A stretch of DNA of 64,000 nucleotides from Deltaproteobacteria bacterium (GTDB taxonomy: Bacteria; Desulfobacterota; Desulfuromonadia; Geobacterales; Pseudopelobacteraceae), in assembly GCA_021850095.1 (NCBI GenBank), contig JAJZRX010000002.1, positions 1-64,000 on the forward strand. The letters run 5' to 3'. Shown here in pieces: positions 1 through 64,000 of the stretch. Position 1 is the first letter of the stretch; each line of letters begins with the position of its first letter. The notes below the pieces were generated by a model. That model did not search any database, was not told the DNA's origin, and saw nothing but the letters and a program-made list of their open reading frames with translations. Made by a program: the position numbers and the translations under genes.

Positions 1-51
1 CAAAGTGGTGTATAGTTAGCACTACCGCATTATCTGGAAGGGAGGGCAGCC

Positions 52-3000
52 ATGAGCCTGCACAAACTGATTGACTGGCTGAAGCAGCACCGTAAACGCC
101 TGATTGTCTGGGGTGGCAGTATCTTCCTCTTCATGGTGCTGTTTTCTACGCTGGTTCTGCCGGTCATCATCAAGTCCCAAGCAGAAAAAGGGATCACCCG
201 GGCAATCGGTCGCGCTGCCAGGATTGAGACGGTGCGCTTCAACCCATTCGGTATGACCCTGACCGTAAAGGGGTTCAGCCTGTTTGAACCGGATGCCAGG
301 TCTCCGTTTATACAGTTCAACAGTCTGCGCGTATCCCTCTCCAGCACCAGCCTTTTCAGATTTGCACCGGTGGTGGATGAGCTGAGCCTGGACAGATTGC
401 AGGTCAAACTGATCCGTACCGCTGCCAACCGGTATAATTTTTCCGATATCATTGACCGGCTGGCAGCACAACCCAAGCAGGAAAAGGGCGTAACGCCCCG
501 CTTTTCAATCAACAACATCTCATTGCAGGGTAGCAGCATTGACTTTGAAGATCGTGCCGTCAGCGGCGGCAAAAGACATACGATCCGGGAGCTGCAGTTT
601 ACCATCCCGTTTATCAGTACCATCCCCTATCTGGCAGAACAGTACACAGACCCCAGTTTTTCAGCCGTGATCAATGGGGCCACGTTCAGCTTCAAAGGCA
701 AGTCCAAGCCACTGGCCAAGTCAATGGAGACCAACCTTAATCTGAAACTGGCTGAACTCAATCTACCCTACTACCTGGCCTACGTTCCCACCCAGGTGCC
801 GGTAAAACTTGACAGCGGCAAACTGAGCCTTGATCTGGCCCTCACCTACCGTATTCACCAGAACAAAAAACCGGAGCTGATGATCAAGGGACTGACACGG
901 CTTGACGAGATCAGCGTCAAGGAGAAGAGCAATGCCTCACTGGCCTCATTCAAGCGGCTTGATGTTGTGTCAAAAGAAGTGGAGCTGTTCAGCCGCAAGG
1001 TGCTGCTGCAGCAGATTGCCCTGGATGGGCTGGACCTGCAGATTGAGCGCGACAACACAGGCAGGCTGAACGTCCAGCGCTTGCTGCCGCCACAGCCTGC
1101 ACCGTCAAAAACGGTTAAAAAACAGACAAAAAAACAAGAGGCCCCTCCCCTACAACTGCTGGTTGAAAACCTGGCTCTGACAAATGGAACGGTTTCGTTC
1201 CACGACAAGCAACCTGTTGGCGGATTCAAAAGCCAGCTGCAGGCAATCACTGTCAAGCTCAGCAATCTTTCCACCACTGCCAAGGCCCAAAGCACGTATG
1301 AGATTTCATTTAACGGTGACGGTGCGGAAAAGTTTGCTGCTGCAGGCACAGCCGCACTTGCACCGCTCAGTGCAACCAGCCGGTTTGATCTGAGCGGCAT
1401 CAAGTTGCAGCGGGGCTGGCCCTATCTGCAAAACCTGCTGACCGCGCCGGTCAAAGGAGAGTTGTCACTGACAGGCAAGGCAGCCTTCACGGCACAAGAT
1501 GGCGTTGACGTACAGGATTTGGCTGTTCACCTCAAGGATATTGCGGCTGATTATGGCGACAAAGACAGCACCCGACTCACCAGTCTGGATCTGACCGGCA
1601 TCTCCTTTAGCCAGAAAGACAATCAGGCCATCGTTGACGAGATCAAGCTGACCGGCGGTAAAGTCAAGCTATCCCGCGAGGCTGACGGCAAGATCTCGGC
1701 ACTTGCCCTCCTAAAGCAACCCGGCGCAGGCAATGCCAAACCGGTCAAGCCTGAACCGGCACCAGTCACGGCAGCAGCCAAGACCGGACAGAAGCCGCTT
1801 TCCTGGCAGGTCAGGAAGATCAATGTCTCCGGCCTTTCCACCACCTTTGCGGACAAACTGTTCAGTGAGCCGCCGATCTTCACCCTCTCAAACATCCGCC
1901 TGAGCACCGGCAACCTGACCGGACCGGCTTTTTCGTCCATGCCGCTGCAGTTCAGCAGCACCTTTGGCAAGAATGCACCGATCAAGGTATCCGGCACGGT
2001 CACCCCCCAGCCGTTCAGGTTCAACGGCACAGCCAGCTGTGCCAGGTTGCCGATTCAGGACTTCGAGAGCTATATTCCTGACAATGTGAATGTCTTTGTA
2101 CTGGGCGGAACGCTGGACAGCACCATCAGGCTTAATCTGGCGCTGGCCAAAGACGGCAAACCGACCGGCACCTTTAGTGGCAGTGCGGGTGTGCGCGGTT
2201 TCCATGCCATTGATGCACAACAGGAAGAGGATCTGCTGAAATTTGAAAGCCTGCAGTTTGACCAGATCAATGGCAGTCTGGCCCCGTTTTCGCTGGCAAT
2301 CCGGCAGATTGCATTGAACGGCATCTACTCCAGGATTGCAATCCGCAAGGACGGCACCTTGAACCTGCAGGATCTGGTCACCAAGGAACAGGCCGCAACA
2401 CAGCAGGTTCCGGCCTCCGCAGTCCAGGGGCAGACAACAACGGCCATGACACCGGCACCCCGGACCGCGCAAAAGGGACAGATGAAAATCGATGCCGTGA
2501 CTGTCCAGGACGGGACCATCGACTTCAGCGACGTCCATTTGCCGCAACAGTTCCGCAGCACCTTCCATAACCTCGGCGGCCGTGTCAGCGGCCTCTCTTC
2601 AGACATGAACACCCGGGCAGAGGTGGACCTGCGCGGTAACCTGGAAAACCACTCGCCGCTGCAGATAACCGGCACGGTCAACCCGCTGCGGGATGATCTG
2701 TTTGTTGACCTGACCATCTCTTTCAAAGATATTGAGTTGTCTCCGGCCACGCCCTATTCCGGCACCTACCTGGGGTATCAGATTGACAAAGGCAAGCTGT
2801 TTCTTGATCTGAAGTACCATATAGAAAACAAACAGCTGCAGGCATCAAACAAGGTATTTGTTGATCAGTTTACCTTTGGCAATGCCGTGGCCAGTGACAA
2901 GGCCACCAAACTGCCGGTACGGCTCGGCATTGCCCTCTTAAAGGATCGCAACGGCCAGATCAACCTGGATCTACCGGTATCCGGCAGGACCGACGACCCC

Positions 3001-3681
3001 AAATTCAGCATCTGGGGTGTCGTCTGGCAGGTCGTGGTGAACCTGTTTGTCAAGGCCGCCACCTCTCCCTTTGCCCTGCTCTCTTCCATGATGGGCTCCA
3101 GTGAAGACCTGAGCAGTGTTACCTTTGCACCGGGCTCTTCGCTGCTGGCAACGTCTGAAGAAAAGAAGCTGGCCACCCTCGCCGCGGCCCTCAGCCAGCG
3201 ACCGGGCCTGAAGGTTGAGCTGTCCGGTTATGTTGACACACAGCGCGACCCTGAGGGATACCGCGCTGAACTGCTGCTCCACAAAATGCGCCAGGAAAAG
3301 TATCTTGAGCTGGCCAAAAACCAACAGACCAAAGAAGGAGATGATGCAGAGAAGATGGTACTACAACCTGCCGAGTATTCACGCTATCTGAAAGCGGTCT
3401 ATCTGAAGGAAAAGTTTCCCAAGCCCCGCAACCTGATTGGGATGGTAAAGGATCTGCCCGATGCAGAGATGAAGAAACTGATCATTGCCAACACCAAGGT
3501 GGGCGATCAGGAATTGCAGCAACTGGCTGCACGACGGGCTGCCACGGTCAAACAGTATCTGATCACCCAAGGCAAGCTGGAATCACAGCGGATCTTCCAG
3601 AAGCAGGATGACATCCTGAAAAAGCCCAAACAGGCAAACAGCCCAGCCAGCCGGGTTGAGCTGAATCCGCTCGCCCTATGA
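52..3681 (+). CDS. DUF748 / AsmA-like envelope protein
   Basis: Large protein of 1209 aa. One N-terminal membrane segment (about residues 21-40, hydrophobic, after a basic start KQHRKR) anchors a long periplasmic part made of repeating beta-rich AsmA-like segments with many 'LDLTG' and 'INLDLPVSGR'-type strands, as in the DUF748 family. The last 200 residues contain an OmpA-like stretch (FAPGSSLLATSEEKKLATLA, then LSGYVDT). Family knowledge links AsmA-like proteins to outer-membrane lipid or protein transport; the exact role here is unknown. The start is supported by GGGAGG eight bases upstream. The stop overlaps the next gene by four bases (ATGA), so it is probably co-transcribed with mtaB. 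Confidence 0.85.
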   Translation: MSLHKLIDWLKQHRKRLIVWGGSIFLFMVLFSTLVLPVIIKSQAEKGITRAIGRAARIETVRFNPFGMTLTVKGFSLFEPDARSPFIQFNSLRVSLSSTSLFRFAPVVDELSLDRLQVKLIRTAANRYNFSDIIDRLAAQPKQEKGVTPRFSINNISLQGSSIDFEDRAVSGGKRHTIRELQFTIPFISTIPYLAEQYTDPSFSAVINGATFSFKGKSKPLAKSMETNLNLKLAELNLPYYLAYVPTQVPVKLDSGKLSLDLALTYRIHQNKKPELMIKGLTRLDEISVKEKSNASLASFKRLDVVSKEVELFSRKVLLQQIALDGLDLQIERDNTGRLNVQRLLPPQPAPSKTVKKQTKKQEAPPLQLLVENLALTNGTVSFHDKQPVGGFKSQLQAITVKLSNLSTTAKAQSTYEISFNGDGAEKFAAAGTAALAPLSATSRFDLSGIKLQRGWPYLQNLLTAPVKGELSLTGKAAFTAQDGVDVQDLAVHLKDIAADYGDKDSTRLTSLDLTGISFSQKDNQAIVDEIKLTGGKVKLSREADGKISALALLKQPGAGNAKPVKPEPAPVTAAAKTGQKPLSWQVRKINVSGLSTTFADKLFSEPPIFTLSNIRLSTGNLTGPAFSSMPLQFSSTFGKNAPIKVSGTVTPQPFRFNGTASCARLPIQDFESYIPDNVNVFVLGGTLDSTIRLNLALAKDGKPTGTFSGSAGVRGFHAIDAQQEEDLLKFESLQFDQINGSLAPFSLAIRQIALNGIYSRIAIRKDGTLNLQDLVTKEQAATQQVPASAVQGQTTTAMTPAPRTAQKGQMKIDAVTVQDGTIDFSDVHLPQQFRSTFHNLGGRVSGLSSDMNTRAEVDLRGNLENHSPLQITGTVNPLRDDLFVDLTISFKDIELSPATPYSGTYLGYQIDKGKLFLDLKYHIENKQLQASNKVFVDQFTFGNAVASDKATKLPVRLGIALLKDRNGQINLDLPVSGRTDDPKFSIWGVVWQVVVNLFVKAATSPFALLSSMMGSSEDLSSVTFAPGSSLLATSEEKKLATLAAALSQRPGLKVELSGYVDTQRDPEGYRAELLLHKMRQEKYLELAKNQQTKEGDDAEKMVLQPAEYSRYLKAVYLKEKFPKPRNLIGMVKDLPDAEMKKLIIANTKVGDQELQQLAARRAATVKQYLITQGKLESQRIFQKQDDILKKPKQANSPASRVELNPLAL

Positions 3682-5006
3682 ACCAGCCGGAAACAGAGAC
3701 AGGCAAGCGATTTGCCATAGCCACACTGGGCTGCAAGGTAAACCAGTTTGAAACGGCCGACATGATCGAGCAGATGCAGGCAGCTGGTTGGCAGCAGGTG
3801 AAGTTCAGCGAGGTTGCCGACCTGTACCTGATCAACAGCTGTACGGTTACCGCACGCAGCGACGCAGAGTCCCGGCGTCTGATCCGGCGTGCCCGGCGGA
3901 CCAACCCCCGCGCCAAGGTTGTTGCCACCGGCTGTTACGCCCAGGTGGCACCGGATGATCTGCTCAACCTGCCTGATCTCCATCCGGATCTGGTGCTGGG
4001 CAATCAGGAAAAGCATGACCTGGTACAACATATCAAGCAGGGCAGGCATCAGATCACCGACCTGACCAGACTGAAAGCAAGCGGTCCGCTGCGGCTGACC
4101 AGCTTTGCCGAGCATACCCGTGCCTTTCTGCAGATCCAGAACGGATGCGAGACCGGCTGCAGCTACTGCATTGTGCCGATAGCCCGGGGGCCGAGCCGTT
4201 CCGTCCCCCCCAACGAAGTATTGGAGGCCGTTAGCCGTCTGGTCGGTTCAGGCTACCAGGAGGTGGTCCTGACCGGCATCCATATGGGCGCCTACGGCCT
4301 TGACCTCTCCCCTCCCGGTTCCCTGACAGCACTGGTGCAACAGCTGGAGCACCAGAATATCGTATCGCGCCTGCGCCTTGGCTCGATTGAGCCAAATGAA
4401 CTGACGGATGAACTGCTGGCCCTGTTCACAAGGTCGTCGCGGCTCTGTCATCACCTGCATATACCGCTGCAAAGCGGCTCAGACAGTGTGCTGCAGCGGA
4501 TGGGACGATCCTATGACACGCACTTTTACCGCACACGGCTTGAAAGCGCAGTCAGCTTACTGCCGGACGCCTTTATCGCTGCAGACCTGATCGCCGGTTT
4601 TCCAGGCGAAACAGAGCTGGAGTTTCTGGAGACCTGCCGCCTGTTGGAGGCGCTGCCGGTGGCCGATCTGCATGTCTTCCCCTACTCCATCCGCCCCGGC
4701 ACCAAGGCAGCATCCATGCCGGGCCATCTAAAACCGGCCATCATCAAGGAACGTGCAGAACAGCTGCGCAACATTGCGGCTGAGAAGCGGTCTGCATTTC
4801 AGCACCGCTTTATCGGCACCGTCCTTCAGGTACTCGGGCAGCGTCACAATGCCAGGACAGGCGAGGTAACCGGACTCTCACGCAACTACCTTGAGGTCAG
4901 TTATCAAGGATCAGCGCAGTTGCTCAATCAGGAAATCATGGTAGAGGTAGATGCAGTTCAACATGGACTGCTCACCGGCAGGCAGATCACCCCACCCCTG
5001 CAGTAA
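3678..5006 (+). CDS. mtaB: tRNA methylthiotransferase MtaB
   Basis: A 442-aa radical-SAM methylthiotransferase. It adds a methylthio group to t6A37 of ANN-decoding tRNAs, using two [4Fe-4S] clusters. The N-terminal UPF0004 domain has the expected cysteines (TLGCKVNQFET, INSCTVT, GCYAQ). The radical SAM motif is CETGCSYCIVP (CxxxCxxC), followed by the ARG-x-SRS signature. A TRAM-like tail follows at about residues 375-440. The 'LGCKVNQ-E' signature and the length fit MtaB better than MiaB or RimO. Translationally coupled to the DUF748 gene by an ATGA overlap. Confidence 0.93.
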   Translation: MNQPETETGKRFAIATLGCKVNQFETADMIEQMQAAGWQQVKFSEVADLYLINSCTVTARSDAESRRLIRRARRTNPRAKVVATGCYAQVAPDDLLNLPDLHPDLVLGNQEKHDLVQHIKQGRHQITDLTRLKASGPLRLTSFAEHTRAFLQIQNGCETGCSYCIVPIARGPSRSVPPNEVLEAVSRLVGSGYQEVVLTGIHMGAYGLDLSPPGSLTALVQQLEHQNIVSRLRLGSIEPNELTDELLALFTRSSRLCHHLHIPLQSGSDSVLQRMGRSYDTHFYRTRLESAVSLLPDAFIAADLIAGFPGETELEFLETCRLLEALPVADLHVFPYSIRPGTKAASMPGHLKPAIIKERAEQLRNIAAEKRSAFQHRFIGTVLQVLGQRHNARTGEVTGLSRNYLEVSYQGSAQLLNQEIMVEVDAVQHGLLTGRQITPPLQ

Positions 5007-5016
5007 GGAGGCCGGC

Positions 5017-5961
5017 ATGGCGGCAACAACAGCCCTTGATGAAGCCCTGAAACGGACCAGCCTCTCCCGTTCAAACCAGATGGAGATGCTGACCTTCCGC
5101 CTAAGCGACGGCCAACTCTATGGCATCAATGTCTTCAAGATCATCGAGATTCTGGAGAGCCCCCGCCGTTTTGACCGGATGCCCCATGCCGATCAGGCAG
5201 TTAAAGGCGCGGTTGATTTCAGGGGCAAACCGATTGTTGTCATTGACCTTTCAGAAGCGCTTGGACTGGAGCCGGTGCCATTTGACAGGCAGCTGGCCTA
5301 CCTGATCATCTGTGAGTACAGCCAGCAGCTGAACGCCTTTATTGTTGCCTCACCGGAAACCCTGCTTACCCGTGGCTGGGATGAGATCCACAAACCGGAC
5401 GGCATTCAGGCCCGCTCCCTGGTGGCGATTGCCTACAGCGATACAAAAGAGACCATTCTGTTGTTGGATATTGAGGGGATTCTTGCGAATCTGGTCGGGT
5501 ATCAATCAGAAGTGGCGGATGAGCTTGCCAGTCAGGGTGCTGCGCTGAAGGACCGCAGCGTGCTACTGGTGGATGATTCACGGACCGCCCTGGCCATGAT
5601 GCAGCAGACCCTGACTCTCCTGGGGATGACACACAGCTCACAATCATCTGCGGTACAGGCTCTGGCCTGGCTTGAGGAGCGGGATCAGCGCGGAGAACCG
5701 GCCTTTGACCTGGTTATTTCCGATATCGAGATGCCGGGGATGGATGGTTTTACCTTTACCCGCAGTCTGCGGAACATGCCATCCTATGGAAACACCAAGA
5801 TACTACTGCACAGCTCCATGAGCAACCCCACCAATCGCCTGAAGGCCGAAGAGGCCGGTGCTGACGACTTCGTTGCCAAGTTTGCCCCCAACACCCTGGC
5901 AGAGCATATCTTCAAGGCCCTGGAACGGTCCGACGACGACTTCTTTGTCAGCCTGACCTGA
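5017..5961 (+). CDS. cheV: CheV-like chemotaxis scaffold (CheW + receiver)
   Basis: A 314-aa protein with an N-terminal CheW-like domain (about residues 25-165; FRLSDGQLYGINVFKIIEI is typical) and a C-terminal response-regulator receiver domain (about 185-310; SVLLVDDSRTAL, then DLVISDIEMPGMDG with the phospho-acceptor Asp, and a Lys in AKFAPN). CheV proteins couple chemoreceptors to CheA and are tuned by receiver phosphorylation. Start chosen at 5017 because AAGGAGG lies seven bases upstream. It begins just after mtaB in the same direction. No other chemotaxis genes are nearby. Confidence 0.92.
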   Translation: MAATTALDEALKRTSLSRSNQMEMLTFRLSDGQLYGINVFKIIEILESPRRFDRMPHADQAVKGAVDFRGKPIVVIDLSEALGLEPVPFDRQLAYLIICEYSQQLNAFIVASPETLLTRGWDEIHKPDGIQARSLVAIAYSDTKETILLLDIEGILANLVGYQSEVADELASQGAALKDRSVLLVDDSRTALAMMQQTLTLLGMTHSSQSSAVQALAWLEERDQRGEPAFDLVISDIEMPGMDGFTFTRSLRNMPSYGNTKILLHSSMSNPTNRLKAEEAGADDFVAKFAPNTLAEHIFKALERSDDDFFVSLT

Positions 5962-6043
5962 GTTTCTACAAGTGGGAGTGTCAGTTTTTCAGCTCTGATT
6001 AATGTTGCTTGATTTTCATACATATTGTTGTATAAGCAGAACC

Positions 6044-6379
6044 ATGCGTAAAGGCGCCGTCAAAATAACTGTGATTATACTGCTTGTCTGCCTGACTGCG
6101 GCTTTTACTGGGCTCACGTCTTTTGCATGCTGTTCAAGAACAGCAGCTCCTTGTTCAAACAAAACACATGGTGATGCACCGTGCAAAACACCAGATAAGC
6201 AGCCATCGGACCCTTGTTCAACGCCTTTGTGCCCCGATTTTATCTGTATGCTGATGATTATCCCGCCTTTTATTTCTGTCTCTGCACCGCAGTTTTTCCC
6301 TTATTCCCATCCGACCATTACCCCTCAAGCGGTTGCAGAAACGCCGCTGCGCCAAGTGTATCATCCACCATCTGCCTGA
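6044..6379 (+). CDS. small secreted Cys-rich protein
   Basis: A 111-aa protein that I do not recognise. It has a basic N-terminus (MRKGAVK), a hydrophobic signal-peptide-like stretch (about residues 8-28), then a cysteine-rich region with about seven Cys (FACCSRTAAPC, DAPC, SDPCSTPLCPDFIC) and a Pro-rich tail. Clustered cysteines after a signal peptide suggest export and perhaps metal or thiol chemistry, but that is inference. The Shine-Dalgarno is poor, so the start is uncertain. It lies alone between the chemotaxis gene and the molybdoenzyme operon. Confidence 0.45.
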   Translation: MRKGAVKITVIILLVCLTAAFTGLTSFACCSRTAAPCSNKTHGDAPCKTPDKQPSDPCSTPLCPDFICMLMIIPPFISVSAPQFFPYSHPTITPQAVAETPLRQVYHPPSA

Positions 6380-6496
6380 TCTGTTTCCCCAAATAACAGC
6401 ACGTAACCCTGTTTTTGATGCAGTGAGGAATATCTCTAAGATTTTAGAGTAATCCGCTCATTTGCATGAATCTTACCGCGTAAAGGAGAAATCCTC

Positions 6497-7162
6497 ATGT
6501 CCAAACAGTATGGTCTGTTGGTGGACCTGCGCAGGTGTGTTGGCTGCACATCGTGTCAGGTAAGTTGCAAGATGGAAAATGCAGTGCCGATTGGAAAATT
6601 TCGCTCAAGGGTGGATTTTACCGATGTGGGAAAATACCCTGAGGCAAAGCGTCACTTTTTCCCTAAAATCTGTAACAACTGTAGCAACCCGCCCTGTATT
6701 GAGCCCTGCCCGGTAAAAGGAGCAACCTACAAGCGCGAAGATGGCGTTGTTATGGTCAACCGGGATCTCTGCATCGGATGTGGCAGATGCGTTGGCGATT
6801 GCCCGTACGGCGCACGCTATCTGCATCCTCATCTCCCGGTCAAAAACGATCCGAAGCCATATGCCAAAAAGGTCAAGGAAGTGAGCGGTAAGACAGCCAA
6901 GGACCTCCGGATGGTGGACAAATGTGACTACTGTAGTCATCGACTTGCCCAAGGGATTGAGGAGCCGGCCTGCGTTAGAAACTGCCCCGGTCTTGCCCGC
7001 ATTTTTGGAGACCTCAACGATCCTAACAGCGAAATCGCCAAATTGGTTCGAGCCAACAAGACGGAACTCTGGCATCCGGAGCACGGCACCAAGCCGAAGA
7101 GTCCATATATCCTTCGCGATGTCAACCTGTTCAAACTTGCCGACGGCGATCTTAATAAATAA
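6497..7162 (+). CDS. four-cluster ferredoxin subunit of molybdopterin oxidoreductase
   Basis: A 221-aa electron-transfer (beta) subunit of the DMSO-reductase-family type. Four cysteine groups are visible: CVGCTSCQVSC, CNNCSNPPCIEPC, CIGCGRCVGDC, and CDYC with a later CVRNC. This fits four [4Fe-4S] clusters, as in the DmsB/NrfC/ArrB/PhsB group. There is no signal peptide, so it is probably co-exported with the catalytic subunit through that protein's TAT signal. Good Shine-Dalgarno (AAAGGAGA). The catalytic gene follows after 11 bases. No NrfD-type membrane anchor is encoded nearby. Confidence 0.92.
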   Translation: MSKQYGLLVDLRRCVGCTSCQVSCKMENAVPIGKFRSRVDFTDVGKYPEAKRHFFPKICNNCSNPPCIEPCPVKGATYKREDGVVMVNRDLCIGCGRCVGDCPYGARYLHPHLPVKNDPKPYAKKVKEVSGKTAKDLRMVDKCDYCSHRLAQGIEEPACVRNCPGLARIFGDLNDPNSEIAKLVRANKTELWHPEHGTKPKSPYILRDVNLFKLADGDLNK

Positions 7163-7173
7163 GGAGGGAATCC

Positions 7174-10020
7174 ATGCAGATATCAAGAAGACTCTTTTTG
7201 CAATATGCCGGTGCGCTGGCTGGGGCAACGGCTGTTACCCAGAGCGGCCTGCTCCACTTAAAAAAACTCTCTCCGGCCGAAGCTGAAGCTATGCAGGTTG
7301 AGATGGGAAAATATACCGTAAAATACACTGCTGATGCCATGTGTCCTGCTGAGTGCGGTATGGAGATGTGGGTCAAGGACGGCAAGATCGCCAAAATCTA
7401 CGGCAACAAGGCGGTGCCGATGAATGTCGGAACCTGCTGCGCCAAAGGAGCGGCAGGCCAGCAACTGGTCTATTCTCCCTATCGCCTAAAATATCCCATG
7501 ATCCGGGTCGGCGCCAGGGGAGAAGGGAAGTTTAAGCGTGTAAGCTGGGAAGAGGCGACCGACTATATTGCCGAAAAGCTGACCAAGATTAAGAAGAACT
7601 ACGGGGCTGAATCGGTCATTATGGACGCCGGCGACGTCACCGACCGCGACCAGTATCACCGGCTATTCTTCGCCCTCGGCACACCCAACTGCGTGGAGCA
7701 TGGCTCCATCTGTGATACACCCCGCCGTCATGGTCCCAAGCTGATGTTGGGCGGCAAGCGGATTGAGCCTGATATCATGCGACCACAACTGGTGCGTCAG
7801 CCTGACGGTTCGCTCAAGCAGAATTACGAATACAAGTCCAAGCTGATTATCTATAACGGCTGGAACCCCTTTGTTGCTACACGTATCTACTACGAACAGC
7901 GCGGTACCCTTGCTGCCCAAGTTGAGAATGGTTGCAAGGTGGTTGTTATTGACCCGTCGCTGAGCAATACGGCCGCCCGTGCAGATATGTGGCTGTCACC
8001 GCGCGCCGGTACCGACGGCGACCTGTTCGCCGCCATGCTGCGCTACATCCTTGAGAATGATAACCCTAACGATGCGAACCGGAAATACATTGATTGGAAC
8101 ATGAAAAAGTTCGTCAAGGGATGGGACGAGTTCATGGCGGAATTCAAGGCATGGTGGGGCAAGAAAGACCCGATCAATGGCTTGAGTTATTTCAGTGCTG
8201 AATGGGCAGCCAACAGGACAGGTCTTGACAAAAAACAGATAGAAGAGCTGTCGCATCTGTTCGGTATCACCAAACCAGCTGCCCTGGTCTGGGGTATGCA
8301 GTCGCCGGGTCATCATTACAATGGTTACTGCTGCTCCATCATCGGCACGGTGCTGAACATCATTACCGGTAACTTTGATGCCCCCGGTGGCGCCATTGAT
8401 ACCGAACTGGTCAAGTCCGACAAGGGTGGTTCCGCCAGCGGCAAACAGTTCAAGGGCAAGAAGATTAAACGGATGATTGGTGGTAAGGAGGTTGAGGGCG
8501 AGGTTGAACACCTGCATATGGACCTCTTCGGCAGCAAGTACCCAGCCGGATGGGATGATGTCGTGGCCGATTATCCAAACGCCTTCAAGAATGGCGTCGA
8601 GATCAAATATGGTCCGTTCCGTGGGCATAAGTACCCGATCAAGGCGTTCGTGTTGCGCACCGGCAACGCTGTTTTGACCGGAAGTCGTCCTGATCGCTGG
8701 ATAAGCTCGCTTACGGCAAAGGATGCAAAAGGGAACTACAAGGTTGAGTTGACGGTATTCATCGACTCACTCAATCTGGAGAGTGCCCTCTATGCAGACG
8801 TGATCCTGCCGGAGGCAAGCTATGCGGAAAGGATGAGTCTTTCAGACATCTATCCTTCCCATCAGGTTATCTACAACCGGGATGCGGTGATTGAGCCGCT
8901 GCACCAATCCAAGAAGCCGACCGACATCATGAACATGCTGGCAAAGAAGCTGGTGGATCATGGTGACAAGGATATCAAGGGCTCAGATTTCTGGGAAAAA
9001 TACAAATCTGAAGAAGAATTTGTCAACGAGATGCTGTCGGTATCCCCCGGTCGCGTCAACGTAGGTACGCCGCTTCCGTATCCCAAATATCCAGAGGGGT
9101 ACAAACTGATAGGCACACCAGAATCGCTGGAAAAAGGAGATGCGGCCATAGACCATGAGAAGAAGACGGTCAAGGGCAAGCCGGTTACCGTCCAGTGGTT
9201 GCGCGACAACAACGGCGTTGCCATCTGGCCGATGAGCTGGCATCGTTTCAAAAAACACAATGCTGATGAGCCCAACAAGGCCTTTCCCAACACTTCTACC
9301 AAGATGATCGAGTTCGTATTCGACTGGACCGAAGGCGGCAAGCGGTATGGAGGTTACAAATCGCACAACGAGAAGATCGAGAAGGCTGGCGGAGATGTGC
9401 CGATGGGGTTGAAAGAGATCGGCTTTGTAAAATTCCCCACAACCTTTTTCTGGTTTGAAACCAAGTGGAACCCTTACACCAACCCTGCCTACCAGAAATA
9501 TGCGAAGGACTATCCGTTCCAGTTGATTTGCGGGCGCATACACCAATCTATGAGCGGCACCCAGATGGTGCCTTGGCTGGGAGAAGTCAAGACTGAAGGT
9601 CAGTGGCAGCCGATGAATAATGAGTTTGAGTCAGAGGTTCCTGAGGCGATGCCGACCGGCAATGAACCGATGAAAACCATGAAGATGAAGTTCAAGAAGA
9701 ATACCTACTCAGTTGCTACCATCTGGATGAACGATGATGACGCCAGGAAGCTGAATGTCAAAAACGGCGATATGATCGTGGTCGAGAACCCGCTAGGCAA
9801 ATCAACCAAAGGCAAAGTGTTTGCTTCCGGTGGTCTGCGACCGGGTATCATCAAGATGGCCTTTGCTTCAGGCGGAAGGTTCAGCAAAGGGATGGGGCCT
9901 GCGTACGAAAGCAGGGGCTATACCCCGAGCCACAATGATCTGGTTGATCCGGATGCCTTGAGTCCGGTCATGGGTTTCCCGGCCTATGCTGATATGGTCG
10001 TGCGGGTGAAGAAGGTCTAA
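7174..10020 (+). CDS. TAT-exported molybdopterin oxidoreductase, catalytic subunit
   Basis: A 948-aa protein of the DMSO-reductase superfamily. The N-terminus carries a twin-arginine motif (SRRLFLQ) and a hydrophobic stretch, so export to the periplasm is expected. An N-terminal cluster-binding region has MCPAEC and later GTCCAKG. The usual third Cys (pattern CxxCxxxC) is not visible: the spacing is C-x3-C-x3-M. A conserved HGSICDT segment could supply the molybdenum Cys ligand. The C-terminal molydopterin-dinucleotide-binding domain covers about residues 770-945. A two-subunit layout without a membrane anchor recalls arsenate or other soluble respiratory reductases, but I cannot assign a substrate. 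Start backed by GGAGGG. Confidence 0.88.
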   Translation: MQISRRLFLQYAGALAGATAVTQSGLLHLKKLSPAEAEAMQVEMGKYTVKYTADAMCPAECGMEMWVKDGKIAKIYGNKAVPMNVGTCCAKGAAGQQLVYSPYRLKYPMIRVGARGEGKFKRVSWEEATDYIAEKLTKIKKNYGAESVIMDAGDVTDRDQYHRLFFALGTPNCVEHGSICDTPRRHGPKLMLGGKRIEPDIMRPQLVRQPDGSLKQNYEYKSKLIIYNGWNPFVATRIYYEQRGTLAAQVENGCKVVVIDPSLSNTAARADMWLSPRAGTDGDLFAAMLRYILENDNPNDANRKYIDWNMKKFVKGWDEFMAEFKAWWGKKDPINGLSYFSAEWAANRTGLDKKQIEELSHLFGITKPAALVWGMQSPGHHYNGYCCSIIGTVLNIITGNFDAPGGAIDTELVKSDKGGSASGKQFKGKKIKRMIGGKEVEGEVEHLHMDLFGSKYPAGWDDVVADYPNAFKNGVEIKYGPFRGHKYPIKAFVLRTGNAVLTGSRPDRWISSLTAKDAKGNYKVELTVFIDSLNLESALYADVILPEASYAERMSLSDIYPSHQVIYNRDAVIEPLHQSKKPTDIMNMLAKKLVDHGDKDIKGSDFWEKYKSEEEFVNEMLSVSPGRVNVGTPLPYPKYPEGYKLIGTPESLEKGDAAIDHEKKTVKGKPVTVQWLRDNNGVAIWPMSWHRFKKHNADEPNKAFPNTSTKMIEFVFDWTEGGKRYGGYKSHNEKIEKAGGDVPMGLKEIGFVKFPTTFFWFETKWNPYTNPAYQKYAKDYPFQLICGRIHQSMSGTQMVPWLGEVKTEGQWQPMNNEFESEVPEAMPTGNEPMKTMKMKFKKNTYSVATIWMNDDDARKLNVKNGDMIVVENPLGKSTKGKVFASGGLRPGIIKMAFASGGRFSKGMGPAYESRGYTPSHNDLVDPDALSPVMGFPAYADMVVRVKKV

Positions 10021-10051
10021 GCACAGTTGGGTAGCAGATGCTTCAAAGATG

Positions 10052-10088
10052 GCGGTGCCTGCCAAGAACAAGCAGGCACCGCTTTTTT
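10052..10088 (+). terminator. intrinsic terminator between molybdoenzyme and torD-like gene
   Basis: Perfect 11-bp stem (GCGGTGCCTGC / GCAGGCACCGC) with a 9-base loop, followed by six T. It lies 31 bases after the catalytic-subunit stop and 21 bases before the chaperone start. Confidence 0.93.
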
Positions 10089-10109
10089 ACGATAATAAGG
10101 AGGATCTGG

Positions 10110-10733
10110 ATGCAGGAATTACATGGAGAGATATTTGTTTACAACATGCTGGCCCGGATTTTTTACAGTGAGCCAACTCTGGAGCTGTTATATGAACTGG
10201 CAGCGATGAAACTTCCATCGGAGCCAGAAGCTGATGCTTCAAAGGGGATGCTTCACATGGTTGAAGTGGCCCGCCTTCACAGCCACAACCTTAAAGAATT
10301 ACAAGACGAACTTGCTATAGAATTTACCCGCCTGTTTCTTGGGCCAATCAAGCCGGTAGCGATTCCATATGCTTCCTGGTATCTCTCGGAATCACATCAA
10401 CTTATGACTGACGAAACTATCGATGTCCGTCGGAGATACCTTGAGGCCGGGATGGCGGTAAAGGATCTGTACAGTACTCCGGACGACCATATCAGTATTG
10501 AGCTTGAGTTTCTGAGCTATCTGACCGGAGAGATGATTGCAGCCCATGAGGCGGGACAACAGGAAAGGTTGCAAGCGCTTGAAAACACTAGGAACGGGTT
10601 TATCAACGACCACATGAAACAGTGGGCTCATGAATTTATTGCTACGATTACTGATTCTGATGCAAACAAATTTTATAAGGGTGCGGCCCTGCTCCTTGAT
10701 GAGGTATTATTGATTGAACGCGAGAATATCTAG
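10110..10733 (+). CDS. TorD/DmsD-family molybdoenzyme chaperone
   Basis: A 207-aa all-helical protein with TorD-family signatures: EFTRLFLGP followed by PYASWYLSE, and PDDHISIELEFLSYL. Such chaperones bind the TAT leader and apo-form of their molybdoenzyme until the cofactor is inserted. The start at 10110 follows AAGGAGG by seven bases. Its position after the catalytic subunit indicates its client. A strong intrinsic terminator separates the two genes, so its level may be set separately, by read-through or by its own promoter. Confidence 0.88.
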   Translation: MQELHGEIFVYNMLARIFYSEPTLELLYELAAMKLPSEPEADASKGMLHMVEVARLHSHNLKELQDELAIEFTRLFLGPIKPVAIPYASWYLSESHQLMTDETIDVRRRYLEAGMAVKDLYSTPDDHISIELEFLSYLTGEMIAAHEAGQQERLQALENTRNGFINDHMKQWAHEFIATITDSDANKFYKGAALLLDEVLLIERENI

Positions 10734-10752
10734 ACGTGGAGTGTAGCGAAAA

Positions 10753-11445
10753 ATGACCAGCACGATTCTTCTCGTAGAAGATGATGCCAGGATTGCGGAA
10801 GTCGCGATAGCCTATCTGGAGCGAGCCGGCTTTAGAGTGATGCATACATTTACGGGCCGGGAAGCTATGACTATTATCTCTACGGATCACCCTGCGTTGG
10901 TTGTTCTCGATCTTATGCTTCCCGACTTGAGCGGTGAATCTATTTGCCGTGAATTGAAGGAACGCGATATCCCGGTCATCATTTTAACTGCCAAGTCCTC
11001 GGAAGAAGAAAGACTGGCAGGCTTTGCCCTTGGAGCTGACGACTATATCGTGAAACCCTTCAGCCCCCGAGAAATGGTTGCGCGAGTCCAGGCTGTGCTG
11101 AAGCGTGCCGGCAATACTGAGAACGGCATGCGGCTCAGCTTCAATGAGGGGCAACTGGTCATCGATGATCGTAACTACACGGTGGTCTGTCAAGATGCAG
11201 TAATCCGGTTGACTGCAGTAGAATTCAAGATCCTCTTTGCCCTCGCCGCAGTGCCACACAAAACCTTTACCCGCGAGGAACTGGTTGAAAAGGCGATGGG
11301 GTATAACTTCGACGGTTACGAACGGAACATTGACTCTCACATCAAGAACATCAGACATAAATTGGGAGACAGCCCAAAGACACCGACATTTCTCATCACG
11401 GTGTATGGACTCGGTTACCGGTTTGGTGGCGTACGGGATGTTTAA
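10753..11445 (+). CDS. OmpR/PhoB-family response regulator
   Basis: A 230-aa regulator with a receiver domain (acidic pair ED at residues 9-10, phospho-acceptor Asp53 in LVVLDLMLPD, Lys101 in DYIVKPF) and a C-terminal winged helix (about 130-228; NIDSHIKNIRHKLGD and VYGLGYRF are typical). It probably binds direct repeats near its target promoters. It overlaps the sensor kinase gene by eight bases. The gene lies 19 bases after the TorD-like gene and upstream of a small periplasmic protein gene, so it may control the molybdoenzyme, the metal-stress genes, or both. Confidence 0.93.
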   Translation: MTSTILLVEDDARIAEVAIAYLERAGFRVMHTFTGREAMTIISTDHPALVVLDLMLPDLSGESICRELKERDIPVIILTAKSSEEERLAGFALGADDYIVKPFSPREMVARVQAVLKRAGNTENGMRLSFNEGQLVIDDRNYTVVCQDAVIRLTAVEFKILFALAAVPHKTFTREELVEKAMGYNFDGYERNIDSHIKNIRHKLGDSPKTPTFLITVYGLGYRFGGVRDV

Positions 11446-12808
11446 AAAGTTTCTATTCATATTGATTCTAATGGCTGCCTTCGGTACTACTTCAGCGCTC
11501 CTTCTAAGGGAGCTGGTTGTGCGCGACTTCAGCCGCCTAACCGAAGCTGAACAGGAAGATCGAGCCTCCTGGGTTGTTGCCGACCTGGAATCTACCTTTG
11601 CCAAACAAAAGTCCTGGAATCGTGAGATGGCTGTCGAAGACGCGGTCTGGGCGCTTCAACTCGGACTTGAGACCAGGGTGCGGGATCGTGATGGCAAGGT
11701 CGTTATGGAAACAACTGAAGCACTGGCTTCCCTGTCCCCGGAAAAACGATCCCATCTTAGGGCCAGTTCAGGTGCCGGCCAAGACTTTGGAAAGGATGAT
11801 TTCCATGCTTATCCTTTGTTTCTGCATGGAGAAGAGATTGGGCAACTGGAGGTCAGATTTCTTCCGGATGGGCGCAACAGCTTCTTCATTATCCGGACTA
11901 ACCGCTTGCTTGCATACTCGGCTATTATTCTCGGTGCAATCGCCTGCATACTGAGCGTTATTCTTGCCCGTAGGCTGAGCCGTCCTATCGAACAATTGTC
12001 ACAGGCAGCGCAGCGAATAAGTCAGGGGAATCTTGCCGAAAGAGTAGAAATATCCGGCAGCGATGAGCTGACAGTCCTTGGCCAATCTTTCAACCAAATG
12101 GCGCACGCGCTCCACTTGCAGAACAAACTTCGTAAAAATATCTGCGCCAACCTTGCCCACGAATTGCGGACCCCCCTGACTATCATGCGAGGGCAACTTG
12201 AAGGGATTCTGGACGGCGTTATATCCAACGACGAGTCGCGTATCAAGTTGCTTCTTGAGGAAAATCAGCGGCTCACCAATGTGGTTGCCTCTATGGAGGA
12301 ATTCTTCCAGGCTCAGGCCAGTGTACTCAGCCTCGACATACATCAATTGCCGCTACGGCAGTTGTGCGACAATCTGGCCTTAAGCTTTGAAGTCGCAGCC
12401 CGTGAAAAAGGGATTGTCATCAGGGTGGAGTCAGATGATGAAACCATGGTATCTGCCGACCCTGACCGGCTTTCCCAAGTGTTCATCAATCTGATCAGCA
12501 ACGCACTGAAGGTTACGCCACCGGGCGGGTCAATCACTCTCGGAGGAAAACAGACCGCTTCCGGTTGCATTATCACCGTAACCGATACGGGCTGTGGTAT
12601 TGCCGAAGAAGATATTCCATTAATCTTTGAACGATTCTATCGAGGTAAGGATGGCGGCCTCGGCCTTGGCCTGGCAATAGTCAGGGAGTTGGTGGATGCG
12701 CATGGCGGCACCATCGAAGTCGCAAGCCAAAAGGGCGCGGGAGCGGTGTTTACCCTCCGGTTTCCCGCTGAGTCGAAAACTCCACAATTCTCCACAACTT
12801 CTTCATAA
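11438..12808 (+). CDS. sensor histidine kinase (HAMP type)
   Basis: A 456-aa kinase. Two membrane segments (about residues 4-25 and 155-178) flank a periplasmic sensor domain of about 130 residues. Then come HAMP (LSRPIEQLSQAAQRISQGNL), HisKA with the phosphorylated His in NLAHELRTPL, and an HATPase with N-box NLISNALK, DTGCGIAEED and GLGLGLAIV. Start set at the ATG overlapping the regulator stop; a longer frame upstream lies within the regulator gene. The layout resembles BaeS/CpxA-type envelope-stress sensors. The signal is unknown. Confidence 0.92.
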   Translation: MFKKFLFILILMAAFGTTSALLLRELVVRDFSRLTEAEQEDRASWVVADLESTFAKQKSWNREMAVEDAVWALQLGLETRVRDRDGKVVMETTEALASLSPEKRSHLRASSGAGQDFGKDDFHAYPLFLHGEEIGQLEVRFLPDGRNSFFIIRTNRLLAYSAIILGAIACILSVILARRLSRPIEQLSQAAQRISQGNLAERVEISGSDELTVLGQSFNQMAHALHLQNKLRKNICANLAHELRTPLTIMRGQLEGILDGVISNDESRIKLLLEENQRLTNVVASMEEFFQAQASVLSLDIHQLPLRQLCDNLALSFEVAAREKGIVIRVESDDETMVSADPDRLSQVFINLISNALKVTPPGGSITLGGKQTASGCIITVTDTGCGIAEEDIPLIFERFYRGKDGGLGLGLAIVRELVDAHGGTIEVASQKGAGAVFTLRFPAESKTPQFSTTSS

Positions 12809-12876
12809 TTCTTCCATACCCCCTTGCTATCCTGTCAGCATCAGTACCGACACTACACGGCAAAGGAGAGAATATC

Positions 12877-13266
12877 ATGAAAAAGGGAATGATCGCAGTT
12901 GTTGCAGTAACAGGGGCTCTGTTGGCGAGTTCGGTTGTCTATGCGGGCTGGGGCTGGGGAGGCGGTTGGTGCATGACCGGCAATGGCCAAAACGTGAGCA
13001 CTCAGAAAATGCGGAGCTTTCAGAAAGATACTTTGAAGCTCAGGGAAAATCTTATGGAAAAGCAACTTGACCTCCAAGACGAGCTCAGCGTGGATGTGCC
13101 GGATGGTAAACGGGTGGCGGCGCTCCGCAAGGAAATCATCAGCCTGCAGAGTCAATTGCAGGCAGCGGGCGACAAGTACGGCATGGCCGACTGGGGGATG
13201 AACAGCGGCTCCGGGCATCGTCAAATGATGAACGCCGGCTGCGGGTGCGGCATATGTGGTTGGTAA
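12877..13266 (+). CDS. small periplasmic Spy/ZraP-like protein
   Basis: A 129-aa protein with a clear signal peptide (MKKGMIAVVAVTGALLASSV, cleavage near YAG). A Gly/Trp-rich stretch (GWGWGGGWC) precedes a charged helical middle part (about residues 45-100: LRENLMEKQLDLQDEL, LRKEIISLQSQL). A His/Met/Cys tail (GHRQMMNAGCGCGICGW) suggests metal binding. Helical periplasmic proteins of this kind (CpxP/Spy/ZraP group) buffer metal or envelope stress and are usually controlled by the adjacent two-component system, which is just upstream here. Assignment rests on architecture, not clear homology. Confidence 0.65.
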   Translation: MKKGMIAVVAVTGALLASSVVYAGWGWGGGWCMTGNGQNVSTQKMRSFQKDTLKLRENLMEKQLDLQDELSVDVPDGKRVAALRKEIISLQSQLQAAGDKYGMADWGMNSGSGHRQMMNAGCGCGICGW

Positions 13267-13315
13267 CGTCTGATTATTCTGGGGGGCGCTAGCTCCCCAG
13301 GAAATGGTGAACTAT

Positions 13316-13648
13316 ATGGCATATAAAACATTATTCGTAGTCGGAGTATCAATGTTTCTTGCCACTCTTTTGCATAGCGAAGCTGCTGCTTGCTACGAGT
13401 GCGGTTGTAACAATAGCGGGTATCGCAGTAATGAACGCTGGGGGTGGTACGGGGCTCGTAAGAGCGTACCATCGGCTGAAGAGGCACGGCGTGACCTTGC
13501 GGACTACTATGCTGATAGTGCTGCAAAGATTGGGAAAATTACCGAGAAATCCGGCTATTTCGAGGCGGAAATTCTCAATAGAAATAATAAATTAATCGAC
13601 AGGGTAATTATCCACAAACGGAGCGGACGCATCCGGTCTATCAGGTAA
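13316..13648 (+). CDS. secreted protein with 'YFEAEI' domain
   Basis: A 110-aa protein with a signal peptide (MAYKTLFVVGVSMFLATLL) and a short Cys motif (CYECGC). The C-terminal domain of about 60 residues reads EEARRDLADYY..IGKI...GYFEAEI...RVIIHKRSGRIRSI. The same domain, without a signal peptide, occurs at 23019-23210 in this window. It looks like a small PepSY-like fold; the function is unknown. Start placed at the second ATG, which has AGGAAATGG upstream. A GGGGGCGCTAGCTCCCC hairpin lies just before the gene. Confidence 0.6.
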   Translation: MAYKTLFVVGVSMFLATLLHSEAAACYECGCNNSGYRSNERWGWYGARKSVPSAEEARRDLADYYADSAAKIGKITEKSGYFEAEILNRNNKLIDRVIIHKRSGRIRSIR

Positions 13649-13791
13649 TGCTGCCAGAACCGGCTTTCGATCATTGGTTTTGCCGCGACCATCTTCTGTT
13701 ATCTCGGGGTGAATCTGTTCCTCTCTGGACTCCATAGTTACGGTGGGTAGTAATGGCAGCTTTTATTCGTGTCCAAACAGAGGAGAAGTCG

Positions 13792-14370
13792 ATGAAGGTT
13801 CGTGACAGCGGTATGCCTGATGAAGAGATGTGGACCGGCTTTTTTGATCCAGTCAAGGTTCTGGAAGTTATAGGCCTTGGCCGGGGAGTACAGGACCTGG
13901 TGGAATTTGGCTGCGGTTATGGAACCTTTACTATGGCTGCCGCCGGTATTGCTTCGGGAACCGTTCATGCATTGGACATCGAGGCGGAGATGGTGGATGT
14001 TGTCCGGCAAAAATGTGGCGAAGCCGGGATTACCAACGTCCAGGCAACGGTGCGAGATTTTGTGACCGAAGGATGCGGCCTGGCTGACAACTCTATGGAT
14101 GCTGCCCTGCTCTTCAATATCCTGCATCACGATGAGCCGGTAGTCTTAATGAAAGAGGCCCTTCGAGTACTCAATCCGAACGGTATGCTGGCCGTCATTC
14201 ACTGGAACTACGACCCCACCACGCCCCGCGGGCCGGCCATGGAGATTCGTCCCCGACCGGAACAGTGCATCGAGTGGGGGCATGAAGCTGGATTCCATTT
14301 CAACGAGCACAATCGCTATGACCTGCCGCCGTACCACTACGGGCTGCTCTTCAGGAAGCCCTTTAACTGA
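13792..14370 (+). CDS. class I SAM-dependent methyltransferase
   Basis: A 192-aa protein with the Rossmann methyltransferase core: motif I is VEFGCGYGTFTMAAA, an acidic residue ends strand 2 (ALDIEAEMVD), and motif IV/V follow (AALLFNILHHDEP, EALRVLNPNGMLAVIHW). A tail with PPYHYGLLFRK is seen. The substrate is unknown; no Cys pairs typical of arsenite methyltransferases are present. Start moved to 13792, where GAGGAGAAG precedes the ATG. It sits between secreted-protein and lspA genes, in the same direction. Confidence 0.82.
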   Translation: MKVRDSGMPDEEMWTGFFDPVKVLEVIGLGRGVQDLVEFGCGYGTFTMAAAGIASGTVHALDIEAEMVDVVRQKCGEAGITNVQATVRDFVTEGCGLADNSMDAALLFNILHHDEPVVLMKEALRVLNPNGMLAVIHWNYDPTTPRGPAMEIRPRPEQCIEWGHEAGFHFNEHNRYDLPPYHYGLLFRKPFN

Positions 14371-14409
14371 TAAGAAAAGTGCCGACTATCCAACGGAGAG
14401 ATGAATTTT

Positions 14410-14910
14410 ATGAAGTCAAACTACGTGATATTTGCCGGGATATCAACACTGGCCCTGGCCATTGACCAAGGGACAAAGAGTTACATTAGTCGCAGTATGG
14501 ATCTCTATTCATCCATTACAGTAGTCGATAACTTCTTTAGCATAACTTTCCTCCGCAACAGAGGGGCAGCCTTTGGCCTTTTTGCCAACAGCGGTTTTCG
14601 CTTACCCTTCTTCATTCTGATCGCATTGGCAGCTTTGGTGTGTATTTTATGCATGTTACGCAAACTGTCCGACCAGCAGAAGCTTACGACCGTCGGACTA
14701 TCTCTGATATTCTCGGGTGCCCTTGGCAATCTCGTTGACCGGGTGCGGTTGGGAGAAGTGACGGATTTTCTCGACGTCTACTGGCGTGGCCGTCACTGGC
14801 CCGCTTTTAACATCGCAGATTCTGCCATCTGTGTAGGTGTGGTTATTGTTTTACTTGGCAACATAATTAGTGAAAAATGTAGCAGGATTGAAAACGAAGC
14901 ACACCAATGA
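14410..14910 (+). CDS. lspA: lipoprotein signal peptidase
   Basis: A 166-aa membrane aspartyl protease that cleaves prolipoprotein signal peptides at the inner membrane. About four membrane segments are seen. Family motifs are RNRGAAFGL, GALGNLVDRVRLGEVTDFLD and FNIADSAI, which contain the two catalytic Asp (in NLVDR and IADS). The second ATG is preferred, with GGAGAG nine bases upstream. LspA copies next to heavy-metal P-type ATPases are known from lead-resistance operons (pbr-type). The P-type ATPase gene two genes downstream fits that pattern, so this is probably an accessory copy. Confidence 0.93.
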   Translation: MKSNYVIFAGISTLALAIDQGTKSYISRSMDLYSSITVVDNFFSITFLRNRGAAFGLFANSGFRLPFFILIALAALVCILCMLRKLSDQQKLTTVGLSLIFSGALGNLVDRVRLGEVTDFLDVYWRGRHWPAFNIADSAICVGVVIVLLGNIISEKCSRIENEAHQ

Positions 14911-14926
14911 GGAAAGGAGATTACAA

Positions 14927-15325
14927 ATGGACCTGAAAACACCGTATGCTTTTGGAAAAACAGTGGACATGACGTATGCGGAAGCTGAACGGAAGGTGCG
15001 TGAGGAACTGGCGAAAGAGGGTTTCGGAGTGCTCACCGAAATCGACGTCAGGAAAAAGTTTGCCGAGAAACTCCAGAAGGAATTCCGTGATTACATTATT
15101 CTCGGTGCCTGCAACCCACCCCTTGCCTATGAAGCACTGAGCCGGGAAGTTAATCTCGGTACACTGCTTCCTTGCAACGTCGTGATCTATACCAGGGATG
15201 ACGGCAAAACCGCGGTCATTGCCATGGACCCGGTTGCGGCACTTTCCATGATCGGTAACCAGGAGATGACCGAGTTTGCGAAAAAAGTCGCCGAAAAGAT
15301 GGAGCGGGTGCTTGCCGCGTTGTAA
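14927..15325 (+). CDS. DUF302 family protein
   Basis: A 132-aa protein of the DUF302 family: TYAEAERKVREELAKEGFGV, then DVRKKFAEKL, ILGACNPPLAYEAL and LLPCNVVIY. The two conserved Cys are in GACNP and LPCNV. There is no signal peptide, so it is likely cytoplasmic. The biochemical role is not established; it is often found next to metal or sulfur genes. Good Shine-Dalgarno (GGAAAGGAGA). It lies between lspA and the metal-export ATPase. Confidence 0.85.
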   Translation: MDLKTPYAFGKTVDMTYAEAERKVREELAKEGFGVLTEIDVRKKFAEKLQKEFRDYIILGACNPPLAYEALSREVNLGTLLPCNVVIYTRDDGKTAVIAMDPVAALSMIGNQEMTEFAKKVAEKMERVLAAL

Positions 15326-15474
15326 AGGATTGTTGCTCCTAAACATTGGCTACGACTGTCTGTTGGCTGGGGTTACTGGTATCTGCAACGCAAACTGAGA
15401 AATACCTGTTGCGAACAGAACTGCGGCTGCAACGCAGTTGCAAAGAAACACAATACAATTGAGGATGTGAATCA

Positions 15475-17664
15475 ATGAGCAATAAATGCAATCAAAATTC
15501 ATGCGGCTGTGGAGTCACCAGCGTACCTACAGCTCCCTTGCCCGGGGCTGAGACAAGCATAAATACCGGTGAAGGAGTTACGACCCGTTACCGGATTGAA
15601 AACATGGATTGCCCGACCGAGGAGGCGCTGATCCGCAACAAGTTGAAGAATTTTCCCGGCGTGACAGGACTTGAATTCAATCTTTTGCAGCGCACTCTGA
15701 CCATTTCCCATACTCTGCCGTCACTGGAACAGGTGGAGGAAGCCCTGAAGTCAATCGGCATGGAGGTCGGAACATCAGAGTCTATGGACGAATTGCCAGA
15801 AGTTGAGAAGACCAACTGGTGGCCGTTGATTGTTTCGGGGTTGGCCGCTCTGGCGGCAGAAATCATCGAGATGCTGAGCGTTGGCCATCACTGGCTGACA
15901 CTGCTCCTGGCCCTTGTTGCTATTTTGACCGGTGGCCTGGAGACCTACAAAAAGGGGTGGATTGCGCTACGCAACCGAAACCTGAACATGAACTCTCTCA
16001 TGTCCATTGCCGTGACCGGGGCGTTATTAATCGGTCAGTGGCCGGAGGCGGCCATGGTCATGGTTCTCTTCGCCTTGGCCGAAGTGATTGAAGCCAAGTC
16101 CCTCGACCGCGCTCGCAACGCTATACGTGGTCTTATGGCCATGACCCCGGAAAGTGCAACGGTGCAATTACCCGATGGAACGTGGGGTGAGGTTCTGGCC
16201 AAAGAAGTCGTGCTGGACAGTATTGTGCGCGTCCGCCCCGGAGAGCGGATCGCCCTGGACGGCGTAGTGGTCGAAGGAAGCTCCACGGTTGATCAGGCCC
16301 CGATCACTGGTGAAAGCCTGCCGGTGGATAAGTGTCCCGGCGAGCCGGTCTTTGCCGGCACGATCAATCAGGCAGGATCGTTCCTGTTCCGGGTTACGGC
16401 AGTTGCCACTAATTCGACGCTAACCCGCATCATCCATGCTGTAGAGGCGGCACAGGGGAGTCGTGCACCGACCCAGCGTTTCGTTGACCAGTTTGCAAAG
16501 GTGTATACCCCGGCGGTATTCGCCGTGGCTCTGGCCGTGGCGGTCATTCCCCCGCTGGCTTTCGGCGGCGCGTGGCTCGAGTGGGTATATAAATCGCTAG
16601 TGTTGCTGGTCATTGCCTGCCCCTGCGCGCTGGTAATATCAACGCCGGTCACTATCGTCAGCGGCCTTGCTGCCGCCGCACGACACGGCATCCTGATCAA
16701 AGGCGGGGTCTATCTGGAGGAAGGGCGCAAACTTGCCTGGCTGGCACTGGACAAGACCGGCACTATCACTCACGGCAAACCGGCTCAGACCGACTTCAAA
16801 GCGTTCGGCTCTATCGATCCGGAAGAAGCACGCAGCCTTGCTGCCAGCCTGGCCAGCCGTTCAGACCATCCTGTCTCCCACGCCATTGCTGTAGCAGCCG
16901 AGGCCGATGGCGTCATGCTGAGAGATGTTACAAATTTTTCCGCCTTGGCTGGTCGCGGCTCCACCGGCATTATAGGTGGCCGTGTCTACCGATTGGGTAA
17001 TTTCCGCCTGGCTGAAGAGAATGGTTTCAATGTTCCAAACGTAACCGCCAGTATTGATACGCTGGAGCGTCAGGGTAAAAGTGTCGTCCTGCTGACTGAC
17101 GACACCCAGCCGCTGGCATTGTTCGGCGTTGCCGACACGATCAAGGAATCCAGTCGCGACGCCATTGCAAATCTGCACCGGCTCGGCGTTCGCACCATGA
17201 TGCTCTCTGGCGATAACCAGCACACAGCCGAAACAATCGCCAGGTCGGTTGGCATTGATAAATTCAAGGGTGGACTGCTGCCGGAGGACAAGCTAATAGC
17301 TATTGAGTCTTTACAAGGCAACGGTGGCACAGTCGGCATGGTAGGCGATGGCATCAACGACGCTCCGGCCTTGGCTCGCGCCGACATCGGTTTCGCCATG
17401 GGGGCTGCCGGGACAGATACCGCCATCGAGACTGCAGATGTAGCGCTCATGGACGACGATCTGCGCAAAGTGGCGGTCTTCGTGCAACTTTCCCGTACCA
17501 CGTCGGCGATTCTCAAGCAGAACATAACTCTGGCACTGGGTATCAAAGCGGTTTTTCTCGGGCTCACAATTATGGGGCATGCCACCATGTGGATGGCAGT
17601 ATTCGCCGACATGGGAGCGAGTCTGATTGTGGTAGCTAACGGGTTACGCCTACTACGGAAATGA
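15475..17664 (+). CDS. Zn/Cd/Pb-exporting P-type ATPase (ZntA/CadA group)
   Basis: A 729-aa P1B-type ATPase. The N-terminus is Cys-rich (CNQNSCGCG), followed by a heavy-metal-associated domain with MDCPTEEALI, which has a single Cys where many families have CxxC. Eight membrane segments are expected; the translocation motif is CPCALVISTP, the phosphorylation motif DKTGTIT, the hinge GDGINDAPAL. The CPC motif with an N-terminal MDCPTEE signature fits Zn(II)/Cd(II)/Pb(II) export. The neighbours lspA and the Spy-like protein support a metal-resistance role. No merR-type regulator gene is adjacent. Confidence 0.93.
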   Translation: MSNKCNQNSCGCGVTSVPTAPLPGAETSINTGEGVTTRYRIENMDCPTEEALIRNKLKNFPGVTGLEFNLLQRTLTISHTLPSLEQVEEALKSIGMEVGTSESMDELPEVEKTNWWPLIVSGLAALAAEIIEMLSVGHHWLTLLLALVAILTGGLETYKKGWIALRNRNLNMNSLMSIAVTGALLIGQWPEAAMVMVLFALAEVIEAKSLDRARNAIRGLMAMTPESATVQLPDGTWGEVLAKEVVLDSIVRVRPGERIALDGVVVEGSSTVDQAPITGESLPVDKCPGEPVFAGTINQAGSFLFRVTAVATNSTLTRIIHAVEAAQGSRAPTQRFVDQFAKVYTPAVFAVALAVAVIPPLAFGGAWLEWVYKSLVLLVIACPCALVISTPVTIVSGLAAAARHGILIKGGVYLEEGRKLAWLALDKTGTITHGKPAQTDFKAFGSIDPEEARSLAASLASRSDHPVSHAIAVAAEADGVMLRDVTNFSALAGRGSTGIIGGRVYRLGNFRLAEENGFNVPNVTASIDTLERQGKSVVLLTDDTQPLALFGVADTIKESSRDAIANLHRLGVRTMMLSGDNQHTAETIARSVGIDKFKGGLLPEDKLIAIESLQGNGGTVGMVGDGINDAPALARADIGFAMGAAGTDTAIETADVALMDDDLRKVAVFVQLSRTTSAILKQNITLALGIKAVFLGLTIMGHATMWMAVFADMGASLIVVANGLRLLRK

Positions 17665-17780
17665 ACTACCTCGCAGCAAGCTACGAGGTATCAAGTCAGT
17701 AATTGTATTCTCTCATCGAAGCATGCTTCGGGGGATATAGCCCGGAGTGATTCAACGGTTTTGATTCTAACGAGGATCTC

Positions 17781-17870
17781 ATGCGGAATTTGGTATTTCT
17801 TACAATCTGTGTACTGCTGCTCTCCTTTGGGATAATGTTTTCGGGAGTTACTCTCATTGCGACTTCTTAG
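17781..17870 (+). CDS. possible 29-residue membrane peptide
   Basis: A short frame in the otherwise gene-free stretch 17665-18154. It starts with ATG after GAGGATCTC and encodes one hydrophobic helix (begins MRNLVFLTICVLLLSFGIMF). A weak Shine-Dalgarno and a single membrane segment make it a plausible small protein, but nothing else supports it. A TACCTCG...CGAGGTA hairpin directly after the ATPase gene (about 17668-17690) may end the upstream transcript. Confidence 0.25.
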   Translation: MRNLVFLTICVLLLSFGIMFSGVTLIATS

Positions 17871-18032
17871 TCTTCGGCAGCGATTGGAACAGTCAACCCT
17901 TTTCATTGCAACCCTGAGGGGCACAAAGCTGTCCGCTTACCACATTGATTGACTCAGGTTGGGGGCAGATATGCCCTCATTTTCATTTTAAAAGCGGATA
18001 TTTTTGGCTTGTTTTAACATAAGAAAAAGTTC

Positions 18033-18063
18033 TTGACAGCAAGCTTAATGATATCTATTATCA
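18033..18063 (+). promoter_or_regulatory. sigma-70 promoter with overlapping Fur-like box
   Basis: A perfect -35 TTGACA (18033-18038), a 17-base spacer and TATTAT (18056-18061). The sequence TGATATCTATTATCA (18049-18063) overlaps the -10 and matches the Fur 7-1-7 pattern TGATAAT-N-ATTATCA in 13 of 15 positions. Iron-loaded Fur would block polymerase. The genes downstream are DUF3793, feoB and a DtxR-like regulator. Confidence 0.7.
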
Positions 18064-18154
18064 ATTTCAATATCTCGCTGCTGCCAAATCAAACACCATA
18101 AGCGGGCATTCAATTGAACTGCCGTTATTGATAGTTACTAAATTCAAGTGATGG

Positions 18155-18877
18155 ATGACAATGTATAACGAGAATCAATTGAGCTCTAAGAGCAACATAT
18201 CGGTACTACCATCTTCACAACAAATCCTTAGGCGCTTTTATAATCCGTTAGACTGCATGACAGCTCATCTGATGTTGGAGTCTGCCGAAGTGCTAGCCGG
18301 CGTTAAACCGGCCAATTTGATCTCCCTGGTCAATCGCAACCAACTCTGTGGCCGAAATCTCTACCAGCTCTGGCAAAGTCACCACGAGGATCTTGCAACC
18401 CGTCTTTCCGACCTGACTATCAAGGTGTTGCAGACTAAAGAACGTGCACTGCTGCTGTTGTGCTACAACAACAACCAGCTTGAGCGCCATCTGGCCCATG
18501 CAGGCATCCGCACCTTATTGCATAAGGCCGGCTACGAAGTTGACTCCTCAATTGAAGCACAGCTGGGTGACTTGAGCCGACGCATCGAAAACAATGGTTC
18601 CTTCCCCCATGAGATCGGTCTCTTTCTCGGTTACCCGGCCAAGGACGTGGCCGCTTTCATGGGATTAATCAAGCTGCCGTTCACCTGTCAGTGCCTCTGG
18701 AAGATCTACGGCAACCCTATACAGAGCCTTGGCCTGGTAGAACAGTTTCGCTGCTGCCGTCAAAGAATGGGCGCGATCCTGGCATCAGGCAAGCAGACTG
18801 CGCTCCAATTGGACAATTCGAGTCATCCTTTTTTTTGCCATGCTACTGAAAATGATGATCAATATCATGGCGCGTAA
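18155..18877 (+). CDS. DUF3793 family protein
   Basis: A 240-aa cytoplasmic protein of the DUF3793 family: LMLESAEVLAGVKPANLISL, LLLCYNNNQLERHL, EIGLFLGYPAKDVAAFMG, and a tail motif FRCCRQRM. These proteins are common in anaerobes beside iron-transport or flavodoxin genes; the function is unknown. Here it is the first gene after a Fur-box promoter and lies 131 bases before feoB, so a role in ferrous-iron uptake is likely by context. Confidence 0.8.
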   Translation: MTMYNENQLSSKSNISVLPSSQQILRRFYNPLDCMTAHLMLESAEVLAGVKPANLISLVNRNQLCGRNLYQLWQSHHEDLATRLSDLTIKVLQTKERALLLLCYNNNQLERHLAHAGIRTLLHKAGYEVDSSIEAQLGDLSRRIENNGSFPHEIGLFLGYPAKDVAAFMGLIKLPFTCQCLWKIYGNPIQSLGLVEQFRCCRQRMGAILASGKQTALQLDNSSHPFFCHATENDDQYHGA

Positions 18878-19008
18878 CTTTGTGAGCATCTACAGTAGGA
18901 CCAACAGACCTTACGATGCAATCCAATGACTTATATCACCTCAACCAGCAATCGAAATGACCATCAATATCTATAGCTCGACAGAACCAATATTAATCGG
19001 AGGAAAAA

Positions 19009-21009
19009 ATGAGTAAGCCAGGTAGCTGTAAATGCGGCGGTCATACCGGAGAAACGTGCAAAGAAGCTGGCCTCAGAAACATCGTTATGGTCGGCAACCC
19101 CAACGTAGGGAAAAGCGCCCTGTTTAATCGTCTGACAGGCTCCTACGTGACCGTATCAAACTATCCTGGAACTACTGTCGAAGTCTCACAAGGCAGGTGC
19201 AAGATCGACGGAGAGGAGTTTTCCGTTGAAGACACACCAGGTATGTACTCGCTTCTGCCAATTACTGAGGAAGAACGGGTAAGCCGGGATATTCTGCTGG
19301 CCGATAAAGCCGATGTCGTTCTGTGTGTGGTCGATGCTAAGAATCTCAAACGCATGCTATCACTTGCTTTGCAGTTGGTAGAGGCATCTCTTCCGGTCAT
19401 TCTTGTGCTCAACATGATGGATGAGGCCAACCGACTGGACATCCAGATCGATGAGGGCGAGTTGGAAAAAAAGTTGGGGATTCCTGTGGTGGGGATTTCC
19501 GCACTTTCCGGCAAAGGGGTCGATATCCTAAAGAAACGGATACAATCCTACCGCCACCAGGAATCTACCGCAGAAGTCTTCTATGGGGATGTCGTGGAAG
19601 GAGCCGTCAATGCCTTGGCTCCGCTCATGCCCTCTGGAGTTGGACTGTCACAAAGAGCGCTGGCTCTTCTGTTTATTCAAAATGACCCCAATATCTCTGT
19701 TCTGGTTCGTTCGATGGAGGAAACATCTCCAGATTTCCTCGATAGTACCCTTATTGAGCTGGAGAAGAATCTTTCTGACCCGGTCGGGTACACTGTCCCG
19801 ATGATGCAGCACAGTACTGCTGAAGATATCTGCAATGAGGCATTTAATCCTCCTGCTGACAGAGAACCCTCCTTTGCACAGCGCCTTAGCGACTGGACCA
19901 TGGAACCGCTGACCGGTATTCCGATACTCATGATTGTGCTCTACTATGGTCTGTACAAATTCGTAGGGGACTTCGGAGCCGGCACCATCGTCGGATTTCT
20001 GGAGGAGGATATATTTGGGAAATACCTCAGCCCGTGGATTAACGAAATGCTCATGGCGTATGTGCCTTGGAGCCCGCTACGGGAATTGATCGGCATGCAG
20101 TACGGCATCGTCACCCTCGGCATACGCTACGCTATCGCCATCATATTGCCCATCGTCGGCACTTTTTTTATTGCCTTCTCCATCATCGAGGATACCGGCT
20201 ATCTGCCCCGGCTTGCCATGATGGTCGACAGAATTTTCAAGAAGATCGGCCTGAATGGCCGGGCAGTCATTCCCATGACACTCGGTTTCGGCTGCGATAC
20301 CATGGCTACGATGGTCACCCGCACACTGGAAACCAAGCGTGAACGGATCATCGCAACGCTGTTGCTGGCACTGGCAATCCCGTGCAGCGCACAGCTTGGA
20401 GTCGTCCTTGGAATGGTAGCGACTAATCGTGCAGCCATGGCGGTTTGGGCTGTTTTCATGATTGGGATATTTCTGCTCGTCGGCTTTCTCACCGCCAGGC
20501 TTATGCCCGGCGACCGTCCTAATTTTTACATGGAGGTTCCACCTCTGCGGATGCCACGCCCCGGGGCAGTCTTCATAAAGACCTATACCCGTATGCAGTG
20601 GTATTTCATGGAGATACTGCCGATGTTCATCCTGGCCAGCGTAATGATCTGGCTCGGTAACATTACCGACACTTTCAAGGTGGTTGTCTCGTGGCTGTCA
20701 CCAGTCATGGGCTGGATTGGCCTGCCAAAGGAAGCAGCGGTGGCCTTTCTGTTCGGCTTCTTCCGCAGGGATTACGGCGCTGCCGGACTCTATGATCTTC
20801 AGAAGGTCGGCGCCCTTAGCGGCAATCAACTGGCAGTGGCGGTTATAACATTGACGCTCTTTGTTCCCTGCATTGCTCAGTTTTTGATGATGAAGAAAGA
20901 GCGCGGTCTCAAGATGGCTTGCATGATGGCGCTGTTCATCTTCCCCTTCGCCTTTCTGGTCGGAGGACTGGTGAATGTCTTGCTGAAACTGACCGGAATT
21001 CAGCTTTGA
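19009..21009 (+). CDS. feoB: ferrous iron transporter FeoB
   Basis: A 666-aa inner-membrane Fe(II) transporter with a GTPase domain. The G motifs are GNPNVGKSALFN (G1, about residues 29-40), YPGTTVE (G2), DTPGMYSL (G3) and LNMMDEA (G4). The membrane part includes two gate regions (MTLGFGCDTMAT and a later FLFGFFRRDYGAAGL). The N-terminus carries an extra short Cys/His-rich segment (SCKCGGHTGETC) before the G domain. It is followed by a DtxR-FeoA fusion, so FeoA function may be supplied by that protein. Confidence 0.95.
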   Translation: MSKPGSCKCGGHTGETCKEAGLRNIVMVGNPNVGKSALFNRLTGSYVTVSNYPGTTVEVSQGRCKIDGEEFSVEDTPGMYSLLPITEEERVSRDILLADKADVVLCVVDAKNLKRMLSLALQLVEASLPVILVLNMMDEANRLDIQIDEGELEKKLGIPVVGISALSGKGVDILKKRIQSYRHQESTAEVFYGDVVEGAVNALAPLMPSGVGLSQRALALLFIQNDPNISVLVRSMEETSPDFLDSTLIELEKNLSDPVGYTVPMMQHSTAEDICNEAFNPPADREPSFAQRLSDWTMEPLTGIPILMIVLYYGLYKFVGDFGAGTIVGFLEEDIFGKYLSPWINEMLMAYVPWSPLRELIGMQYGIVTLGIRYAIAIILPIVGTFFIAFSIIEDTGYLPRLAMMVDRIFKKIGLNGRAVIPMTLGFGCDTMATMVTRTLETKRERIIATLLLALAIPCSAQLGVVLGMVATNRAAMAVWAVFMIGIFLLVGFLTARLMPGDRPNFYMEVPPLRMPRPGAVFIKTYTRMQWYFMEILPMFILASVMIWLGNITDTFKVVVSWLSPVMGWIGLPKEAAVAFLFGFFRRDYGAAGLYDLQKVGALSGNQLAVAVITLTLFVPCIAQFLMMKKERGLKMACMMALFIFPFAFLVGGLVNVLLKLTGIQL

Positions 21010-21045
21010 GATTCGTGAGCCAAGACAATTAATACAGGAGATATT

Positions 21046-21708
21046 ATGAAAACGAACGAGCGCATTGAAGAAACTTTGGAGAAACTTTGGGAGCAACTGG
21101 AAGAAAACACTGGCGGGAAACTGTTGCCGGAGATACTGGACCCAAAACAGAACGTTTTCCTGGACACTCTGGTGGAGAAAGGGCTTGTTGAAAAATTCCA
21201 GGACGGTATCCGGTTTACCGAGACTGGGCGGGAGGAGGCTCGTCTGGCAATCCGCAGACATCGCCTCTCTGAGCGCCTTTTCCACGACATTATTGAAACG
21301 AACCAGGATGATATGGAAGAAGCCGCATGCCAGATGGAACATGTGGTCAAGAAAGAGATTGAAGAAGAGATTTGCCGGCTGCTCGGGCATCCCGAAACCT
21401 GTCCGCATGGGAAGCCGATTCCAGCCGGTGTATGTTGTCAAAAAGCGCGGTTAAGCGGCGACAAGTTTGTGGCTCCTTTAGCTTCATTGAAAAGAGGTGA
21501 AAAAGGCGTAATCGCCTATATCAAAGCTGGAGACTCGAAAAAACTCCAGAAACTTATGGCCATGGGCATACTGCCGGGCAACCCCATTACTCTGACCCAT
21601 GCCTTTCCCTCTTTCGTATTTACCGTCGGTTACAGCCAGTACGCCGTGGATAGGGATATGGCTGATGCCATCTACGTGAAGAGGACCGTGCATGATCATG
21701 CTAAATGA
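21046..21708 (+). CDS. DtxR-type metal regulator with FeoA domain
   Basis: A 220-aa protein. Residues about 1-60 form a winged-helix-like part (LDTLVEKGLVEKFQDGIRFTE), then a DtxR dimerisation/metal region (RHRLSERLFHDII, LGHPETCPHGKPIP with Cys and His ligands), and a C-terminal FeoA/SH3-like domain (about 148-215; LMAMGILPGNPITL). DtxR/IdeR/MntR regulators repress metal genes when loaded with Fe or Mn. The gene follows feoB by 36 bases, so it probably gives feedback on the operon, its FeoA domain perhaps acting on FeoB. The DNA-binding helix is less clear than in typical DtxR. Confidence 0.82.
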   Translation: MKTNERIEETLEKLWEQLEENTGGKLLPEILDPKQNVFLDTLVEKGLVEKFQDGIRFTETGREEARLAIRRHRLSERLFHDIIETNQDDMEEAACQMEHVVKKEIEEEICRLLGHPETCPHGKPIPAGVCCQKARLSGDKFVAPLASLKRGEKGVIAYIKAGDSKKLQKLMAMGILPGNPITLTHAFPSFVFTVGYSQYAVDRDMADAIYVKRTVHDHAK

Positions 21709-22981
21709 TAAATGTGAGTTGTTACTGGCACGCCGAGCTTTTGTTAAGAACATCAGCGTACTATTGGCGTCATTGATGGTCCCAAGTATTGCATTTGCTT
21801 CTAAGAGCCCAAAAGCCCAAAAGAGTGAAGACTATAAAAATCATCAAGCCTCCGAACCGGCTCATGTGACTGAGATTCGTCACTGGTCAAACCCGGTCTA
21901 TTCCCGCGTTTCTATCACCCTTGACCGGGAAACCAGTTACAAACACAGGAAGCTTAATCATTCACTTGAATCAAAAACATCTCCACACATCTATATCGAC
22001 ATTAACAATGCGGAGCTGTCTACCGGACTTACAGATATCCCTATCGGAAACGATCTCCTAAAGTCTGTCAGGATCAATAAACTCAATGCCAATCGTGTTC
22101 GGCTAGAAATTGACATTGAAAATCTTAAAAAATACGAGATATTTTCATTTTATGACCCATTTCGCATCATTTTAGACATACACGCTGAGCGGCGTGTCGA
22201 GATTTCGAGACATGAAGATAGTATTCAAAACCGGCCTCCTTTTGTAGATGAGAAAAAAACGGAACGGGGGAAAGAACAGTCAAGCCAGTCGAAGTCGAAG
22301 CATAACAAGATCCGGAGAATTGTAGTTGACCCTGGTCACGGTGGCAAAGATCCTGGGGCGGTTGGCGTCAAAGGTATTATGGAGAAGGATGTTGCGCTTG
22401 CCATAGGAACGAAACTAGCGGATAAAATTAGGCAGGAACTTGGCATCGATGTGGTTATGACTCGAACAACAGACGTTTTCATACCATTACAGGAGAGAAC
22501 TTCCATCGCCAACAAGGTCGGTGCGGACCTGTTCATTTCGATACATGCCAATGCCTCTCCGAATAGGAGCACCGCAGGGATTGAGTCGTACTATCTTAAC
22601 CTGGCGAAGACTGATAAGGCGGCTCAGCTTGCTGCCCAAGAGAACGGCACCTCACTTGAGAAGGTTAGTACCCTCCAGGCGATCCTGTTCGACCTGATGG
22701 CCAATTACAAACTCAACGATTCAGCCCATCTGGCTGATGAAGTACAGAAGGCTCTTTACAAGAAGGTCAACAGTAAGTATCAAGGGTCCAGAAATCTTGG
22801 CGTCAAACAAGGACCATTTTTTGTTCTTGTAGGAGCCACTATGCCAAGTATTCTTGTAGAAACCGCCTTTCTTAGCAATGAAGCCGAAGAAATCCGGTTG
22901 TCGGACCCTCAATATCAAGACACGACTGCGGATGGAATTTTGAAGGGCGTTGGAAGCTATATTATGAGCTTGAAGGCGTGA
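21692..22981 (+). CDS. amiC: N-acetylmuramoyl-L-alanine amidase (AMIN + Amidase_3)
   Basis: A 429-aa exported cell-wall amidase. The N-terminus (ARRAFVKNISVLL) resembles a TAT or Sec signal. An AMIN domain covers about residues 65-155 (HWSNPVYSRVSITLD), and the zinc-dependent Amidase_3 domain about 205-425, with zinc-binding motifs DPGHGGKDPGAVG, the Glu of IMEKDVAL, SIHANAS and the catalytic Glu in ILVETAFLSN. It cleaves the stem peptide from MurNAc during cell separation. The start overlaps the regulator stop, so the two are coupled. Confidence 0.92.
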   Translation: MIMLNDKCELLLARRAFVKNISVLLASLMVPSIAFASKSPKAQKSEDYKNHQASEPAHVTEIRHWSNPVYSRVSITLDRETSYKHRKLNHSLESKTSPHIYIDINNAELSTGLTDIPIGNDLLKSVRINKLNANRVRLEIDIENLKKYEIFSFYDPFRIILDIHAERRVEISRHEDSIQNRPPFVDEKKTERGKEQSSQSKSKHNKIRRIVVDPGHGGKDPGAVGVKGIMEKDVALAIGTKLADKIRQELGIDVVMTRTTDVFIPLQERTSIANKVGADLFISIHANASPNRSTAGIESYYLNLAKTDKAAQLAAQENGTSLEKVSTLQAILFDLMANYKLNDSAHLADEVQKALYKKVNSKYQGSRNLGVKQGPFFVLVGATMPSILVETAFLSNEAEEIRLSDPQYQDTTADGILKGVGSYIMSLKA

Positions 22982-23018
22982 GTACCGGGCATCTCTCCGA
23001 TGGGGGTGGTATGGAGCC

Positions 23019-23210
23019 ATGCAGCACATTACTTCCGTCAAGGAAGCTCGCGAGTATCTGACGGAGTTCTACGCTTCAAACCTCATACTGATAGGGACTA
23101 TCAAGGAACGTGATGATTACTTCGAGGCGGAGATCTATAGAAAGAGTAATACCAAGCGAAACCGGGTCATCATTGACAAGGGGGGCGGACGGATTAGTTC
23201 TATAGAATAA
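23019..23210 (+). CDS. small 'YFEAEI' domain protein
   Basis: A 63-aa protein without a signal peptide: EAREYLTEFYASN, DYFEAEIYRKS and RVIIDKGGGRISSIE. It aligns over its whole length with the C-terminal part of the secreted protein at 13316-13648. The function is unknown. A GGAG-containing stretch precedes the ATG. It lies 37 bases after the amidase gene, on the same strand. Confidence 0.6.
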   Translation: MQHITSVKEAREYLTEFYASNLILIGTIKERDDYFEAEIYRKSNTKRNRVIIDKGGGRISSIE

Positions 23211-23322
23211 ACGGCCTACATAGATCACTAGGAGACGGTCTTTTTGACTTACAGATGTGTTGCAATGTAATAGAATGATAAACGGAGGGAGCGAAATGAT
23301 TTTACGTGAAAGGAGAACGGCC

Positions 23323-23682
23323 ATGAGAAAAATCATATTGTTTGCTATACTGGCGGCTTTTATAACGGCGGTAAGTGCACCGGTAACCGTTCACGCTGCA
23401 GACAAGATCAAAGGCGAGGTCGTGATGAAGGTAGGGAACAAGGTCAATTTGTTCCACAGCGGGACCGCAGACGTGAAGAAAGAAATCTGTCTGGGTGACA
23501 CGCTTACCGTATACCGCGAACAAGGTAAGAACAGACAACAAAAAATAGAGGTGGGGCAGGTGAAAGTTCTTGGTTACGCTGGCGAACACTACTTCGAGGC
23601 TGAAATAGTCAAAGGCGAAATCAAGACTGGTGACATCGCCACGAAAAATACAGCTTCCTGCTTGGTAATGAAACCAAGCTAG
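23323..23682 (+). CDS. secreted protein of unknown function
   Basis: A 119-aa protein with a signal peptide (MRKIILFAILAAFITAV, cleavage near VHAAD). The mature part is a small beta-rich domain (LFHSGTADVKKEICLGDTL, QVKVLGYAGEHYFEAEI, GDIATK). The HYFEAEI segment echoes the neighbouring small protein. Start chosen at 23323, where AAGGAG is nine bases upstream; an earlier ATG at 23296 also has a GGAGGG. No family recognised. Confidence 0.6.
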   Translation: MRKIILFAILAAFITAVSAPVTVHAADKIKGEVVMKVGNKVNLFHSGTADVKKEICLGDTLTVYREQGKNRQQKIEVGQVKVLGYAGEHYFEAEIVKGEIKTGDIATKNTASCLVMKPS

Positions 23683-23812
23683 ATGCGTGAGCTAACACCG
23701 CCAAAAGCCGGTCCAGTTTAGTTCTTGGCCGGCATTTTGGGGGACTATTTTCCCCTTCCCCATTCTTCTCGAATTATTTGACTGGAAATCACAGAATAAA
23801 GGAGACAAGCAG

Positions 23813-24286
23813 ATGAAAAAAATATCAACGCTTTTTATTATGTGTTATTTTGCTTTTTCCATGACAACTGTATCCTTTGCTATGGATCATGACAAAATGA
23901 TAGCTGGTATGGGTAATGTTGCTCACGAAGAAGTTGTTGAAGGGGTGAAGGCAACTTTTAAGGTTATGAGCATGAAAGACCGCATGAAAGAAATGAATAT
24001 GGAAATGCCGAAAGGAATCAAGGAAACTCATCATATCATGGTTGAGTTCAAGGACACCAAAACCGGGAGACTATTAACTTCTGGGGAGGTAAAGATTAAA
24101 ATCCAGGGTCCTGACAAAACCGAGCAGGTAAAAGATTTGATGGCGATGGGTGGCATGGCCGGCATGGGAGCTGGTTTCGGCGCTGATTTCGATCTTTCAA
24201 AAAAGGGTAAATACGGCGTAATGTCAAAGTTCCAGTTGAAAGACGGTAAAACCAGAAGCGCAAAATTCTGGTACGAGGCGAAATAA
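23813..24286 (+). CDS. secreted Met-rich protein, possible metal-binding
   Basis: A 157-aa protein with a signal peptide (KKISTLFIMCYFAFSMTTV) and a mature Ig-like domain (TFKVMSMKDRMKEMNMEM, IMVEFKDTKTGRLLTSGEV, LKDGKTRSAKFWYEAK). It is rich in Met and has early His residues (AMDHDKM). Met/His patterns in small periplasmic beta proteins often bind copper, but that is inference. Good Shine-Dalgarno (GGAGACAAGC). A terminator-like hairpin follows it. Confidence 0.55.
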   Translation: MKKISTLFIMCYFAFSMTTVSFAMDHDKMIAGMGNVAHEEVVEGVKATFKVMSMKDRMKEMNMEMPKGIKETHHIMVEFKDTKTGRLLTSGEVKIKIQGPDKTEQVKDLMAMGGMAGMGAGFGADFDLSKKGKYGVMSKFQLKDGKTRSAKFWYEAK

Positions 24287-24293
24287 CTCACGA

Positions 24294-24315
24294 GGCCCCC
24301 GTCTTGGCGGGGGCC
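24294..24315 (+). terminator. probable terminator after Met-rich protein gene
   Basis: GC-rich stem GGCCCCC / GGGGGCC with a short loop, followed by a T-containing tail (GTTCTTCCT). It ends the metal-handling region. The stretch 24316-24570 holds no gene I can support. Confidence 0.65.
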
Positions 24316-24570
24316 GTTCTTCCTGATATCCTTCTCACAACCATCCGATCAGTTTGGGCGGTTCTGAACTGCGCGAGACCTACGAGTTCAACGTTACTGG
24401 TTCAACAAACAACTGAACCGAATCCTCAGATTCGTCATTACGGCAACTATTTCTGAGAATCAGGACAATTGTTTTGAGAGGTTAGACGTACCTCGGGAAA
24501 GAAGCAGTACTAGATTATTTGTTTCCTCACAATTCACCATGTTTCACTGACATTTCTGGACCAAATACCG

Positions 24571-24599
24571 TTGACATCTACCGCTAACATTGCTAAATA
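24571..24599 (+). promoter_or_regulatory. strong sigma-70 promoter
   Basis: Perfect -35 TTGACA (24571-24576), a 17-base spacer and -10 TAAATA (24594-24599). The start of transcription is expected near 24606. No coding start with a Shine-Dalgarno follows for over 400 bases, which points to an RNA product or a long leader. Confidence 0.75.
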
Positions 24600-24605
24600 T
24601 CTATT

Positions 24606-24896
24606 GTAATTTAGACTCTTTCATAGAAAGAGACTCCGCTAGCTTATGCTACCGGACAAACTTCTTCGGATAGCCCGTGGAAGAATCGCCCCGGCAGGGA
24701 TGAATTCTCCGAAAAGACCAGGCTGCTGTTGCCCCTTTTCGGATGAACATCGGAAGAATTTTGGTCTTTCGAACAGTCGTTTGGGTAAAGCGACTTAAAT
24801 AGAAGTACAGGTGCGTCCTTTTTCGGACTTTGCCTGGTAAATCAATCACGATGAAGAATAACGACCCGTTCTGGCCCTTGCCGGAGTGGGTTTTTT
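24606..24896 (+). ncRNA. candidate structured ncRNA, about 290 nt
   Basis: Bounded by a promoter at 24571-24599 and an intrinsic terminator at 24864-24896 (CCCGTTCTGGC / GCCGGAGTGGG, then six T). The body folds into many hairpins: CTCTTTC/GAAAGAG (24616-24632), CCG-TAGC/GCTA-CGG (from 24636), TTCTTC/GAAGAA, and a segment CCGAAAAGACCA that can pair with either CTTTTCGG or TGGTCTTTCG. A distal stem pairs GTCC with GGAC. It lies between the metal region and ssb. I cannot match it to a named RNA family. It could also be a terminator-attenuated leader of ssb. Confidence 0.55.
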
Positions 24897-24955
24897 GTTA
24901 TTCAAATTCCGCGACAAGCCTTGTAAGCGGCGGATACTTTCACCACATCCCGACC

Positions 24956-25028
24956 GGGAGACACTTTGTTCTCTCCCTACGGGACAGACCATTGTCTCTT
25001 TGCTTCGGGAAAACCAACAAGGAGGCAG
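24956..25028 (+). promoter_or_regulatory. recurring hairpin leader, copy A (ssb)
   Basis: Outer arm GGGAGACA (24956-24963), inner TCCC-TAC-GGGA, distal arm TGTCTC (24993-24998), then AAGGAGGCAG as ribosome binding site. It is the most divergent of copies A to D, but has the same order of parts: 5' arm, CCC/GGG inner hairpin, 3' arm, Shine-Dalgarno resembling the 5' arm. Confidence 0.55.
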
Positions 25029-25029
25029 T

Positions 25030-25449
25030 ATGGCAAGTTTGAATCGCGTGGAACTCATCGGCAACCTGGGTCGTGATCCTGAGATCAGGTACACACCAGG
25101 AGGCACCGCTGTCGCAAGTTTTTCACTCGCGACCAGTGAGAAGGTAAAGAACAAAAGCGGTGAATGGGAGACCCGGACCGAGTGGCACAACATCGTCCTC
25201 TATGCACGTCTCGCTGAAGTAGCTGGCGAGTACCTGTCGAAAGGAAAGAGTGTTTATCTCGACGGCAAGCTCAAGACCCGCAAATGGCAGGATCGGGACG
25301 GCAAGGATCGCTACACAACCGAGATTATCGGCGACAAGCTTCTTATGCTGGGCAGTAAAAATGGCAGCATTCCCGACGGGAGTGACGACCAGCCATCAAA
25401 CAGCCAGGCACACGAGGACATTCCGCACGATGACACCGATCCGTTCTAG
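25030..25449 (+). CDS. ssb: single-stranded DNA-binding protein
   Basis: A 139-aa SSB with a full OB-fold ([69 protein letters not shown]). The acidic tail ends DDTDPF, like the DDIPF tail that recruits partner proteins. It is the first coding gene of the accessory operon; in integrative elements and plasmids SSB copies protect single-stranded DNA during transfer or replication. Start follows AAGGAGGCAG. Confidence 0.95.
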
Positions 25450-25480
25450 GTAACCAGCAACCACAACTCAACAGTCCTAC

Positions 25481-25559
25481 GGGGAGACATTACCAAATCC
25501 CCAAAGGGATTGGTCTGTCTTCCCTGTCGGGCACAACCCACAGAAAAGGAGACAGACAG
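25481..25559 (+). promoter_or_regulatory. recurring hairpin leader, copy B
   Basis: Long hairpin: GGGGAGAC (25481-25488) with GTCTTCCC (25517-25524), inner ACCAAATCCC with GGGATTGGT, loop CAAA. The 3' arm contains GTCTGTCT, which is also fully complementary to AGACAGAC within the ribosome binding site (25546-25559) just before the ATG at 25560. The two pairings exclude each other. Confidence 0.7.
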
Positions 25560-26120
25560 ATGAACGCACCAGCTCAAATCATTCCCATCAGTCCCACCGC
25601 ATCATCCCTCACTCACCACGCCGTCAACATCAGTGAACTGAAGGCCCAGGTAAACCTGATCCAGTACGTCATGCGTGACGTCATGAAATCAGGCGAGCAC
25701 TACGGCACCATTCCCGGCTGTGGAGACAAAGCAGTTCTTCTCAAACCGGGCGCCGAAAAGCTCATGCTTACCTTCAGACTGGCAAACGACGTGGATGTGG
25801 AAACCATCGACCTGCATCTCGGCCATCGTGAGTATCGCATCAAGGTGACGCTCTACTCACCGGCAGGCCAGCGTCTCGGTACAGGTGTCGGTTCATGTTC
25901 GACCATGGAAAGCAAGTATCGCTTTCGTGTCGGGCCAGTTGAACTGACGAATAAGCCGGTACCAAGAGAGTACTGGGATCTTCGCAAGGAGAACCCGGCA
26001 TTGGCACAGGAGATCATTGGTGGACGCGGCTTCAGCGCAAAAAAGGATGACAGCGGTAACTGGAAAATCGCCAGGCAGGGAGAAAAAGTTGAACACGATA
26101 ATCCTGCCGATTTCTACAAC
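25560..26120 (+). CDS. exon 1 of intron-split phage/ICE-type protein
   Basis: The first 187 codons of a protein family often found beside ssb or recombination genes in phages and mobile elements (VNLIQYVMRDVMKSGEHYG, PGAEKLMLTFRLA, GSCSTMESKYRFR). The frame is interrupted by a group II intron at a codon boundary after FYN. Splicing joins it to the exon at 28514-28594 (TCLKMAKKRGLVDAVL...), which restores the family's conserved 'KMAKKR..DAVL..TAASDIFTQ' region. The function is unknown; by context it may help recombination. The unspliced frame ends a few codons into the intron (26147). Confidence 0.8.
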
Positions 26121-26745
26121 GTGCGACTTGCTAAGTCGTGCAACTGATTGTTTTCCTTGTATCTACAAGAGAAAACCTGTTGTCCCATCAACAGTAACCT
26201 ACTGATACATGCGCAGACGGTAACGACTGGGTATGAAGCTATCGGGACAATGTACCCCGCCTACAGGCAGGCCCTCGCCGTGAGGAAGAGGCCGATATCT
26301 GCTAGTGTCATGCGGATTGGGGGCTAGGTTGAATGGTATGGTTAACAAATGTGAACCGCTGATAAACACCGTGAAGTCTGAACAAGCCAAAGACACTGTC
26401 AGGCTTGAGCCAAAATGGCAACGTAGCTGGATGCGTCTTTGTTGTATAGGCGCACATGGGCAATCAAAGCTACCGGTGGATAGGCGGAACCTAACCCATT
26501 CTGTCAATTGCATGAAACAAGGTAAGCCCGTATCTCTCCTGTGTCCACACGAACAGGTAAGCCAATCGTAAGTGAGGCTGAATGGGGTGCGGGTAGAGGA
26601 TGTCGGAAAAAGCGAATGCCGGGCTGTAATGGCAAGGATAGGGATTGAGCTAATGGCAACATTATCCCACGGGAAACCGGGCAGACTTCCGACGGGTCTT
26701 TCAACGCGAGAACATTTTCAGAACCTCTTGAAAGGAGGAAAGCAA

Positions 26746-28440
26746 ATGGAAGTTTCAACCGATGCCACCAATGCGAAAACTTGTGCACCTCCTACGGATG
26801 TGAATTGGCACCAGATAAACTGGTCAAAAGCTCACTCAACCGTTAGGAGGCTGCAAACCCGTATCGCGAAGGCAACCAAGGAAGGCCGATGGGGGAAAGT
26901 GAAAGCTCTCCAGCATCTGCTGACCCACTCGTTCAGCGGCAAAGTATTAGCCGTCAAGCGGGTGACTGAAAATCAAGGTAAAAGGACGCCGGGAGTTGAT
27001 AAAGAAACATGGTCAACACCGGAAACCAAATCAGAGGCCGTAAAGTCTCTCAGACAACGTGGATATAACCCGTTACCACTGAGACGGATTCACATCCCGA
27101 AAGCAAACGGCAAGAAACGCCCTCTCGGAATCCCGACGATGAAGGATAGAGCCATGCAAGCATTATATCTGCTGGCGCTTGAACCAATCGCCGAGACCAA
27201 AGCTGACAAGAATTCATATGGATTCAGACCAGAACGGTCATGTGCCGATGCAATCGAAGCCTGCTTCACAGCATTGGGCCAGAAAGCTTGCGCACAATGG
27301 GTACTCGAAGGCGATATTAAAGGATGCTTTGACAACATTAGTCATGAATGGATGATCGGCAATATCCCTATGGACAAAACGATTCTCCGTAAATGGCTAA
27401 AGGCCGGATTCATTGAGCACAACACCCTCTTTCCTACGGATGCCGGAACACCACAGGGAGGTATCATTTCCCCGGTTCTGGCAAACATGACCCTTGACGG
27501 ACTGGAAAAACTGATCGAAGCACACTTCCCTTTCAGGCCGAAGAAAAACAACAAAATCAATGTGGTCCGATATGCTGACGACTTCATAATCACTGGGAAA
27601 TCGAAAGAGATTCTGGAAAAAGAAGTCAAACCGCTTGTGGAGGAATTCCTGGCCATAAGAGGATTGGTACTCTCGGAAGAGAAAACCAAAATCACGCATA
27701 TTGAGGAAGGCTTCGATTTCCTGGGGCAGAATGTCAGGAAATACGACGGCAAGCTGTTGATCAAACCGTCGAAGAAGAATGTCCATAAATTCCTTGAGGA
27801 CATCAGGGAAACAATCAAAGGGAACAAGACAATAGCGCAAGCAGGCTTGATAGCAAAACTCAACCCAAAAATCAGGGGGTGGGCCAACTATCATAAAGGC
27901 GCTGTTGCCAAAAAGACCTTTCACTCGGTGGATCATCAGATTTGGAAAAACCTGTGGCGGTGGGTACGGCGCAGACATCCGAACAAGAGTCCCACATGGA
28001 TTAAGGAAAAGTACTTTAGTCGTGTTGGGGATCGAAATTGGGTGTTCAATTGTAAGAACGGAGAATTCCAGCTTACAACTGCGAGTTCAGTTCCTATCAA
28101 ACGCCATGTGAAGATTAAAGGAGAAGCAAATCCATTCGATCTCGAATGGGAAACCTATTTTGAACACCGATCTGGCTTCAAAATGGCGAATTCCATGACG
28201 GGGAGAAAGCAACTCCGGGCACTCTGGAGAAGCCAAAACGGCATATGCCCGATATGCAACCAGAAGATAACCGTGGAAACAGGGTGGGCAAACCATCACA
28301 TACTATGGAAATCCAAAGGCGGCATGGACGGTAACTCCAACAGAGTACTTCTTCACACGAACTGCCACAACAAAGTCCATAACCAAAAATTGGATGTAAG
28401 GAAACCGGTTCCTGTGAAAAGGAACTTACGAAAGGCTTGA
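26746..28440 (+). CDS. ltrA: group II intron reverse transcriptase/maturase with HNH nuclease
   Basis: A 564-aa protein. The reverse transcriptase domain (about residues 75-330) has GVDKETW, IPKANGKKRPLGIPT, GDIKGCFDNI, the catalytic VVRYADDFII and GTPQGG. The maturase (X) region is about 345-450 (KIRGWANYHKG), and a C-terminal HNH endonuclease has CPICN, WANHHILWKSKGG and LHTNCHNKVH. It helps the intron RNA splice and inserts it into new DNA sites. Start taken at 26746, after AAAGGAGGAAAG; a longer open frame upstream lies in structured intron RNA. Confidence 0.95.
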   Translation: MEVSTDATNAKTCAPPTDVNWHQINWSKAHSTVRRLQTRIAKATKEGRWGKVKALQHLLTHSFSGKVLAVKRVTENQGKRTPGVDKETWSTPETKSEAVKSLRQRGYNPLPLRRIHIPKANGKKRPLGIPTMKDRAMQALYLLALEPIAETKADKNSYGFRPERSCADAIEACFTALGQKACAQWVLEGDIKGCFDNISHEWMIGNIPMDKTILRKWLKAGFIEHNTLFPTDAGTPQGGIISPVLANMTLDGLEKLIEAHFPFRPKKNNKINVVRYADDFIITGKSKEILEKEVKPLVEEFLAIRGLVLSEEKTKITHIEEGFDFLGQNVRKYDGKLLIKPSKKNVHKFLEDIRETIKGNKTIAQAGLIAKLNPKIRGWANYHKGAVAKKTFHSVDHQIWKNLWRWVRRRHPNKSPTWIKEKYFSRVGDRNWVFNCKNGEFQLTTASSVPIKRHVKIKGEANPFDLEWETYFEHRSGFKMANSMTGRKQLRALWRSQNGICPICNQKITVETGWANHHILWKSKGGMDGNSNRVLLHTNCHNKVHNQKLDVRKPVPVKRNLRKA

Positions 28441-28472
28441 GCCGTATGAGGGGAAACTCTCACGTACGGTTC
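28439..28472 (+). ncRNA. group II intron domain V
   Basis: A 34-nt hairpin, arms GAGCCGTATGAG / CTCACGTACGGTTC-type pairing with a GAAA tetraloop, the catalytic core of group II introns. Its first two bases are the last two of the maturase stop codon. Confidence 0.9.
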
Positions 28473-28513
28473 TTAGGGGGGAAAGAGACAGCAATGTTTC
28501 CGACCTACCCGAC

Positions 28514-28594
28514 ACCTGCCTGAAAATGGCCAAAAAACGCGGCTTGGTGGATGCAGTACTTACCTCAACCGCTGCCTCGGACATCTTTACCCAG
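28514..28594 (+). other. 81-nt exon 2 between two group II introns
   Basis: Twenty-seven codons in frame with exon 1: TCLKMAKKRGLVDAVLTS then TAASDIFTQ. This is the conserved C-terminal region of the host family. A second intron sequence (GTGCGAC) begins immediately after the CAG codon. Without splicing of the second intron, translation adds 12 residues (VRLEVAQMIVFH) and stops at 28631-28633. Confidence 0.85.
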
Positions 28595-29083
28595 GTGCGA
28601 CTTGAAGTCGCTCAAATGATTGTTTTCCATTGAGAAAACCTGCTGTCCCATCAGCAGTAACCTACCGACACATGCGCGTCTGGCAACGGACGGGTATGAA
28701 GCTGTCGGGACAATGTACCCCGTCGACAAAGACAAGCCAAACTCGTGAGAGGGTGGTCGTATCTGCTAGTGTCAGAGCGGATAGGGGGCTAGGTTGGATG
28801 GTATGGTCAACACATGTGAACCGCTGATAAACACCGTTAAGATGAGACAAGCCAAAGACACTGACAGGCTTGAGCCAAAATGGCGCGTAGCTGGATACAC
28901 TCTTTTGTGTTGGGTGTACATGGGCATTAAAGCTACCGGTGAACAGGCGGGACCTAACCCATTCTGTCATTTGTGCGGAACAAGGTAAGCCCGTATCTCT
29001 CCTGGACGAACAGGTAAGGCGACCGCGAGGAAGCCCGAATGGGGTGCGGGTAAAGGACGTCGGAGAAAGCGAATGCCGTCTTG
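28595..29083 (+). mobile_element. 5' fragment of a second, related group II intron
   Basis: Starts with GTGCGAC and follows the first intron closely over about 480 bases (shared blocks such as GGGACAATGTACCCCG, GTGAACCGCTGATAAACACC, CAAGGTAAGCCCGTATCTCT). Many differences lie in paired regions, so it is a related intron and not a recent copy. Similarity ends near 29083, before any maturase gene. Domains V and VI are absent, so it should not splice. The right junction is approximate. Confidence 0.85.
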
Positions 29084-29126
29084 TAATGAGATGGATAATC
29101 CCGCCCCCAAGCGGAAATACGTCTGA
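29084..29126 (+). pseudogene. remnant of last exon of the intron-split gene
   Basis: After the intron fragment a frame reads MDNPAPKRKYV then TGA (29124-29126). A short polar, Pro-containing tail of this kind is common at the end of the host family. It is cut off from exon 2 by the truncated intron. Frame and origin are inferred from position. Confidence 0.4.
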
Positions 29127-29147
29127 CGAGACCTCAACCATCAACCC

Positions 29148-29206
29148 GTGCGGGGACAGATACCCCCGTAAGGGTCGATCTGTCTCCGCACATTACAAGG
29201 AGACAG
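29148..29206 (+). promoter_or_regulatory. recurring hairpin leader, copy C
   Basis: A 14-bp stem with one wobble: GTGCGGGGACAGAT (29148-29161) with ATCTGTCTCCGCAC (29178-29191), inner ACCC/GGGT. The 3' arm CTGTCTCC is also complementary, 8 of 8, to GGAGACAG (29199-29206) in the ribosome binding site of the gene at 29210. Confidence 0.75.
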
Positions 29207-29209
29207 TCC

Positions 29210-29644
29210 ATGACAGACACCATATCAGCAAAACGCCTCATCATACCCATTCACGACAACAGCGAGTTTTTCTCCGACAATGCGGACTACGCCATCATAG
29301 ACCTTGACGCTGCAACCATCGAGCGGATCAAGGCACTATCGGCGGCAGTGCGTGAACTTAAGGTCTACAAGGTCTCGGAGTTCAACTGCGGCTGCGACTT
29401 TATGACGGCTGACTGGGACGCTGAACCGGAAAACGGCAAGGTAAGATTAAAGGAATTCGAGGGACGGATGGAGTGCAACACTCTCAACGTTACCGATGAC
29501 GATTTCTTCTGGTCGGGTTACTACAAGCACACTGATGTCCGGTGGGAAACCGACACGGTGCGGCTTGCTGTGCTCGACGAGCCTGATATACACGATGAAC
29601 GGGAAGCCTGCACTGATGTGACCGGGCAAGGTGAATCGCCATGA
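29210..29644 (+). CDS. unrecognised acidic protein of accessory operon
   Basis: A 144-aa acidic protein. It contains DYAIIDLDAATIERIKALSAA, KVSEFNCGCDFM, and a beta-rich acidic C-terminal half (DDDFFWSGYYKHTDVRWET). No signal peptide or membrane segment. No family recognised. It is preceded by leader copy C and overlaps the next gene by four bases (ATGA), so the two are co-translated. Confidence 0.65.
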   Translation: MTDTISAKRLIIPIHDNSEFFSDNADYAIIDLDAATIERIKALSAAVRELKVYKVSEFNCGCDFMTADWDAEPENGKVRLKEFEGRMECNTLNVTDDDFFWSGYYKHTDVRWETDTVRLAVLDEPDIHDEREACTDVTGQGESP

Positions 29645-29853
29645 GAGGGAAAGATCTGAGTTCTCTTGAGTGGCAGCCCGCCAACGATCCAGACGGCATG
29701 GCCGCCTATGAAGCCATTGATTCCAAAGGCCGCGGTTACTACCTGGTTCGCAACCGTCATAACCCGGACATGATGTTCGTCATCAGCGACGGGTTCACTG
29801 TTCCCCCGGGATGGTACACCGACATAAGCGGCGCCATCAGAAGGGTTTCCTGA
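29641..29853 (+). CDS. unrecognised small protein
   Basis: A 70-aa protein (DLSSLEWQPANDPDGMAAYE, YYLVRNRHNPDMMFVISDGF, PPGWYTDISGAIRRV). It looks like a single small beta domain. Start overlaps the previous stop (ATGA), with AAGGTGAATCGCC upstream. Function unknown; likely made with the 29210 product. Confidence 0.6.
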   Translation: MRGKDLSSLEWQPANDPDGMAAYEAIDSKGRGYYLVRNRHNPDMMFVISDGFTVPPGWYTDISGAIRRVS

Positions 29854-29874
29854 CCAACAACCGCCAACCCAATT

Positions 29875-29933
29875 GGAGACACACTCCCCATAGGGGATGC
29901 CTGTCTCCCCACACCATTACAACAAGGAGACAG
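29875..29933 (+). promoter_or_regulatory. recurring hairpin leader, copy D
   Basis: GGAGACA (29875-29881) pairs with TGTCTCC (29902-29908) around inner CCCC-ATA-GGGG. The 3' arm CTGTCTCC is also fully complementary (8 of 8) to GGAGACAG (29926-29933), which lies next to the ATG at 29936. Confidence 0.75.
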
Positions 29934-29935
29934 AC

Positions 29936-30634
29936 ATGGCAGACTATTATTCCCAAGCGGTATTTCAACCATCCATTCCCAAGCACCTGATCAACGACGA
30001 GGACCGGCGCATCATCGAGGTGTTCAGCATCACTTTTGAATCCGACGGCGAGGATAAGTTCTACCTCTACGCAGAAGAGTGGTGCTGTAACGGTTACCTT
30101 GATTCAGAGGAACCTGAAGGTGAGGAAATCGAACTCAGTGAGGACGATCTTTTCACCAGGTTCCAGGAGATTATTCGCCGTTCCAACGGTGAACTTCCCT
30201 GGATCTCCAAGGAAAGCGCCTATACCTGTTCGCGGATGCGACCGGATGGCTTCGGTGGTGGAGCTGTATTCATCACCGCTGATGACATCCAGTACTGCTT
30301 TACCGGCCAGTGGCTGGAAGAGCGAATCAGTGAAGCGGAAACAGGCGATATTGGCCCCCAAACGGAAGATCCACCTCCGCCAAAGCCGATTGTCGGCGTG
30401 GTCCTCGAAGGCGGTCTGGTGCAGAGCATTGTCAGCAATGCACCAGAGCAAGTCCTGGATATGGACGTGATCATTCTCGACTACGACGTCGAGGGATTCG
30501 AGGAGGAATGTCTCCTCAAAGTTTCTCAAAGCAACGGCGACATTGCTCATGCTGTTGGACACATCGAGAAGATTACCGAGTCCGGAATCGATCTGGGAAT
30601 GGTTCTCAATCAGATGAATGCAAGGGGGTGGTGA
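29936..30634 (+). CDS. unrecognised acidic protein of accessory operon
   Basis: A 232-aa acidic protein. It begins with PKHLINDEDRRIIEVFSITF and has dense acidic stretches (SEEPEGEEIELSEDDLF). A Pro-rich linker (PPPPKPIVG) near residue 150 separates a C-terminal domain of about 80 residues (VILDYDVEGFEEECLL). No known family. Preceded by leader copy D. The next gene follows by one base. Confidence 0.6.
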   Translation: MADYYSQAVFQPSIPKHLINDEDRRIIEVFSITFESDGEDKFYLYAEEWCCNGYLDSEEPEGEEIELSEDDLFTRFQEIIRRSNGELPWISKESAYTCSRMRPDGFGGGAVFITADDIQYCFTGQWLEERISEAETGDIGPQTEDPPPPKPIVGVVLEGGLVQSIVSNAPEQVLDMDVIILDYDVEGFEEECLLKVSQSNGDIAHAVGHIEKITESGIDLGMVLNQMNARGW

Positions 30635-30635
30635 C

Positions 30636-31157
30636 ATGAGCCCTCTTGAACGAACGACAGACGAACCGACCAACGAGGAGCGTGCCGACAGGATCGACAC
30701 AGTCATGCAGGCCTACTGCCTGACACTTGAAGGCCGGGATTTCGATGGAGACGAAGATGACGTCAAGGACCTGCTCACAGACCTGATGCACTTCTGTCTG
30801 CGGATGGAGATTGATTTCGAGGAGAATCTCCGCGTTGCCCGCAACAACTACAACCATGAACGGCTCGCGGAACAGGGCGATGCCGGCCAGCTCGGCTGCC
30901 CGGTGTGCGGCTGCTTTCTGGAAGTCACCCGTACCGACACCCTGTTGGGGATCGACCGGGAGCTGTACGACTGCCAGGAATGCGACGAAACCTTCATACG
31001 GGAGCTGAATGCCCCGGACAGCCCGCTTCAGCGAGCAGTCAAATGTGTCGGCTGCGGCAACATGATTCCGCAGGCTTCAGCACGCATCCTGTACCAGCGG
31101 GACGACTACGCCCACTTCATCGGCGAGTGCTGCTGGGACGAGCGACTGCGTAAATGA
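30636..31157 (+). CDS. zinc-ribbon protein, unknown function
   Basis: A 173-aa protein. The helical N-terminal half is acidic. The C-terminal half has two Cys groups: CPVCGC with a later CQEC, and CVGC with CC near the end, consistent with one or two zinc ribbons. Such proteins often bind nucleic acids or other proteins; the role here is unknown. Start at 30636 has GGGGGTGG upstream and lies one base after the previous stop. Confidence 0.6.
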   Translation: MSPLERTTDEPTNEERADRIDTVMQAYCLTLEGRDFDGDEDDVKDLLTDLMHFCLRMEIDFEENLRVARNNYNHERLAEQGDAGQLGCPVCGCFLEVTRTDTLLGIDRELYDCQECDETFIRELNAPDSPLQRAVKCVGCGNMIPQASARILYQRDDYAHFIGECCWDERLRK

Positions 31158-31176
31158 TGTTTCATTCCCTACCCAT

Positions 31177-31235
31177 AGGGGGAGATCATTACCGTACTCC
31201 CTATGGGAGCGGAGTACGCCTACAAGGAGACTACC
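31177..31235 (+). promoter_or_regulatory. recurring hairpin leader, copy E (divergent)
   Basis: A 5' stretch GGGGGAGA, then CGTACTCC (31193-31200) pairing with GGAGTACG (31211-31218); CTCCC-TAT-GGGAG can form a competing inner hairpin. AAGGAGACTACC follows before the ATG at 31237. The general plan is as in the other copies, but the match between stem arm and ribosome binding site is weak. Confidence 0.5.
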
Positions 31236-31236
31236 A

Positions 31237-31647
31237 ATGGGATATCACTACACACTTTCAATTACCGGATTTGAAGCAGATGACAACGAAGCGTGCCTGG
31301 CCGAGATCAAGGCGACAGTGCCTGAAATCGGTGACGAAATGCGGATCGGAAACGGGAGCATCTATTTCGAGCCCGAAGAACCGTGTGGCAAGTGGAGGTC
31401 AGCCGAAGATATTGCAATTCCCATCATCAGGCAGCACATCAAGCCTGGAACATCGTGCCGGATAGATTGGCAGGGTGAAGATGGCGAAATGGGAGGTGAC
31501 CTGATCGGTCGTAACCAGAACTTCGGCATTATCTATAAGCCGCTGGCTGTTACGGAACATGGAACCATTCCCCTGCATGAAGCGGTAACCATGCTGGCGC
31601 AATGTCCTGACGATCCGCCTGAAACTGGATCTGAGCAATCATTATAA
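31237..31647 (+). CDS. unrecognised protein of accessory operon
   Basis: A 136-aa protein (YHYTLSITGFEADDNEACLAEI, PVIRQHIKPG-like middle, GDLIGRNQNFGIIYKPLAVT). Beta-rich, acidic, no signal peptide. It resembles the general style of the 29936 product. No family assigned. Preceded by leader copy E; the next gene follows after 13 bases. Confidence 0.6.
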   Translation: MGYHYTLSITGFEADDNEACLAEIKATVPEIGDEMRIGNGSIYFEPEEPCGKWRSAEDIAIPIIRQHIKPGTSCRIDWQGEDGEMGGDLIGRNQNFGIIYKPLAVTEHGTIPLHEAVTMLAQCPDDPPETGSEQSL

Positions 31648-31660
31648 AGGAGGGCATGTA

Positions 31661-32173
31661 ATGACTCTTAATTCGACGTTACAGGCTGCACGTGAAATGG
31701 GAGTGTCGGAACGGTACGCGATTATGCGTCGTCTGGCTTTCCTTCAGCCGAACATCAAACATCTGGAGCGGGAAATCTGGGGAGCGCGACGGAGGATAGA
31801 ACGCAGTCGTGATCCGCTGATCAAGGCTCTGACTGAATCCTTTATCAGAGACCAGGAAAAGGAGCTGCGCCCCCTGAAACGGGAGGCGACAGCGCTCCTG
31901 AACCATGTCAACGGCAAGGAGACGGCGCAGGTACCCGGCGGAATCACCCCCGATATGATCGACCAGGCCCGACAGTATCCCATCACCAACATCATCGACT
32001 TCCCCAAGGGGAGGCACCGGTGCTGTCCGTTTCATGAGGACAGCAATCCGTCAATGGCTCTGTATGACAACCATGTCCACTGTTTCGTCTGTAACCGGTC
32101 ATGGGATTCCATCAGCGTTGTTATGGAACTGGATGGTGTGAGCTTCCGGGAAGCCGTGCTGGCGCTCCAGTAA
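31661..32173 (+). CDS. CHC2 zinc-finger (DnaG-like) protein
   Basis: A 170-aa protein. The N-terminal part is helical and basic (about residues 1-90). The C-terminal 60 residues form a DnaG-type CHC2 zinc finger: CCPFHEDSNPSMALY, HCFVCNRSWDSISVV, then DGVSFREAVLAL. In DNA primase this finger binds template DNA, but here there is no TOPRIM catalytic domain. It may be a stand-alone priming accessory factor. Good Shine-Dalgarno (AAAGGAGGG). Confidence 0.85.
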   Translation: MTLNSTLQAAREMGVSERYAIMRRLAFLQPNIKHLEREIWGARRRIERSRDPLIKALTESFIRDQEKELRPLKREATALLNHVNGKETAQVPGGITPDMIDQARQYPITNIIDFPKGRHRCCPFHEDSNPSMALYDNHVHCFVCNRSWDSISVVMELDGVSFREAVLALQ

Positions 32174-32200
32174 TCTGATCAAAAACTATCAACCCTATGG

Positions 32201-32252
32201 GGGCGGACACTGCCCTCGGGGTGGTCCGCCCTCTACATTTCAGGAGGCGGAC
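32201..32252 (+). promoter_or_regulatory. recurring hairpin leader, copy F (radC-like gene)
   Basis: GGGCGGACAC (32201-32210) pairs with GGTCCGCCC (32223-32231). The ribosome binding site here is GGAGGCGGAC (32243-32252), not GGAGACAG. The 3' arm GTCCGCC is fully complementary to GGCGGAC within it. Arm and ribosome site have changed together relative to copies B-D. Confidence 0.75.
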
Positions 32253-32744
32253 ATGAATCTCGATCTCTTTGGAGAACCAGAAGCACCAACAACAAAAAGA
32301 ATCTTCATAAAATCTATCGAAGCCCGTTACCGCAATGAAGTCGTCAGAGATGACGCCCCGCAATGGGTATCAATGCGGTTCACGCAGCCTCAACAGGTAT
32401 TCGAGATGTTCCGGGATCTGCGATTAGAGACCAAGGAACACTTTATAGTTTTGCATCTGGACGGCAAAAACCGGATTGTCTGCTTTGATCGCGTGTCGAT
32501 CGGATCACTCAACCAGGCCATTGTCCATAGTCGTGAGGTCTTCAAAACGGCATGCCTCTCGAATGCGGCAGCCGTGCTACTCGTGCATAATCACCCTACA
32601 GGTGACCCGGCACCCAGCAGTGAAGATATCGCCATTACCAGACGTCTCAAGGAAAGTGGCGAGATTCTCGGCATCAGGGTTCTGGATCACATCGTAGTTG
32701 GTGATGACAAGTTCCTGAGCTTTGTAGAACAGGGACTCTTATAA
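32253..32744 (+). CDS. radC: RadC-like JAB/MPN domain protein
   Basis: A 163-aa protein with the RadC family MPN/JAB metal-binding core: KEHFIVLHLDGKNRIV, HNHPTGDPAPSSEDI (HxH..D metal site) and ILDHIVVGDDKFLSF-type end. RadC-like proteins are common on integrative elements, and the chromosomal form's role in repair is disputed. The typical N-terminal helix-hairpin-helix is missing, as usual in element-borne copies. Confidence 0.92.
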   Translation: MNLDLFGEPEAPTTKRIFIKSIEARYRNEVVRDDAPQWVSMRFTQPQQVFEMFRDLRLETKEHFIVLHLDGKNRIVCFDRVSIGSLNQAIVHSREVFKTACLSNAAAVLLVHNHPTGDPAPSSEDIAITRRLKESGEILGIRVLDHIVVGDDKFLSFVEQGLL

Positions 32745-32748
32745 ATAA

Positions 32749-32860
32749 CGAGGGAGCGACGCATCATGCGTCCTCCCTCGACTCTTCCCCTTGGCTCAAA
32801 AGGGTTCCTTAGAGCCACCGACACAGCGGTGGTTGTAGGGAGCCCTTTTGGGCCACCAAC
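32749..32860 (+). promoter_or_regulatory. two large hairpins before small gene (leader G)
   Basis: First hairpin: CGAGGGAG + GACGCAT with ATGCGTC + CTCCCTCG (32749-32780). Second: GGCTCAAAAGGGTTCC with GGGAGCCCTTTTGGGCC around an inner CCACCG/CGGTGG (about 32794-32853). AAGGGGGATA precedes the ATG at 32884. It differs from copies A-F. The first hairpin may act as a terminator, although its T tail is weak. Confidence 0.5.
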
Positions 32861-32883
32861 ACAACGATAAGGGGGATAGAGTC

Positions 32884-33021
32884 ATGTCAGTCAGAGCACG
32901 TATCAACGGTAGGGATTTTACGCTGAGCTGGGAGGAGTTTGAGAAGGCGCTGCACAGGAGCAATCTTGCAGGCGGCGAATTTGAAGTTCTTGCCATTCTT
33001 TCGGGAGTGAAACCCTACTAG
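32884..33021 (+). CDS. 45-residue protein, last gene of the operon
   Basis: Reads MSVRARINGRDFTLSWEEFE then KALHRSNLAGG, EFEVLAILSGV and KPY. Shine-Dalgarno AAGGGGGATA is nine bases upstream. Small, without a membrane segment or signal peptide; function unknown. A terminator follows 38 bases later. Confidence 0.6.
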   Translation: MSVRARINGRDFTLSWEEFEKALHRSNLAGGEFEVLAILSGVKPY

Positions 33022-33059
33022 AGTCTTCAGATCGGACATACCCGTCCGGCCTGGATAGA

Positions 33060-33086
33060 GGCGGCCCTTGTGGTCGCCTTTTTTTT
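33060..33086 (+). terminator. intrinsic terminator of accessory operon
   Basis: GGCGGCC paired with GGTCGCC (one wobble), then eight T. It ends the rightward transcript that begins near ssb. Region 33087-33183 holds nothing recognisable. Confidence 0.85.
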
Positions 33087-33183
33087 GATATTGACATCGT
33101 AATCTATTCAGGAATAGTCGTAATTCCAAAGCGTTAAAAGAGTTGGTCTATGGCAATTTAATACGGAGTGATAGGCAGGCGAT

Positions 33184-33467
33184 CTAATCAATACTCACCA
33201 GCAACGAATCTTCGGCTTCTTCATGTCGCTCATATAACGCCTTAAAGCAATTGGCAACAATTCGGTTGTGGTAACTAGCTGCCCATCTGACTTTTATCAA
33301 TGCTTCTGCATTACCATTTGTCGTTGTGTTGTTAACAAGCTGCTGCAATCTGTCTCGGTGTGCCATCAGCACATCAATACCTTTGATAGCAGGATCACGA
33401 TGGGCCATAAACAGATGTGGCAGGTAGTGAGGTGGTCGGGGTTTGTGAGACAGCCTGAGTAGTAAAA
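33184..33467 (-). pseudogene. C-terminal part of IS-split cyclase-like gene
   Basis: The minus-strand frame continues the 34683-35357 gene on the far side of the IS3 element: HKPRPPHYLPHLF, then ALIKVRWAASYHNRIV and EEAEDSLLVSID. The 'W..xYHN' motif near the end is typical of the last third of the 'FVDILGF' family. The apparent start at 33474 lies in the IS end and has no ribosome site. Confidence 0.65.
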
Positions 33468-33502
33468 TAAGCAATGCCCCGATGTTGTTGGGTTTGTTAG
33501 CT

Positions 33503-34339
33503 TCAGGCAGCCTGCTTCAGTTTTTCGAGTCCTTGGAAATAAGCCTCATCCGGAGTCCGCTTGTCAAGTGACGAATGTTTCCGTTTCTCGTTGTAATGGG
33601 TAAACCAGATTGCCAGGTCTTTAAAAAGCTCAGCTCCGGTTTCGTATGCCTTCAGGTAGATTCTCTCGTATTTCAGGCTGCGCCAGAGTCGTTCGATGAA
33701 GATGTTGTCCTTGAACCGCCCTTTGCCGTCCATGCTGATCCTGATGTTCCAGGTCTTGAGGACGGAGGTGAAGGCTTCGCTGGTAAACTGGCATCCCTGG
33801 TCGGTGTTGAAGATCTCCGGAGCACCGTATTTGAACAATGCCTCTTTCAGTGCTTCGACACAAAATCGGGTATCCAGCGTGTTGGACAACCGCCAGGACA
33901 GCACCCGTCTGGTGGCCCAGTCCATGATCGCTATCAGGTACATGTGCCCCCGTGCCATGGGGAGGTAGGTTATGTCGGTTGCCCAGACCTGATTGGGTCT
34001 GTCGATGGTCATTCCCCGCAGCAGGTAGGGATAGACCGGATGTTTCGGCTGTCGCTTGCTGGTGCCGGGCTTGGGAGCTAGGGACTCGATGCGCATGACC
34101 TGCATCAGGCGGCGCATACGATCTCTCCCCACAGGGGCTTCAGGCGTCGTGAGATGATTGACAAGGGAGCGACTGCCCATCCAGGGATGCTCCATGTAAA
34201 GTTCGTCGATTCTACGCATCAGTTCCAGATCACCGGAACGCAATCCTGAAGCTGGTCCACGGTAATAACTGGCACGTGGCAGGCCCAGAATCTGGCAGCG
34301 ACGTTCAACAGAAACTTCAGGATGCCCGCTGGCGATCAC
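33503..34339 (-). CDS. IS3-family transposase OrfB (DDE integrase)
   Basis: A 278-aa protein with an HTH_21-like N-terminal part (RRIDELYMEHPWMGSRSL) and an rve integrase core with the DDE triad: VWATDITYLPM (first Asp), FNTDQGCQF (second Asp) and RLWRSLKYE with the Glu-bearing helix after FIERLWR. The end motif YNEKRKHSSLDKRTPDEAYF is typical of IS3. It overlaps OrfA by four bases, allowing the usual frameshifted fusion or coupled translation. Confidence 0.95.
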   Translation of the reverse strand: MIASGHPEVSVERRCQILGLPRASYYRGPASGLRSGDLELMRRIDELYMEHPWMGSRSLVNHLTTPEAPVGRDRMRRLMQVMRIESLAPKPGTSKRQPKHPVYPYLLRGMTIDRPNQVWATDITYLPMARGHMYLIAIMDWATRRVLSWRLSNTLDTRFCVEALKEALFKYGAPEIFNTDQGCQFTSEAFTSVLKTWNIRISMDGKGRFKDNIFIERLWRSLKYERIYLKAYETGAELFKDLAIWFTHYNEKRKHSSLDKRTPDEAYFQGLEKLKQAA

Positions 34340-34644
34340 TTGTTGTTTTTGCGCCCGGTCAAGTTCAGTCCGGGCAAATGCGACAAAAAATCATTCTCAA
34401 CCTTGAGTTTGCCGATCATGCGGTGAAGTTCAGCCACTTCGGCTTCATGATTGACTTCTTTCTTTTTACCTTTGCCAAAGAGGTCTGAAGCATTCTCGAT
34501 CAGATCCTGTTTCCAACGGGTAATCTGAGTCGGGTGAACTCGGTACTCGGTTGCAAGTTCTGCCAGGGTCTTTGACTCCGACAGGGCGGCCAAGGCTACC
34601 TTGGCCTTAAATTCTGCGCTGTGATGTGCACGATGTTGCGACAT
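34336..34644 (-). CDS. IS3-family transposase OrfA (HTH_8)
   Basis: A 102-aa protein with an HTH_Tnp_1 domain (AEFKAKVALAALSESKTLAE, EYRVHPTQITRWKQDLIENA) and a coiled-coil leucine region at the end (EVAELHRMIGKLKVENDFL). It binds the IS ends. Start at 34644 with GAAAGGAG upstream. An AAAAAC-type slip region lies near the junction with OrfB. Confidence 0.93.
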   Translation of the reverse strand: MSQHRAHHSAEFKAKVALAALSESKTLAELATEYRVHPTQITRWKQDLIENASDLFGKGKKKEVNHEAEVAELHRMIGKLKVENDFLSHLPGLNLTGRKNNK

Positions 34645-34682
34645 TGAACCACTCCTTTCAAAATAGGTCGGTTCATTGCTTA

Positions 34683-35357
34683 CACACATGTCTCAAAAAG
34701 CGCAACCACTTCATAGTTTATCCCCCATTGTCCATCATCATATCTTTCCATATACTCATACAAATGAAACGCAAGAGAGGTCCAATTATGATATCCAACA
34801 AGGTCAATTATAGGATTACAACTATTTTGCGCACACAAACACTCGTCAACAATAATGCGTGGGTATCGTGCCAGAGATGATTCAAGGTGATACGCTTTAT
34901 TGAAAGCAGGGCCAAACACTCTGTTTTTCTGTACACATACATCTCCAAATGTGAGTCCACCGCGTAGCAATACTCCATTACAGGCAAGATTTCCTTGAGC
35001 CAAAAGCAATGAGGACAATTCTCCATCAAATAAATCCATCGCACTGATATTTTCATCATTTTGATCAAGAGGCTGGATGCGAATTATAGAATCCGAAAAT
35101 TGCAGTACCATTGGTAAATTTTTTGTTTTGCTATAGGGGGCTCTTCTGAGCTCCGGCTGAGAAGAAAAGAAGCCAACTGCGTCAAGAAGGGTATTAATTT
35201 CTATTGGCCGCTTGTCAGCAATTATCTGACGGAACCCTAGAATATCGACAAATGAAACGAATGCTTTTATATACTCTGGTCCGAAATTACGAAGTGGAGT
35301 AGGCATTTTTTCCATTACTTCATCTGTTTTTGATTTCATCTTGCCTTCATATTCCAT
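34683..35357 (-). pseudogene. N-terminal part of cyclase-like gene split by IS3
   Basis: About 225 codons of a 'FVDILGF' protein (KAFVSFVDILGFRQII, LQFSDSIIRIQ, RGGLTFGDVCVQKNRVFGPA, ARYPRIIVDECL). The pattern resembles class III nucleotide-cyclase-like folds, often found in accessory and defence regions. The frame runs into the IS3 end and stops there (TAA at the IS border). The rest lies at 33184-33467. It sits 31 bases after hipA and may have been co-transcribed. Confidence 0.7.
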
Positions 35358-35388
35358 TGCATTCTATCTCTTAACTGCTTGCTTTCCT

Positions 35389-36636
35389 TCACGATAGCCT
35401 TCGCAGGGTCTTATCCGTCTGTCCTCCGATAAATTCCATCAAACGGTACAAGGCATCGCATTTATAGGGTGAAAATACTCCCTTGAAGAGCTGCAAGCGG
35501 TTGTCCTCAATCTTCTTTGAAAGATCGGCAACACGGGTCAGCACCAGCCGTGGCTTGATGCCGATCTCCTCGGCAAACTGTTCCCAATGTTTTTTCTGGA
35601 TTGAGCCTGGATCACTCTCGCCACCAACCTTCATGGCCAAGCCTTCCGCCAAACCGTAATGAGCGTAAATCCTCGTCGAAAGCAGATCGTAGAAGGGGGC
35701 CAGCATCGGTCCTTCCGGCAGCAGCAAGAGAGATATGTTCTTGCCATGTGCATCTGAGTTGCCAATCAGGTAATTGAATATAACCCAGTTCAAAAGCGAC
35801 AGCACATCCTTGCCGGACCTGATGCTGGCAGTGCGAACCTGGTTGAAGCATGCCGCCAGGGACGGCCCCCCTTCGGATTCATATTTGTATTCAGGAGGGA
35901 TATGGAGCGCCTGGCAGAAATCTTCCTGATGCAGCCGTTTGGTACCATCGCCAGCAATCACACGATCAAAGCGCTTAACGATGAATACTCGTGTTTCCCC
36001 ATGTTGATGGATGAATGATCGAGGCACATCCAGACCAACCGAGTGAGCTAGGGCCATGCAGAATGCTTCGTTCTCCACCGTGCCGTCCAGGTTCTCGATG
36101 GCTGGTTTGATGATGTAATTGGAAGGAGCTGTGCCATACCCCAGATGGAAGTGCTGCTCATCATAAAAGATCGGAAGTTTCTTCTGGGCACCGGCCAGTG
36201 AGAGCCGTATCCCTTTCTCCCCAGCCAGAAGTGGCCGCTGCGGGAGTTCGCTGATAATTGTGTTGAGTTCATCCAGTGAGAGCTGGCGATAGGAACCGGG
36301 TTCACGTTTCGGTTCTCCGGTCTCAGGATATAGTGAAACCGCACCGGCGCAATCACCGCCGATCCGCTCCAGGAGCCCATAGTCGTTATTGAGGGAAACA
36401 CCAAGATTCCGGGCAATCACGGCACGGATTTTTTCTTCAGGAAGGAGGTTGGCGAAAAAGGGATGTGACTCATCGTCGGAATAGGGGGCGGCGCGTAAGG
36501 GTAACGAGAGGGACAATGGGATTCTCGACTGCTCCAGCCAATCCTTGTCGTACTGGAAACAGAAGTGCTTCTTCTCATCCAACCAGAGCCGCCCCACGAC
36601 ATCTTCATCTATCCTGACAAGCAGACCGATAGTCAT
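35389..36636 (-). CDS. hipA: HipA-family serine/threonine kinase toxin
   Basis: A 415-aa HipA-type kinase. It has the N-terminal HipA_N region (SLSLPLRAAPYSDDESHPFF), the nucleotide loop SLAGAQKKLP, FIVKRFDRV, the catalytic IGNSDAHGKNISLLL and the metal motif PFYDLLSTRIY. HipA kinases phosphorylate aminoacyl-tRNA synthetases and stop growth; the adjacent HTH protein neutralises them. Start at 36636 follows GGAGACG and overlaps hipB by ATGA. Confidence 0.93.
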   Translation of the reverse strand: MTIGLLVRIDEDVVGRLWLDEKKHFCFQYDKDWLEQSRIPLSLSLPLRAAPYSDDESHPFFANLLPEEKIRAVIARNLGVSLNNDYGLLERIGGDCAGAVSLYPETGEPKREPGSYRQLSLDELNTIISELPQRPLLAGEKGIRLSLAGAQKKLPIFYDEQHFHLGYGTAPSNYIIKPAIENLDGTVENEAFCMALAHSVGLDVPRSFIHQHGETRVFIVKRFDRVIAGDGTKRLHQEDFCQALHIPPEYKYESEGGPSLAACFNQVRTASIRSGKDVLSLLNWVIFNYLIGNSDAHGKNISLLLLPEGPMLAPFYDLLSTRIYAHYGLAEGLAMKVGGESDPGSIQKKHWEQFAEEIGIKPRLVLTRVADLSKKIEDNRLQLFKGVFSPYKCDALYRLMEFIGGQTDKTLRRLS

Positions 36637-36869
36637 GATTCGTCTCCTGGAGATGCCCACGTACGGATACTCGCATCCAGCTCGATTCCGAGGCACTTGA
36701 TAACCTGCAGTACCTTGTTCAGGCGCACGGTCTCCTTGCCGTTTTCCAGAGCAGACAGAAAGGCGTAGCTTACGCCACAGACTGCAGCCGCATCTTCCAG
36801 GGTAAGGCCATCGTCTTTACGTTTCTGTTTGATGATCCTGCCAATGTCTATCGCACACGAAATCTTCAT
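36633..36869 (-). CDS. hipB: HipB-family antitoxin (HTH_3/XRE)
   Basis: A 78-aa protein with an XRE helix-turn-helix (IGRIIKQKRKDDGLTLEDAA, VSYAFLSALENGKETVRLN). It should bind HipA and repress the operon. Start at 36869 (ATG); the longer TTG frame is rejected. The region 36870-37180 upstream holds an operator-like palindrome but no supported gene. Confidence 0.88.
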   Translation of the reverse strand: MKISCAIDIGRIIKQKRKDDGLTLEDAAAVCGVSYAFLSALENGKETVRLNKVLQVIKCLGIELDASIRTWASPGDES

Positions 36870-36882
36870 TCCAGCACCCCAC

Positions 36883-36900
36883 AATATATGCGCTCGTATA
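36883..36900 (-). promoter_or_regulatory. candidate HipB operator
   Basis: ATATATGCGCTCGTATAT, an imperfect palindrome 14 bases upstream of hipB. HipB proteins bind such short inverted repeats to autoregulate. A site for polymerase is not clear. Confidence 0.45.
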
Positions 36901-37180
36901 TTTATATCAGTTAGAGTGAGATAATAACAGTAAAATATATGATCGTAGATGCTGGTCTATGCAACACAGCTATACGATAAATTATCTTCGATTGCAGATG
37001 AAGGCATGTGTCTGGAAATGGCAATTAATTTGGGAGGGATATTTAGTCTGGAATAGCGGACCATTTACAGGAGTATGTATGCACTCCACAATCAACATGT
37101 TTATTCCTCTTATTTATCCAATCGGTCGGTATATCCAAAAGCGGAAAAATTATTTTCCTTGGATCGTTAAAAACTCAATT

Positions 37181-37357
37181 TTATGGTGACAACCGCGACT
37201 TTTTTGTTTTCTCCTCACGATCAATCAAACGTTGTGCCCATTCGCGAGCACGATGATATCGTTCCAGTTGACTCGCACTGGGTAGTTGTCCGCTGGTCAT
37301 GGCACTGGATGCTTCCAATAATTCCTGGAGCGATGCCAGCAGATCCTCATTACTCAT
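37181..37357 (-). CDS. 58-residue protein beside AbiE genes
   Basis: Reads MSNEDLLASLQELLEASSAM, a Ser/Gln-rich middle, then REWAQRLIDREEKTKKSRL. Helical and charged. Start at 37357, eight bases after GGAGG. It follows abiEii by 21 bases on the same strand. No family recognised; it may be a third small component of the AbiE locus or an unrelated gene. Confidence 0.55.
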   Translation of the reverse strand: MSNEDLLASLQELLEASSAMTSGQLPSASQLERYHRAREWAQRLIDREEKTKKSRLSP

Positions 37358-37378
37358 TACAGAAACCTCCATATGTTG

Positions 37379-38248
37379 TTATCCTTCGGTCATAATTCGG
37401 CCCGCCACATCCTGAAAGAAATCGTGCGACCAGAGGGCAAGCATCTGCTGATCCTTGACAAAGGGGGCCACATCTTTACGAGCCTGATTCACATCCAGCC
37501 GGTCGATTGCCTCGAACAATAAATCAGCGAAAACTACCGGTGAAAGATTTTTATCACCACTCCAGTGGCCGGTTTGGCGCATCCGTTGTTCAAGGTGAGC
37601 CAGGTTCAGACGCGGATGATTGGCTGCATACCAGACTAAATCGTACCAATCACGACCCTTGACCCGGTTCTTCCACTTGCGGAAGAGGATTGCATGCATC
37701 TTGCCGGCGAAAAGATCCGGAAGTGAGTAACTCCGAACGGCAAATGGTATCGGCTGCAGCAGATAGCGGGTCTGAGTGGAAAATCCCGGGGGCGGGTCAG
37801 TGTCCACTTCGATCTTAACCTTCAGTACCTGTCCGGCTGCAACCTGACCGGTAAGTTCTTCACCGGCTTCAATGACCAGAAGTTCATTACGGGTGTTTGC
37901 CTTGAGGAAGGCAGACTGCACTGCGGATTCCACCGCTTTGTCGACCATCTCCACCCGGACATTGAAACCGAATGCCTGCAGTTCCTCCTCAAGTGATGCC
38001 GTGTACCGCGCCAAGTTAAAGTCTGGGGATGGTGTCAGCAGCGAGAAATCCAGATCCTCGGAGAACCGGTCGAGCCCGTACAGGATGCGCAGGGCCGTAC
38101 CGCCGTAGAACGCGGCGTGCTCGAAAAACTTAGCCCGCCAGAGTCCGAGCAGCGCCACTTCCTGTATAATTTCCCGTAGCGCTCTGACTGAATCGTCAAC
38201 GCTCCTGGGTTCATACTTGGCAAGCATGCGGGTCACGGCCTCATGCAT
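37379..38248 (-). CDS. abiEii: AbiEii/AbiGii-family nucleotidyltransferase toxin
   Basis: A 289-aa protein of the type IV toxin AbiEii group. The nucleotidyltransferase signature is GGTALRILYGLDRFSEDLDF (GG-x..DxD). AbiEii toxins add nucleotides to tRNA acceptor ends and give abortive infection. The start overlaps the upstream antitoxin stop by one base (TAATG), so the pair is co-translated. Confidence 0.93.
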   Translation of the reverse strand: MHEAVTRMLAKYEPRSVDDSVRALREIIQEVALLGLWRAKFFEHAAFYGGTALRILYGLDRFSEDLDFSLLTPSPDFNLARYTASLEEELQAFGFNVRVEMVDKAVESAVQSAFLKANTRNELLVIEAGEELTGQVAAGQVLKVKIEVDTDPPPGFSTQTRYLLQPIPFAVRSYSLPDLFAGKMHAILFRKWKNRVKGRDWYDLVWYAANHPRLNLAHLEQRMRQTGHWSGDKNLSPVVFADLLFEAIDRLDVNQARKDVAPFVKDQQMLALWSHDFFQDVAGRIMTEG

Positions 38249-38898
38249 TATCGTGCTCCTTTACTCAGGCGGGTAATCAGATCGGCCAGCAGCTTCACTC
38301 TGCGGGATCGGTAGTGCCGGGCAATTTCCATAATTCTTGTTGGATCGAGTTCATTGAGATTGGCAGGATCAATGCGGATATCATCCAGCAAATATTCATG
38401 TAATTCCTTCTGAGTTGTGATACCGGCACCCCGGTCGGCAACGATCCGGTCTGCCAGGGCTTTTTCCGGAATGGCGATCAGAAAGGAACGGCCATCATCC
38501 AGTTCAACCTGGTCCATACCGGTACGGAATGCTTCCATTGGGATCATGCGATAGGAAAACGTCCCGACCGGCGTGTCGAACGTCCGGGAACGGCCACTGG
38601 TTACTGACGTTACTGTCTCAACCCGTTCGGGTGTCAGGCCATGATAGTGCAGCGCGTATTCGAGGGAAACATAGGACGGACCATAGATGAGGTTTGCAAG
38701 CAGTTCCCGACAGAATGGCCTCCGTCGCAATGACTCGCCGAGGATATAGAGTCCCTTCTTGACGCGGACTATATCACCTTTGGCCAGCATGCCGGAAATT
38801 TTCATCCGTGGCTGTGCATATCCGTGGACAGAATCCAGCAGCGTCTGGTAGTCAAACTCCTCGTAGGGAATGCTTTTGATCAGCAGGCTGTTAGTCAT
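38248..38898 (-). CDS. abiEi: AbiEi-family antitoxin/repressor
   Basis: A 216-aa protein of the AbiEi antitoxin type. An N-terminal winged helix (GYAQPRMKISGMLAKGDI, VRVKKGLYILGESLRRRPF) binds DNA; the C-terminal part counters the toxin. In this family the antitoxin represses its own promoter at inverted repeats. A long palindrome lies just upstream (38941-38977). Start at 38898 follows GGGAG. Confidence 0.9.
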   Translation of the reverse strand: MTNSLLIKSIPYEEFDYQTLLDSVHGYAQPRMKISGMLAKGDIVRVKKGLYILGESLRRRPFCRELLANLIYGPSYVSLEYALHYHGLTPERVETVTSVTSGRSRTFDTPVGTFSYRMIPMEAFRTGMDQVELDDGRSFLIAIPEKALADRIVADRGAGITTQKELHEYLLDDIRIDPANLNELDPTRIMEIARHYRSRRVKLLADLITRLSKGAR

Positions 38899-38940
38899 GA
38901 TCACCATCTCCCGAGTGATGGTCATAATTTAGCAGATAGT

Positions 38941-38977
38941 AGCATAGTATGTCTATGATTATTAGACTTACTATGCT
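38941..38977 (-). promoter_or_regulatory. large palindromic operator upstream of abiE
   Basis: Left arm AGCATAGTATGTCTA (38941-38955) and right arm TAGACTTACTATGCT (38963-38977) match in 14 of 15 positions around a 7-base spacer. Located 43 bases before the abiEi start. No T tail, so it is not a terminator. It fits autoregulation by AbiEi. Confidence 0.75.
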
Positions 38978-39122
38978 CAATGATAATGATTTTAAGTAAG
39001 GGGAATTTCGCTGTTACAAAATCGGCATAATTTCGGGTCTGAAGGGAACATGCAGGTACGCTTGGCCATCATCTGTCATGGACAAGATAAACCCCATATA
39101 CATCTTGGAACTTGCGCATACT

Positions 39123-40247
39123 CTATACCTTTGCTGTTAAGATTTTGTCGTAGACACTACAAATGGTAGCCACAATCGTCTCAACCTCATCCAAATTGTT
39201 ATATCTACCATATGAAATACGTATAGCTGATTTTGCTTGCTGTTCGGTTAATCCTAGTGCCATCAGCACATGTGAAGGTTTATCCTTTCCCGATGTGCAA
39301 GCTGAACTTGTAGACACGAAGATTCCCTTTAAGTTCAGCAAATGCATAAGCGATTCGCCTGTGACACCATCGAAGACGATGTTTACAATTCCAGGCAGGT
39401 GATTATTCTCATCACCATTTATAACAATACTCGGTATTTTAGCGCGTATCCCGCATATCGTCGCTTGAACAAATGCCGATAGCTTAGTTGCCATTGCGGT
39501 CATATCATTTACGCTTTCACTAATGGCGTATCCCGCTGCCACTATTCCCGCAACATTCTCAGTTCCAGCACGAGCTCCGCGCTCCTGTTCCCCGCCAAAT
39601 ATCAGAGGAGGCAATGAAACACCATTCCGTTTGTAGAGAATACCAGTTCCTTTTGCCCCATTGAATTTATGGCTGGATGCAGTTAATAAATCTACACCGA
39701 GTTCCTTAACATTGACTGGTATTTTTCCGACTGCCTGAACTGCATCTGTGTGAAACAGAATACCGCGTTCACGTAGATATTCCCCAATTTCATCTATTGG
39801 TTGAATTGTCCCGATTTCATTGTTTGCGAGCATAATAGAAACGAGTTCAGTGTCGGAGCGAATGGCTTCTTTTATGCTGTCTAACGAAACGCGACCCTTG
39901 CAATCAACTGGAAGGTAAGTCACATCTATACCTTTACGCTCAAGCGAATGGCATGCGTCTAACACAGAGTAATGTTCGATTGAAGAGGTAATTATATGTC
40001 CATTACTCACGGAAGACAGCACCCAGCTATTACTCTCAGAGCCTCCTGAAGTAAACACGATTTCTGAAGACTCTGCGCCGATAGCCATGGCAACCTGTTG
40101 GCGAGCTTGTTCAACGGCACATTTTGCGCTTATTCCGAGTGAATATTGACTGGAGGCGTTGCCGTATTGCTCCTGCAAAAAAGGAAGCATTTTCTCTAAG
40201 ACGGTGGCCGATATTTTTGTGGTTGCGGCATTATCGGCATAAATCAA
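39123..40247 (-). CDS. cysteine desulfurase (NifS/DndA-like)
   Basis: A 374-aa PLP enzyme that takes sulfur from cysteine. The PLP Lys is in SSHKFNGAKGTG and the catalytic Cys in STSSACTSGKDKPS. The N-terminus MIYADNAATTKIS is typical of the class. It follows a small zinc protein by 63 bases and AAGGAGG is its ribosome site. By neighbours (brxL, pglZ) it may feed sulfur to DNA, as DndA does in phosphorothioate systems; a housekeeping role cannot be excluded. Confidence 0.92.
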   Translation of the reverse strand: MIYADNAATTKISATVLEKMLPFLQEQYGNASSQYSLGISAKCAVEQARQQVAMAIGAESSEIVFTSGGSESNSWVLSSVSNGHIITSSIEHYSVLDACHSLERKGIDVTYLPVDCKGRVSLDSIKEAIRSDTELVSIMLANNEIGTIQPIDEIGEYLRERGILFHTDAVQAVGKIPVNVKELGVDLLTASSHKFNGAKGTGILYKRNGVSLPPLIFGGEQERGARAGTENVAGIVAAGYAISESVNDMTAMATKLSAFVQATICGIRAKIPSIVINGDENNHLPGIVNIVFDGVTGESLMHLLNLKGIFVSTSSACTSGKDKPSHVLMALGLTEQQAKSAIRISYGRYNNLDEVETIVATICSVYDKILTAKV

Positions 40248-40310
40248 AGTATCGCCTCCTTAAAAAAATATACAGCCATCCCTTTAAGCTCTTTATTATC
40301 AACCTTTTCC

Positions 40311-40520
40311 TCATCCGAACAAGTCACAGCCTTCAAACTTAAACCCCTCGATCATTATTTTCAGATCTTCTTCCGTCGTTTCGAAATATGCGGCTAAACA
40401 CGTCAGGCACATCATCCGCTCAATCTGCCGATGGATGAGTTTCTTGTTGAGTCCAATCTCATTCTTGGAAAGCTTCTCTTTGTCACAATAGGCACAATTG
40501 ATTTGCTTTCTTCTGCTCAT
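40311..40520 (-). CDS. small Cys4 zinc-binding protein
   Basis: A 69-aa protein with CAYC near the start and CLTC in the middle (C-x2-C ... C-x2-C), suggesting one structural zinc. LNKKLIHRQIERMMC and DLKIMIEGFKFEGCDLF follow. Similar small proteins occur next to sulfur-transfer genes, in my recollection. It overlaps the brxL stop by four bases (ATGA), so it belongs to the pglZ-brxL-desulfurase operon. Confidence 0.7.
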   Translation of the reverse strand: MSRRKQINCAYCDKEKLSKNEIGLNKKLIHRQIERMMCLTCLAAYFETTEEDLKIMIEGFKFEGCDLFG

Positions 40521-41974
40521 TGATCAACCTCGCGCAACGTGTAAGCGGCTACGTTCTTCCCTCCGAATTCAAGCGGGTCAATCATCTGCAACTGTTGCCG
40601 AATCACCGTGCGCATCTGCACGGCGGGACGTAAACAGTATCGTTTGAACTCTCCCTTGTCGATTCCGCTTGGCGCTGTGACGTGCGGAAACAGCAGTTTA
40701 AGGTAGGCCGTGCACAACCGTAAAACCGCTTCCGTGTCGCGGGTATCCGCCCCGGAAGGATAGTCTACCAGTCTTTCTACGACATGCCGATAAATCATTG
40801 TTTCTGACGGTTGGCGCAGCAGATGCATTATTTCGGAAAAATACTCCGTGTTCAGAGCCCAACCATTAATTTTCAGGTTCTCATTCATACGCGGGATGTC
40901 GCGTCCCCGGATAAAACCATGAAACCGGTCCAACAATGCTGACTCGTGAAACACTTGCGGCAGCCTCTGGAACATGTCTTTGGTTTCGTCCATTTCTGTT
41001 TGCGGGATGTTCCCCAGCAGGATGACTCCGGCACCGCCAATGATACGGTTTTTGCCGACTGTGATTTCCCCACTTTCCATGTAGGCTTTTAGCCCGCCTT
41101 GCATCTCACTCGGATCAGGAAAGTTGATCGACTGGATTTCGTCTAGCGCTACAAAGTCATTCGATGCGATCAGACCGGGGCTCTTCCCATTGATATCGCC
41201 GAACATCTTCGCTCGCGTCAGCGTCCCCCCGCTGACCAGCCAGCCGTATTTCCCTACTCGTCCGAACATATATGACTTACCTGTCCCCTTGGGTGCCAGC
41301 TCAATCAAGTTTAGGCGCGGTTCGATGAACGGCAGCAGGCGCGTCAGTACCGTATGCTTCTGTACCCAGTCCTCGTAACCCTCAGGGTTGTAGTCGATTG
41401 CTCCCAACACAACGTCGATCCATTCATCGGTTGTAAACTGGCAGCGTGCCTCTCTATAGGCGTCCAGATCTATCGTGTACGGGCAGAAATTCTTGTACTC
41501 TAAGAGCGTGAAACATCCACGCGAATTCTCTTCGTCCGGGCTCCGGTACCCAAGTTGTACCAGTCCCCAGCCACCAGCAGTTTTTACGACATCATCTTTG
41601 ATCCGGTTCCAAACATAATCCTCAATCAGTGTTTCAGTATGCCCCAGACCCAAATCCGGAATCGCAAACGTGTACTCGTTGGATCGAACGAGAAATTGGA
41701 TTTCTATCTTAGCCAGAAATTTTTTCGTGTTCCCCTCACTACGCGCTGCGTCCTTCAATTCCAGCAAATTCTCCCGTCGCGGGATAATTTCGTAAATGTA
41801 TTTTCTCAAAGCCTCGGCATCGTGGATTCTACCGTCCGATTCCGCCTTGCGTTTCAAAATCCAGTCCCGCAAAAAAGACGGAATCGATGCCGCTTTGAAG
41901 ATCGCCACGATGTTCGGGGCCTTGAAGACCGTCGTGTCGGGAAATGCCGTCCGTAATTTTTCAGTATCGACCAT
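40517..41974 (-). CDS. brxL: BrxL-family AAA+ protein (BREX type 4 form)
   Basis: A 485-aa protein. The AAA core has Walker A ELAPKGTGKSYMF, Walker B-like FVALDEIQSINF, and LLDRFHGFIRGRDIPRM, matching the BrxL/TIGR02688-like family. The longer type 1 BrxL (about 680 aa) has a Lon-like C-terminal domain; the short form here fits type 4. BrxL takes part in phage defence and forms DNA-binding rings. It begins 21 bases after pglZ. Confidence 0.85.
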   Translation of the reverse strand: MVDTEKLRTAFPDTTVFKAPNIVAIFKAASIPSFLRDWILKRKAESDGRIHDAEALRKYIYEIIPRRENLLELKDAARSEGNTKKFLAKIEIQFLVRSNEYTFAIPDLGLGHTETLIEDYVWNRIKDDVVKTAGGWGLVQLGYRSPDEENSRGCFTLLEYKNFCPYTIDLDAYREARCQFTTDEWIDVVLGAIDYNPEGYEDWVQKHTVLTRLLPFIEPRLNLIELAPKGTGKSYMFGRVGKYGWLVSGGTLTRAKMFGDINGKSPGLIASNDFVALDEIQSINFPDPSEMQGGLKAYMESGEITVGKNRIIGGAGVILLGNIPQTEMDETKDMFQRLPQVFHESALLDRFHGFIRGRDIPRMNENLKINGWALNTEYFSEIMHLLRQPSETMIYRHVVERLVDYPSGADTRDTEAVLRLCTAYLKLLFPHVTAPSGIDKGEFKRYCLRPAVQMRTVIRQQLQMIDPLEFGGKNVAAYTLREVDQ

Positions 41975-41995
41975 GTTTGATTGCCCTCGTTGATA

Positions 41996-44026
41996 CTACA
42001 AATCGAAATCGTCTGTCTCTACAATCTGCGCCCGTTTGCCATCAGTCTTTGCCTTTGTCACGAACTGCCCCGTTTGCGAGAAAATAACAACCGGTACCAG
42101 CCGCTCTTCCAGCGTCGCACCGCCGTGTAGCTCAAAGCCCTGTCCGCCGCCCCTCTTGGGCAGTCGGTCATACCCGCGCATCACCCAATACCTGCCATCC
42201 AAAGTTTCTTCCAGTTCCGGTGGACATTCACCTTGTGTCGACCGCTCTCGGTAGCGCCAATCGGCGACTTCCGCGCCAGCCTCACATGGAAGCGTCCGCG
42301 CCAGCCTCGGTTCGGCCTGCCATGCCAACACCGCTAGTCTAGAACTCCCGTGGTCTGCTGTGACAAGCACCCGCTCAAATCGCGTCAGCCCCACCGCCAC
42401 GCGCGGCAAAACATCGCTGCCGATCACATCCAGCGCCGCAGCCAGACTTTCCTCCACGCACCGGGCCTCGTGCGCTTCCGCTCCATTGTGCGCGATGTTG
42501 TCAAAGCGCTTAATGTCTGGCAACCGCCGAGTGACATCTGGCCAATGGATGCTGTTGAATATCGTCGATGTCGGCAATTGCGCCACGCCGACCGCAATCG
42601 AATCCACGCCTATATTCCGTTGTCGCGCCAGTGCTACCAACATCGGCAGCCACTCCGCGCCCATCGCATCAACCACCAGTAACGCACACCTGTTGTCCGA
42701 GGCATATCGTTGCACCATTGCATCCCGCGATTGCACCGAACTCGGAGGGACAGCCCGCAGTGCCTTCTCGTAAAACTCAGGCGTCACGCGGCCAGCCATT
42801 TTCAGTTCACGGTATTCCATGAAATATTCTTCCAGCGCCACGTCGCCAAAAACAAAATTGGCATTCAGATACATTTCCGCTTCTGGGTACACCTCTTTTA
42901 TGACGTTTGACACAATGCTATCTACCGAACAGCGCCGCAGTAATTCCGCCCGCTCCGCGTCCGTCCTGCAATTCAACCAAGGAGCAACCCGCGATGTGGA
43001 TTCGACCGCACAACGCGCAATGAATTGCCGGATGTCCGCGTCGGACCTGCTAACGTCAGCTTCCCGTATAGCATCCCTGCGTTCACCAGCATGTGCTAAC
43101 GATTCATCCAGCCATTCCACAGCTCCTGTTACGTATGCGGAGCGGAAGTTGCCGACATAAACCCCCTCTTGTCTTACGACACACTCAAGGTAACTGCCCT
43201 TGTATGCGACGTGTTTTACCAGCCACAGTACCGCCTCACGTTCCGCACCTCTGCGCTCGTCAAAAACACGTAAGACGCACTTTGTGACTGCACTTTCCGA
43301 AAAAAACAACGCCTTGAGCGTTTCCGACAGCGTTTTCCCCGTACCTTCTTTACCCCGCTCGCAAATCCACCGCAAGGCATCTTCGGACAATCCCGAATCT
43401 TCCACGCCGTAAAAAACGTGAGCGAATTCCCGCAGACATACCACCTGTCTCACCTCGGCGCTTAGCCCCGCCAATTCTCGCCCTTCCGAGGTAACCACAA
43501 TTCGCCGGACAAAGCTGTCACTCGGATGTTCTTCGGTATATCGCAAATACTTCTGAAATGTGTCGCACGCTTCCGGGATGAATGATGCCAAATTGTCCCC
43601 GACCAGCATCACTTCCGTACGCCCAGCAAACTGTGGTACAACATCTCCATAAATTTCAATCAGTTGCTTCCCTTGGCGGTAGCGCGGATTGGCGAAAACA
43701 TTCTTTAGTATCAAATCCGTGCCGTCATCGCTCCGCAAAAAGCAGACCGCATCCCGTTCTGACGTACCGTCTACCCATTCGCGTAAAGCGACAATCGCGG
43801 CCAGCTTATTCTCGTCCGTTAACAACGCAAGATAGCCAGGCAGCCCCAGTAATACCAACGCATTACCGCTTCTCTCCTGTGCCGACATCGCATCGCGTAC
43901 CCGACCGAAAACTTCGTCAGGCATTGGCAGCCACGCGCTCTCCCTAACAAGATCACTCAAACGCAACTCAACGTCGCCACGCTCTTGGTAGAACCTGCGC
44001 AGTGCTGTCCAATCTCCCGGAGGCAC
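41996..44026 (-). CDS. pglZ: PglZ-domain protein (BREX type 4-like), perhaps 5' truncated
   Basis: A 676-aa protein with the PglZ alkaline-phosphatase-like domain in its C-terminal half: CALLVVDAMGAEWLPMLVAL, VLVTADHGSSRLAVL, and ELHGGATLEERLVPVVIF (metal-binding Asp/His). The annotated start is GTG at 44026 without a good Shine-Dalgarno at the right distance. The frame is open upstream to about 44057 (..KARIVIV before PPGDW), so N-terminal residues may be missing. First gene of a four-gene operon; no BrxP or BrxC gene is found upstream. Confidence 0.82.
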   Translation of the reverse strand: MPPGDWTALRRFYQERGDVELRLSDLVRESAWLPMPDEVFGRVRDAMSAQERSGNALVLLGLPGYLALLTDENKLAAIVALREWVDGTSERDAVCFLRSDDGTDLILKNVFANPRYRQGKQLIEIYGDVVPQFAGRTEVMLVGDNLASFIPEACDTFQKYLRYTEEHPSDSFVRRIVVTSEGRELAGLSAEVRQVVCLREFAHVFYGVEDSGLSEDALRWICERGKEGTGKTLSETLKALFFSESAVTKCVLRVFDERRGAEREAVLWLVKHVAYKGSYLECVVRQEGVYVGNFRSAYVTGAVEWLDESLAHAGERRDAIREADVSRSDADIRQFIARCAVESTSRVAPWLNCRTDAERAELLRRCSVDSIVSNVIKEVYPEAEMYLNANFVFGDVALEEYFMEYRELKMAGRVTPEFYEKALRAVPPSSVQSRDAMVQRYASDNRCALLVVDAMGAEWLPMLVALARQRNIGVDSIAVGVAQLPTSTIFNSIHWPDVTRRLPDIKRFDNIAHNGAEAHEARCVEESLAAALDVIGSDVLPRVAVGLTRFERVLVTADHGSSRLAVLAWQAEPRLARTLPCEAGAEVADWRYRERSTQGECPPELEETLDGRYWVMRGYDRLPKRGGGQGFELHGGATLEERLVPVVIFSQTGQFVTKAKTDGKRAQIVETDDFDL

Positions 44027-44059
44027 GATTACTATCCGTGCCTTCTCCTTGGGGGTATG

Positions 44060-44230
44060 TCAGATCAGCAATTGCCAGCTATCACTTCAATGGCGGTTAT
44101 GAAGCATGCCGATAAGCAGTCGAGTGATGCGAAAGCTCCGAAAAGTGCTTTCGCATCCACTCCGGACGTTGATTGCAATGATGTATTGAGCTGTATCCTT
44201 GAGTGAAACCATGTCATCATAGTGGTGAGA
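44060..44230. other. junction sequence upstream of pglZ
   Basis: Between the open pglZ frame and hipA. A plus-strand frame of 49 residues starts at 44057 (MSDQQLPAITSMAVM...), but it has no recognisable family or ribosome site. brxC and brxP, expected here in BREX type 4 loci, are absent. It looks like a breakpoint. Confidence 0.4.
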
Positions 44231-45433
44231 TCATGCTGACAAGGTATCTGTAACGCCTTCACTCCACGCGGCCAGCATCCGGCTTCCCACGTCGTGGAAC
44301 TCCGGGTGCTCCTTCAGATACTCAGACAACATCCCTCGGGTATCGGTCACTCCCTCCGCAACCTCGTCGAAGATCTGCCCGACTTTCCCCACCGGCAACG
44401 CCAGGTGCGCAATGGCAAACTTCTCCAGGACCTTCCGTGGCCACCACTTCTTGCTGCCTGCCAGAGAGAGCGCGGGTACATCCCGTTGAATGTAGGCCAC
44501 AGTTGTCACCATATCATACACCGGAGCCAACCGGACCGGTTGCCCGGGCCGCTCGTACAGAACTCCGAAATTCTTCAAATGGGCATCTCCATTCCTGATC
44601 ATGCAAGAAAGTACAAGTGAAGCGAAAAACTGTTCCCGGGCTCCCTGCAGGAACTCTCCCGATACGAAATCCTTGATCGACCGCGCCACCCGCTCATAGG
44701 TGCTGCCATATTTCTGTGCCGTGCCCACGGCCTGTATGGAGCACATATCCTCGAAGCCCAAGGATAATCCATCAGCGGCCACATCGAACCGCTTCATCAC
44801 GAACAGTCCGCCATTTTCGGAAAGGTGGAATTCCGGCACCGGCAAACCGGCCTGTTTGGCTGCGGTCATGCAGAAGAATTCATTCGCCGCCAGCTGCGGA
44901 TAGTCGGCTCCCCAGGACTTTACGATGTAACCACCAACGGCGGCGGTTCCCCGCTCCGTCGCATCCAGCATGACCTTCGGCTGCACTCCTGAAACCCCGG
45001 AACGGAGGGCATATTTCGCTATCAGGTCGTGAAACAGTTCCTCTGTGTCAGGGTAGGACAACAGCTCATCCAGCGATTCGGCAGATTCCACAATACCGGC
45101 AGACGTATCTTCCGGCAGGGAAAAGCGGTTACGCCCGATCTGGTTGCCGCCGGTGACGCGGAGAATAGTCAAATCATCTTCACCGGCGAGTTTGGCAATA
45201 GCGCGCCTGATAGCCTCAAGCAACGCTCCTTCCGGCAGGTTCATCTGGAAAACAGGGTGCAGATCCCGGCTCAGCCAGCTTTCCAAACGCACTGGCATGG
45301 TGAGCGATACCTGGGTATCCGGTGGTTCTGCGGCCTGATCGTAGGCAAAGACATACTGACGCTGGTCCAGAGAGCGGTCCAGAAGACCGGCCCGACAATC
45401 AGCGGCCCATACGGCCAAGGCATTCGCACTCAT
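44231..45433 (-). CDS. hipA: HipA-family kinase toxin (second copy)
   Basis: A 400-aa HipA-type kinase, distinct in sequence from the one at 35389. Motifs: PVFQMNLPEGALLEAI, SGVSGVQPKVML, FVMKRFDVAADG, catalytic MIRNGDAHLKNFGVLY and PVYDMVTTVAY. The GDAHLKN motif holds the catalytic Asp. The start overlaps the antitoxin stop (ATGA). Confidence 0.93.
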   Translation of the reverse strand: MSANALAVWAADCRAGLLDRSLDQRQYVFAYDQAAEPPDTQVSLTMPVRLESWLSRDLHPVFQMNLPEGALLEAIRRAIAKLAGEDDLTILRVTGGNQIGRNRFSLPEDTSAGIVESAESLDELLSYPDTEELFHDLIAKYALRSGVSGVQPKVMLDATERGTAAVGGYIVKSWGADYPQLAANEFFCMTAAKQAGLPVPEFHLSENGGLFVMKRFDVAADGLSLGFEDMCSIQAVGTAQKYGSTYERVARSIKDFVSGEFLQGAREQFFASLVLSCMIRNGDAHLKNFGVLYERPGQPVRLAPVYDMVTTVAYIQRDVPALSLAGSKKWWPRKVLEKFAIAHLALPVGKVGQIFDEVAEGVTDTRGMLSEYLKEHPEFHDVGSRMLAAWSEGVTDTLSA

Positions 45434-45669
45434 TTCTCGCCCCTCAGCTCATCCAGCGTAGGAGGTGTCCCCGCAGGTCGTACACGGAGTTCCAGATCGA
45501 GATATTCCAGTATCCTGATCAGTTTGCGGACACCGATTTCCTGAACGGTTCCCGATTCAATCAGGCTGATCGTGGCACGGCTCATCTCCAGATCCTTCGC
45601 CATCTTTTCCTGGGAGACCTTCCGGCGCTTTCGCTCATTGCGTATTTCTTCACCAATATCGAAAAGCAT
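45430..45669 (-). CDS. hipB: HipB-family antitoxin (second copy)
   Basis: A 79-aa XRE helix-turn-helix protein (IRNERKRRKVSQEKMAKDLE, MSRATISLIESGTVQEI). Paired with hipA by an ATGA overlap. No clear operator palindrome was identified in the short upstream region. Confidence 0.88.
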   Translation of the reverse strand: MLFDIGEEIRNERKRRKVSQEKMAKDLEMSRATISLIESGTVQEIGVRKLIRILEYLDLELRVRPAGTPPTLDELRGEK

Positions 45670-45817
45670 AAATGCATTCTATATGAAACAATTATGTTAA
45701 TCAATCAGAACATGTATTACATACAATACTATTTTAAGGTGTTGCTTTTTATTCCACCCGCAAGCGACGAAAACCGCCGGCATCTATCTAGCTGATTTTA
45801 TGAACATTTGTCTTAAA

Positions 45818-45838
45818 ACGGATACAAAAGCGGATACA
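45818..45838 (+). repeat. tandem CGGATRCA repeat, unit 1
   Basis: Two tandem copies of ACGGATACA (45818-45838) spaced by AAAG. A related pair lies at 46060-46080. The layout resembles arm-type binding sites of a tyrosine integrase at the end of an island. No integrase gene is in the window. The stretch 45670-46097 holds no supported gene. Confidence 0.5.
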
Positions 45839-46059
45839 GCGGAAAAAGGGAGAAATAAATGCGGGGCCAAAGTGAGTGATTCTTCGTGTTGTTGCTTAGT
45901 ACGCTTGTTGATGAATAGTGTGGGTGACGGCGCTCCAGTGAGCTTAGCGCTGCATGGCCTTTCTACGGGATTCTGGTTTCAAAATTATTTAGACTGATGC
46001 ACAAAATTTTCAGGGTGTCTCACAATATTTCACAATATTTCTGGCTTACCCAATGACAA

Positions 46060-46080
46060 ACGGATGCAAAAACGGATGCA
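46060..46080 (+). repeat. tandem CGGATRCA repeat, unit 2
   Basis: ACGGATGCA twice, spaced by AAA. Same direction and arrangement as the pair at 45818-45838, 242 bases away, and close to the tRNA-Gly gene. Confidence 0.5.
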
Positions 46081-46097
46081 CAGAATATTTTAGCAAG

Positions 46098-46129
46098 AAA
46101 AAAGGGCTTAGCCGACCGGCTAAACCCTT
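46098..46129 (-). terminator. terminator of tRNA-Gly transcript
   Basis: On the minus strand, GGGTTTAGCC and GGCTAAGCCC pair around GGTC, then six T. It lies ten bases past the CCA end of the tRNA gene. Confidence 0.85.
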
Positions 46130-46137
46130 GAATTCTT

Positions 46138-46212
<75 letters not shown>

Positions 46213-46261
46213 TTGCAGTCCCGGATTTATAGCAAAGCCCCTGGACGTTGTCAATATTTTT

Positions 46262-47467
46262 TCAACTGGACGCTGTAATTTTTTTACCTTTGTGCCCGAT
46301 CAGATCCCGATAAGCCTGGAGCAATTCTAAACCGCGCGCCTGCCAGGAATGGACCTGGACGGCCCGCTCCCGGGATTGTTGGCCGATGTTCGCCAATCGA
46401 TCGCGGTCATTCAGCGCGGAAACCATCTGTTCCGCCAGTGAGGCGGCACTGTTATAGTCGGCGTAGATTCCGCATTCGGCCAGTATTTCACGATTGACGG
46501 CGCTTTCAAAAGCCACCGTGGGCAGGCTGCAGGCCATGTAGTTGAACAGCTTGCCGTTGGCCTCGGTGCGCGCCAGTTTGGGCGAAACCGCCAGGTCGCC
46601 GGCGCTCAAAAACAGCGGAGCGGAGCCGTACGGCACCCGGCCGGTGAAGGTGATTATATCGTCAAGCCCCATCCGGGCCGCCTTGCGACGATACTCCTGG
46701 TCAGGAAAGCCCATCAGCAGGAAATGCGCGTCCGGCAGCCGATCCCTGACAATCGCTATCGCCTCCAGCAGCAGATCCAGCCCCTGATACTGATTGAAGA
46801 GTCCCAGATAAACGACCAGCCGGGCATCCTGGGCAATGCCCAGTTCCTGGCGCGCCTGCTGACGGGAGCCGGGTTTGAAAACCTCGACATCCACCCCGTC
46901 GATCAGCGTGCGGATCTTTTCCGGACCGATTCCGAAATCAGCGCCCAGTTCCCGCCGCCCCTCACCGGAGCTGGTGATAATCCCGTCGGCAGTGCGGTTG
47001 ATAAAGCCCTCGATAGCGACAAAGATCCTGTGCAGCAGCGATTGTTGGCGCAGGAAACCGTGATTGAGCGACTCTCCGCTCAGGCTGCCCTGATAATCGA
47101 ATAACAGCGGCAGACCCAGCAGCTTTTTCAGAACCCAGCCGACCAGGGCGCCTTCGTGCAGATGGGCGTGGATCAGGTCGGGACGGAAGGAACGGGCAGA
47201 ACGGTAAGCCGTGATCAGCAGCAGCAGATCAAGGTAGGGCTTGTGCCAGGAGGGGCCGGCTTCCAGCTTTGTGTACCAGGGGATCCGGGGAATTCTGACG
47301 GTTGTGATCCCCGGCATATCCCGCCCCAGGTGATAGGACACGATACAGACCTGGTGACCCAACCTGGTCAGGGTTCGGGCTTCCTCATAGATCCTGACAT
47401 GGCAGCCCCGGTCGGCAAAATAGGGGGTCGGGGCCAGCATCAGCACGCGCAGGGCGGGATCAGCCAA
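46262..47467 (-). CDS. glycosyltransferase family 4 (GT4)
   Basis: About 401 aa with two Rossmann-like domains. N-terminal part: LAPTPYFADRGCHVRIYEEA; the donor-binding C-terminal half has LVVYLGLFNQYQGLDLLLEAI, the EX7E-like region around SPKLARTEANGKLFNYMA, and a final helix. Family members build polysaccharides or glycolipids from sugar nucleotides. The start is uncertain: TTG at 47467, close to the preceding stop, is preferred over 47515, which would overlap the previous gene by 56 bases. Confidence 0.88.
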   Translation of the reverse strand: MADPALRVLMLAPTPYFADRGCHVRIYEEARTLTRLGHQVCIVSYHLGRDMPGITTVRIPRIPWYTKLEAGPSWHKPYLDLLLLITAYRSARSFRPDLIHAHLHEGALVGWVLKKLLGLPLLFDYQGSLSGESLNHGFLRQQSLLHRIFVAIEGFINRTADGIITSSGEGRRELGADFGIGPEKIRTLIDGVDVEVFKPGSRQQARQELGIAQDARLVVYLGLFNQYQGLDLLLEAIAIVRDRLPDAHFLLMGFPDQEYRRKAARMGLDDIITFTGRVPYGSAPLFLSAGDLAVSPKLARTEANGKLFNYMACSLPTVAFESAVNREILAECGIYADYNSAASLAEQMVSALNDRDRLANIGQQSRERAVQVHSWQARGLELLQAYRDLIGHKGKKITASS

Positions 47468-48404
47468 GGTTGATCCTGTCCCGGACCACATAGATCGGCT
47501 TGCCCTGGGATTCAAAATAGGTGCGGGCGTTCAGCTCGCCCAAAAGCCCCATGACGATGAACTGAATCCCCATGAACAGCAGAAACAGGGTCAGAACCAG
47601 GAGCGGGTTGCGATTCAGACTGAGGTTGTCGAACAGTTTCATATACACCGCCATGCTTCCGGTCAGCAGGCCCAGAAACAGGGTATACACCCCCCATTTG
47701 CCGAACAGCTGGATCGGCTTGGTGGAATAGGCCAGCAGAAACTTGACCGTCATCAGATCCAGAATCACGCGCAAGGTGCGCGAAATGCCGTATTTGCTGA
47801 CGCCATGCAGACGGGGATGATGGTTTACCGGCAGCTCCGTCACCCGCGCGCCCACCTGGGATGCCAGCGCCGGCACAAAGCGATGCATCTCACCGTACAG
47901 GTTGATACCGTCCAGCACTTCGCGGCGGTAGGCCTTGAGGGTGCAGCCGTAGTCGTGCAGATGAACGCCGGTCAGGCGCGATATGAGCGCATTGGCCAGC
48001 AAAGAGGGAATTTTGCGGGTGATAAAGGTATCCTTGCGGTCCTTGCGCCAGCCGGAAACCACATCGAAGCCTTCCTTGATCTTGTCCACCAGTCGCGGTA
48101 TATCGGCCGGATCGTTCTGCAGGTCACCATCCATGGGGATGATGATGCCGCCGCTGGCGGCATCGAAACCGGCCGCCATGGCGGCCGTCTGACCGAAATT
48201 GCGGCGGAAGCGGATCAGCTTGAGACAGGGATCATCCTTGGCCAGTTCGGCCAGCAGACCGTATGAGCCATCCGATGAGCCGTCATCGACCATGATCAGC
48301 TCATAATCGCAGCGCATCTGCAGCATGGCGCTTGTGATGGCGCTGTAAAGGGCATTGACGTTGTCCTGCTCGTTATAGATTGGTACGACGATACTGATAT
48401 CCAA
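47460..48404 (-). CDS. family 2 glycosyltransferase (DPM/ArnC-like)
   Basis: A 314-aa GT-A enzyme: DISIVVPIYNEQDNV, MVDDGSSDGSYGL, MDGDLQNDPADIPRL, and two C-terminal membrane segments. The type usually transfers a sugar to a polyprenyl phosphate carrier at the inner membrane. Start taken at TTG 48404, seven bases after GGAGGAG; the longer ATG frame at 48461 lacks a ribosome site. Confidence 0.9.
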   Translation of the reverse strand: MDISIVVPIYNEQDNVNALYSAITSAMLQMRCDYELIMVDDGSSDGSYGLLAELAKDDPCLKLIRFRRNFGQTAAMAAGFDAASGGIIIPMDGDLQNDPADIPRLVDKIKEGFDVVSGWRKDRKDTFITRKIPSLLANALISRLTGVHLHDYGCTLKAYRREVLDGINLYGEMHRFVPALASQVGARVTELPVNHHPRLHGVSKYGISRTLRVILDLMTVKFLLAYSTKPIQLFGKWGVYTLFLGLLTGSMAVYMKLFDNLSLNRNPLLVLTLFLLFMGIQFIVMGLLGELNARTYFESQGKPIYVVRDRINLG

Positions 48405-48493
48405 AGAATTGACTCCTCCAGTAGTAACATCAAACGGCTGCAACGTTAACGAAACCAGCAAACAATGTCAAAAGAATACGGGGAGGCTCGAGG

Positions 48494-48805
48494 TCACCCC
48501 CAATATGCCTTGTCGTGGGGTCCAAGGGCAATAAACTTGATGGTATCGTCGGGGCGGTCAGGACAATCGGCACAGAGGACATGTGCATCGTCACCCTTTT
48601 TGCGACAGATTGCGCAGTAAAGGAAAATAATCAGAAAATTGCGTCTGACAGGACAGCTATAGAATCCACGAAAGTTTCCTTTGAGCGGTTCGCCCAGTGC
48701 TACCGGGCTTTCGCAGATCATATCCACCTTTTTTCGGACAGCTTCTTTTATTGCGCTGTGTTTTTTTAGAGAAGCGACAAAATCATCACTGAAAACCAGG
48801 TTCAT
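48494..48805 (-). CDS. RelE/YafQ-type toxin with Cys4 motif
   Basis: A 103-aa protein: VFSDDFVASLKKHSAIKEAV, a central RRNFLIIFLYC strand and a tail FIALGPHDKAYW, as in RelE/ParE-fold toxins. It contains CAIC and CADC (C-x2-C ... C-x2-C) between the last two strands, which is unusual in this fold and would allow a zinc site. The start overlaps the antitoxin stop by four bases. Confidence 0.75.
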   Translation of the reverse strand: MNLVFSDDFVASLKKHSAIKEAVRKKVDMICESPVALGEPLKGNFRGFYSCPVRRNFLIIFLYCAICRKKGDDAHVLCADCPDRPDDTIKFIALGPHDKAYWG

Positions 48806-49056
48806 TTAAAAACCTCATCATAACCCTGCCAGCTTACCGTGCCTGCTTTAACCCGCTCAATCGTGCGTAAGAGCGAATCAGAAAAATCAGGATCCGCCAG
48901 TATCGTTTCAGTCGGGTCATTCTCTTTAATCCGCTTCAGCTTAAGGGCAAATTGGGTAAAAACCTCGGAAACCGTTGTGCGTTGGGATTCCGCATATTCC
49001 TTGATAAAATCGATCAAGTCCGCGTCAAGAGTAAGATTGATTCGAGCTTTCTGCAT
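48802..49056 (-). CDS. CopG/DUF6364-like antitoxin
   Basis: An 84-aa protein beginning MQKARINLTLDADLIDFIKE, a ribbon-helix-helix-type DNA-binding start, followed by an acidic toxin-binding part. AGGAGG precedes the ATG. Coupled to the toxin gene by ATGA. It probably represses its own promoter. Confidence 0.75.
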   Translation of the reverse strand: MQKARINLTLDADLIDFIKEYAESQRTTVSEVFTQFALKLKRIKENDPTETILADPDFSDSLLRTIERVKAGTVSWQGYDEVFK

Positions 49057-49113
49057 GGCACACCTCCTGAACACATATTATGCGCATATCATGCTCATTG
49101 TCAAATGTACCGT

Positions 49114-50073
49114 TCAGGATCCCGGGAAATCCTGCCCGAACTCCTTGATGCGCCGGATGACAATATTATCATCACGCAGCGGCACAGGCTTGCCGCCCAG
49201 CAGACCGTACAACAGCCCACAACCGTTAACGCAGTGCATCAAGGGATATATCAGCAGCAGCGCCAGCAGATACAGGCGGCCAGTACGGCAGATGGCGGCG
49301 CTTGTAAAAAGGGCCGCCAGGGCGGCATACAGCAGCAGCGGCGCCAGCAGGAGCAGGTTGCCGCCAAAAAGCAGAACCAGGAAGAGATAGAGCGTAAAAA
49401 ACAGCGGCACAAAACTGACCAGAGAAAAAGATCCACTGATCAGGGTTTGCTGGGCCCGGCCACGCCCGTAGGCAAACATCTGACGGACAAAAGCCTTCAG
49501 CGACTTCCGTTGACTCCGGTGGACGTACATGGCCGGGTTGTGAACCAGCTTGAAGCCGGAGGATTTGATCCGGTCCAGCAGTTCGTTCTCCTCGTTGGGG
49601 TACAGTCGCTCGTCAAAACCGCCCAGCTCCATAAAAACGGAGCGTCGGATCACAAGATTGCAGAGAATCAGCTCTTTTTCGGTGGTTTCACGGACCGCGC
49701 CGAACACGCGATAGCGACCTCTGACGGCGCCCGAACCAAGCGGAGAACTGAGGGCGGAACCAAACAGCTGCTGCAAGGGGCTGTCGGAAGCGGGTGTGAC
49801 GGAAGGACCGCCGACCACGGCCACCTTCTCGTCTTTCATGATTTCGGCGCACAGCCGCAGATTTTCAGGATTGATCAGTGAATCGTCATCCAGAAAATAG
49901 AGCAGTTCACCACGGGCCGAGGAGGCTGCCAGATTACGCTGCCGGCTGGGAGCGGCCCCTTCGGCAATCAGCAGTTCGTATGAGTCGGCATCCGCGGATA
50001 GATTTCGGATGGAGTCAAGCGCGGCAACATGGCCACCCGCCTTGACCGGAATGATGATTGAAAAGGTTATCAT
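49114..50073 (-). CDS. family 2 glycosyltransferase
   Basis: A 319-aa GT-A protein: FSIIIPVKAGGHVAALDSI, LLYFLDDDSLINPENL (DxD), NLVIRRSVFMELGGFDERLYP, and membrane segments in the last third. It is likely part of a surface-glycan pathway. Its start follows GAGGTG; a hairpin lies just upstream at 50089-50108. Confidence 0.88.
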   Translation of the reverse strand: MITFSIIIPVKAGGHVAALDSIRNLSADADSYELLIAEGAAPSRQRNLAASSARGELLYFLDDDSLINPENLRLCAEIMKDEKVAVVGGPSVTPASDSPLQQLFGSALSSPLGSGAVRGRYRVFGAVRETTEKELILCNLVIRRSVFMELGGFDERLYPNEENELLDRIKSSGFKLVHNPAMYVHRSQRKSLKAFVRQMFAYGRGRAQQTLISGSFSLVSFVPLFFTLYLFLVLLFGGNLLLLAPLLLYAALAALFTSAAICRTGRLYLLALLLIYPLMHCVNGCGLLYGLLGGKPVPLRDDNIVIRRIKEFGQDFPGS

Positions 50074-50088
50074 ATCACCTCAAAAAAA

Positions 50089-50108
50089 AACCGGGTCAGA
50101 CCCGGTTT
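50089..50108 (-). terminator. hairpin with T tail upstream of GT2 gene
   Basis: AACCGGGT / ACCCGGTT with loop CAG. Nine T follow on the minus strand, 15 bases before the GT2 gene start. It would stop leftward transcripts arriving from beyond 50320 rather than end the GT2 gene. Confidence 0.75.
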
Positions 50109-50318
50109 ACAGTTGCTTCACCCAGGCCGGAAAAGAATTCGGCCGAAGCGCATGGCGGGATAGTAACCACGTGGTGGTTGAAAATCAACCACCAAATAGT
50201 GTATCGCGCCCAGCGCCCTGGACACAAAACAGTGCTGACTGCACATGATGGAAACTACCTGACTGATTTCCCAAGGGAATGAATTTCAGCCGACCTTTTC
50301 CGACTATTTTTCACGGCA

Positions 50319-51500
50319 ATGAGTAAAAGTCTTGACTATTATGCAAAACGTGAAACAATAGTCGCCATGAAACGATATCTTTCAGAAAATATTCGCTCCG
50401 ATCTTAAAAAGAAAATGGTACTGCTGACCGGTCCCAGGCAGGTCGGTAAAACAACCCTTGCCAAAGATTTGATGGCTGACTACCTTCGTCCGCAGTATCT
50501 GAACTGGGATGTGAGCGCTGACCGCCGAATTCTACTTGACCAAAGCTGGAGTCCTCGGGCAGATCTTCTTGTGCTTGATGAGATTCACAAGATGCCAAAC
50601 TGGAAGGCTTATCTGAAGGGTGTTTTCGATGGGAGGAGTGAAGGTCAAGCCATATTGGTGACGGGAAGCGCCCGCATGGAAACCTTTCGGCAATCAGGGG
50701 AGTCGTTGGCCGGTCGTTATTTCCAGGCGCGGCTTCACCCCTTTTCTGTGCGTGAGTGGGTCAATCTGAAAGATGCCAAACCGGATGATGCCCTTGATCG
50801 CCTGATCGAGCGTGGAGGATTGCCGGAACCCTTTCTCGCGGATGATAATAATGAGGCTGAACGCTGGCGGCGTCAATATTTTACTGATCTAATCCGTGAG
50901 GATGTGCTGGAATTTTCAAGAATTCAGGAACTACGGATTATGCGCCTCCTGGTCGAGCTGTTGCGTGGGCGGGTCGGTTCGCCACTCTCCATCGCCTCGA
51001 TCGCTCGAGACCTGCAGACCGCGCCGAATACGGTGAGCAAATACCTTGAGATCCTTGAAGCACTCTACGTTGTCTTTCTGGTGCGCCCTTATCACCGTAA
51101 TGTTGCCAGGGCAATTTTGAAAGAACCCAAGGTTTATTTTTTTGATACCGGCTATGTCATTGGTGACGCAGGGATAAAGTGGGAAAACGCCTGTGCCGCC
51201 ATGTTGCTCAAGCAGAGCAACTATCAGCAGGATGTTTTGGGAAGGGAGTCGAGTCTGCATTACTTGCGAACAAAAGATGGCGCTGAGGTTGATTTTGTGT
51301 TGTGCGAAGCTGGCGTCCCCTCGTTCTTGATTGAGTGCAAACATGCGGACAATAGACCAAGTGCCATGCTGATAAAATTTGCCGAACTCTTTCCTCAGGC
51401 GCAAACGATTCAGTTAGTGCGCGAATTGCGTCAAGAAGAATACCGACGTCCGGTATCGGTTTTATCTGGTGCAAAGTGGTTGACAGAGCTTATGGCGTGA
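50319..51500 (+). CDS. AAA-type ATPase with DUF4143 domain
   Basis: A 393-aa protein. Walker A is LLTGPRQVGKTTL and the Walker B-like motif is LLVLDEIHKMPNW; ILVTGSARME follows. The C-terminal DUF4143 domain runs to the end (VDFVLCEAGVPSFLIECK resembles a nuclease-like core). These genes are common as mobile or toxin-like accessory genes; function uncertain. It is on the plus strand among minus-strand glycan genes, an inserted unit. Start at 50319; an internal ATG at 50367 is possible. Confidence 0.85.
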   Translation: MSKSLDYYAKRETIVAMKRYLSENIRSDLKKKMVLLTGPRQVGKTTLAKDLMADYLRPQYLNWDVSADRRILLDQSWSPRADLLVLDEIHKMPNWKAYLKGVFDGRSEGQAILVTGSARMETFRQSGESLAGRYFQARLHPFSVREWVNLKDAKPDDALDRLIERGGLPEPFLADDNNEAERWRRQYFTDLIREDVLEFSRIQELRIMRLLVELLRGRVGSPLSIASIARDLQTAPNTVSKYLEILEALYVVFLVRPYHRNVARAILKEPKVYFFDTGYVIGDAGIKWENACAAMLLKQSNYQQDVLGRESSLHYLRTKDGAEVDFVLCEAGVPSFLIECKHADNRPSAMLIKFAELFPQAQTIQLVRELRQEEYRRPVSVLSGAKWLTELMA

Positions 51501-51613
51501 AGCATTTGCCTGAGTGCTCTTGCGGGTCTGCCGTGCTCCGTTAAATATTACGACAGGCGTGTCAGAAAGGGCTTCAATAATTTGGACACAAAACATTACT
51601 GGCTACAAATCTT

Positions 51614-53287
51614 TTATATGACGGCAAATGGCATAAGCGGCCGATAAGCCTCCATCAGCTCCGGATGGAGCCTAGCTCCTTCCTTTACTAATTCTTGTGC
51701 AGCAAGCAGGTCACCGCTGAAATATGCAGCCACGGCACGGCTGTAGATTAAATGCGGGCGATCCGGCATGCCTTGGGCAAGCAGATTAAAATGACGCGCC
51801 ATGGCTCGCCATGCATCAACCGCAGAGAGTGAAATCAATCCCGGCGGCAACGGATGGCGCATGAAAACCAGAGCATCGCTGGCCCGCACCAAGCTCCATT
51901 CTGGTTGTGCAAGCAACCAATAAAGCGCCGGAACAATTCTGCCGCTGTTGTAGTACAGCGGCTGGAGCAGAACCGTTGTCAGACCATATTTTTCCAGGGT
52001 TGCGGCAGGGTCAAGACCATCCACAACGGCATCATGCTCCGCAACTATTTCAGGTGTGCCGAGCCGTCCGTCAAGGAAGGTCGGTGGCTGCCCCTCCCAG
52101 GCCCAAGCCAGATAACCGCCACAGTCCCAATTATTGAAAACCTTGGCCGAGGCTGAATGCTGTTTTACAAACCAGGCGGCATCGCGGGGAAAAAGGAGCC
52201 AGTCCACACCGATTCCCCAAGGTGTTTCACGATCACGGACAGAACAGGTCACCAATCCAATCATCAGCAGCAGCGATAAAACAGCCACCATGCGCGTCAA
52301 TCGTCCCGACAGCCAGCGGTCATGGGCGGACAATCCGATTAGCGCCCCCGGAACCATGGCGAGCAAAGCCATGGCGGCATTACGGGCAACCATAAGGGCT
52401 GCCGCTGCGGCCAGGCACCACAAAAAAAGCCTGCCGACCCGCCCGTCCCGCGCCCCCCAGGAGCAGCCGAGACCAGCCAGGGCGACGGTTCCGCAGGGCA
52501 GCATCAGCTCCGGAAATTCCCACAAAGGCCTCATCTCGGTAACGCCGGCAAGCAATTTACCGGGCTTGACGTATGTCAGCACTTGTAGCGCAAAAAGAAA
52601 AATATGATACCATGCCGGCATCAACACAAGGACGAGCGTCGCGATAAATATCCGCCCGGCGGGTGTGGCCATTTGATCACGCCAGAAAGCGGGGTTGGGC
52701 CGGCTCAATATTACCGATGTCACAAACACGGCGCCAAGCGTCCAGGTGATGTGCAATGGCACCCAAATGGCAAACAGTGCCGCAAGCGCAAACAGCTTGC
52801 GACGATCCGGCCCCCGGCACCAGGAGTGAGACAACATCAGTGCGCCAGCCAGCAGTACGCAGGCGGCCGCCTCCGGCCGGGGGACAAAGCGGAATTGCGC
52901 CACCATCGCCGTTGCCGTCAGATATGCACAAGCCACCATGCCGGTACCCATACCGATATTTTTGGGGAGAACCGCCGACAGGATATAAATGGAAACTGCC
53001 CCAAAAAATGCGATTACTAAGCTGACCGCCGCATCTGACCCGATTGCATGCAGCGGATAAAGGAACAGCTGAAACAGCCATTCAACATTAAGCAATGGAC
53101 TTTCAAGGCGCGAAAGTACGAAGGGTTCGTTTATGAAGATTGAGCCAGACTTCCAAAAAGCCCGCCCGATGGCCAGATGGGTCCAGTAATCGAAATCTCC
53201 AATTTTTCTCAAACAGATGATGAATGCACAGACAGCCGCCACAACTCGGACTGATATTTGAACGGGGAATGTTGATATATGGGTCAT
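51614..53287 (-). CDS. polytopic membrane protein, GT-C-like
   Basis: A 557-aa protein with about ten hydrophobic segments in the first 340 residues. After the membrane part comes a motif seen in many predicted GT-C enzymes: KVFNNWDCGGYLAWAW followed by FLDGRLGTPEIV. The C-terminal end has a short TPR-like helical segment. It may glycosylate or move lipid-linked sugars. It starts 15 bases after the stop of the next gene upstream on the strand, so an operon is likely. Confidence 0.7.
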   Translation of the reverse strand: MTHISTFPVQISVRVVAAVCAFIICLRKIGDFDYWTHLAIGRAFWKSGSIFINEPFVLSRLESPLLNVEWLFQLFLYPLHAIGSDAAVSLVIAFFGAVSIYILSAVLPKNIGMGTGMVACAYLTATAMVAQFRFVPRPEAAACVLLAGALMLSHSWCRGPDRRKLFALAALFAIWVPLHITWTLGAVFVTSVILSRPNPAFWRDQMATPAGRIFIATLVLVLMPAWYHIFLFALQVLTYVKPGKLLAGVTEMRPLWEFPELMLPCGTVALAGLGCSWGARDGRVGRLFLWCLAAAAALMVARNAAMALLAMVPGALIGLSAHDRWLSGRLTRMVAVLSLLLMIGLVTCSVRDRETPWGIGVDWLLFPRDAAWFVKQHSASAKVFNNWDCGGYLAWAWEGQPPTFLDGRLGTPEIVAEHDAVVDGLDPAATLEKYGLTTVLLQPLYYNSGRIVPALYWLLAQPEWSLVRASDALVFMRHPLPPGLISLSAVDAWRAMARHFNLLAQGMPDRPHLIYSRAVAAYFSGDLLAAQELVKEGARLHPELMEAYRPLMPFAVI

Positions 53288-53302
53288 AGTTGAGGGTTAC
53301 TC

Positions 53303-55249
53303 TTATTTTGCAGCTTCTCCAGATTTCATTTCCACTGCCAGCTTATCAGCCATTTCCCGGCTGATTCCCCCGAGACGGGCATGCAGTGCCCTGGCGCTCT
53401 GCTGGTCGCCAAGACGCATCAGCATCAATGCCAGATTATAAATAAGATCCCTGTCTTTGGGATCAAGCTTGAGAACCTGATTGAACTCAAAACGTGCCTC
53501 GGCCGGCTGTCCATTATCCAAAAGCACCAGTCCCAGGTTAAAATGAATTACGGGATCATTGGGAGACACTTTCAACGCCATCCGGTACTGCCTTTCAGCA
53601 TCCCTCAACATCCCAAGCCCTACGTAATGAGCCCCCATGTTGCTGTAAGCACGGCCATAGGACGGATTCAGGGATATCGCCTTTTGCAGATGATACTCCG
53701 CCATCCCCCTGATACCCAGCATACTGTAAAGACTCCCCAGGCTGTTATGCATCTCATGATCATTCGGATTTGTACGGATACCGTTTTTCAGCAGGTCAAA
53801 GGCCTCTGCATTTCTTTTCTCGTTGATATATATATTGGAAAGCGCGACAACAGATGAACCAAATGACGGATTAATGCGAATGGCTTCTACAAGCATCCGC
53901 TTCGCGTCGGAGTCACGCCCTTTAAGCAGATACTGTTCAGCCAGGAGATTGCGTACCCGCTCACTATGGGGTGCTTTACGGAGATTATCCTCATAGAAAG
54001 CGACCGGATCATTCCAGAGTGAATTCCGCTGCCATGTGACCATTGCATATATGCTCATTACGACACAGCCGAAAACCAGGCTGGGCACACGCCACGGAAG
54101 ACGAATCAACAGATCCATGGCGATAATGATGAAACCGGCCAGGGGGAGATACAGCCGATGTACAAAAAGCGGATCCAGCGGTATGAAGCTTGATTCCACC
54201 GCCAGAGTCAGGAAGAACCAAACTATACCGAAGGAAATCCTGGGCGCTACGTATCTGAGTCTGAAGGCAAGCAGCAGCAGACCAGCCAGTCCGGTTCCTG
54301 CAACAACGCTGCGTAGCGTCAATATCTTGTCCACCACCGGGTAACTGTAATCCAGCGTGATGCCGTACGGCACAACCAGGATACGAAGGTATATCCAGAT
54401 CACTTCCAATTGAGTAACAAAATATGTCAGGGGGTTCAGATTGCGCGAACTGACAATGGTGGTGATTGTCCGGGTCAATGAATCCATGCCAGCCCCCTTA
54501 AACAAAGGAGCCAGAAAAAAAACAGCGGCAAAGAGGCAGGGTACAAGGGCAAAGGGAAGTATGCGAATCAGAAGCGGCCGCCATCCTTCCGAGCGGCCTC
54601 CGATAAAATACCAATCAAAAAGGAACAGGGCGACCGGCAGTACAATCGCATTTTCTTTTGAAAAAACAGCCAAGCTACCGGCCAGAAATACGGCTACCCA
54701 ACAGAAGATTGCGTGAAGCCCCAAAGTATCGGACAGTGGATTGCGGTTTTCTTTGAAGCGAATGTAGAAATATAAGGCGATAAGAAAGAAAAAACCCGAG
54801 AGGCATGTCATGCGCTGGACAATATATGTAACTGCCTGGGTCTGAACCGGATGAGCGGCAAACAAAAGGGCACAGAGAAACGGAAAAACAACGGATTCCC
54901 GGAAAACCCGTTTGAGTATCAGATATAAAACGATCGTTGAACCAGAATGGATGAGTATATTGACCAGGTGAAATCCTGGCAGATACAGTCCACCAAAATT
55001 GTAATTCATTGCAAAGGTCAGTTTGGCGACCCCCCTGAATGAGAACAGTAAACGAAACACCTGTTCCAAACTATTCAGCTGGGGTTGATCAACTATGTTG
55101 TTAATGTCGTCAAAATACCACGGCACCTGCAACGAATTGCTGTAAAGCAGAAACGTTACTGCAGCGAGAAAGGCTACATGGCAATAATCGCGGGTAGAGA
55201 AAGAAGGAGAGGAAAGCAAACCCGGCTGGCCATGCACCGGTTCAGTCAT
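53303..55249 (-). CDS. TMTC-like membrane protein with TPR repeats (1)
   Basis: A 648-aa protein. The N-terminal 400 residues hold about ten membrane segments with family motifs HPVQTQAVTYIVQRMT and PLDPLFVHRLYLPLAG. The last 230 residues are about six TPR repeats (e.g. NPSYGRAYSNMGAHYVGLGM). It resembles TMTC-type O-mannosyltransferase-like proteins. Bacterial homologues are thought to act on surface sugars or proteins; unproven. It overlaps the DUF2304 stop by eight bases. Confidence 0.85.
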   Translation of the reverse strand: MTEPVHGQPGLLSSPSFSTRDYCHVAFLAAVTFLLYSNSLQVPWYFDDINNIVDQPQLNSLEQVFRLLFSFRGVAKLTFAMNYNFGGLYLPGFHLVNILIHSGSTIVLYLILKRVFRESVVFPFLCALLFAAHPVQTQAVTYIVQRMTCLSGFFFLIALYFYIRFKENRNPLSDTLGLHAIFCWVAVFLAGSLAVFSKENAIVLPVALFLFDWYFIGGRSEGWRPLLIRILPFALVPCLFAAVFFLAPLFKGAGMDSLTRTITTIVSSRNLNPLTYFVTQLEVIWIYLRILVVPYGITLDYSYPVVDKILTLRSVVAGTGLAGLLLLAFRLRYVAPRISFGIVWFFLTLAVESSFIPLDPLFVHRLYLPLAGFIIIAMDLLIRLPWRVPSLVFGCVVMSIYAMVTWQRNSLWNDPVAFYEDNLRKAPHSERVRNLLAEQYLLKGRDSDAKRMLVEAIRINPSFGSSVVALSNIYINEKRNAEAFDLLKNGIRTNPNDHEMHNSLGSLYSMLGIRGMAEYHLQKAISLNPSYGRAYSNMGAHYVGLGMLRDAERQYRMALKVSPNDPVIHFNLGLVLLDNGQPAEARFEFNQVLKLDPKDRDLIYNLALMLMRLGDQQSARALHARLGGISREMADKLAVEMKSGEAAK

Positions 55250-55658
55250 CAGATTTCACCCCGGAACACCCTTCGTTTTTATCAGCTGCCAATCGGCCGC
55301 ACTGTTCCTTGAGCAAGGCATTTTCCTGGGCCAGATTTTTTACCTGATCGGTAAGACTGGAGATTTTTATTGAAAACTGAACAGCAATCAGCATCAGAAA
55401 GATGATGGAACAGATAAAAAGAGTCGTGGTCGGCAAACCGGCGCCTATCAGGGTAGTCAGGCTGACGAGCCAATCATAGCGTATAACGAGCACAAACATC
55501 AACAGACTGGTCGCAAGCCAGAGCACCGAATACTCTTCACGGAGTTTTCTTTTTCTGACCAGATTAATGGTAAAAATAAACACAAAACAGCAAATCAATA
55601 AGGCAAATATCTTCTGTTTTATTGGCATTCCGACCTCGTTAATTGCCAGTTTTATCAA
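55242..55658 (-). CDS. DUF2304 family membrane protein
   Basis: A 138-aa protein with three membrane segments and a C-terminal coiled coil (QVKNLAQENALLKEQCGRL). The motif LRKEYSVLW is nearly kept as LREEYSVLWLATSLLMFVL. DUF2304 proteins commonly accompany a polyprenyl-phosphate glycosyltransferase. The one here is at 59478. Overlaps the neighbouring TMTC-like gene. Confidence 0.85.
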   Translation of the reverse strand: MIKLAINEVGMPIKQKIFALLICCFVFIFTINLVRKRKLREEYSVLWLATSLLMFVLVIRYDWLVSLTTLIGAGLPTTTLFICSIIFLMLIAVQFSIKISSLTDQVKNLAQENALLKEQCGRLAADKNEGCSGVKSDD

Positions 55659-55672
55659 ATGAAATGCTGATT

Positions 55673-57625
55673 TTATTTTGCAAACGGTTTCCCTTGACCG
55701 GCCAATTCCTGCTCAAGCTTGTCTGCCAACGCCCGGTCTCGCCCGCGCAGGCGCGGCAGCAACTCCATTGCTGCCTGACGATTGCCCAGCTCAACGGACA
55801 CACTCGCCAGATTAAAGAGCGCATCATTATCCTCCGGGGCAAACGCAAGCGCCAATCGAAAGGCCTCGGCAGCCTCGGACGTACGCCCCTGGGAATAAAG
55901 CGCCACGCCCAGATTGTAATGAGCCTTGGGATTTTCATAAAAAACGCTGAGACTCACCCGATAATAATGCTCCGCCTCTTTCCAGCGCTTGAGACCGGCA
56001 TAAACGACACCCAGATTGGTATACGACTCCGCGTAATCGGGAGAAAGCCGGATAGCCTGAAAAAGGGTCTGCAGGGCTTGATCCGCTTGCCCCTGCAGGT
56101 CATACAACACGCCAAGGTTGTTATGCAATTTACTGGAATAAGGATTGGTTTGCAATCCCTGCTGCAATATTTGTAACGCTTCGTCCATCCTTTGTTTTCG
56201 CACAAAAAGGTTGGACAGATTAACGTAAGCTTCCTCGACACTCGGGTCAATCCGGATAACTTTGCGCAACAACATCTCGGCCTCGCGATCGCGGCCCTGG
56301 TCAAGATAGCTTTTTGACAAGGCGACCATAACCCGTGTGCCGTGCGGCACTTTTGAGTACTGATCTTCGTAAAAAGCGTTTTCGTTACCCCAAGTATCAT
56401 TCCGGATCCAGCTCAGCACAGCGTACACCGTGACAGTCAAGGCAAGTATGATTATTTTGGCTTGCCTGTGGCGCAAGACATCAAGCACCTGCGGCACAAG
56501 CACGGCAAATCCGAACATGGGCAGATACAACCTGTGCTCAAAAACAGGATCCAGAGGAATAATCGTGGACTCGACGGAGAGAGCGATAAAAAACCAGAAA
56601 ACACCGAAAGACACCAGCGGCAGACGCTTGCGTGATAGCCAGGCAAAGGTCAGCAGACCGGCCAAGCCGAAAAAAGCGATTGTATTTTTAATGGTCAGCA
56701 GGGATATGGCCAGCGGATATTGGTAATCCAGCGCCTGGCCGTAGGGCAGAAACAGAAGCCGGATGTAAAGCCAGAGAACGGAAAACTCGGTCACCAGATA
56801 AGACAGCAGATATTCAGAATCGGAACTCTTTGCAACCGTCAAACCTTTGGCGGGATCAGTGGTTCCCGTTATAACGAGCAAACCTTTGCCATCCACGACC
56901 GGAACTATAAATTGGTTCAGCGTCATCCACAGTGGCGCAACAAAGTAAGGCAGCAGGTAATACACCAGCCATAGACCGCCCTGTTTTTGTTTCGGCAGAA
57001 AAAAACGATCAAACAGAAACAGGCAGAATGGCAGAATGGCAGCGTTCTGCTTGGTATAAACGGCAATGGCGCCACAAACCAGGGACACCAGATAAAAAGT
57101 AAGGTGCCGTAACGAGCCAAAACTGCTGCCTTCCAGCAAGGTTTCCCGCGCACGCACATAAAAAAACAGGGACAGGAAAAAAAACAGCCCGGCGAGACTC
57201 GTCATCCGCTGCACCACATAGGTCACAGACTGGGTTTGCAAAGGATGTACAAGAAAGATCAGCGCCGCCAGCAATGCAAGAATCGGCTGACAGCCAAACA
57301 CTCGCTTCAAGATCAGATAAACAATAACGGTAGTACACAGATGGATCAGGATATTGACAATATGGTAGCCGGGCAGCTCCAATCCATGAAAATGGTAGTT
57401 AAGTGCAAAACTGAACATCGCCAATCCCCGAGGAGCAAACACGCGGCGCCAGGCCTCGTCCAGATCTCTGATTAACTGATTGCGGACAATATTCTGAAAA
57501 TCATCGAAATACCACGGCACCTGCAGGGTATTGCCATAGATCACGGCACCAACCAGGATTATGCACACAGCGGCAAACAGCGGGGAATTGTTCCAATTCT
57601 TTATTTCACTGTTTTTTCCAGTCAA
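55673..57625 (-). CDS. TMTC-like membrane protein with TPR repeats (2)
   Basis: A 650-aa protein with the same layout as the 53303 product: HPLQTQSVTYVVQRMT, PLDPVFEHRLYLPMFG and about six TPR repeats at the C-terminus (EAYVNLSNLFVRKQRMDEAL). Start follows in the same operon, nine bases after the stop of the next gene upstream. The three copies probably share a glycan or glycoprotein function. Confidence 0.85.
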   Translation of the reverse strand: MTGKNSEIKNWNNSPLFAAVCIILVGAVIYGNTLQVPWYFDDFQNIVRNQLIRDLDEAWRRVFAPRGLAMFSFALNYHFHGLELPGYHIVNILIHLCTTVIVYLILKRVFGCQPILALLAALIFLVHPLQTQSVTYVVQRMTSLAGLFFFLSLFFYVRARETLLEGSSFGSLRHLTFYLVSLVCGAIAVYTKQNAAILPFCLFLFDRFFLPKQKQGGLWLVYYLLPYFVAPLWMTLNQFIVPVVDGKGLLVITGTTDPAKGLTVAKSSDSEYLLSYLVTEFSVLWLYIRLLFLPYGQALDYQYPLAISLLTIKNTIAFFGLAGLLTFAWLSRKRLPLVSFGVFWFFIALSVESTIIPLDPVFEHRLYLPMFGFAVLVPQVLDVLRHRQAKIIILALTVTVYAVLSWIRNDTWGNENAFYEDQYSKVPHGTRVMVALSKSYLDQGRDREAEMLLRKVIRIDPSVEEAYVNLSNLFVRKQRMDEALQILQQGLQTNPYSSKLHNNLGVLYDLQGQADQALQTLFQAIRLSPDYAESYTNLGVVYAGLKRWKEAEHYYRVSLSVFYENPKAHYNLGVALYSQGRTSEAAEAFRLALAFAPEDNDALFNLASVSVELGNRQAAMELLPRLRGRDRALADKLEQELAGQGKPFAK

Positions 57626-57633
57626 AGAAGTCC

Positions 57634-59475
57634 CTACTTTTTTCTGAAAATATATGCCTCGATCTCTTTTGCGCGTCCGGGATTCAGTTGTTTCAGCTTT
57701 TCGTATGCTTCGATCGCCCTCTGGTTGCTACCCTGCTGCAATGACAAAAACGCAATATTGAGCCAGGGTATCTCTACGTTTGGAGCGATAACCACCGCTT
57801 TCTCATAATTTGCGAGTGCGTTTTTATGATCACCTTTAAGCTCATAAACCAAACCCAAGCTGTTGCAGGAATTGGCATACCAGGCTTCCATATAGCGCAC
57901 ATCAACCTTTTCATCATGCGTGAGGTACTTGGAACCGTTGCTGTAGCGCCCTTTAACGTGCGGAATCTGATCAAGGAGCATATCCAGGTTGCTCAGACTT
58001 TTTATGGAACCAGGGTCCCGCTTTAATAAATATAACAACGGATCGATAGCTTTCTCCGGCATATTCCTGGTCAAATAGGCCGCTGCCAGATTATTGAGAG
58101 CTCTGGGTTTATGCGGTGACTTACTGACGGTATCCTCCCAAAGCAGCAGGTCATCACTCCAGATCAGATTTCGGCGAATGGTGGCCGTAGTAAGAACCAG
58201 ACAGATCACGGCAAGCCCAATCCAGACGATTTTCCTGGTTGCTTCGCGGTGAGCAACAAAACCTGCGGTAACAGAAACAATGGCAAGAAAAAACCCGAAC
58301 GAGGGAAGATACATTCGATGCTCGAATATAACGTCGACAATCGGTATAAAGCTTGACTCCACCAGAAGGGCCACATAAAACCAGACAATCCCGAAGGAGC
58401 AGAGACGAAAACATACCCCATGAAGCAAATTGCTGTTGTTGAGATGTAGCCGTGACTTAAAAAACAGGAAGGCAGCCGACATGAGCATGAGTACATGAAA
58501 CATCAGCGACACAATAACCGGTGCGGAGAAGAAAACCTTCAGTAGCGGATAATCATAGTCAAGGTTCTGGTTAACGGGGAACAGCAGGAGCCTCACATAG
58601 GTAACGACAACCCGCAACTGTGTCAGGAAGTAATCAATTCTGGAATAGGTCAACTCCTCCCTGGTTCCCCTGCTGATGCTGTAGACCAGGTCGCTAATAC
58701 CGGAGGCTCTCTGTAAAAGAACCTGCTGAACCAGAATAATCAGCATGAGGACAGCCATGCCTGACAGAAAGAATCTGTTGCGCAGCAGTCGCCCGCGAAA
58801 GATAAACAGCTCTACAACTATCATCATGACCGGCAAGGTAAAGGCAATCTCCTTGCAGCGCATGGCCACTAATCCTGAAATGACCGATCCGATACCGGCA
58901 AGCCAGATATATTTGCGGCATGAGCTGTTTAAACTACTGATTCTCGCCTTGACGAACAGCAGTATTGAAAGCAGGTAAAAGAGTGTCGCCAACGAGGTGT
59001 ACCGCTGCACGATGTAGGTGACCGCTTGAGTCTGGATCGGATGACAGGCGAACAGCAGAGCCGTTGCAAAGGGCACAAAGCGCAGAATAAACAACTGCCC
59101 GTCTTCGGGTTTTGAAAGTTCATTACCGGCAAGAGCACGGATGGAGTCAGTTGCCAGAAAATAGATTATTACGGCAGAGCAAAGATGAATTATCAGGTTC
59201 AGCAGATGAAAGCCGAATACGTGTGCCCCGTGGAGGTAATGGTTCAATAAAAAGCTGAAGTCCGCGAACTGACGTGCGGTAGATGTAGAGGCCCTGGATA
59301 GCAGATAAGCTTCATTCGAAATAGCAACATCATCAAACTGAAACGGTCCATTCAGCGAGTTGGAATAGGCAATTATCCCGGTCAGCAGCACAATAGCAAG
59401 CGGAAGAAGGTGCTTGCGTAACTGGTGACAAAAAGGATGCGGCACACCGGCATCCGGCCAGTTAAAACCAGCCAT
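57634..59475 (-). CDS. TMTC-like membrane protein with TPR repeats (3)
   Basis: A 613-aa protein with the same motifs (HPIQTQAVTYIVQRYT, VDVIFEHRMYLPSFG) and fewer TPR repeats in the last 160 residues. It shows lower similarity to the two other copies. First of the three in transcription order, 2 bases after the GT2 stop. Paralogues without a shared recent duplication mark. Confidence 0.83.
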   Translation of the reverse strand: MAGFNWPDAGVPHPFCHQLRKHLLPLAIVLLTGIIAYSNSLNGPFQFDDVAISNEAYLLSRASTSTARQFADFSFLLNHYLHGAHVFGFHLLNLIIHLCSAVIIYFLATDSIRALAGNELSKPEDGQLFILRFVPFATALLFACHPIQTQAVTYIVQRYTSLATLFYLLSILLFVKARISSLNSSCRKYIWLAGIGSVISGLVAMRCKEIAFTLPVMMIVVELFIFRGRLLRNRFFLSGMAVLMLIILVQQVLLQRASGISDLVYSISRGTREELTYSRIDYFLTQLRVVVTYVRLLLFPVNQNLDYDYPLLKVFFSAPVIVSLMFHVLMLMSAAFLFFKSRLHLNNSNLLHGVCFRLCSFGIVWFYVALLVESSFIPIVDVIFEHRMYLPSFGFFLAIVSVTAGFVAHREATRKIVWIGLAVICLVLTTATIRRNLIWSDDLLLWEDTVSKSPHKPRALNNLAAAYLTRNMPEKAIDPLLYLLKRDPGSIKSLSNLDMLLDQIPHVKGRYSNGSKYLTHDEKVDVRYMEAWYANSCNSLGLVYELKGDHKNALANYEKAVVIAPNVEIPWLNIAFLSLQQGSNQRAIEAYEKLKQLNPGRAKEIEAYIFRKK

Positions 59476-59477
59476 TT

Positions 59478-60188
59478 TCAGTTTTTTCCTTTCTTACGCA
59501 GGAGCGTCACACAAATTGAAAGAATCATTTTGAACATGTAATAAAGCGGTTTCAAGCCACTATGCATTGATTTTCCTTCGCTGTTTTCAAACATGCGCAC
59601 CGGAACCTCGACCACGCAAAAGCCAGCGTGGTGAAGCGTGATCAACATATCGGCATCCGGATAATCGACGGGAAATACATCCGTTGAAAAGAAGGCAATG
59701 ACTTTACGGTTAAAAGCCTGAAAACCGGAGGTGGTGTCAGTGCATGCCCTCCCGGTGACCATAGAAACAATCTTGCGAAAGAGAGCCATGCCCAAGCGAC
59801 GGGCTAGAGGAGGTTTATAACTGTTCCCCATAAACCTTGAACCAATCGCAATATCAGCTTTACCTTGTATTACCGGTGCAAGAAGATCCGGAATGCATGA
59901 GGGATCGTGCTGACCGTCGGCATCTAACTGGACAAGGAAGTCATAGTTGTTGGCAAGGGCATACTTGTAACCGGTCTGGATTGCGGCGCCATAGCCCATG
60001 TTGAAGGGGTGAGATACAACAATCGCGCCGGCCTGGCAAGCTACAGCGGCTGTGTCATCACGCGAGCAGTCGTTGATAACCACAATTGCCGCGTCCGGCG
60101 CGGCGACCTTTACCCCCGCAACCACAGATACGATTCGATGTTCTTCGTTGTAGGCCGGAATAAGTACCATATTGTTGGAAAGAACCAT
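59478..60188 (-). CDS. family 2 polyprenyl-phosphate glycosyltransferase
   Basis: A 236-aa GT2 of the dolichyl-phosphate mannose synthase type: MVLIPAYNEEHRIVSVV, VINDCSRDDTA, HPFNMGYGAAIQTGYK, LVQLDADGQHDPSCIP and SRFMGNSYKPPLARRLG. No C-terminal membrane segment, so it may need a partner such as the DUF2304 protein. It lies upstream of the TMTC-like genes and could make their lipid-linked sugar donor. Confidence 0.9.
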   Translation of the reverse strand: MVLSNNMVLIPAYNEEHRIVSVVAGVKVAAPDAAIVVINDCSRDDTAAVACQAGAIVVSHPFNMGYGAAIQTGYKYALANNYDFLVQLDADGQHDPSCIPDLLAPVIQGKADIAIGSRFMGNSYKPPLARRLGMALFRKIVSMVTGRACTDTTSGFQAFNRKVIAFFSTDVFPVDYPDADMLITLHHAGFCVVEVPVRMFENSEGKSMHSGLKPLYYMFKMILSICVTLLRKKGKN

Positions 60189-60209
60189 GAAGTAACGAAC
60201 CTCAATACA

Positions 60210-60965
60210 CTACAAAACAAGATTGTAATAAACTAAACCTATACATTCTCTTAGCGCACGCCAACTGGTTTCAATGGGCTCTGCTGAAGGAAGATATGCG
60301 ACCCATCCGTAATGTCTCCCGGTTGCACTCCTAAAGTTTGAAACAACCAAAGTGATTTTCATGGTAGCCCTATTAAATGCAATGGCTGTTCTCCTGGCAT
60401 GATAGGCAGATGTCACCACAACTGGATTGACATATCCCTTAACACTGCAAATAGCAGCCATATTTTGAGCATTCTCCATAGTGTCACGAGATTTTATTTC
60501 AAGAATGACATGTTCTTCTGGCACACCAATATCAAGTAAAAAGCGTTTCACTACAACTGCTTCGGGTACATTAAACTCTGGTGGGGCACCACCAGAGACA
60601 ATAATAGGGACATTCCATCGTCTATACAAACGTACTGCACATACAATTCTAGAAAGCATATCTTCAGTTGGGGCACTTGTGCCATTTAGGTCAGGCACTC
60701 CTTCATAAATTCCACCACCGAGCAATATTATTGAATCAAAATGTTTATCAGAGATATTCGTAGAATATTGATATTCAAGTAGCCCAATTAAGCTGTCAGA
60801 AAAAACTGGTATAGAAAACAGCCACAGAAGAAGTGCAATAACAAGATTAAATATCGACAGTTTTCTACATTTATTTCGAGAAAAAAAAGCGGATAACAGT
60901 AGTAATAATATGATGATTCCTGGTGGCAATAAAAAAGATGTTATTATTCTTTGGAATTCAAGCAT
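60210..60965 (-). CDS. YdcF/DUF218 family membrane protein
   Basis: A 251-aa protein. Two N-terminal membrane segments are followed by a DUF218 domain: DSIILLGGGIYEGVPD, VPIIVSGGAPPEFNVPEA, ESKSRDTMENAQNMA-like (IKSRDTMENAQN) and VVTSAYHARRTAIAF. These proteins act in envelope polysaccharide metabolism. Codon and base use turn AT-rich from here to 63030. Confidence 0.85.
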   Translation of the reverse strand: MLEFQRIITSFLLPPGIIILLLLLSAFFSRNKCRKLSIFNLVIALLLWLFSIPVFSDSLIGLLEYQYSTNISDKHFDSIILLGGGIYEGVPDLNGTSAPTEDMLSRIVCAVRLYRRWNVPIIVSGGAPPEFNVPEAVVVKRFLLDIGVPEEHVILEIKSRDTMENAQNMAAICSVKGYVNPVVVTSAYHARRTAIAFNRATMKITLVVSNFRSATGRHYGWVAYLPSAEPIETSWRALRECIGLVYYNLVL

Positions 60966-60970
60966 ACAAG

Positions 60971-61579
60971 CTAAATATTCTTGGTTTGATGAATTTTTTC
61001 AGCATAACTAAGAAATGCTGAAATATCGGTATTAAAAAGAAAGGGGGTTCCTTCATTTACATTCACACTATTCCAATCCCACCATTTTATTGCCAATAAT
61101 CTATCGACAATTTCAGTAGAAAAACGATAGCGAATAATTTTTGCCGGATTTCCAGCCACAACGGCATACGGCGGAACCGGCTTAGTCACAACTGAATTTG
61201 CTCCTATCACAGCTCCATCCCCGATTTTGACACCAGAAACAATAAGAGATCCATAGCCAATCCAAACATCATTGCCAATTGTTACATTACCTCTGGAAGC
61301 CGGATGACCTTCAAGATAACGGTGTGACGGTGAAAACTGATTAAAAGGAAATGTCGATACAAAGTCCGTGCGGTGTTCGCCACCAAGAAAAATAACAACC
61401 TTGCTTGAAATAGAACAATACTTACCAATGTTCAATTTATTGGAACCATGAAAATATACTTTTGGAATACCATAGGTAAAAGAACCAATAGACACACAAG
61501 GATGAATACATAATATTTTTTTGCGCAACTTCATCACTTGAATAAATAGTGCTACTGATATTTTTTGGATGATTGACAT
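60971..61579 (-). CDS. CatB-type O-acetyltransferase (hexapeptide repeat)
   Basis: A 202-aa left-handed beta-helix protein: GNDVWIGYGSLIVSGVKIG, GAVIGANSVVTKPVPPYAV and AGNPAKIIRYRF. The family transfers acetyl from acetyl-CoA to sugars or antibiotics; in a glycan locus, sugar acetylation is likely. Start at ATG 61579; a GTG two codons upstream is less likely. Confidence 0.88.
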   Translation of the reverse strand: MSIIQKISVALFIQVMKLRKKILCIHPCVSIGSFTYGIPKVYFHGSNKLNIGKYCSISSKVVIFLGGEHRTDFVSTFPFNQFSPSHRYLEGHPASRGNVTIGNDVWIGYGSLIVSGVKIGDGAVIGANSVVTKPVPPYAVVAGNPAKIIRYRFSTEIVDRLLAIKWWDWNSVNVNEGTPFLFNTDISAFLSYAEKIHQTKNI

Positions 61580-61589
61580 GTGCACAACC

Positions 61590-61979
61590 CTAACTAAGCA
61601 TTACTAAAAGGCCCACAATTATCATAGATGCCCCAAAATACTGCAACAAGCTAAGTGACTCATTAAGAAAAATACCATTTACTATTACGACAGCGACATA
61701 CGCAATTACAAGAATGAAAGCTGTTACTGTCGTTGAATTTGCTGCAAGGTGTGGAATAAATAACAATGAATTATTCACCATTACAAAAGCAACTCGGGCA
61801 AATAAAGCCATACACATTGAAAGTGCAAATTTCCAATGAAAAATAATCTTTATAACAGCTTTAAATGAAAAAAGGTTACCAGATATAAGCGCACGATCTC
61901 CTAATAGAGCAATTGAAAAAGCCATTGCAAGAGAATACGAAACTATCCAGAAAAGGAGTTTCAATATGTTGTTAGACAA
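61590..61979 (-). CDS. small EamA/SMR-type membrane transporter
   Basis: A 129-aa protein with four membrane helices, like ArnE/ArnF flippase subunits (SLAMAFSIALLGDRALIS, LFIPHLAANSTTVTAFILVI, YFGASMIIVGLLVML). It may move a lipid-linked sugar across the membrane. Start uncertain: TTG at 61979, close to GGGAGG, which overlaps the previous stop by eight bases. Confidence 0.75.
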   Translation of the reverse strand: MSNNILKLLFWIVSYSLAMAFSIALLGDRALISGNLFSFKAVIKIIFHWKFALSMCMALFARVAFVMVNNSLLFIPHLAANSTTVTAFILVIAYVAVVIVNGIFLNESLSLLQYFGASMIIVGLLVMLS

Positions 61980-63030
61980 GAAACCTCCCGCCAATGGTTC
62001 GTATCGCGAATTTCAATGCATTAAAATAACCGACTCCACAAGCAAACATGCATTCAGGACATCTTTCATCAATAATCGTTCTGCATATTTTATTAGTATC
62101 AGCTGAAAACCAGATATCATGAACATTTTCAGACAACACATTACCAATTTTTTTGCCACCAGAATTGAGACAAGGGATAACATCGCCAGAAGGATTAATT
62201 GTAATTGTATCGCTTAACGCCGGACACCCGCGGTTATTTGTGCCACCTTCGAGCATTGATCGGAATTGTGAATACAAAAACTTTTTACCAATATTTGTCT
62301 CTTTATTTTCAATTTTCTTCAATACTTCCTTCAATTTGTTTTTTTTATCACCGTCGAAATGCAATTTATCACTATCATTGTTTCCGTAATAATGTTTATC
62401 TAAACAAACAACAGTAAATATTGATTCAATGTTATTTAACTTTAAATAATCAAAAACATCTTCGGCTTCATCAACATTCAATGGCTGAATAACACAACCA
62501 GCACTAATTTTATAGAACGGGTATACTTTTCTTAAATCTAATAGCTTATCAATAGTGTTTCTAACTTTTATACTAGCCCCTGGAGCTCTTATTTGATCAT
62601 GTGTTTCAGTCAATGCATCAAAAGACACTTGTGAAATCAGCTGAACATTTCCATTAAAACTATTTACAATAGACGCAATTTCTAGCATTTTACTATTTAT
62701 CAGTTCGGTGTTTAAGCCATTAGTAGCTATGGTAATACGTTTTAAATGAGGTAATCTCATTAAAGCTATTGATATTATTTTTTCAATGTCTTTTCGTAAC
62801 AAAGCTTCGCCGCCACTTAACATTACATTTACAATATCTTTAAAAAGCGGATTACCTAACAGTTTATCATAATTATCAACTGACAATTCAACTCCAGCAG
62901 AAAAGCCGTCTTTCCATATGTTACACATAACACAACGTGCATTACAATGTTCAGTAACCAACAAAGCAATATTAGATGGCTTCGTTCTAGTAAAACGAGA
63001 AACAATATGTTTATAAAAATGAAATAGCAT
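61972..63030 (-). CDS. radical SAM protein with SPASM domain
   Basis: A 352-aa enzyme. The radical SAM cluster is CNARCVMCNIW (CxxxCxxC); LSGGEALLRKDIEKI and TIATNGLNTELI follow. The C-terminal SPASM region holds a second set of Cys (GCPALSD, IPCLN, CPECMFACG). Such proteins modify peptides or sugars. The substrate is unknown; a sugar- or lipid-related step fits the neighbours. Start at ATG 63030. Confidence 0.88.
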   Translation of the reverse strand: MLFHFYKHIVSRFTRTKPSNIALLVTEHCNARCVMCNIWKDGFSAGVELSVDNYDKLLGNPLFKDIVNVMLSGGEALLRKDIEKIISIALMRLPHLKRITIATNGLNTELINSKMLEIASIVNSFNGNVQLISQVSFDALTETHDQIRAPGASIKVRNTIDKLLDLRKVYPFYKISAGCVIQPLNVDEAEDVFDYLKLNNIESIFTVVCLDKHYYGNNDSDKLHFDGDKKNKLKEVLKKIENKETNIGKKFLYSQFRSMLEGGTNNRGCPALSDTITINPSGDVIPCLNSGGKKIGNVLSENVHDIWFSADTNKICRTIIDERCPECMFACGVGYFNALKFAIRTIGGRFLV

Positions 63031-63048
63031 CGACACATTTCCCCAAGT

Positions 63049-63678
63049 TTAAACTTGCTTTTCTACCACACATATATGATGCAAACAGACGGGCCAGCAC
63101 AGAAAGGGTATACTGCGTGCTGCCACGGTTTTGAATCCTATGGTACTCAATGCACTTCGGATTTCACGAGGCGTCCATTGACGGACATGTCCTGGATCAT
63201 AAAATGCTTCACGAACCATTCCCATGGCCAGACGAGCCAGCATGAAGGTACGGTCATTCGGGAATATAATGATAATGCGGCCTCCAGGGCGCAGAACCCT
63301 GAAAATTTCGGACAAAGCTTTCTCAGGCATATCAAGATGCTCAATTACCTCTGAAAAGAGTACGGTATCAAACGACTCATCATCAAACGGGAGCGAATAA
63401 AGCGAGCCTTCCTGAACCGGCAGCTTATGCCGTAGACAGATTTCAAGATTTTCAGGCTCCGTGTCAATTCCCACAACCCGCTTTTCAGGAAAAAGTTTGA
63501 CCAGCTTTTCGAGTGTTATTCCCTCGCCACAACCGGCATCAAGAATATCGTTACCAATAACATACTGAAAAGCATGATTATCACGATAATCCCAATAACG
63601 GACACCAAGTCCTCCCTTGGCATATTGGTCTCTCTGATAAATCATGCCTTCTTTATTCAATCCAGTATCAACCGGCAT
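63049..63678 (-). CDS. class I SAM-dependent methyltransferase
   Basis: A 209-aa methyltransferase: GNDILDAGCGEGITLEKLVK (motif I), VVGIDTEPENLEI, DTVLFSEVIEHLDMPEKAL and FRVLRPGGRIIII (motif IV/V). Start at 63678 after TATGGAGC; it overlaps the stop of the upstream gene. Likely methylates a glycan or lipid intermediate. Confidence 0.85.
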   Translation of the reverse strand: MPVDTGLNKEGMIYQRDQYAKGGLGVRYWDYRDNHAFQYVIGNDILDAGCGEGITLEKLVKLFPEKRVVGIDTEPENLEICLRHKLPVQEGSLYSLPFDDESFDTVLFSEVIEHLDMPEKALSEIFRVLRPGGRIIIIFPNDRTFMLARLAMGMVREAFYDPGHVRQWTPREIRSALSTIGFKTVAARSIPFLCWPVCLHHICVVEKQV

Positions 63679-64000
63679 CCAGAAGCTCCATAAATGATAT
63701 TTCATACCCGGTCAGTAACTGCAGCATTTCCCGATCGGTTAGCCGCCGCGTAGCCATCACATAATGGCGCTTGCCGAACAGACGCGGTAAGCCACACAAC
63801 GCATCAAACACTCCGCGCAGTAGCGCCATGACCAAAGCAGATGTGGAGCTGCTGCGAAACTGGGCGCCCGCCCCTCGCCCACCCAACACCAGCCTGGCCT
63901 GAACCAAGTATCGCACCACCGTCCAGAATGGCAGCGCCATAATCATTGTAACGGGAAAGCTTTTCAAAGCAACCCAGTAGTGGTTCCGCTCCACCAGGTA
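63668..64000 (-). CDS. glycosyltransferase family 2, C-terminal end (cut by window)
   Basis: The last 108 residues plus stop of a gene that continues past 64000. ERNHYWVALKSFPVTMIMAL and membrane segments with PFWTVVRYLVQARLVLGGRG suggest the end of a GT2 with C-terminal helices. Only partial, so the assignment is by likeness. Confidence 0.55.
   Translation of the reverse strand, partial: YLVERNHYWVALKSFPVTMIMALPFWTVVRYLVQARLVLGGRGAGAQFRSSSTSALVMALLRGVFDALCGLPRLFGKRHYVMATRRLTDREMLQLLTGYEISFMELLDAG

Follow-up and report, generated by a model that had tools for sequence, protein, structure and literature searches.

A cluster of four genes, encoding PglZ, BrxL, a small zinc-binding-like protein (zn) and a cysteine desulfurase (cysD), lies within the 64,000-nucleotide stretch of DNA analysed here, which we call the window. 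The cluster raises the question of whether a phage-defence operon of the BREX type has been joined to a supply of sulfur for marking DNA, and of what such a cluster could do with brxP and brxC missing beside it. We conclude that it is probably what remains of a type 4 BREX operon whose full gene order is geneA-brxP-brxC-pglZ-brxL-zn-cysD and whose front half has been lost.

A type 4 BREX cluster cut inside pglZ

The features of the locus are collected in Table 1. An earlier note on this DNA had listed the four genes with their order and close spacing, and both homology models and reading frames agree with it: pglZ and brxL are 21 bp apart, the ATG of zn overlaps the stop codon of brxL by 4 bp, and 63 bp separate zn from cysD. 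None of the four genes contains an internal stop or frameshift. BrxL matches TIGR02688 at 391 bits (cut-off 329), and in zn the cysteines C9, C12, C38 and C41 are invariant, forming two Cys pairs; a search of the PDB with the predicted model of zn (pLDDT 84) gave no significant match.

Table 1. Coordinates of the four-gene cluster and of its neighbours in the window.
Feature	Position	Strand	Remarks
5'-truncated type 4 BREX pglZ	41996–44050	−	first 15 codons and start codon missing
brxL, short form	40517–41974	−	485 aa, full length; TIGR02688
Cys4 zinc-binding-like protein (zn)	40311–40520	−	69 aa; conserved in 12 of 16 loci
Cysteine desulfurase, NifS/DndA/SspA-like (cysD)	39123–40247	−	TTG start
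Probable BREX type 4 remnant, whole	39121–44050	−	4930 bp; 97.0% identity to L001; sharp edges on both sides
Junction (scar) of truncated pglZ and truncated opposite-strand gene	44050–44051	.	
C-terminal 51 codons of a small gene	44051–44206	+	intact 104-aa relative in L039, 43% aa identity
HipB and HipA, toxin-antitoxin-like pair	45430–45669 (HipB), 44231–45433 (HipA)	−	occupy the expected brxC/brxP position
tRNA-Gly	46138–46212		near HipBA
AbiEi/AbiEii pair	37379–38925	−	downstream of the BREX remnant

The PglZ of the window is of the type 4 kind: it scores 149 bits with the NCBIfam model BREX_PglZ_4 (cut-off 140), and the PADLOC model PDLC02550 matches it at 1372 bits. The Pfam model PF08665 does not detect this protein, and thus the empty result of a whole-genome search with PF08665 is uninformative. 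A pglZ gene is therefore present, as the earlier note had it, but it is not full length, since its 5' end is cut. That is, the window protein aligns to residues 16–699 of a 699-aa protein; the PglZ of relatives begins MTLSEYCEYIRNPLA..., and the window copy opens at residue 16. There is no in-frame ATG for the gene, whose homology starts at 44050, and the first standard start left to it, a GTG at 44026, is a mechanical call only.

BREX homology covers exactly the whole interval of Table 1, with an identity of 87–88% to two further relatives, L002 and L019, and in all three relatives it ends at 44049–44050, inside pglZ. This explains why brxP and brxC, already reported as missing from the locus, are not found there. 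The small gene on the opposite strand is cut at the adjacent base, 44051; two genes cut at one base point to a junction made by deletion or recombination, or else to a misjoin. In genome G010, too, a tRNA-Gly has a HipBA homologue (87% identity at the DNA level) some 2 kb away, and thus the HipBA arm of the window looks native. The junction was found in no other genome, and within the window there is no direct repeat of the 3' end of tRNA-Gly, which would mark the end of an island; the only repeats across 30–48 kb able to drive a deletion are short and imperfect. An IS3-like transposase pair (HTH_Tnp_1 and rve, 33503–34689) is too distant to have caused the scar. Around the cluster, near tRNA-Gly, there is a group of toxin-antitoxin-like genes, comprising the AbiEi/AbiEii and HipBA pairs and a second HipA (35389–36696), and a group II intron reverse transcriptase/maturase with an HNH domain is found at 26572–28440.

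The complete operon in related genomes

We compared 16 loci: the window, L001–L013, L019 and L020. Wherever enough upstream contig is available, and with the exception of L012, the order is geneA-brxP-brxC-pglZ-brxL, usually followed by zn and sometimes by cysD. The gene products measure 386–483 aa (geneA), 784 aa (brxP), 1384 aa (brxC) and about 700 aa (pglZ). The BrxP of these relatives scores 1004 bits with the PADLOC BrxP model and carries a PAPS-reductase domain and ferredoxin-like cysteines, and their BrxC scores 2691 bits. Both genes stand directly upstream of pglZ in relatives whose PglZ is 63–96% identical to that of the window, which, together with the PglZ_4 and BrxL matches, bears out the assignment to type 4. 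While zn is widespread among the loci (Table 1), cysD occurs in six of the 16 (the window, L001, L002, L003, L011 and L019). Related loci without the desulfurase, named beforehand as evidence against a link, do therefore exist, so that this objection holds in part, in keeping with the optional status published for this gene. The zn-cysD pair of L011, a verrucomicrobial assembly, is only 43–48% identical, and thus the pair did not come about by a recent local event. Among 395 genomes sampled across the phylum, only one further close PglZ turned up, so that any frequency of truncation rests on few loci.

Two further genes accompany the operon in relatives. The conserved geneA (L002:1959–3392, L003:1965–3398, L019:5510–6670 and equivalents) overlaps brxP in most intact operons. 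It matches no Pfam family over the cut-off, and its C-terminus is HTH-like; a poor predicted model (pLDDT 61) gives a winged-helix-like N-terminal half, with weak matches. In the closest relative an AAA ATPase (AAA_15/AAA_21-like) directly follows cysD (L001:7271–8821), where the window has AbiE.

In order to see whether the missing genes lie elsewhere, as had been proposed, the 118 contigs of the genome were searched with full-length queries. BrxC and geneA gave no match in the assembled genome. The sole BrxP-like match (25% identity) adjoins a sulfate-adenylyltransferase-like (CysD-type) gene, and from gene order and sequence we read it as a CysH-like reductase rather than as BrxP. The same BrxC and BrxP queries recover their genes in four other genomes; the assembly is about 90% complete, which leaves some room for copies outside it.

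From published knowledge of these families, the intact system may be expected to work as follows. The desulfurase would draw sulfur from cysteine and hand it to BrxP, a DUF4007 protein related to PAPS reductase and DndC; BrxP, together with BrxC, would insert phosphorothioate into host DNA; PglZ and BrxL would serve phage exclusion; and zn would be an accessory, possibly regulatory, protein. In the window, a deletion or illegitimate recombination would have taken the three leading genes, geneA, brxP and brxC, along with 15 codons at the start of pglZ, and would have joined the remaining genes to the region that carries HipBA. Since the assembled genome holds neither brxP nor brxC, and since pglZ is cut at its 5' end, the window copy is probably unable to mark DNA with phosphorothioate. 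Given the missing genes, it should not confer BREX immunity either, with the desulfurase, brxL and zn left as intact frames. Thus the proposed link between BREX and phosphorothioate holds for the intact system, for which it was already in print, but probably not for the locus in which it was proposed.

Constraint on pglZ and competing explanations

Is the truncated pglZ still maintained? Polarised with L019, the changes in pglZ comprise 19 synonymous and 20 nonsynonymous on the branch leading to the window, compared with 38 and 7 on the branch leading to L001 (Fisher p = 0.0009). For the other three genes, pooled, the two branches do not differ (p = 0.56). The branch comparison thus shows relaxed constraint on pglZ in the window lineage, presuming no recombination between the sequences; between the window and L001, dS is larger in pglZ (0.12) than in brxL (0.03), a gap that allows for some mosaicism. 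The nonsynonymous fraction on the window branch (20/39) is still below the neutral one (p = 0.003–0.02), and the gene has no internal stop; therefore the loss is recent or partial, or some function is left. A second 5'-truncated copy, consisting of pglZ from residue 61, brxL and zn, is found at L012:8607–13611, with neither brxC nor brxP detected in the 10 kb upstream. Because it is cut at a different place, such losses appear to recur independently. The L012 copy lies close to a Fic-family gene, so that it has a toxin-like neighbour, as does the window copy.

These results bear on two other accounts of the locus. A chimera of assembly or binning, in which the type 4 BREX operon of the organism is in fact complete and the contig is misjoined at 44050/44051, would cut both genes at one base, just as observed; the draft genome is fragmented, moreover, and the operon can be difficult to assemble, brxC being divided between two contigs in a close relative, G032. 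Yet a misjoin predicts brxC and brxP on another contig, where none of the 118 holds them, and it must also contend with the relaxed constraint on pglZ and with the second truncated copy. We consider a chimera unlikely. It is more doubtful still that the truncated PglZ, BrxL, zn and the desulfurase act as a functional reduced module, either with partners in trans or as an orphan effector, although all frames are open, PglZ beyond its lost N-terminus differs at just two of the positions that are invariant across 13 relatives, the genes lie codirectionally behind hipBA, where they may be transcribed, and L012 has kept a similar pglZ-brxL-zn remnant. The lack of an ATG start, the genome's lack of brxC and brxP, and the raised nonsynonymous change in pglZ all speak against such a module, and the different cut in L012 is what independent decay predicts. 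We likewise put very little credence in the specific view that pglZ-brxL-zn-cysD has been kept as a working unit that dispenses with brxP and brxC, for example as an orphan PglZ/BrxL effector or as a sulfur-delivery unit for another system.

The desulfurase could, finally, be a housekeeping NifS or IscS placed behind zn by chance. It scores 340–450 bits with the DndA, SspA and NifS models, and its alignment with NifS retains the catalytic Lys loop SSHKFNG and the Cys loop SSACTSG. NifS is in fact its top-scoring NCBIfam model, but at 444 bits it remains below the cut-off of 530.75. The genome holds three further desulfurase-like genes, the nearest of which (42–43% identity) is of NifS type and follows a NifU-like gene on contig C75. 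It follows that the operon desulfurase is not the housekeeping NifS, a distinction on which the earlier interpretation depended. The zn-cysD pair stands behind brxL in five other loci, one of them verrucomicrobial, and such conserved gene order largely refutes the housekeeping reading; since the desulfurase is moreover a published component of type 4 BREX, we regard a chance placement as next to impossible. A remnant of the type 4 operon thus remains our preferred reading of the locus.

Relation to known systems

A desulfurase and a small zinc protein have been reported as components of type 4 BREX, the desulfurase being an optional one, present in 56% of 457 taxa, and geneA is not among the type 4 components named in the accessible text of that report (PMC12839542, Nucleic Acids Res. 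2026, gkag035). The family brxPCZL, i.e. BREX type 4, is also listed as one that makes phosphorothioate (PMC11931770). Thus both the association of these two genes with type 4 BREX and the phosphorothioation carried out by that system are already published, and the window locus is a truncated member of the published system. What the present genomes contribute, having been gathered independently, is support for the place of a dedicated desulfurase and zinc protein in type 4 BREX, together with a natural case of loss, in which pglZ, brxL, zn and cysD outlast, for a time, the genes for modification and motor function; apart from this, the locus would be an ordinary broken defence locus.

Phosphorothioation by brxPCZL was reportedly described in a preprint by Yuan et al., to which both PMC11931770 and PMC12839542 refer, earlier than the 2026 report. 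The intact relatives of the window locus have the same core genes, whereas the modification genes were not found in the genome assembly of the window. Compared with the Dnd and Ssp systems, the window desulfurase scores almost the same with the DndA model (452 bits) as with the SspA model (449 bits); it falls under the NCBIfam DndA equivalog cut-off (343 versus 480 bits), however, and no dnd or ssp modification genes lie beside it. With the system of PMC12839542 the window shares a type 4 PglZ, BrxL, a small zinc protein and a DndA-like desulfurase in one operon. The window copy differs in that geneA, brxP, brxC and the beginning of pglZ are missing, while its intact relatives have brxP and brxC as well.
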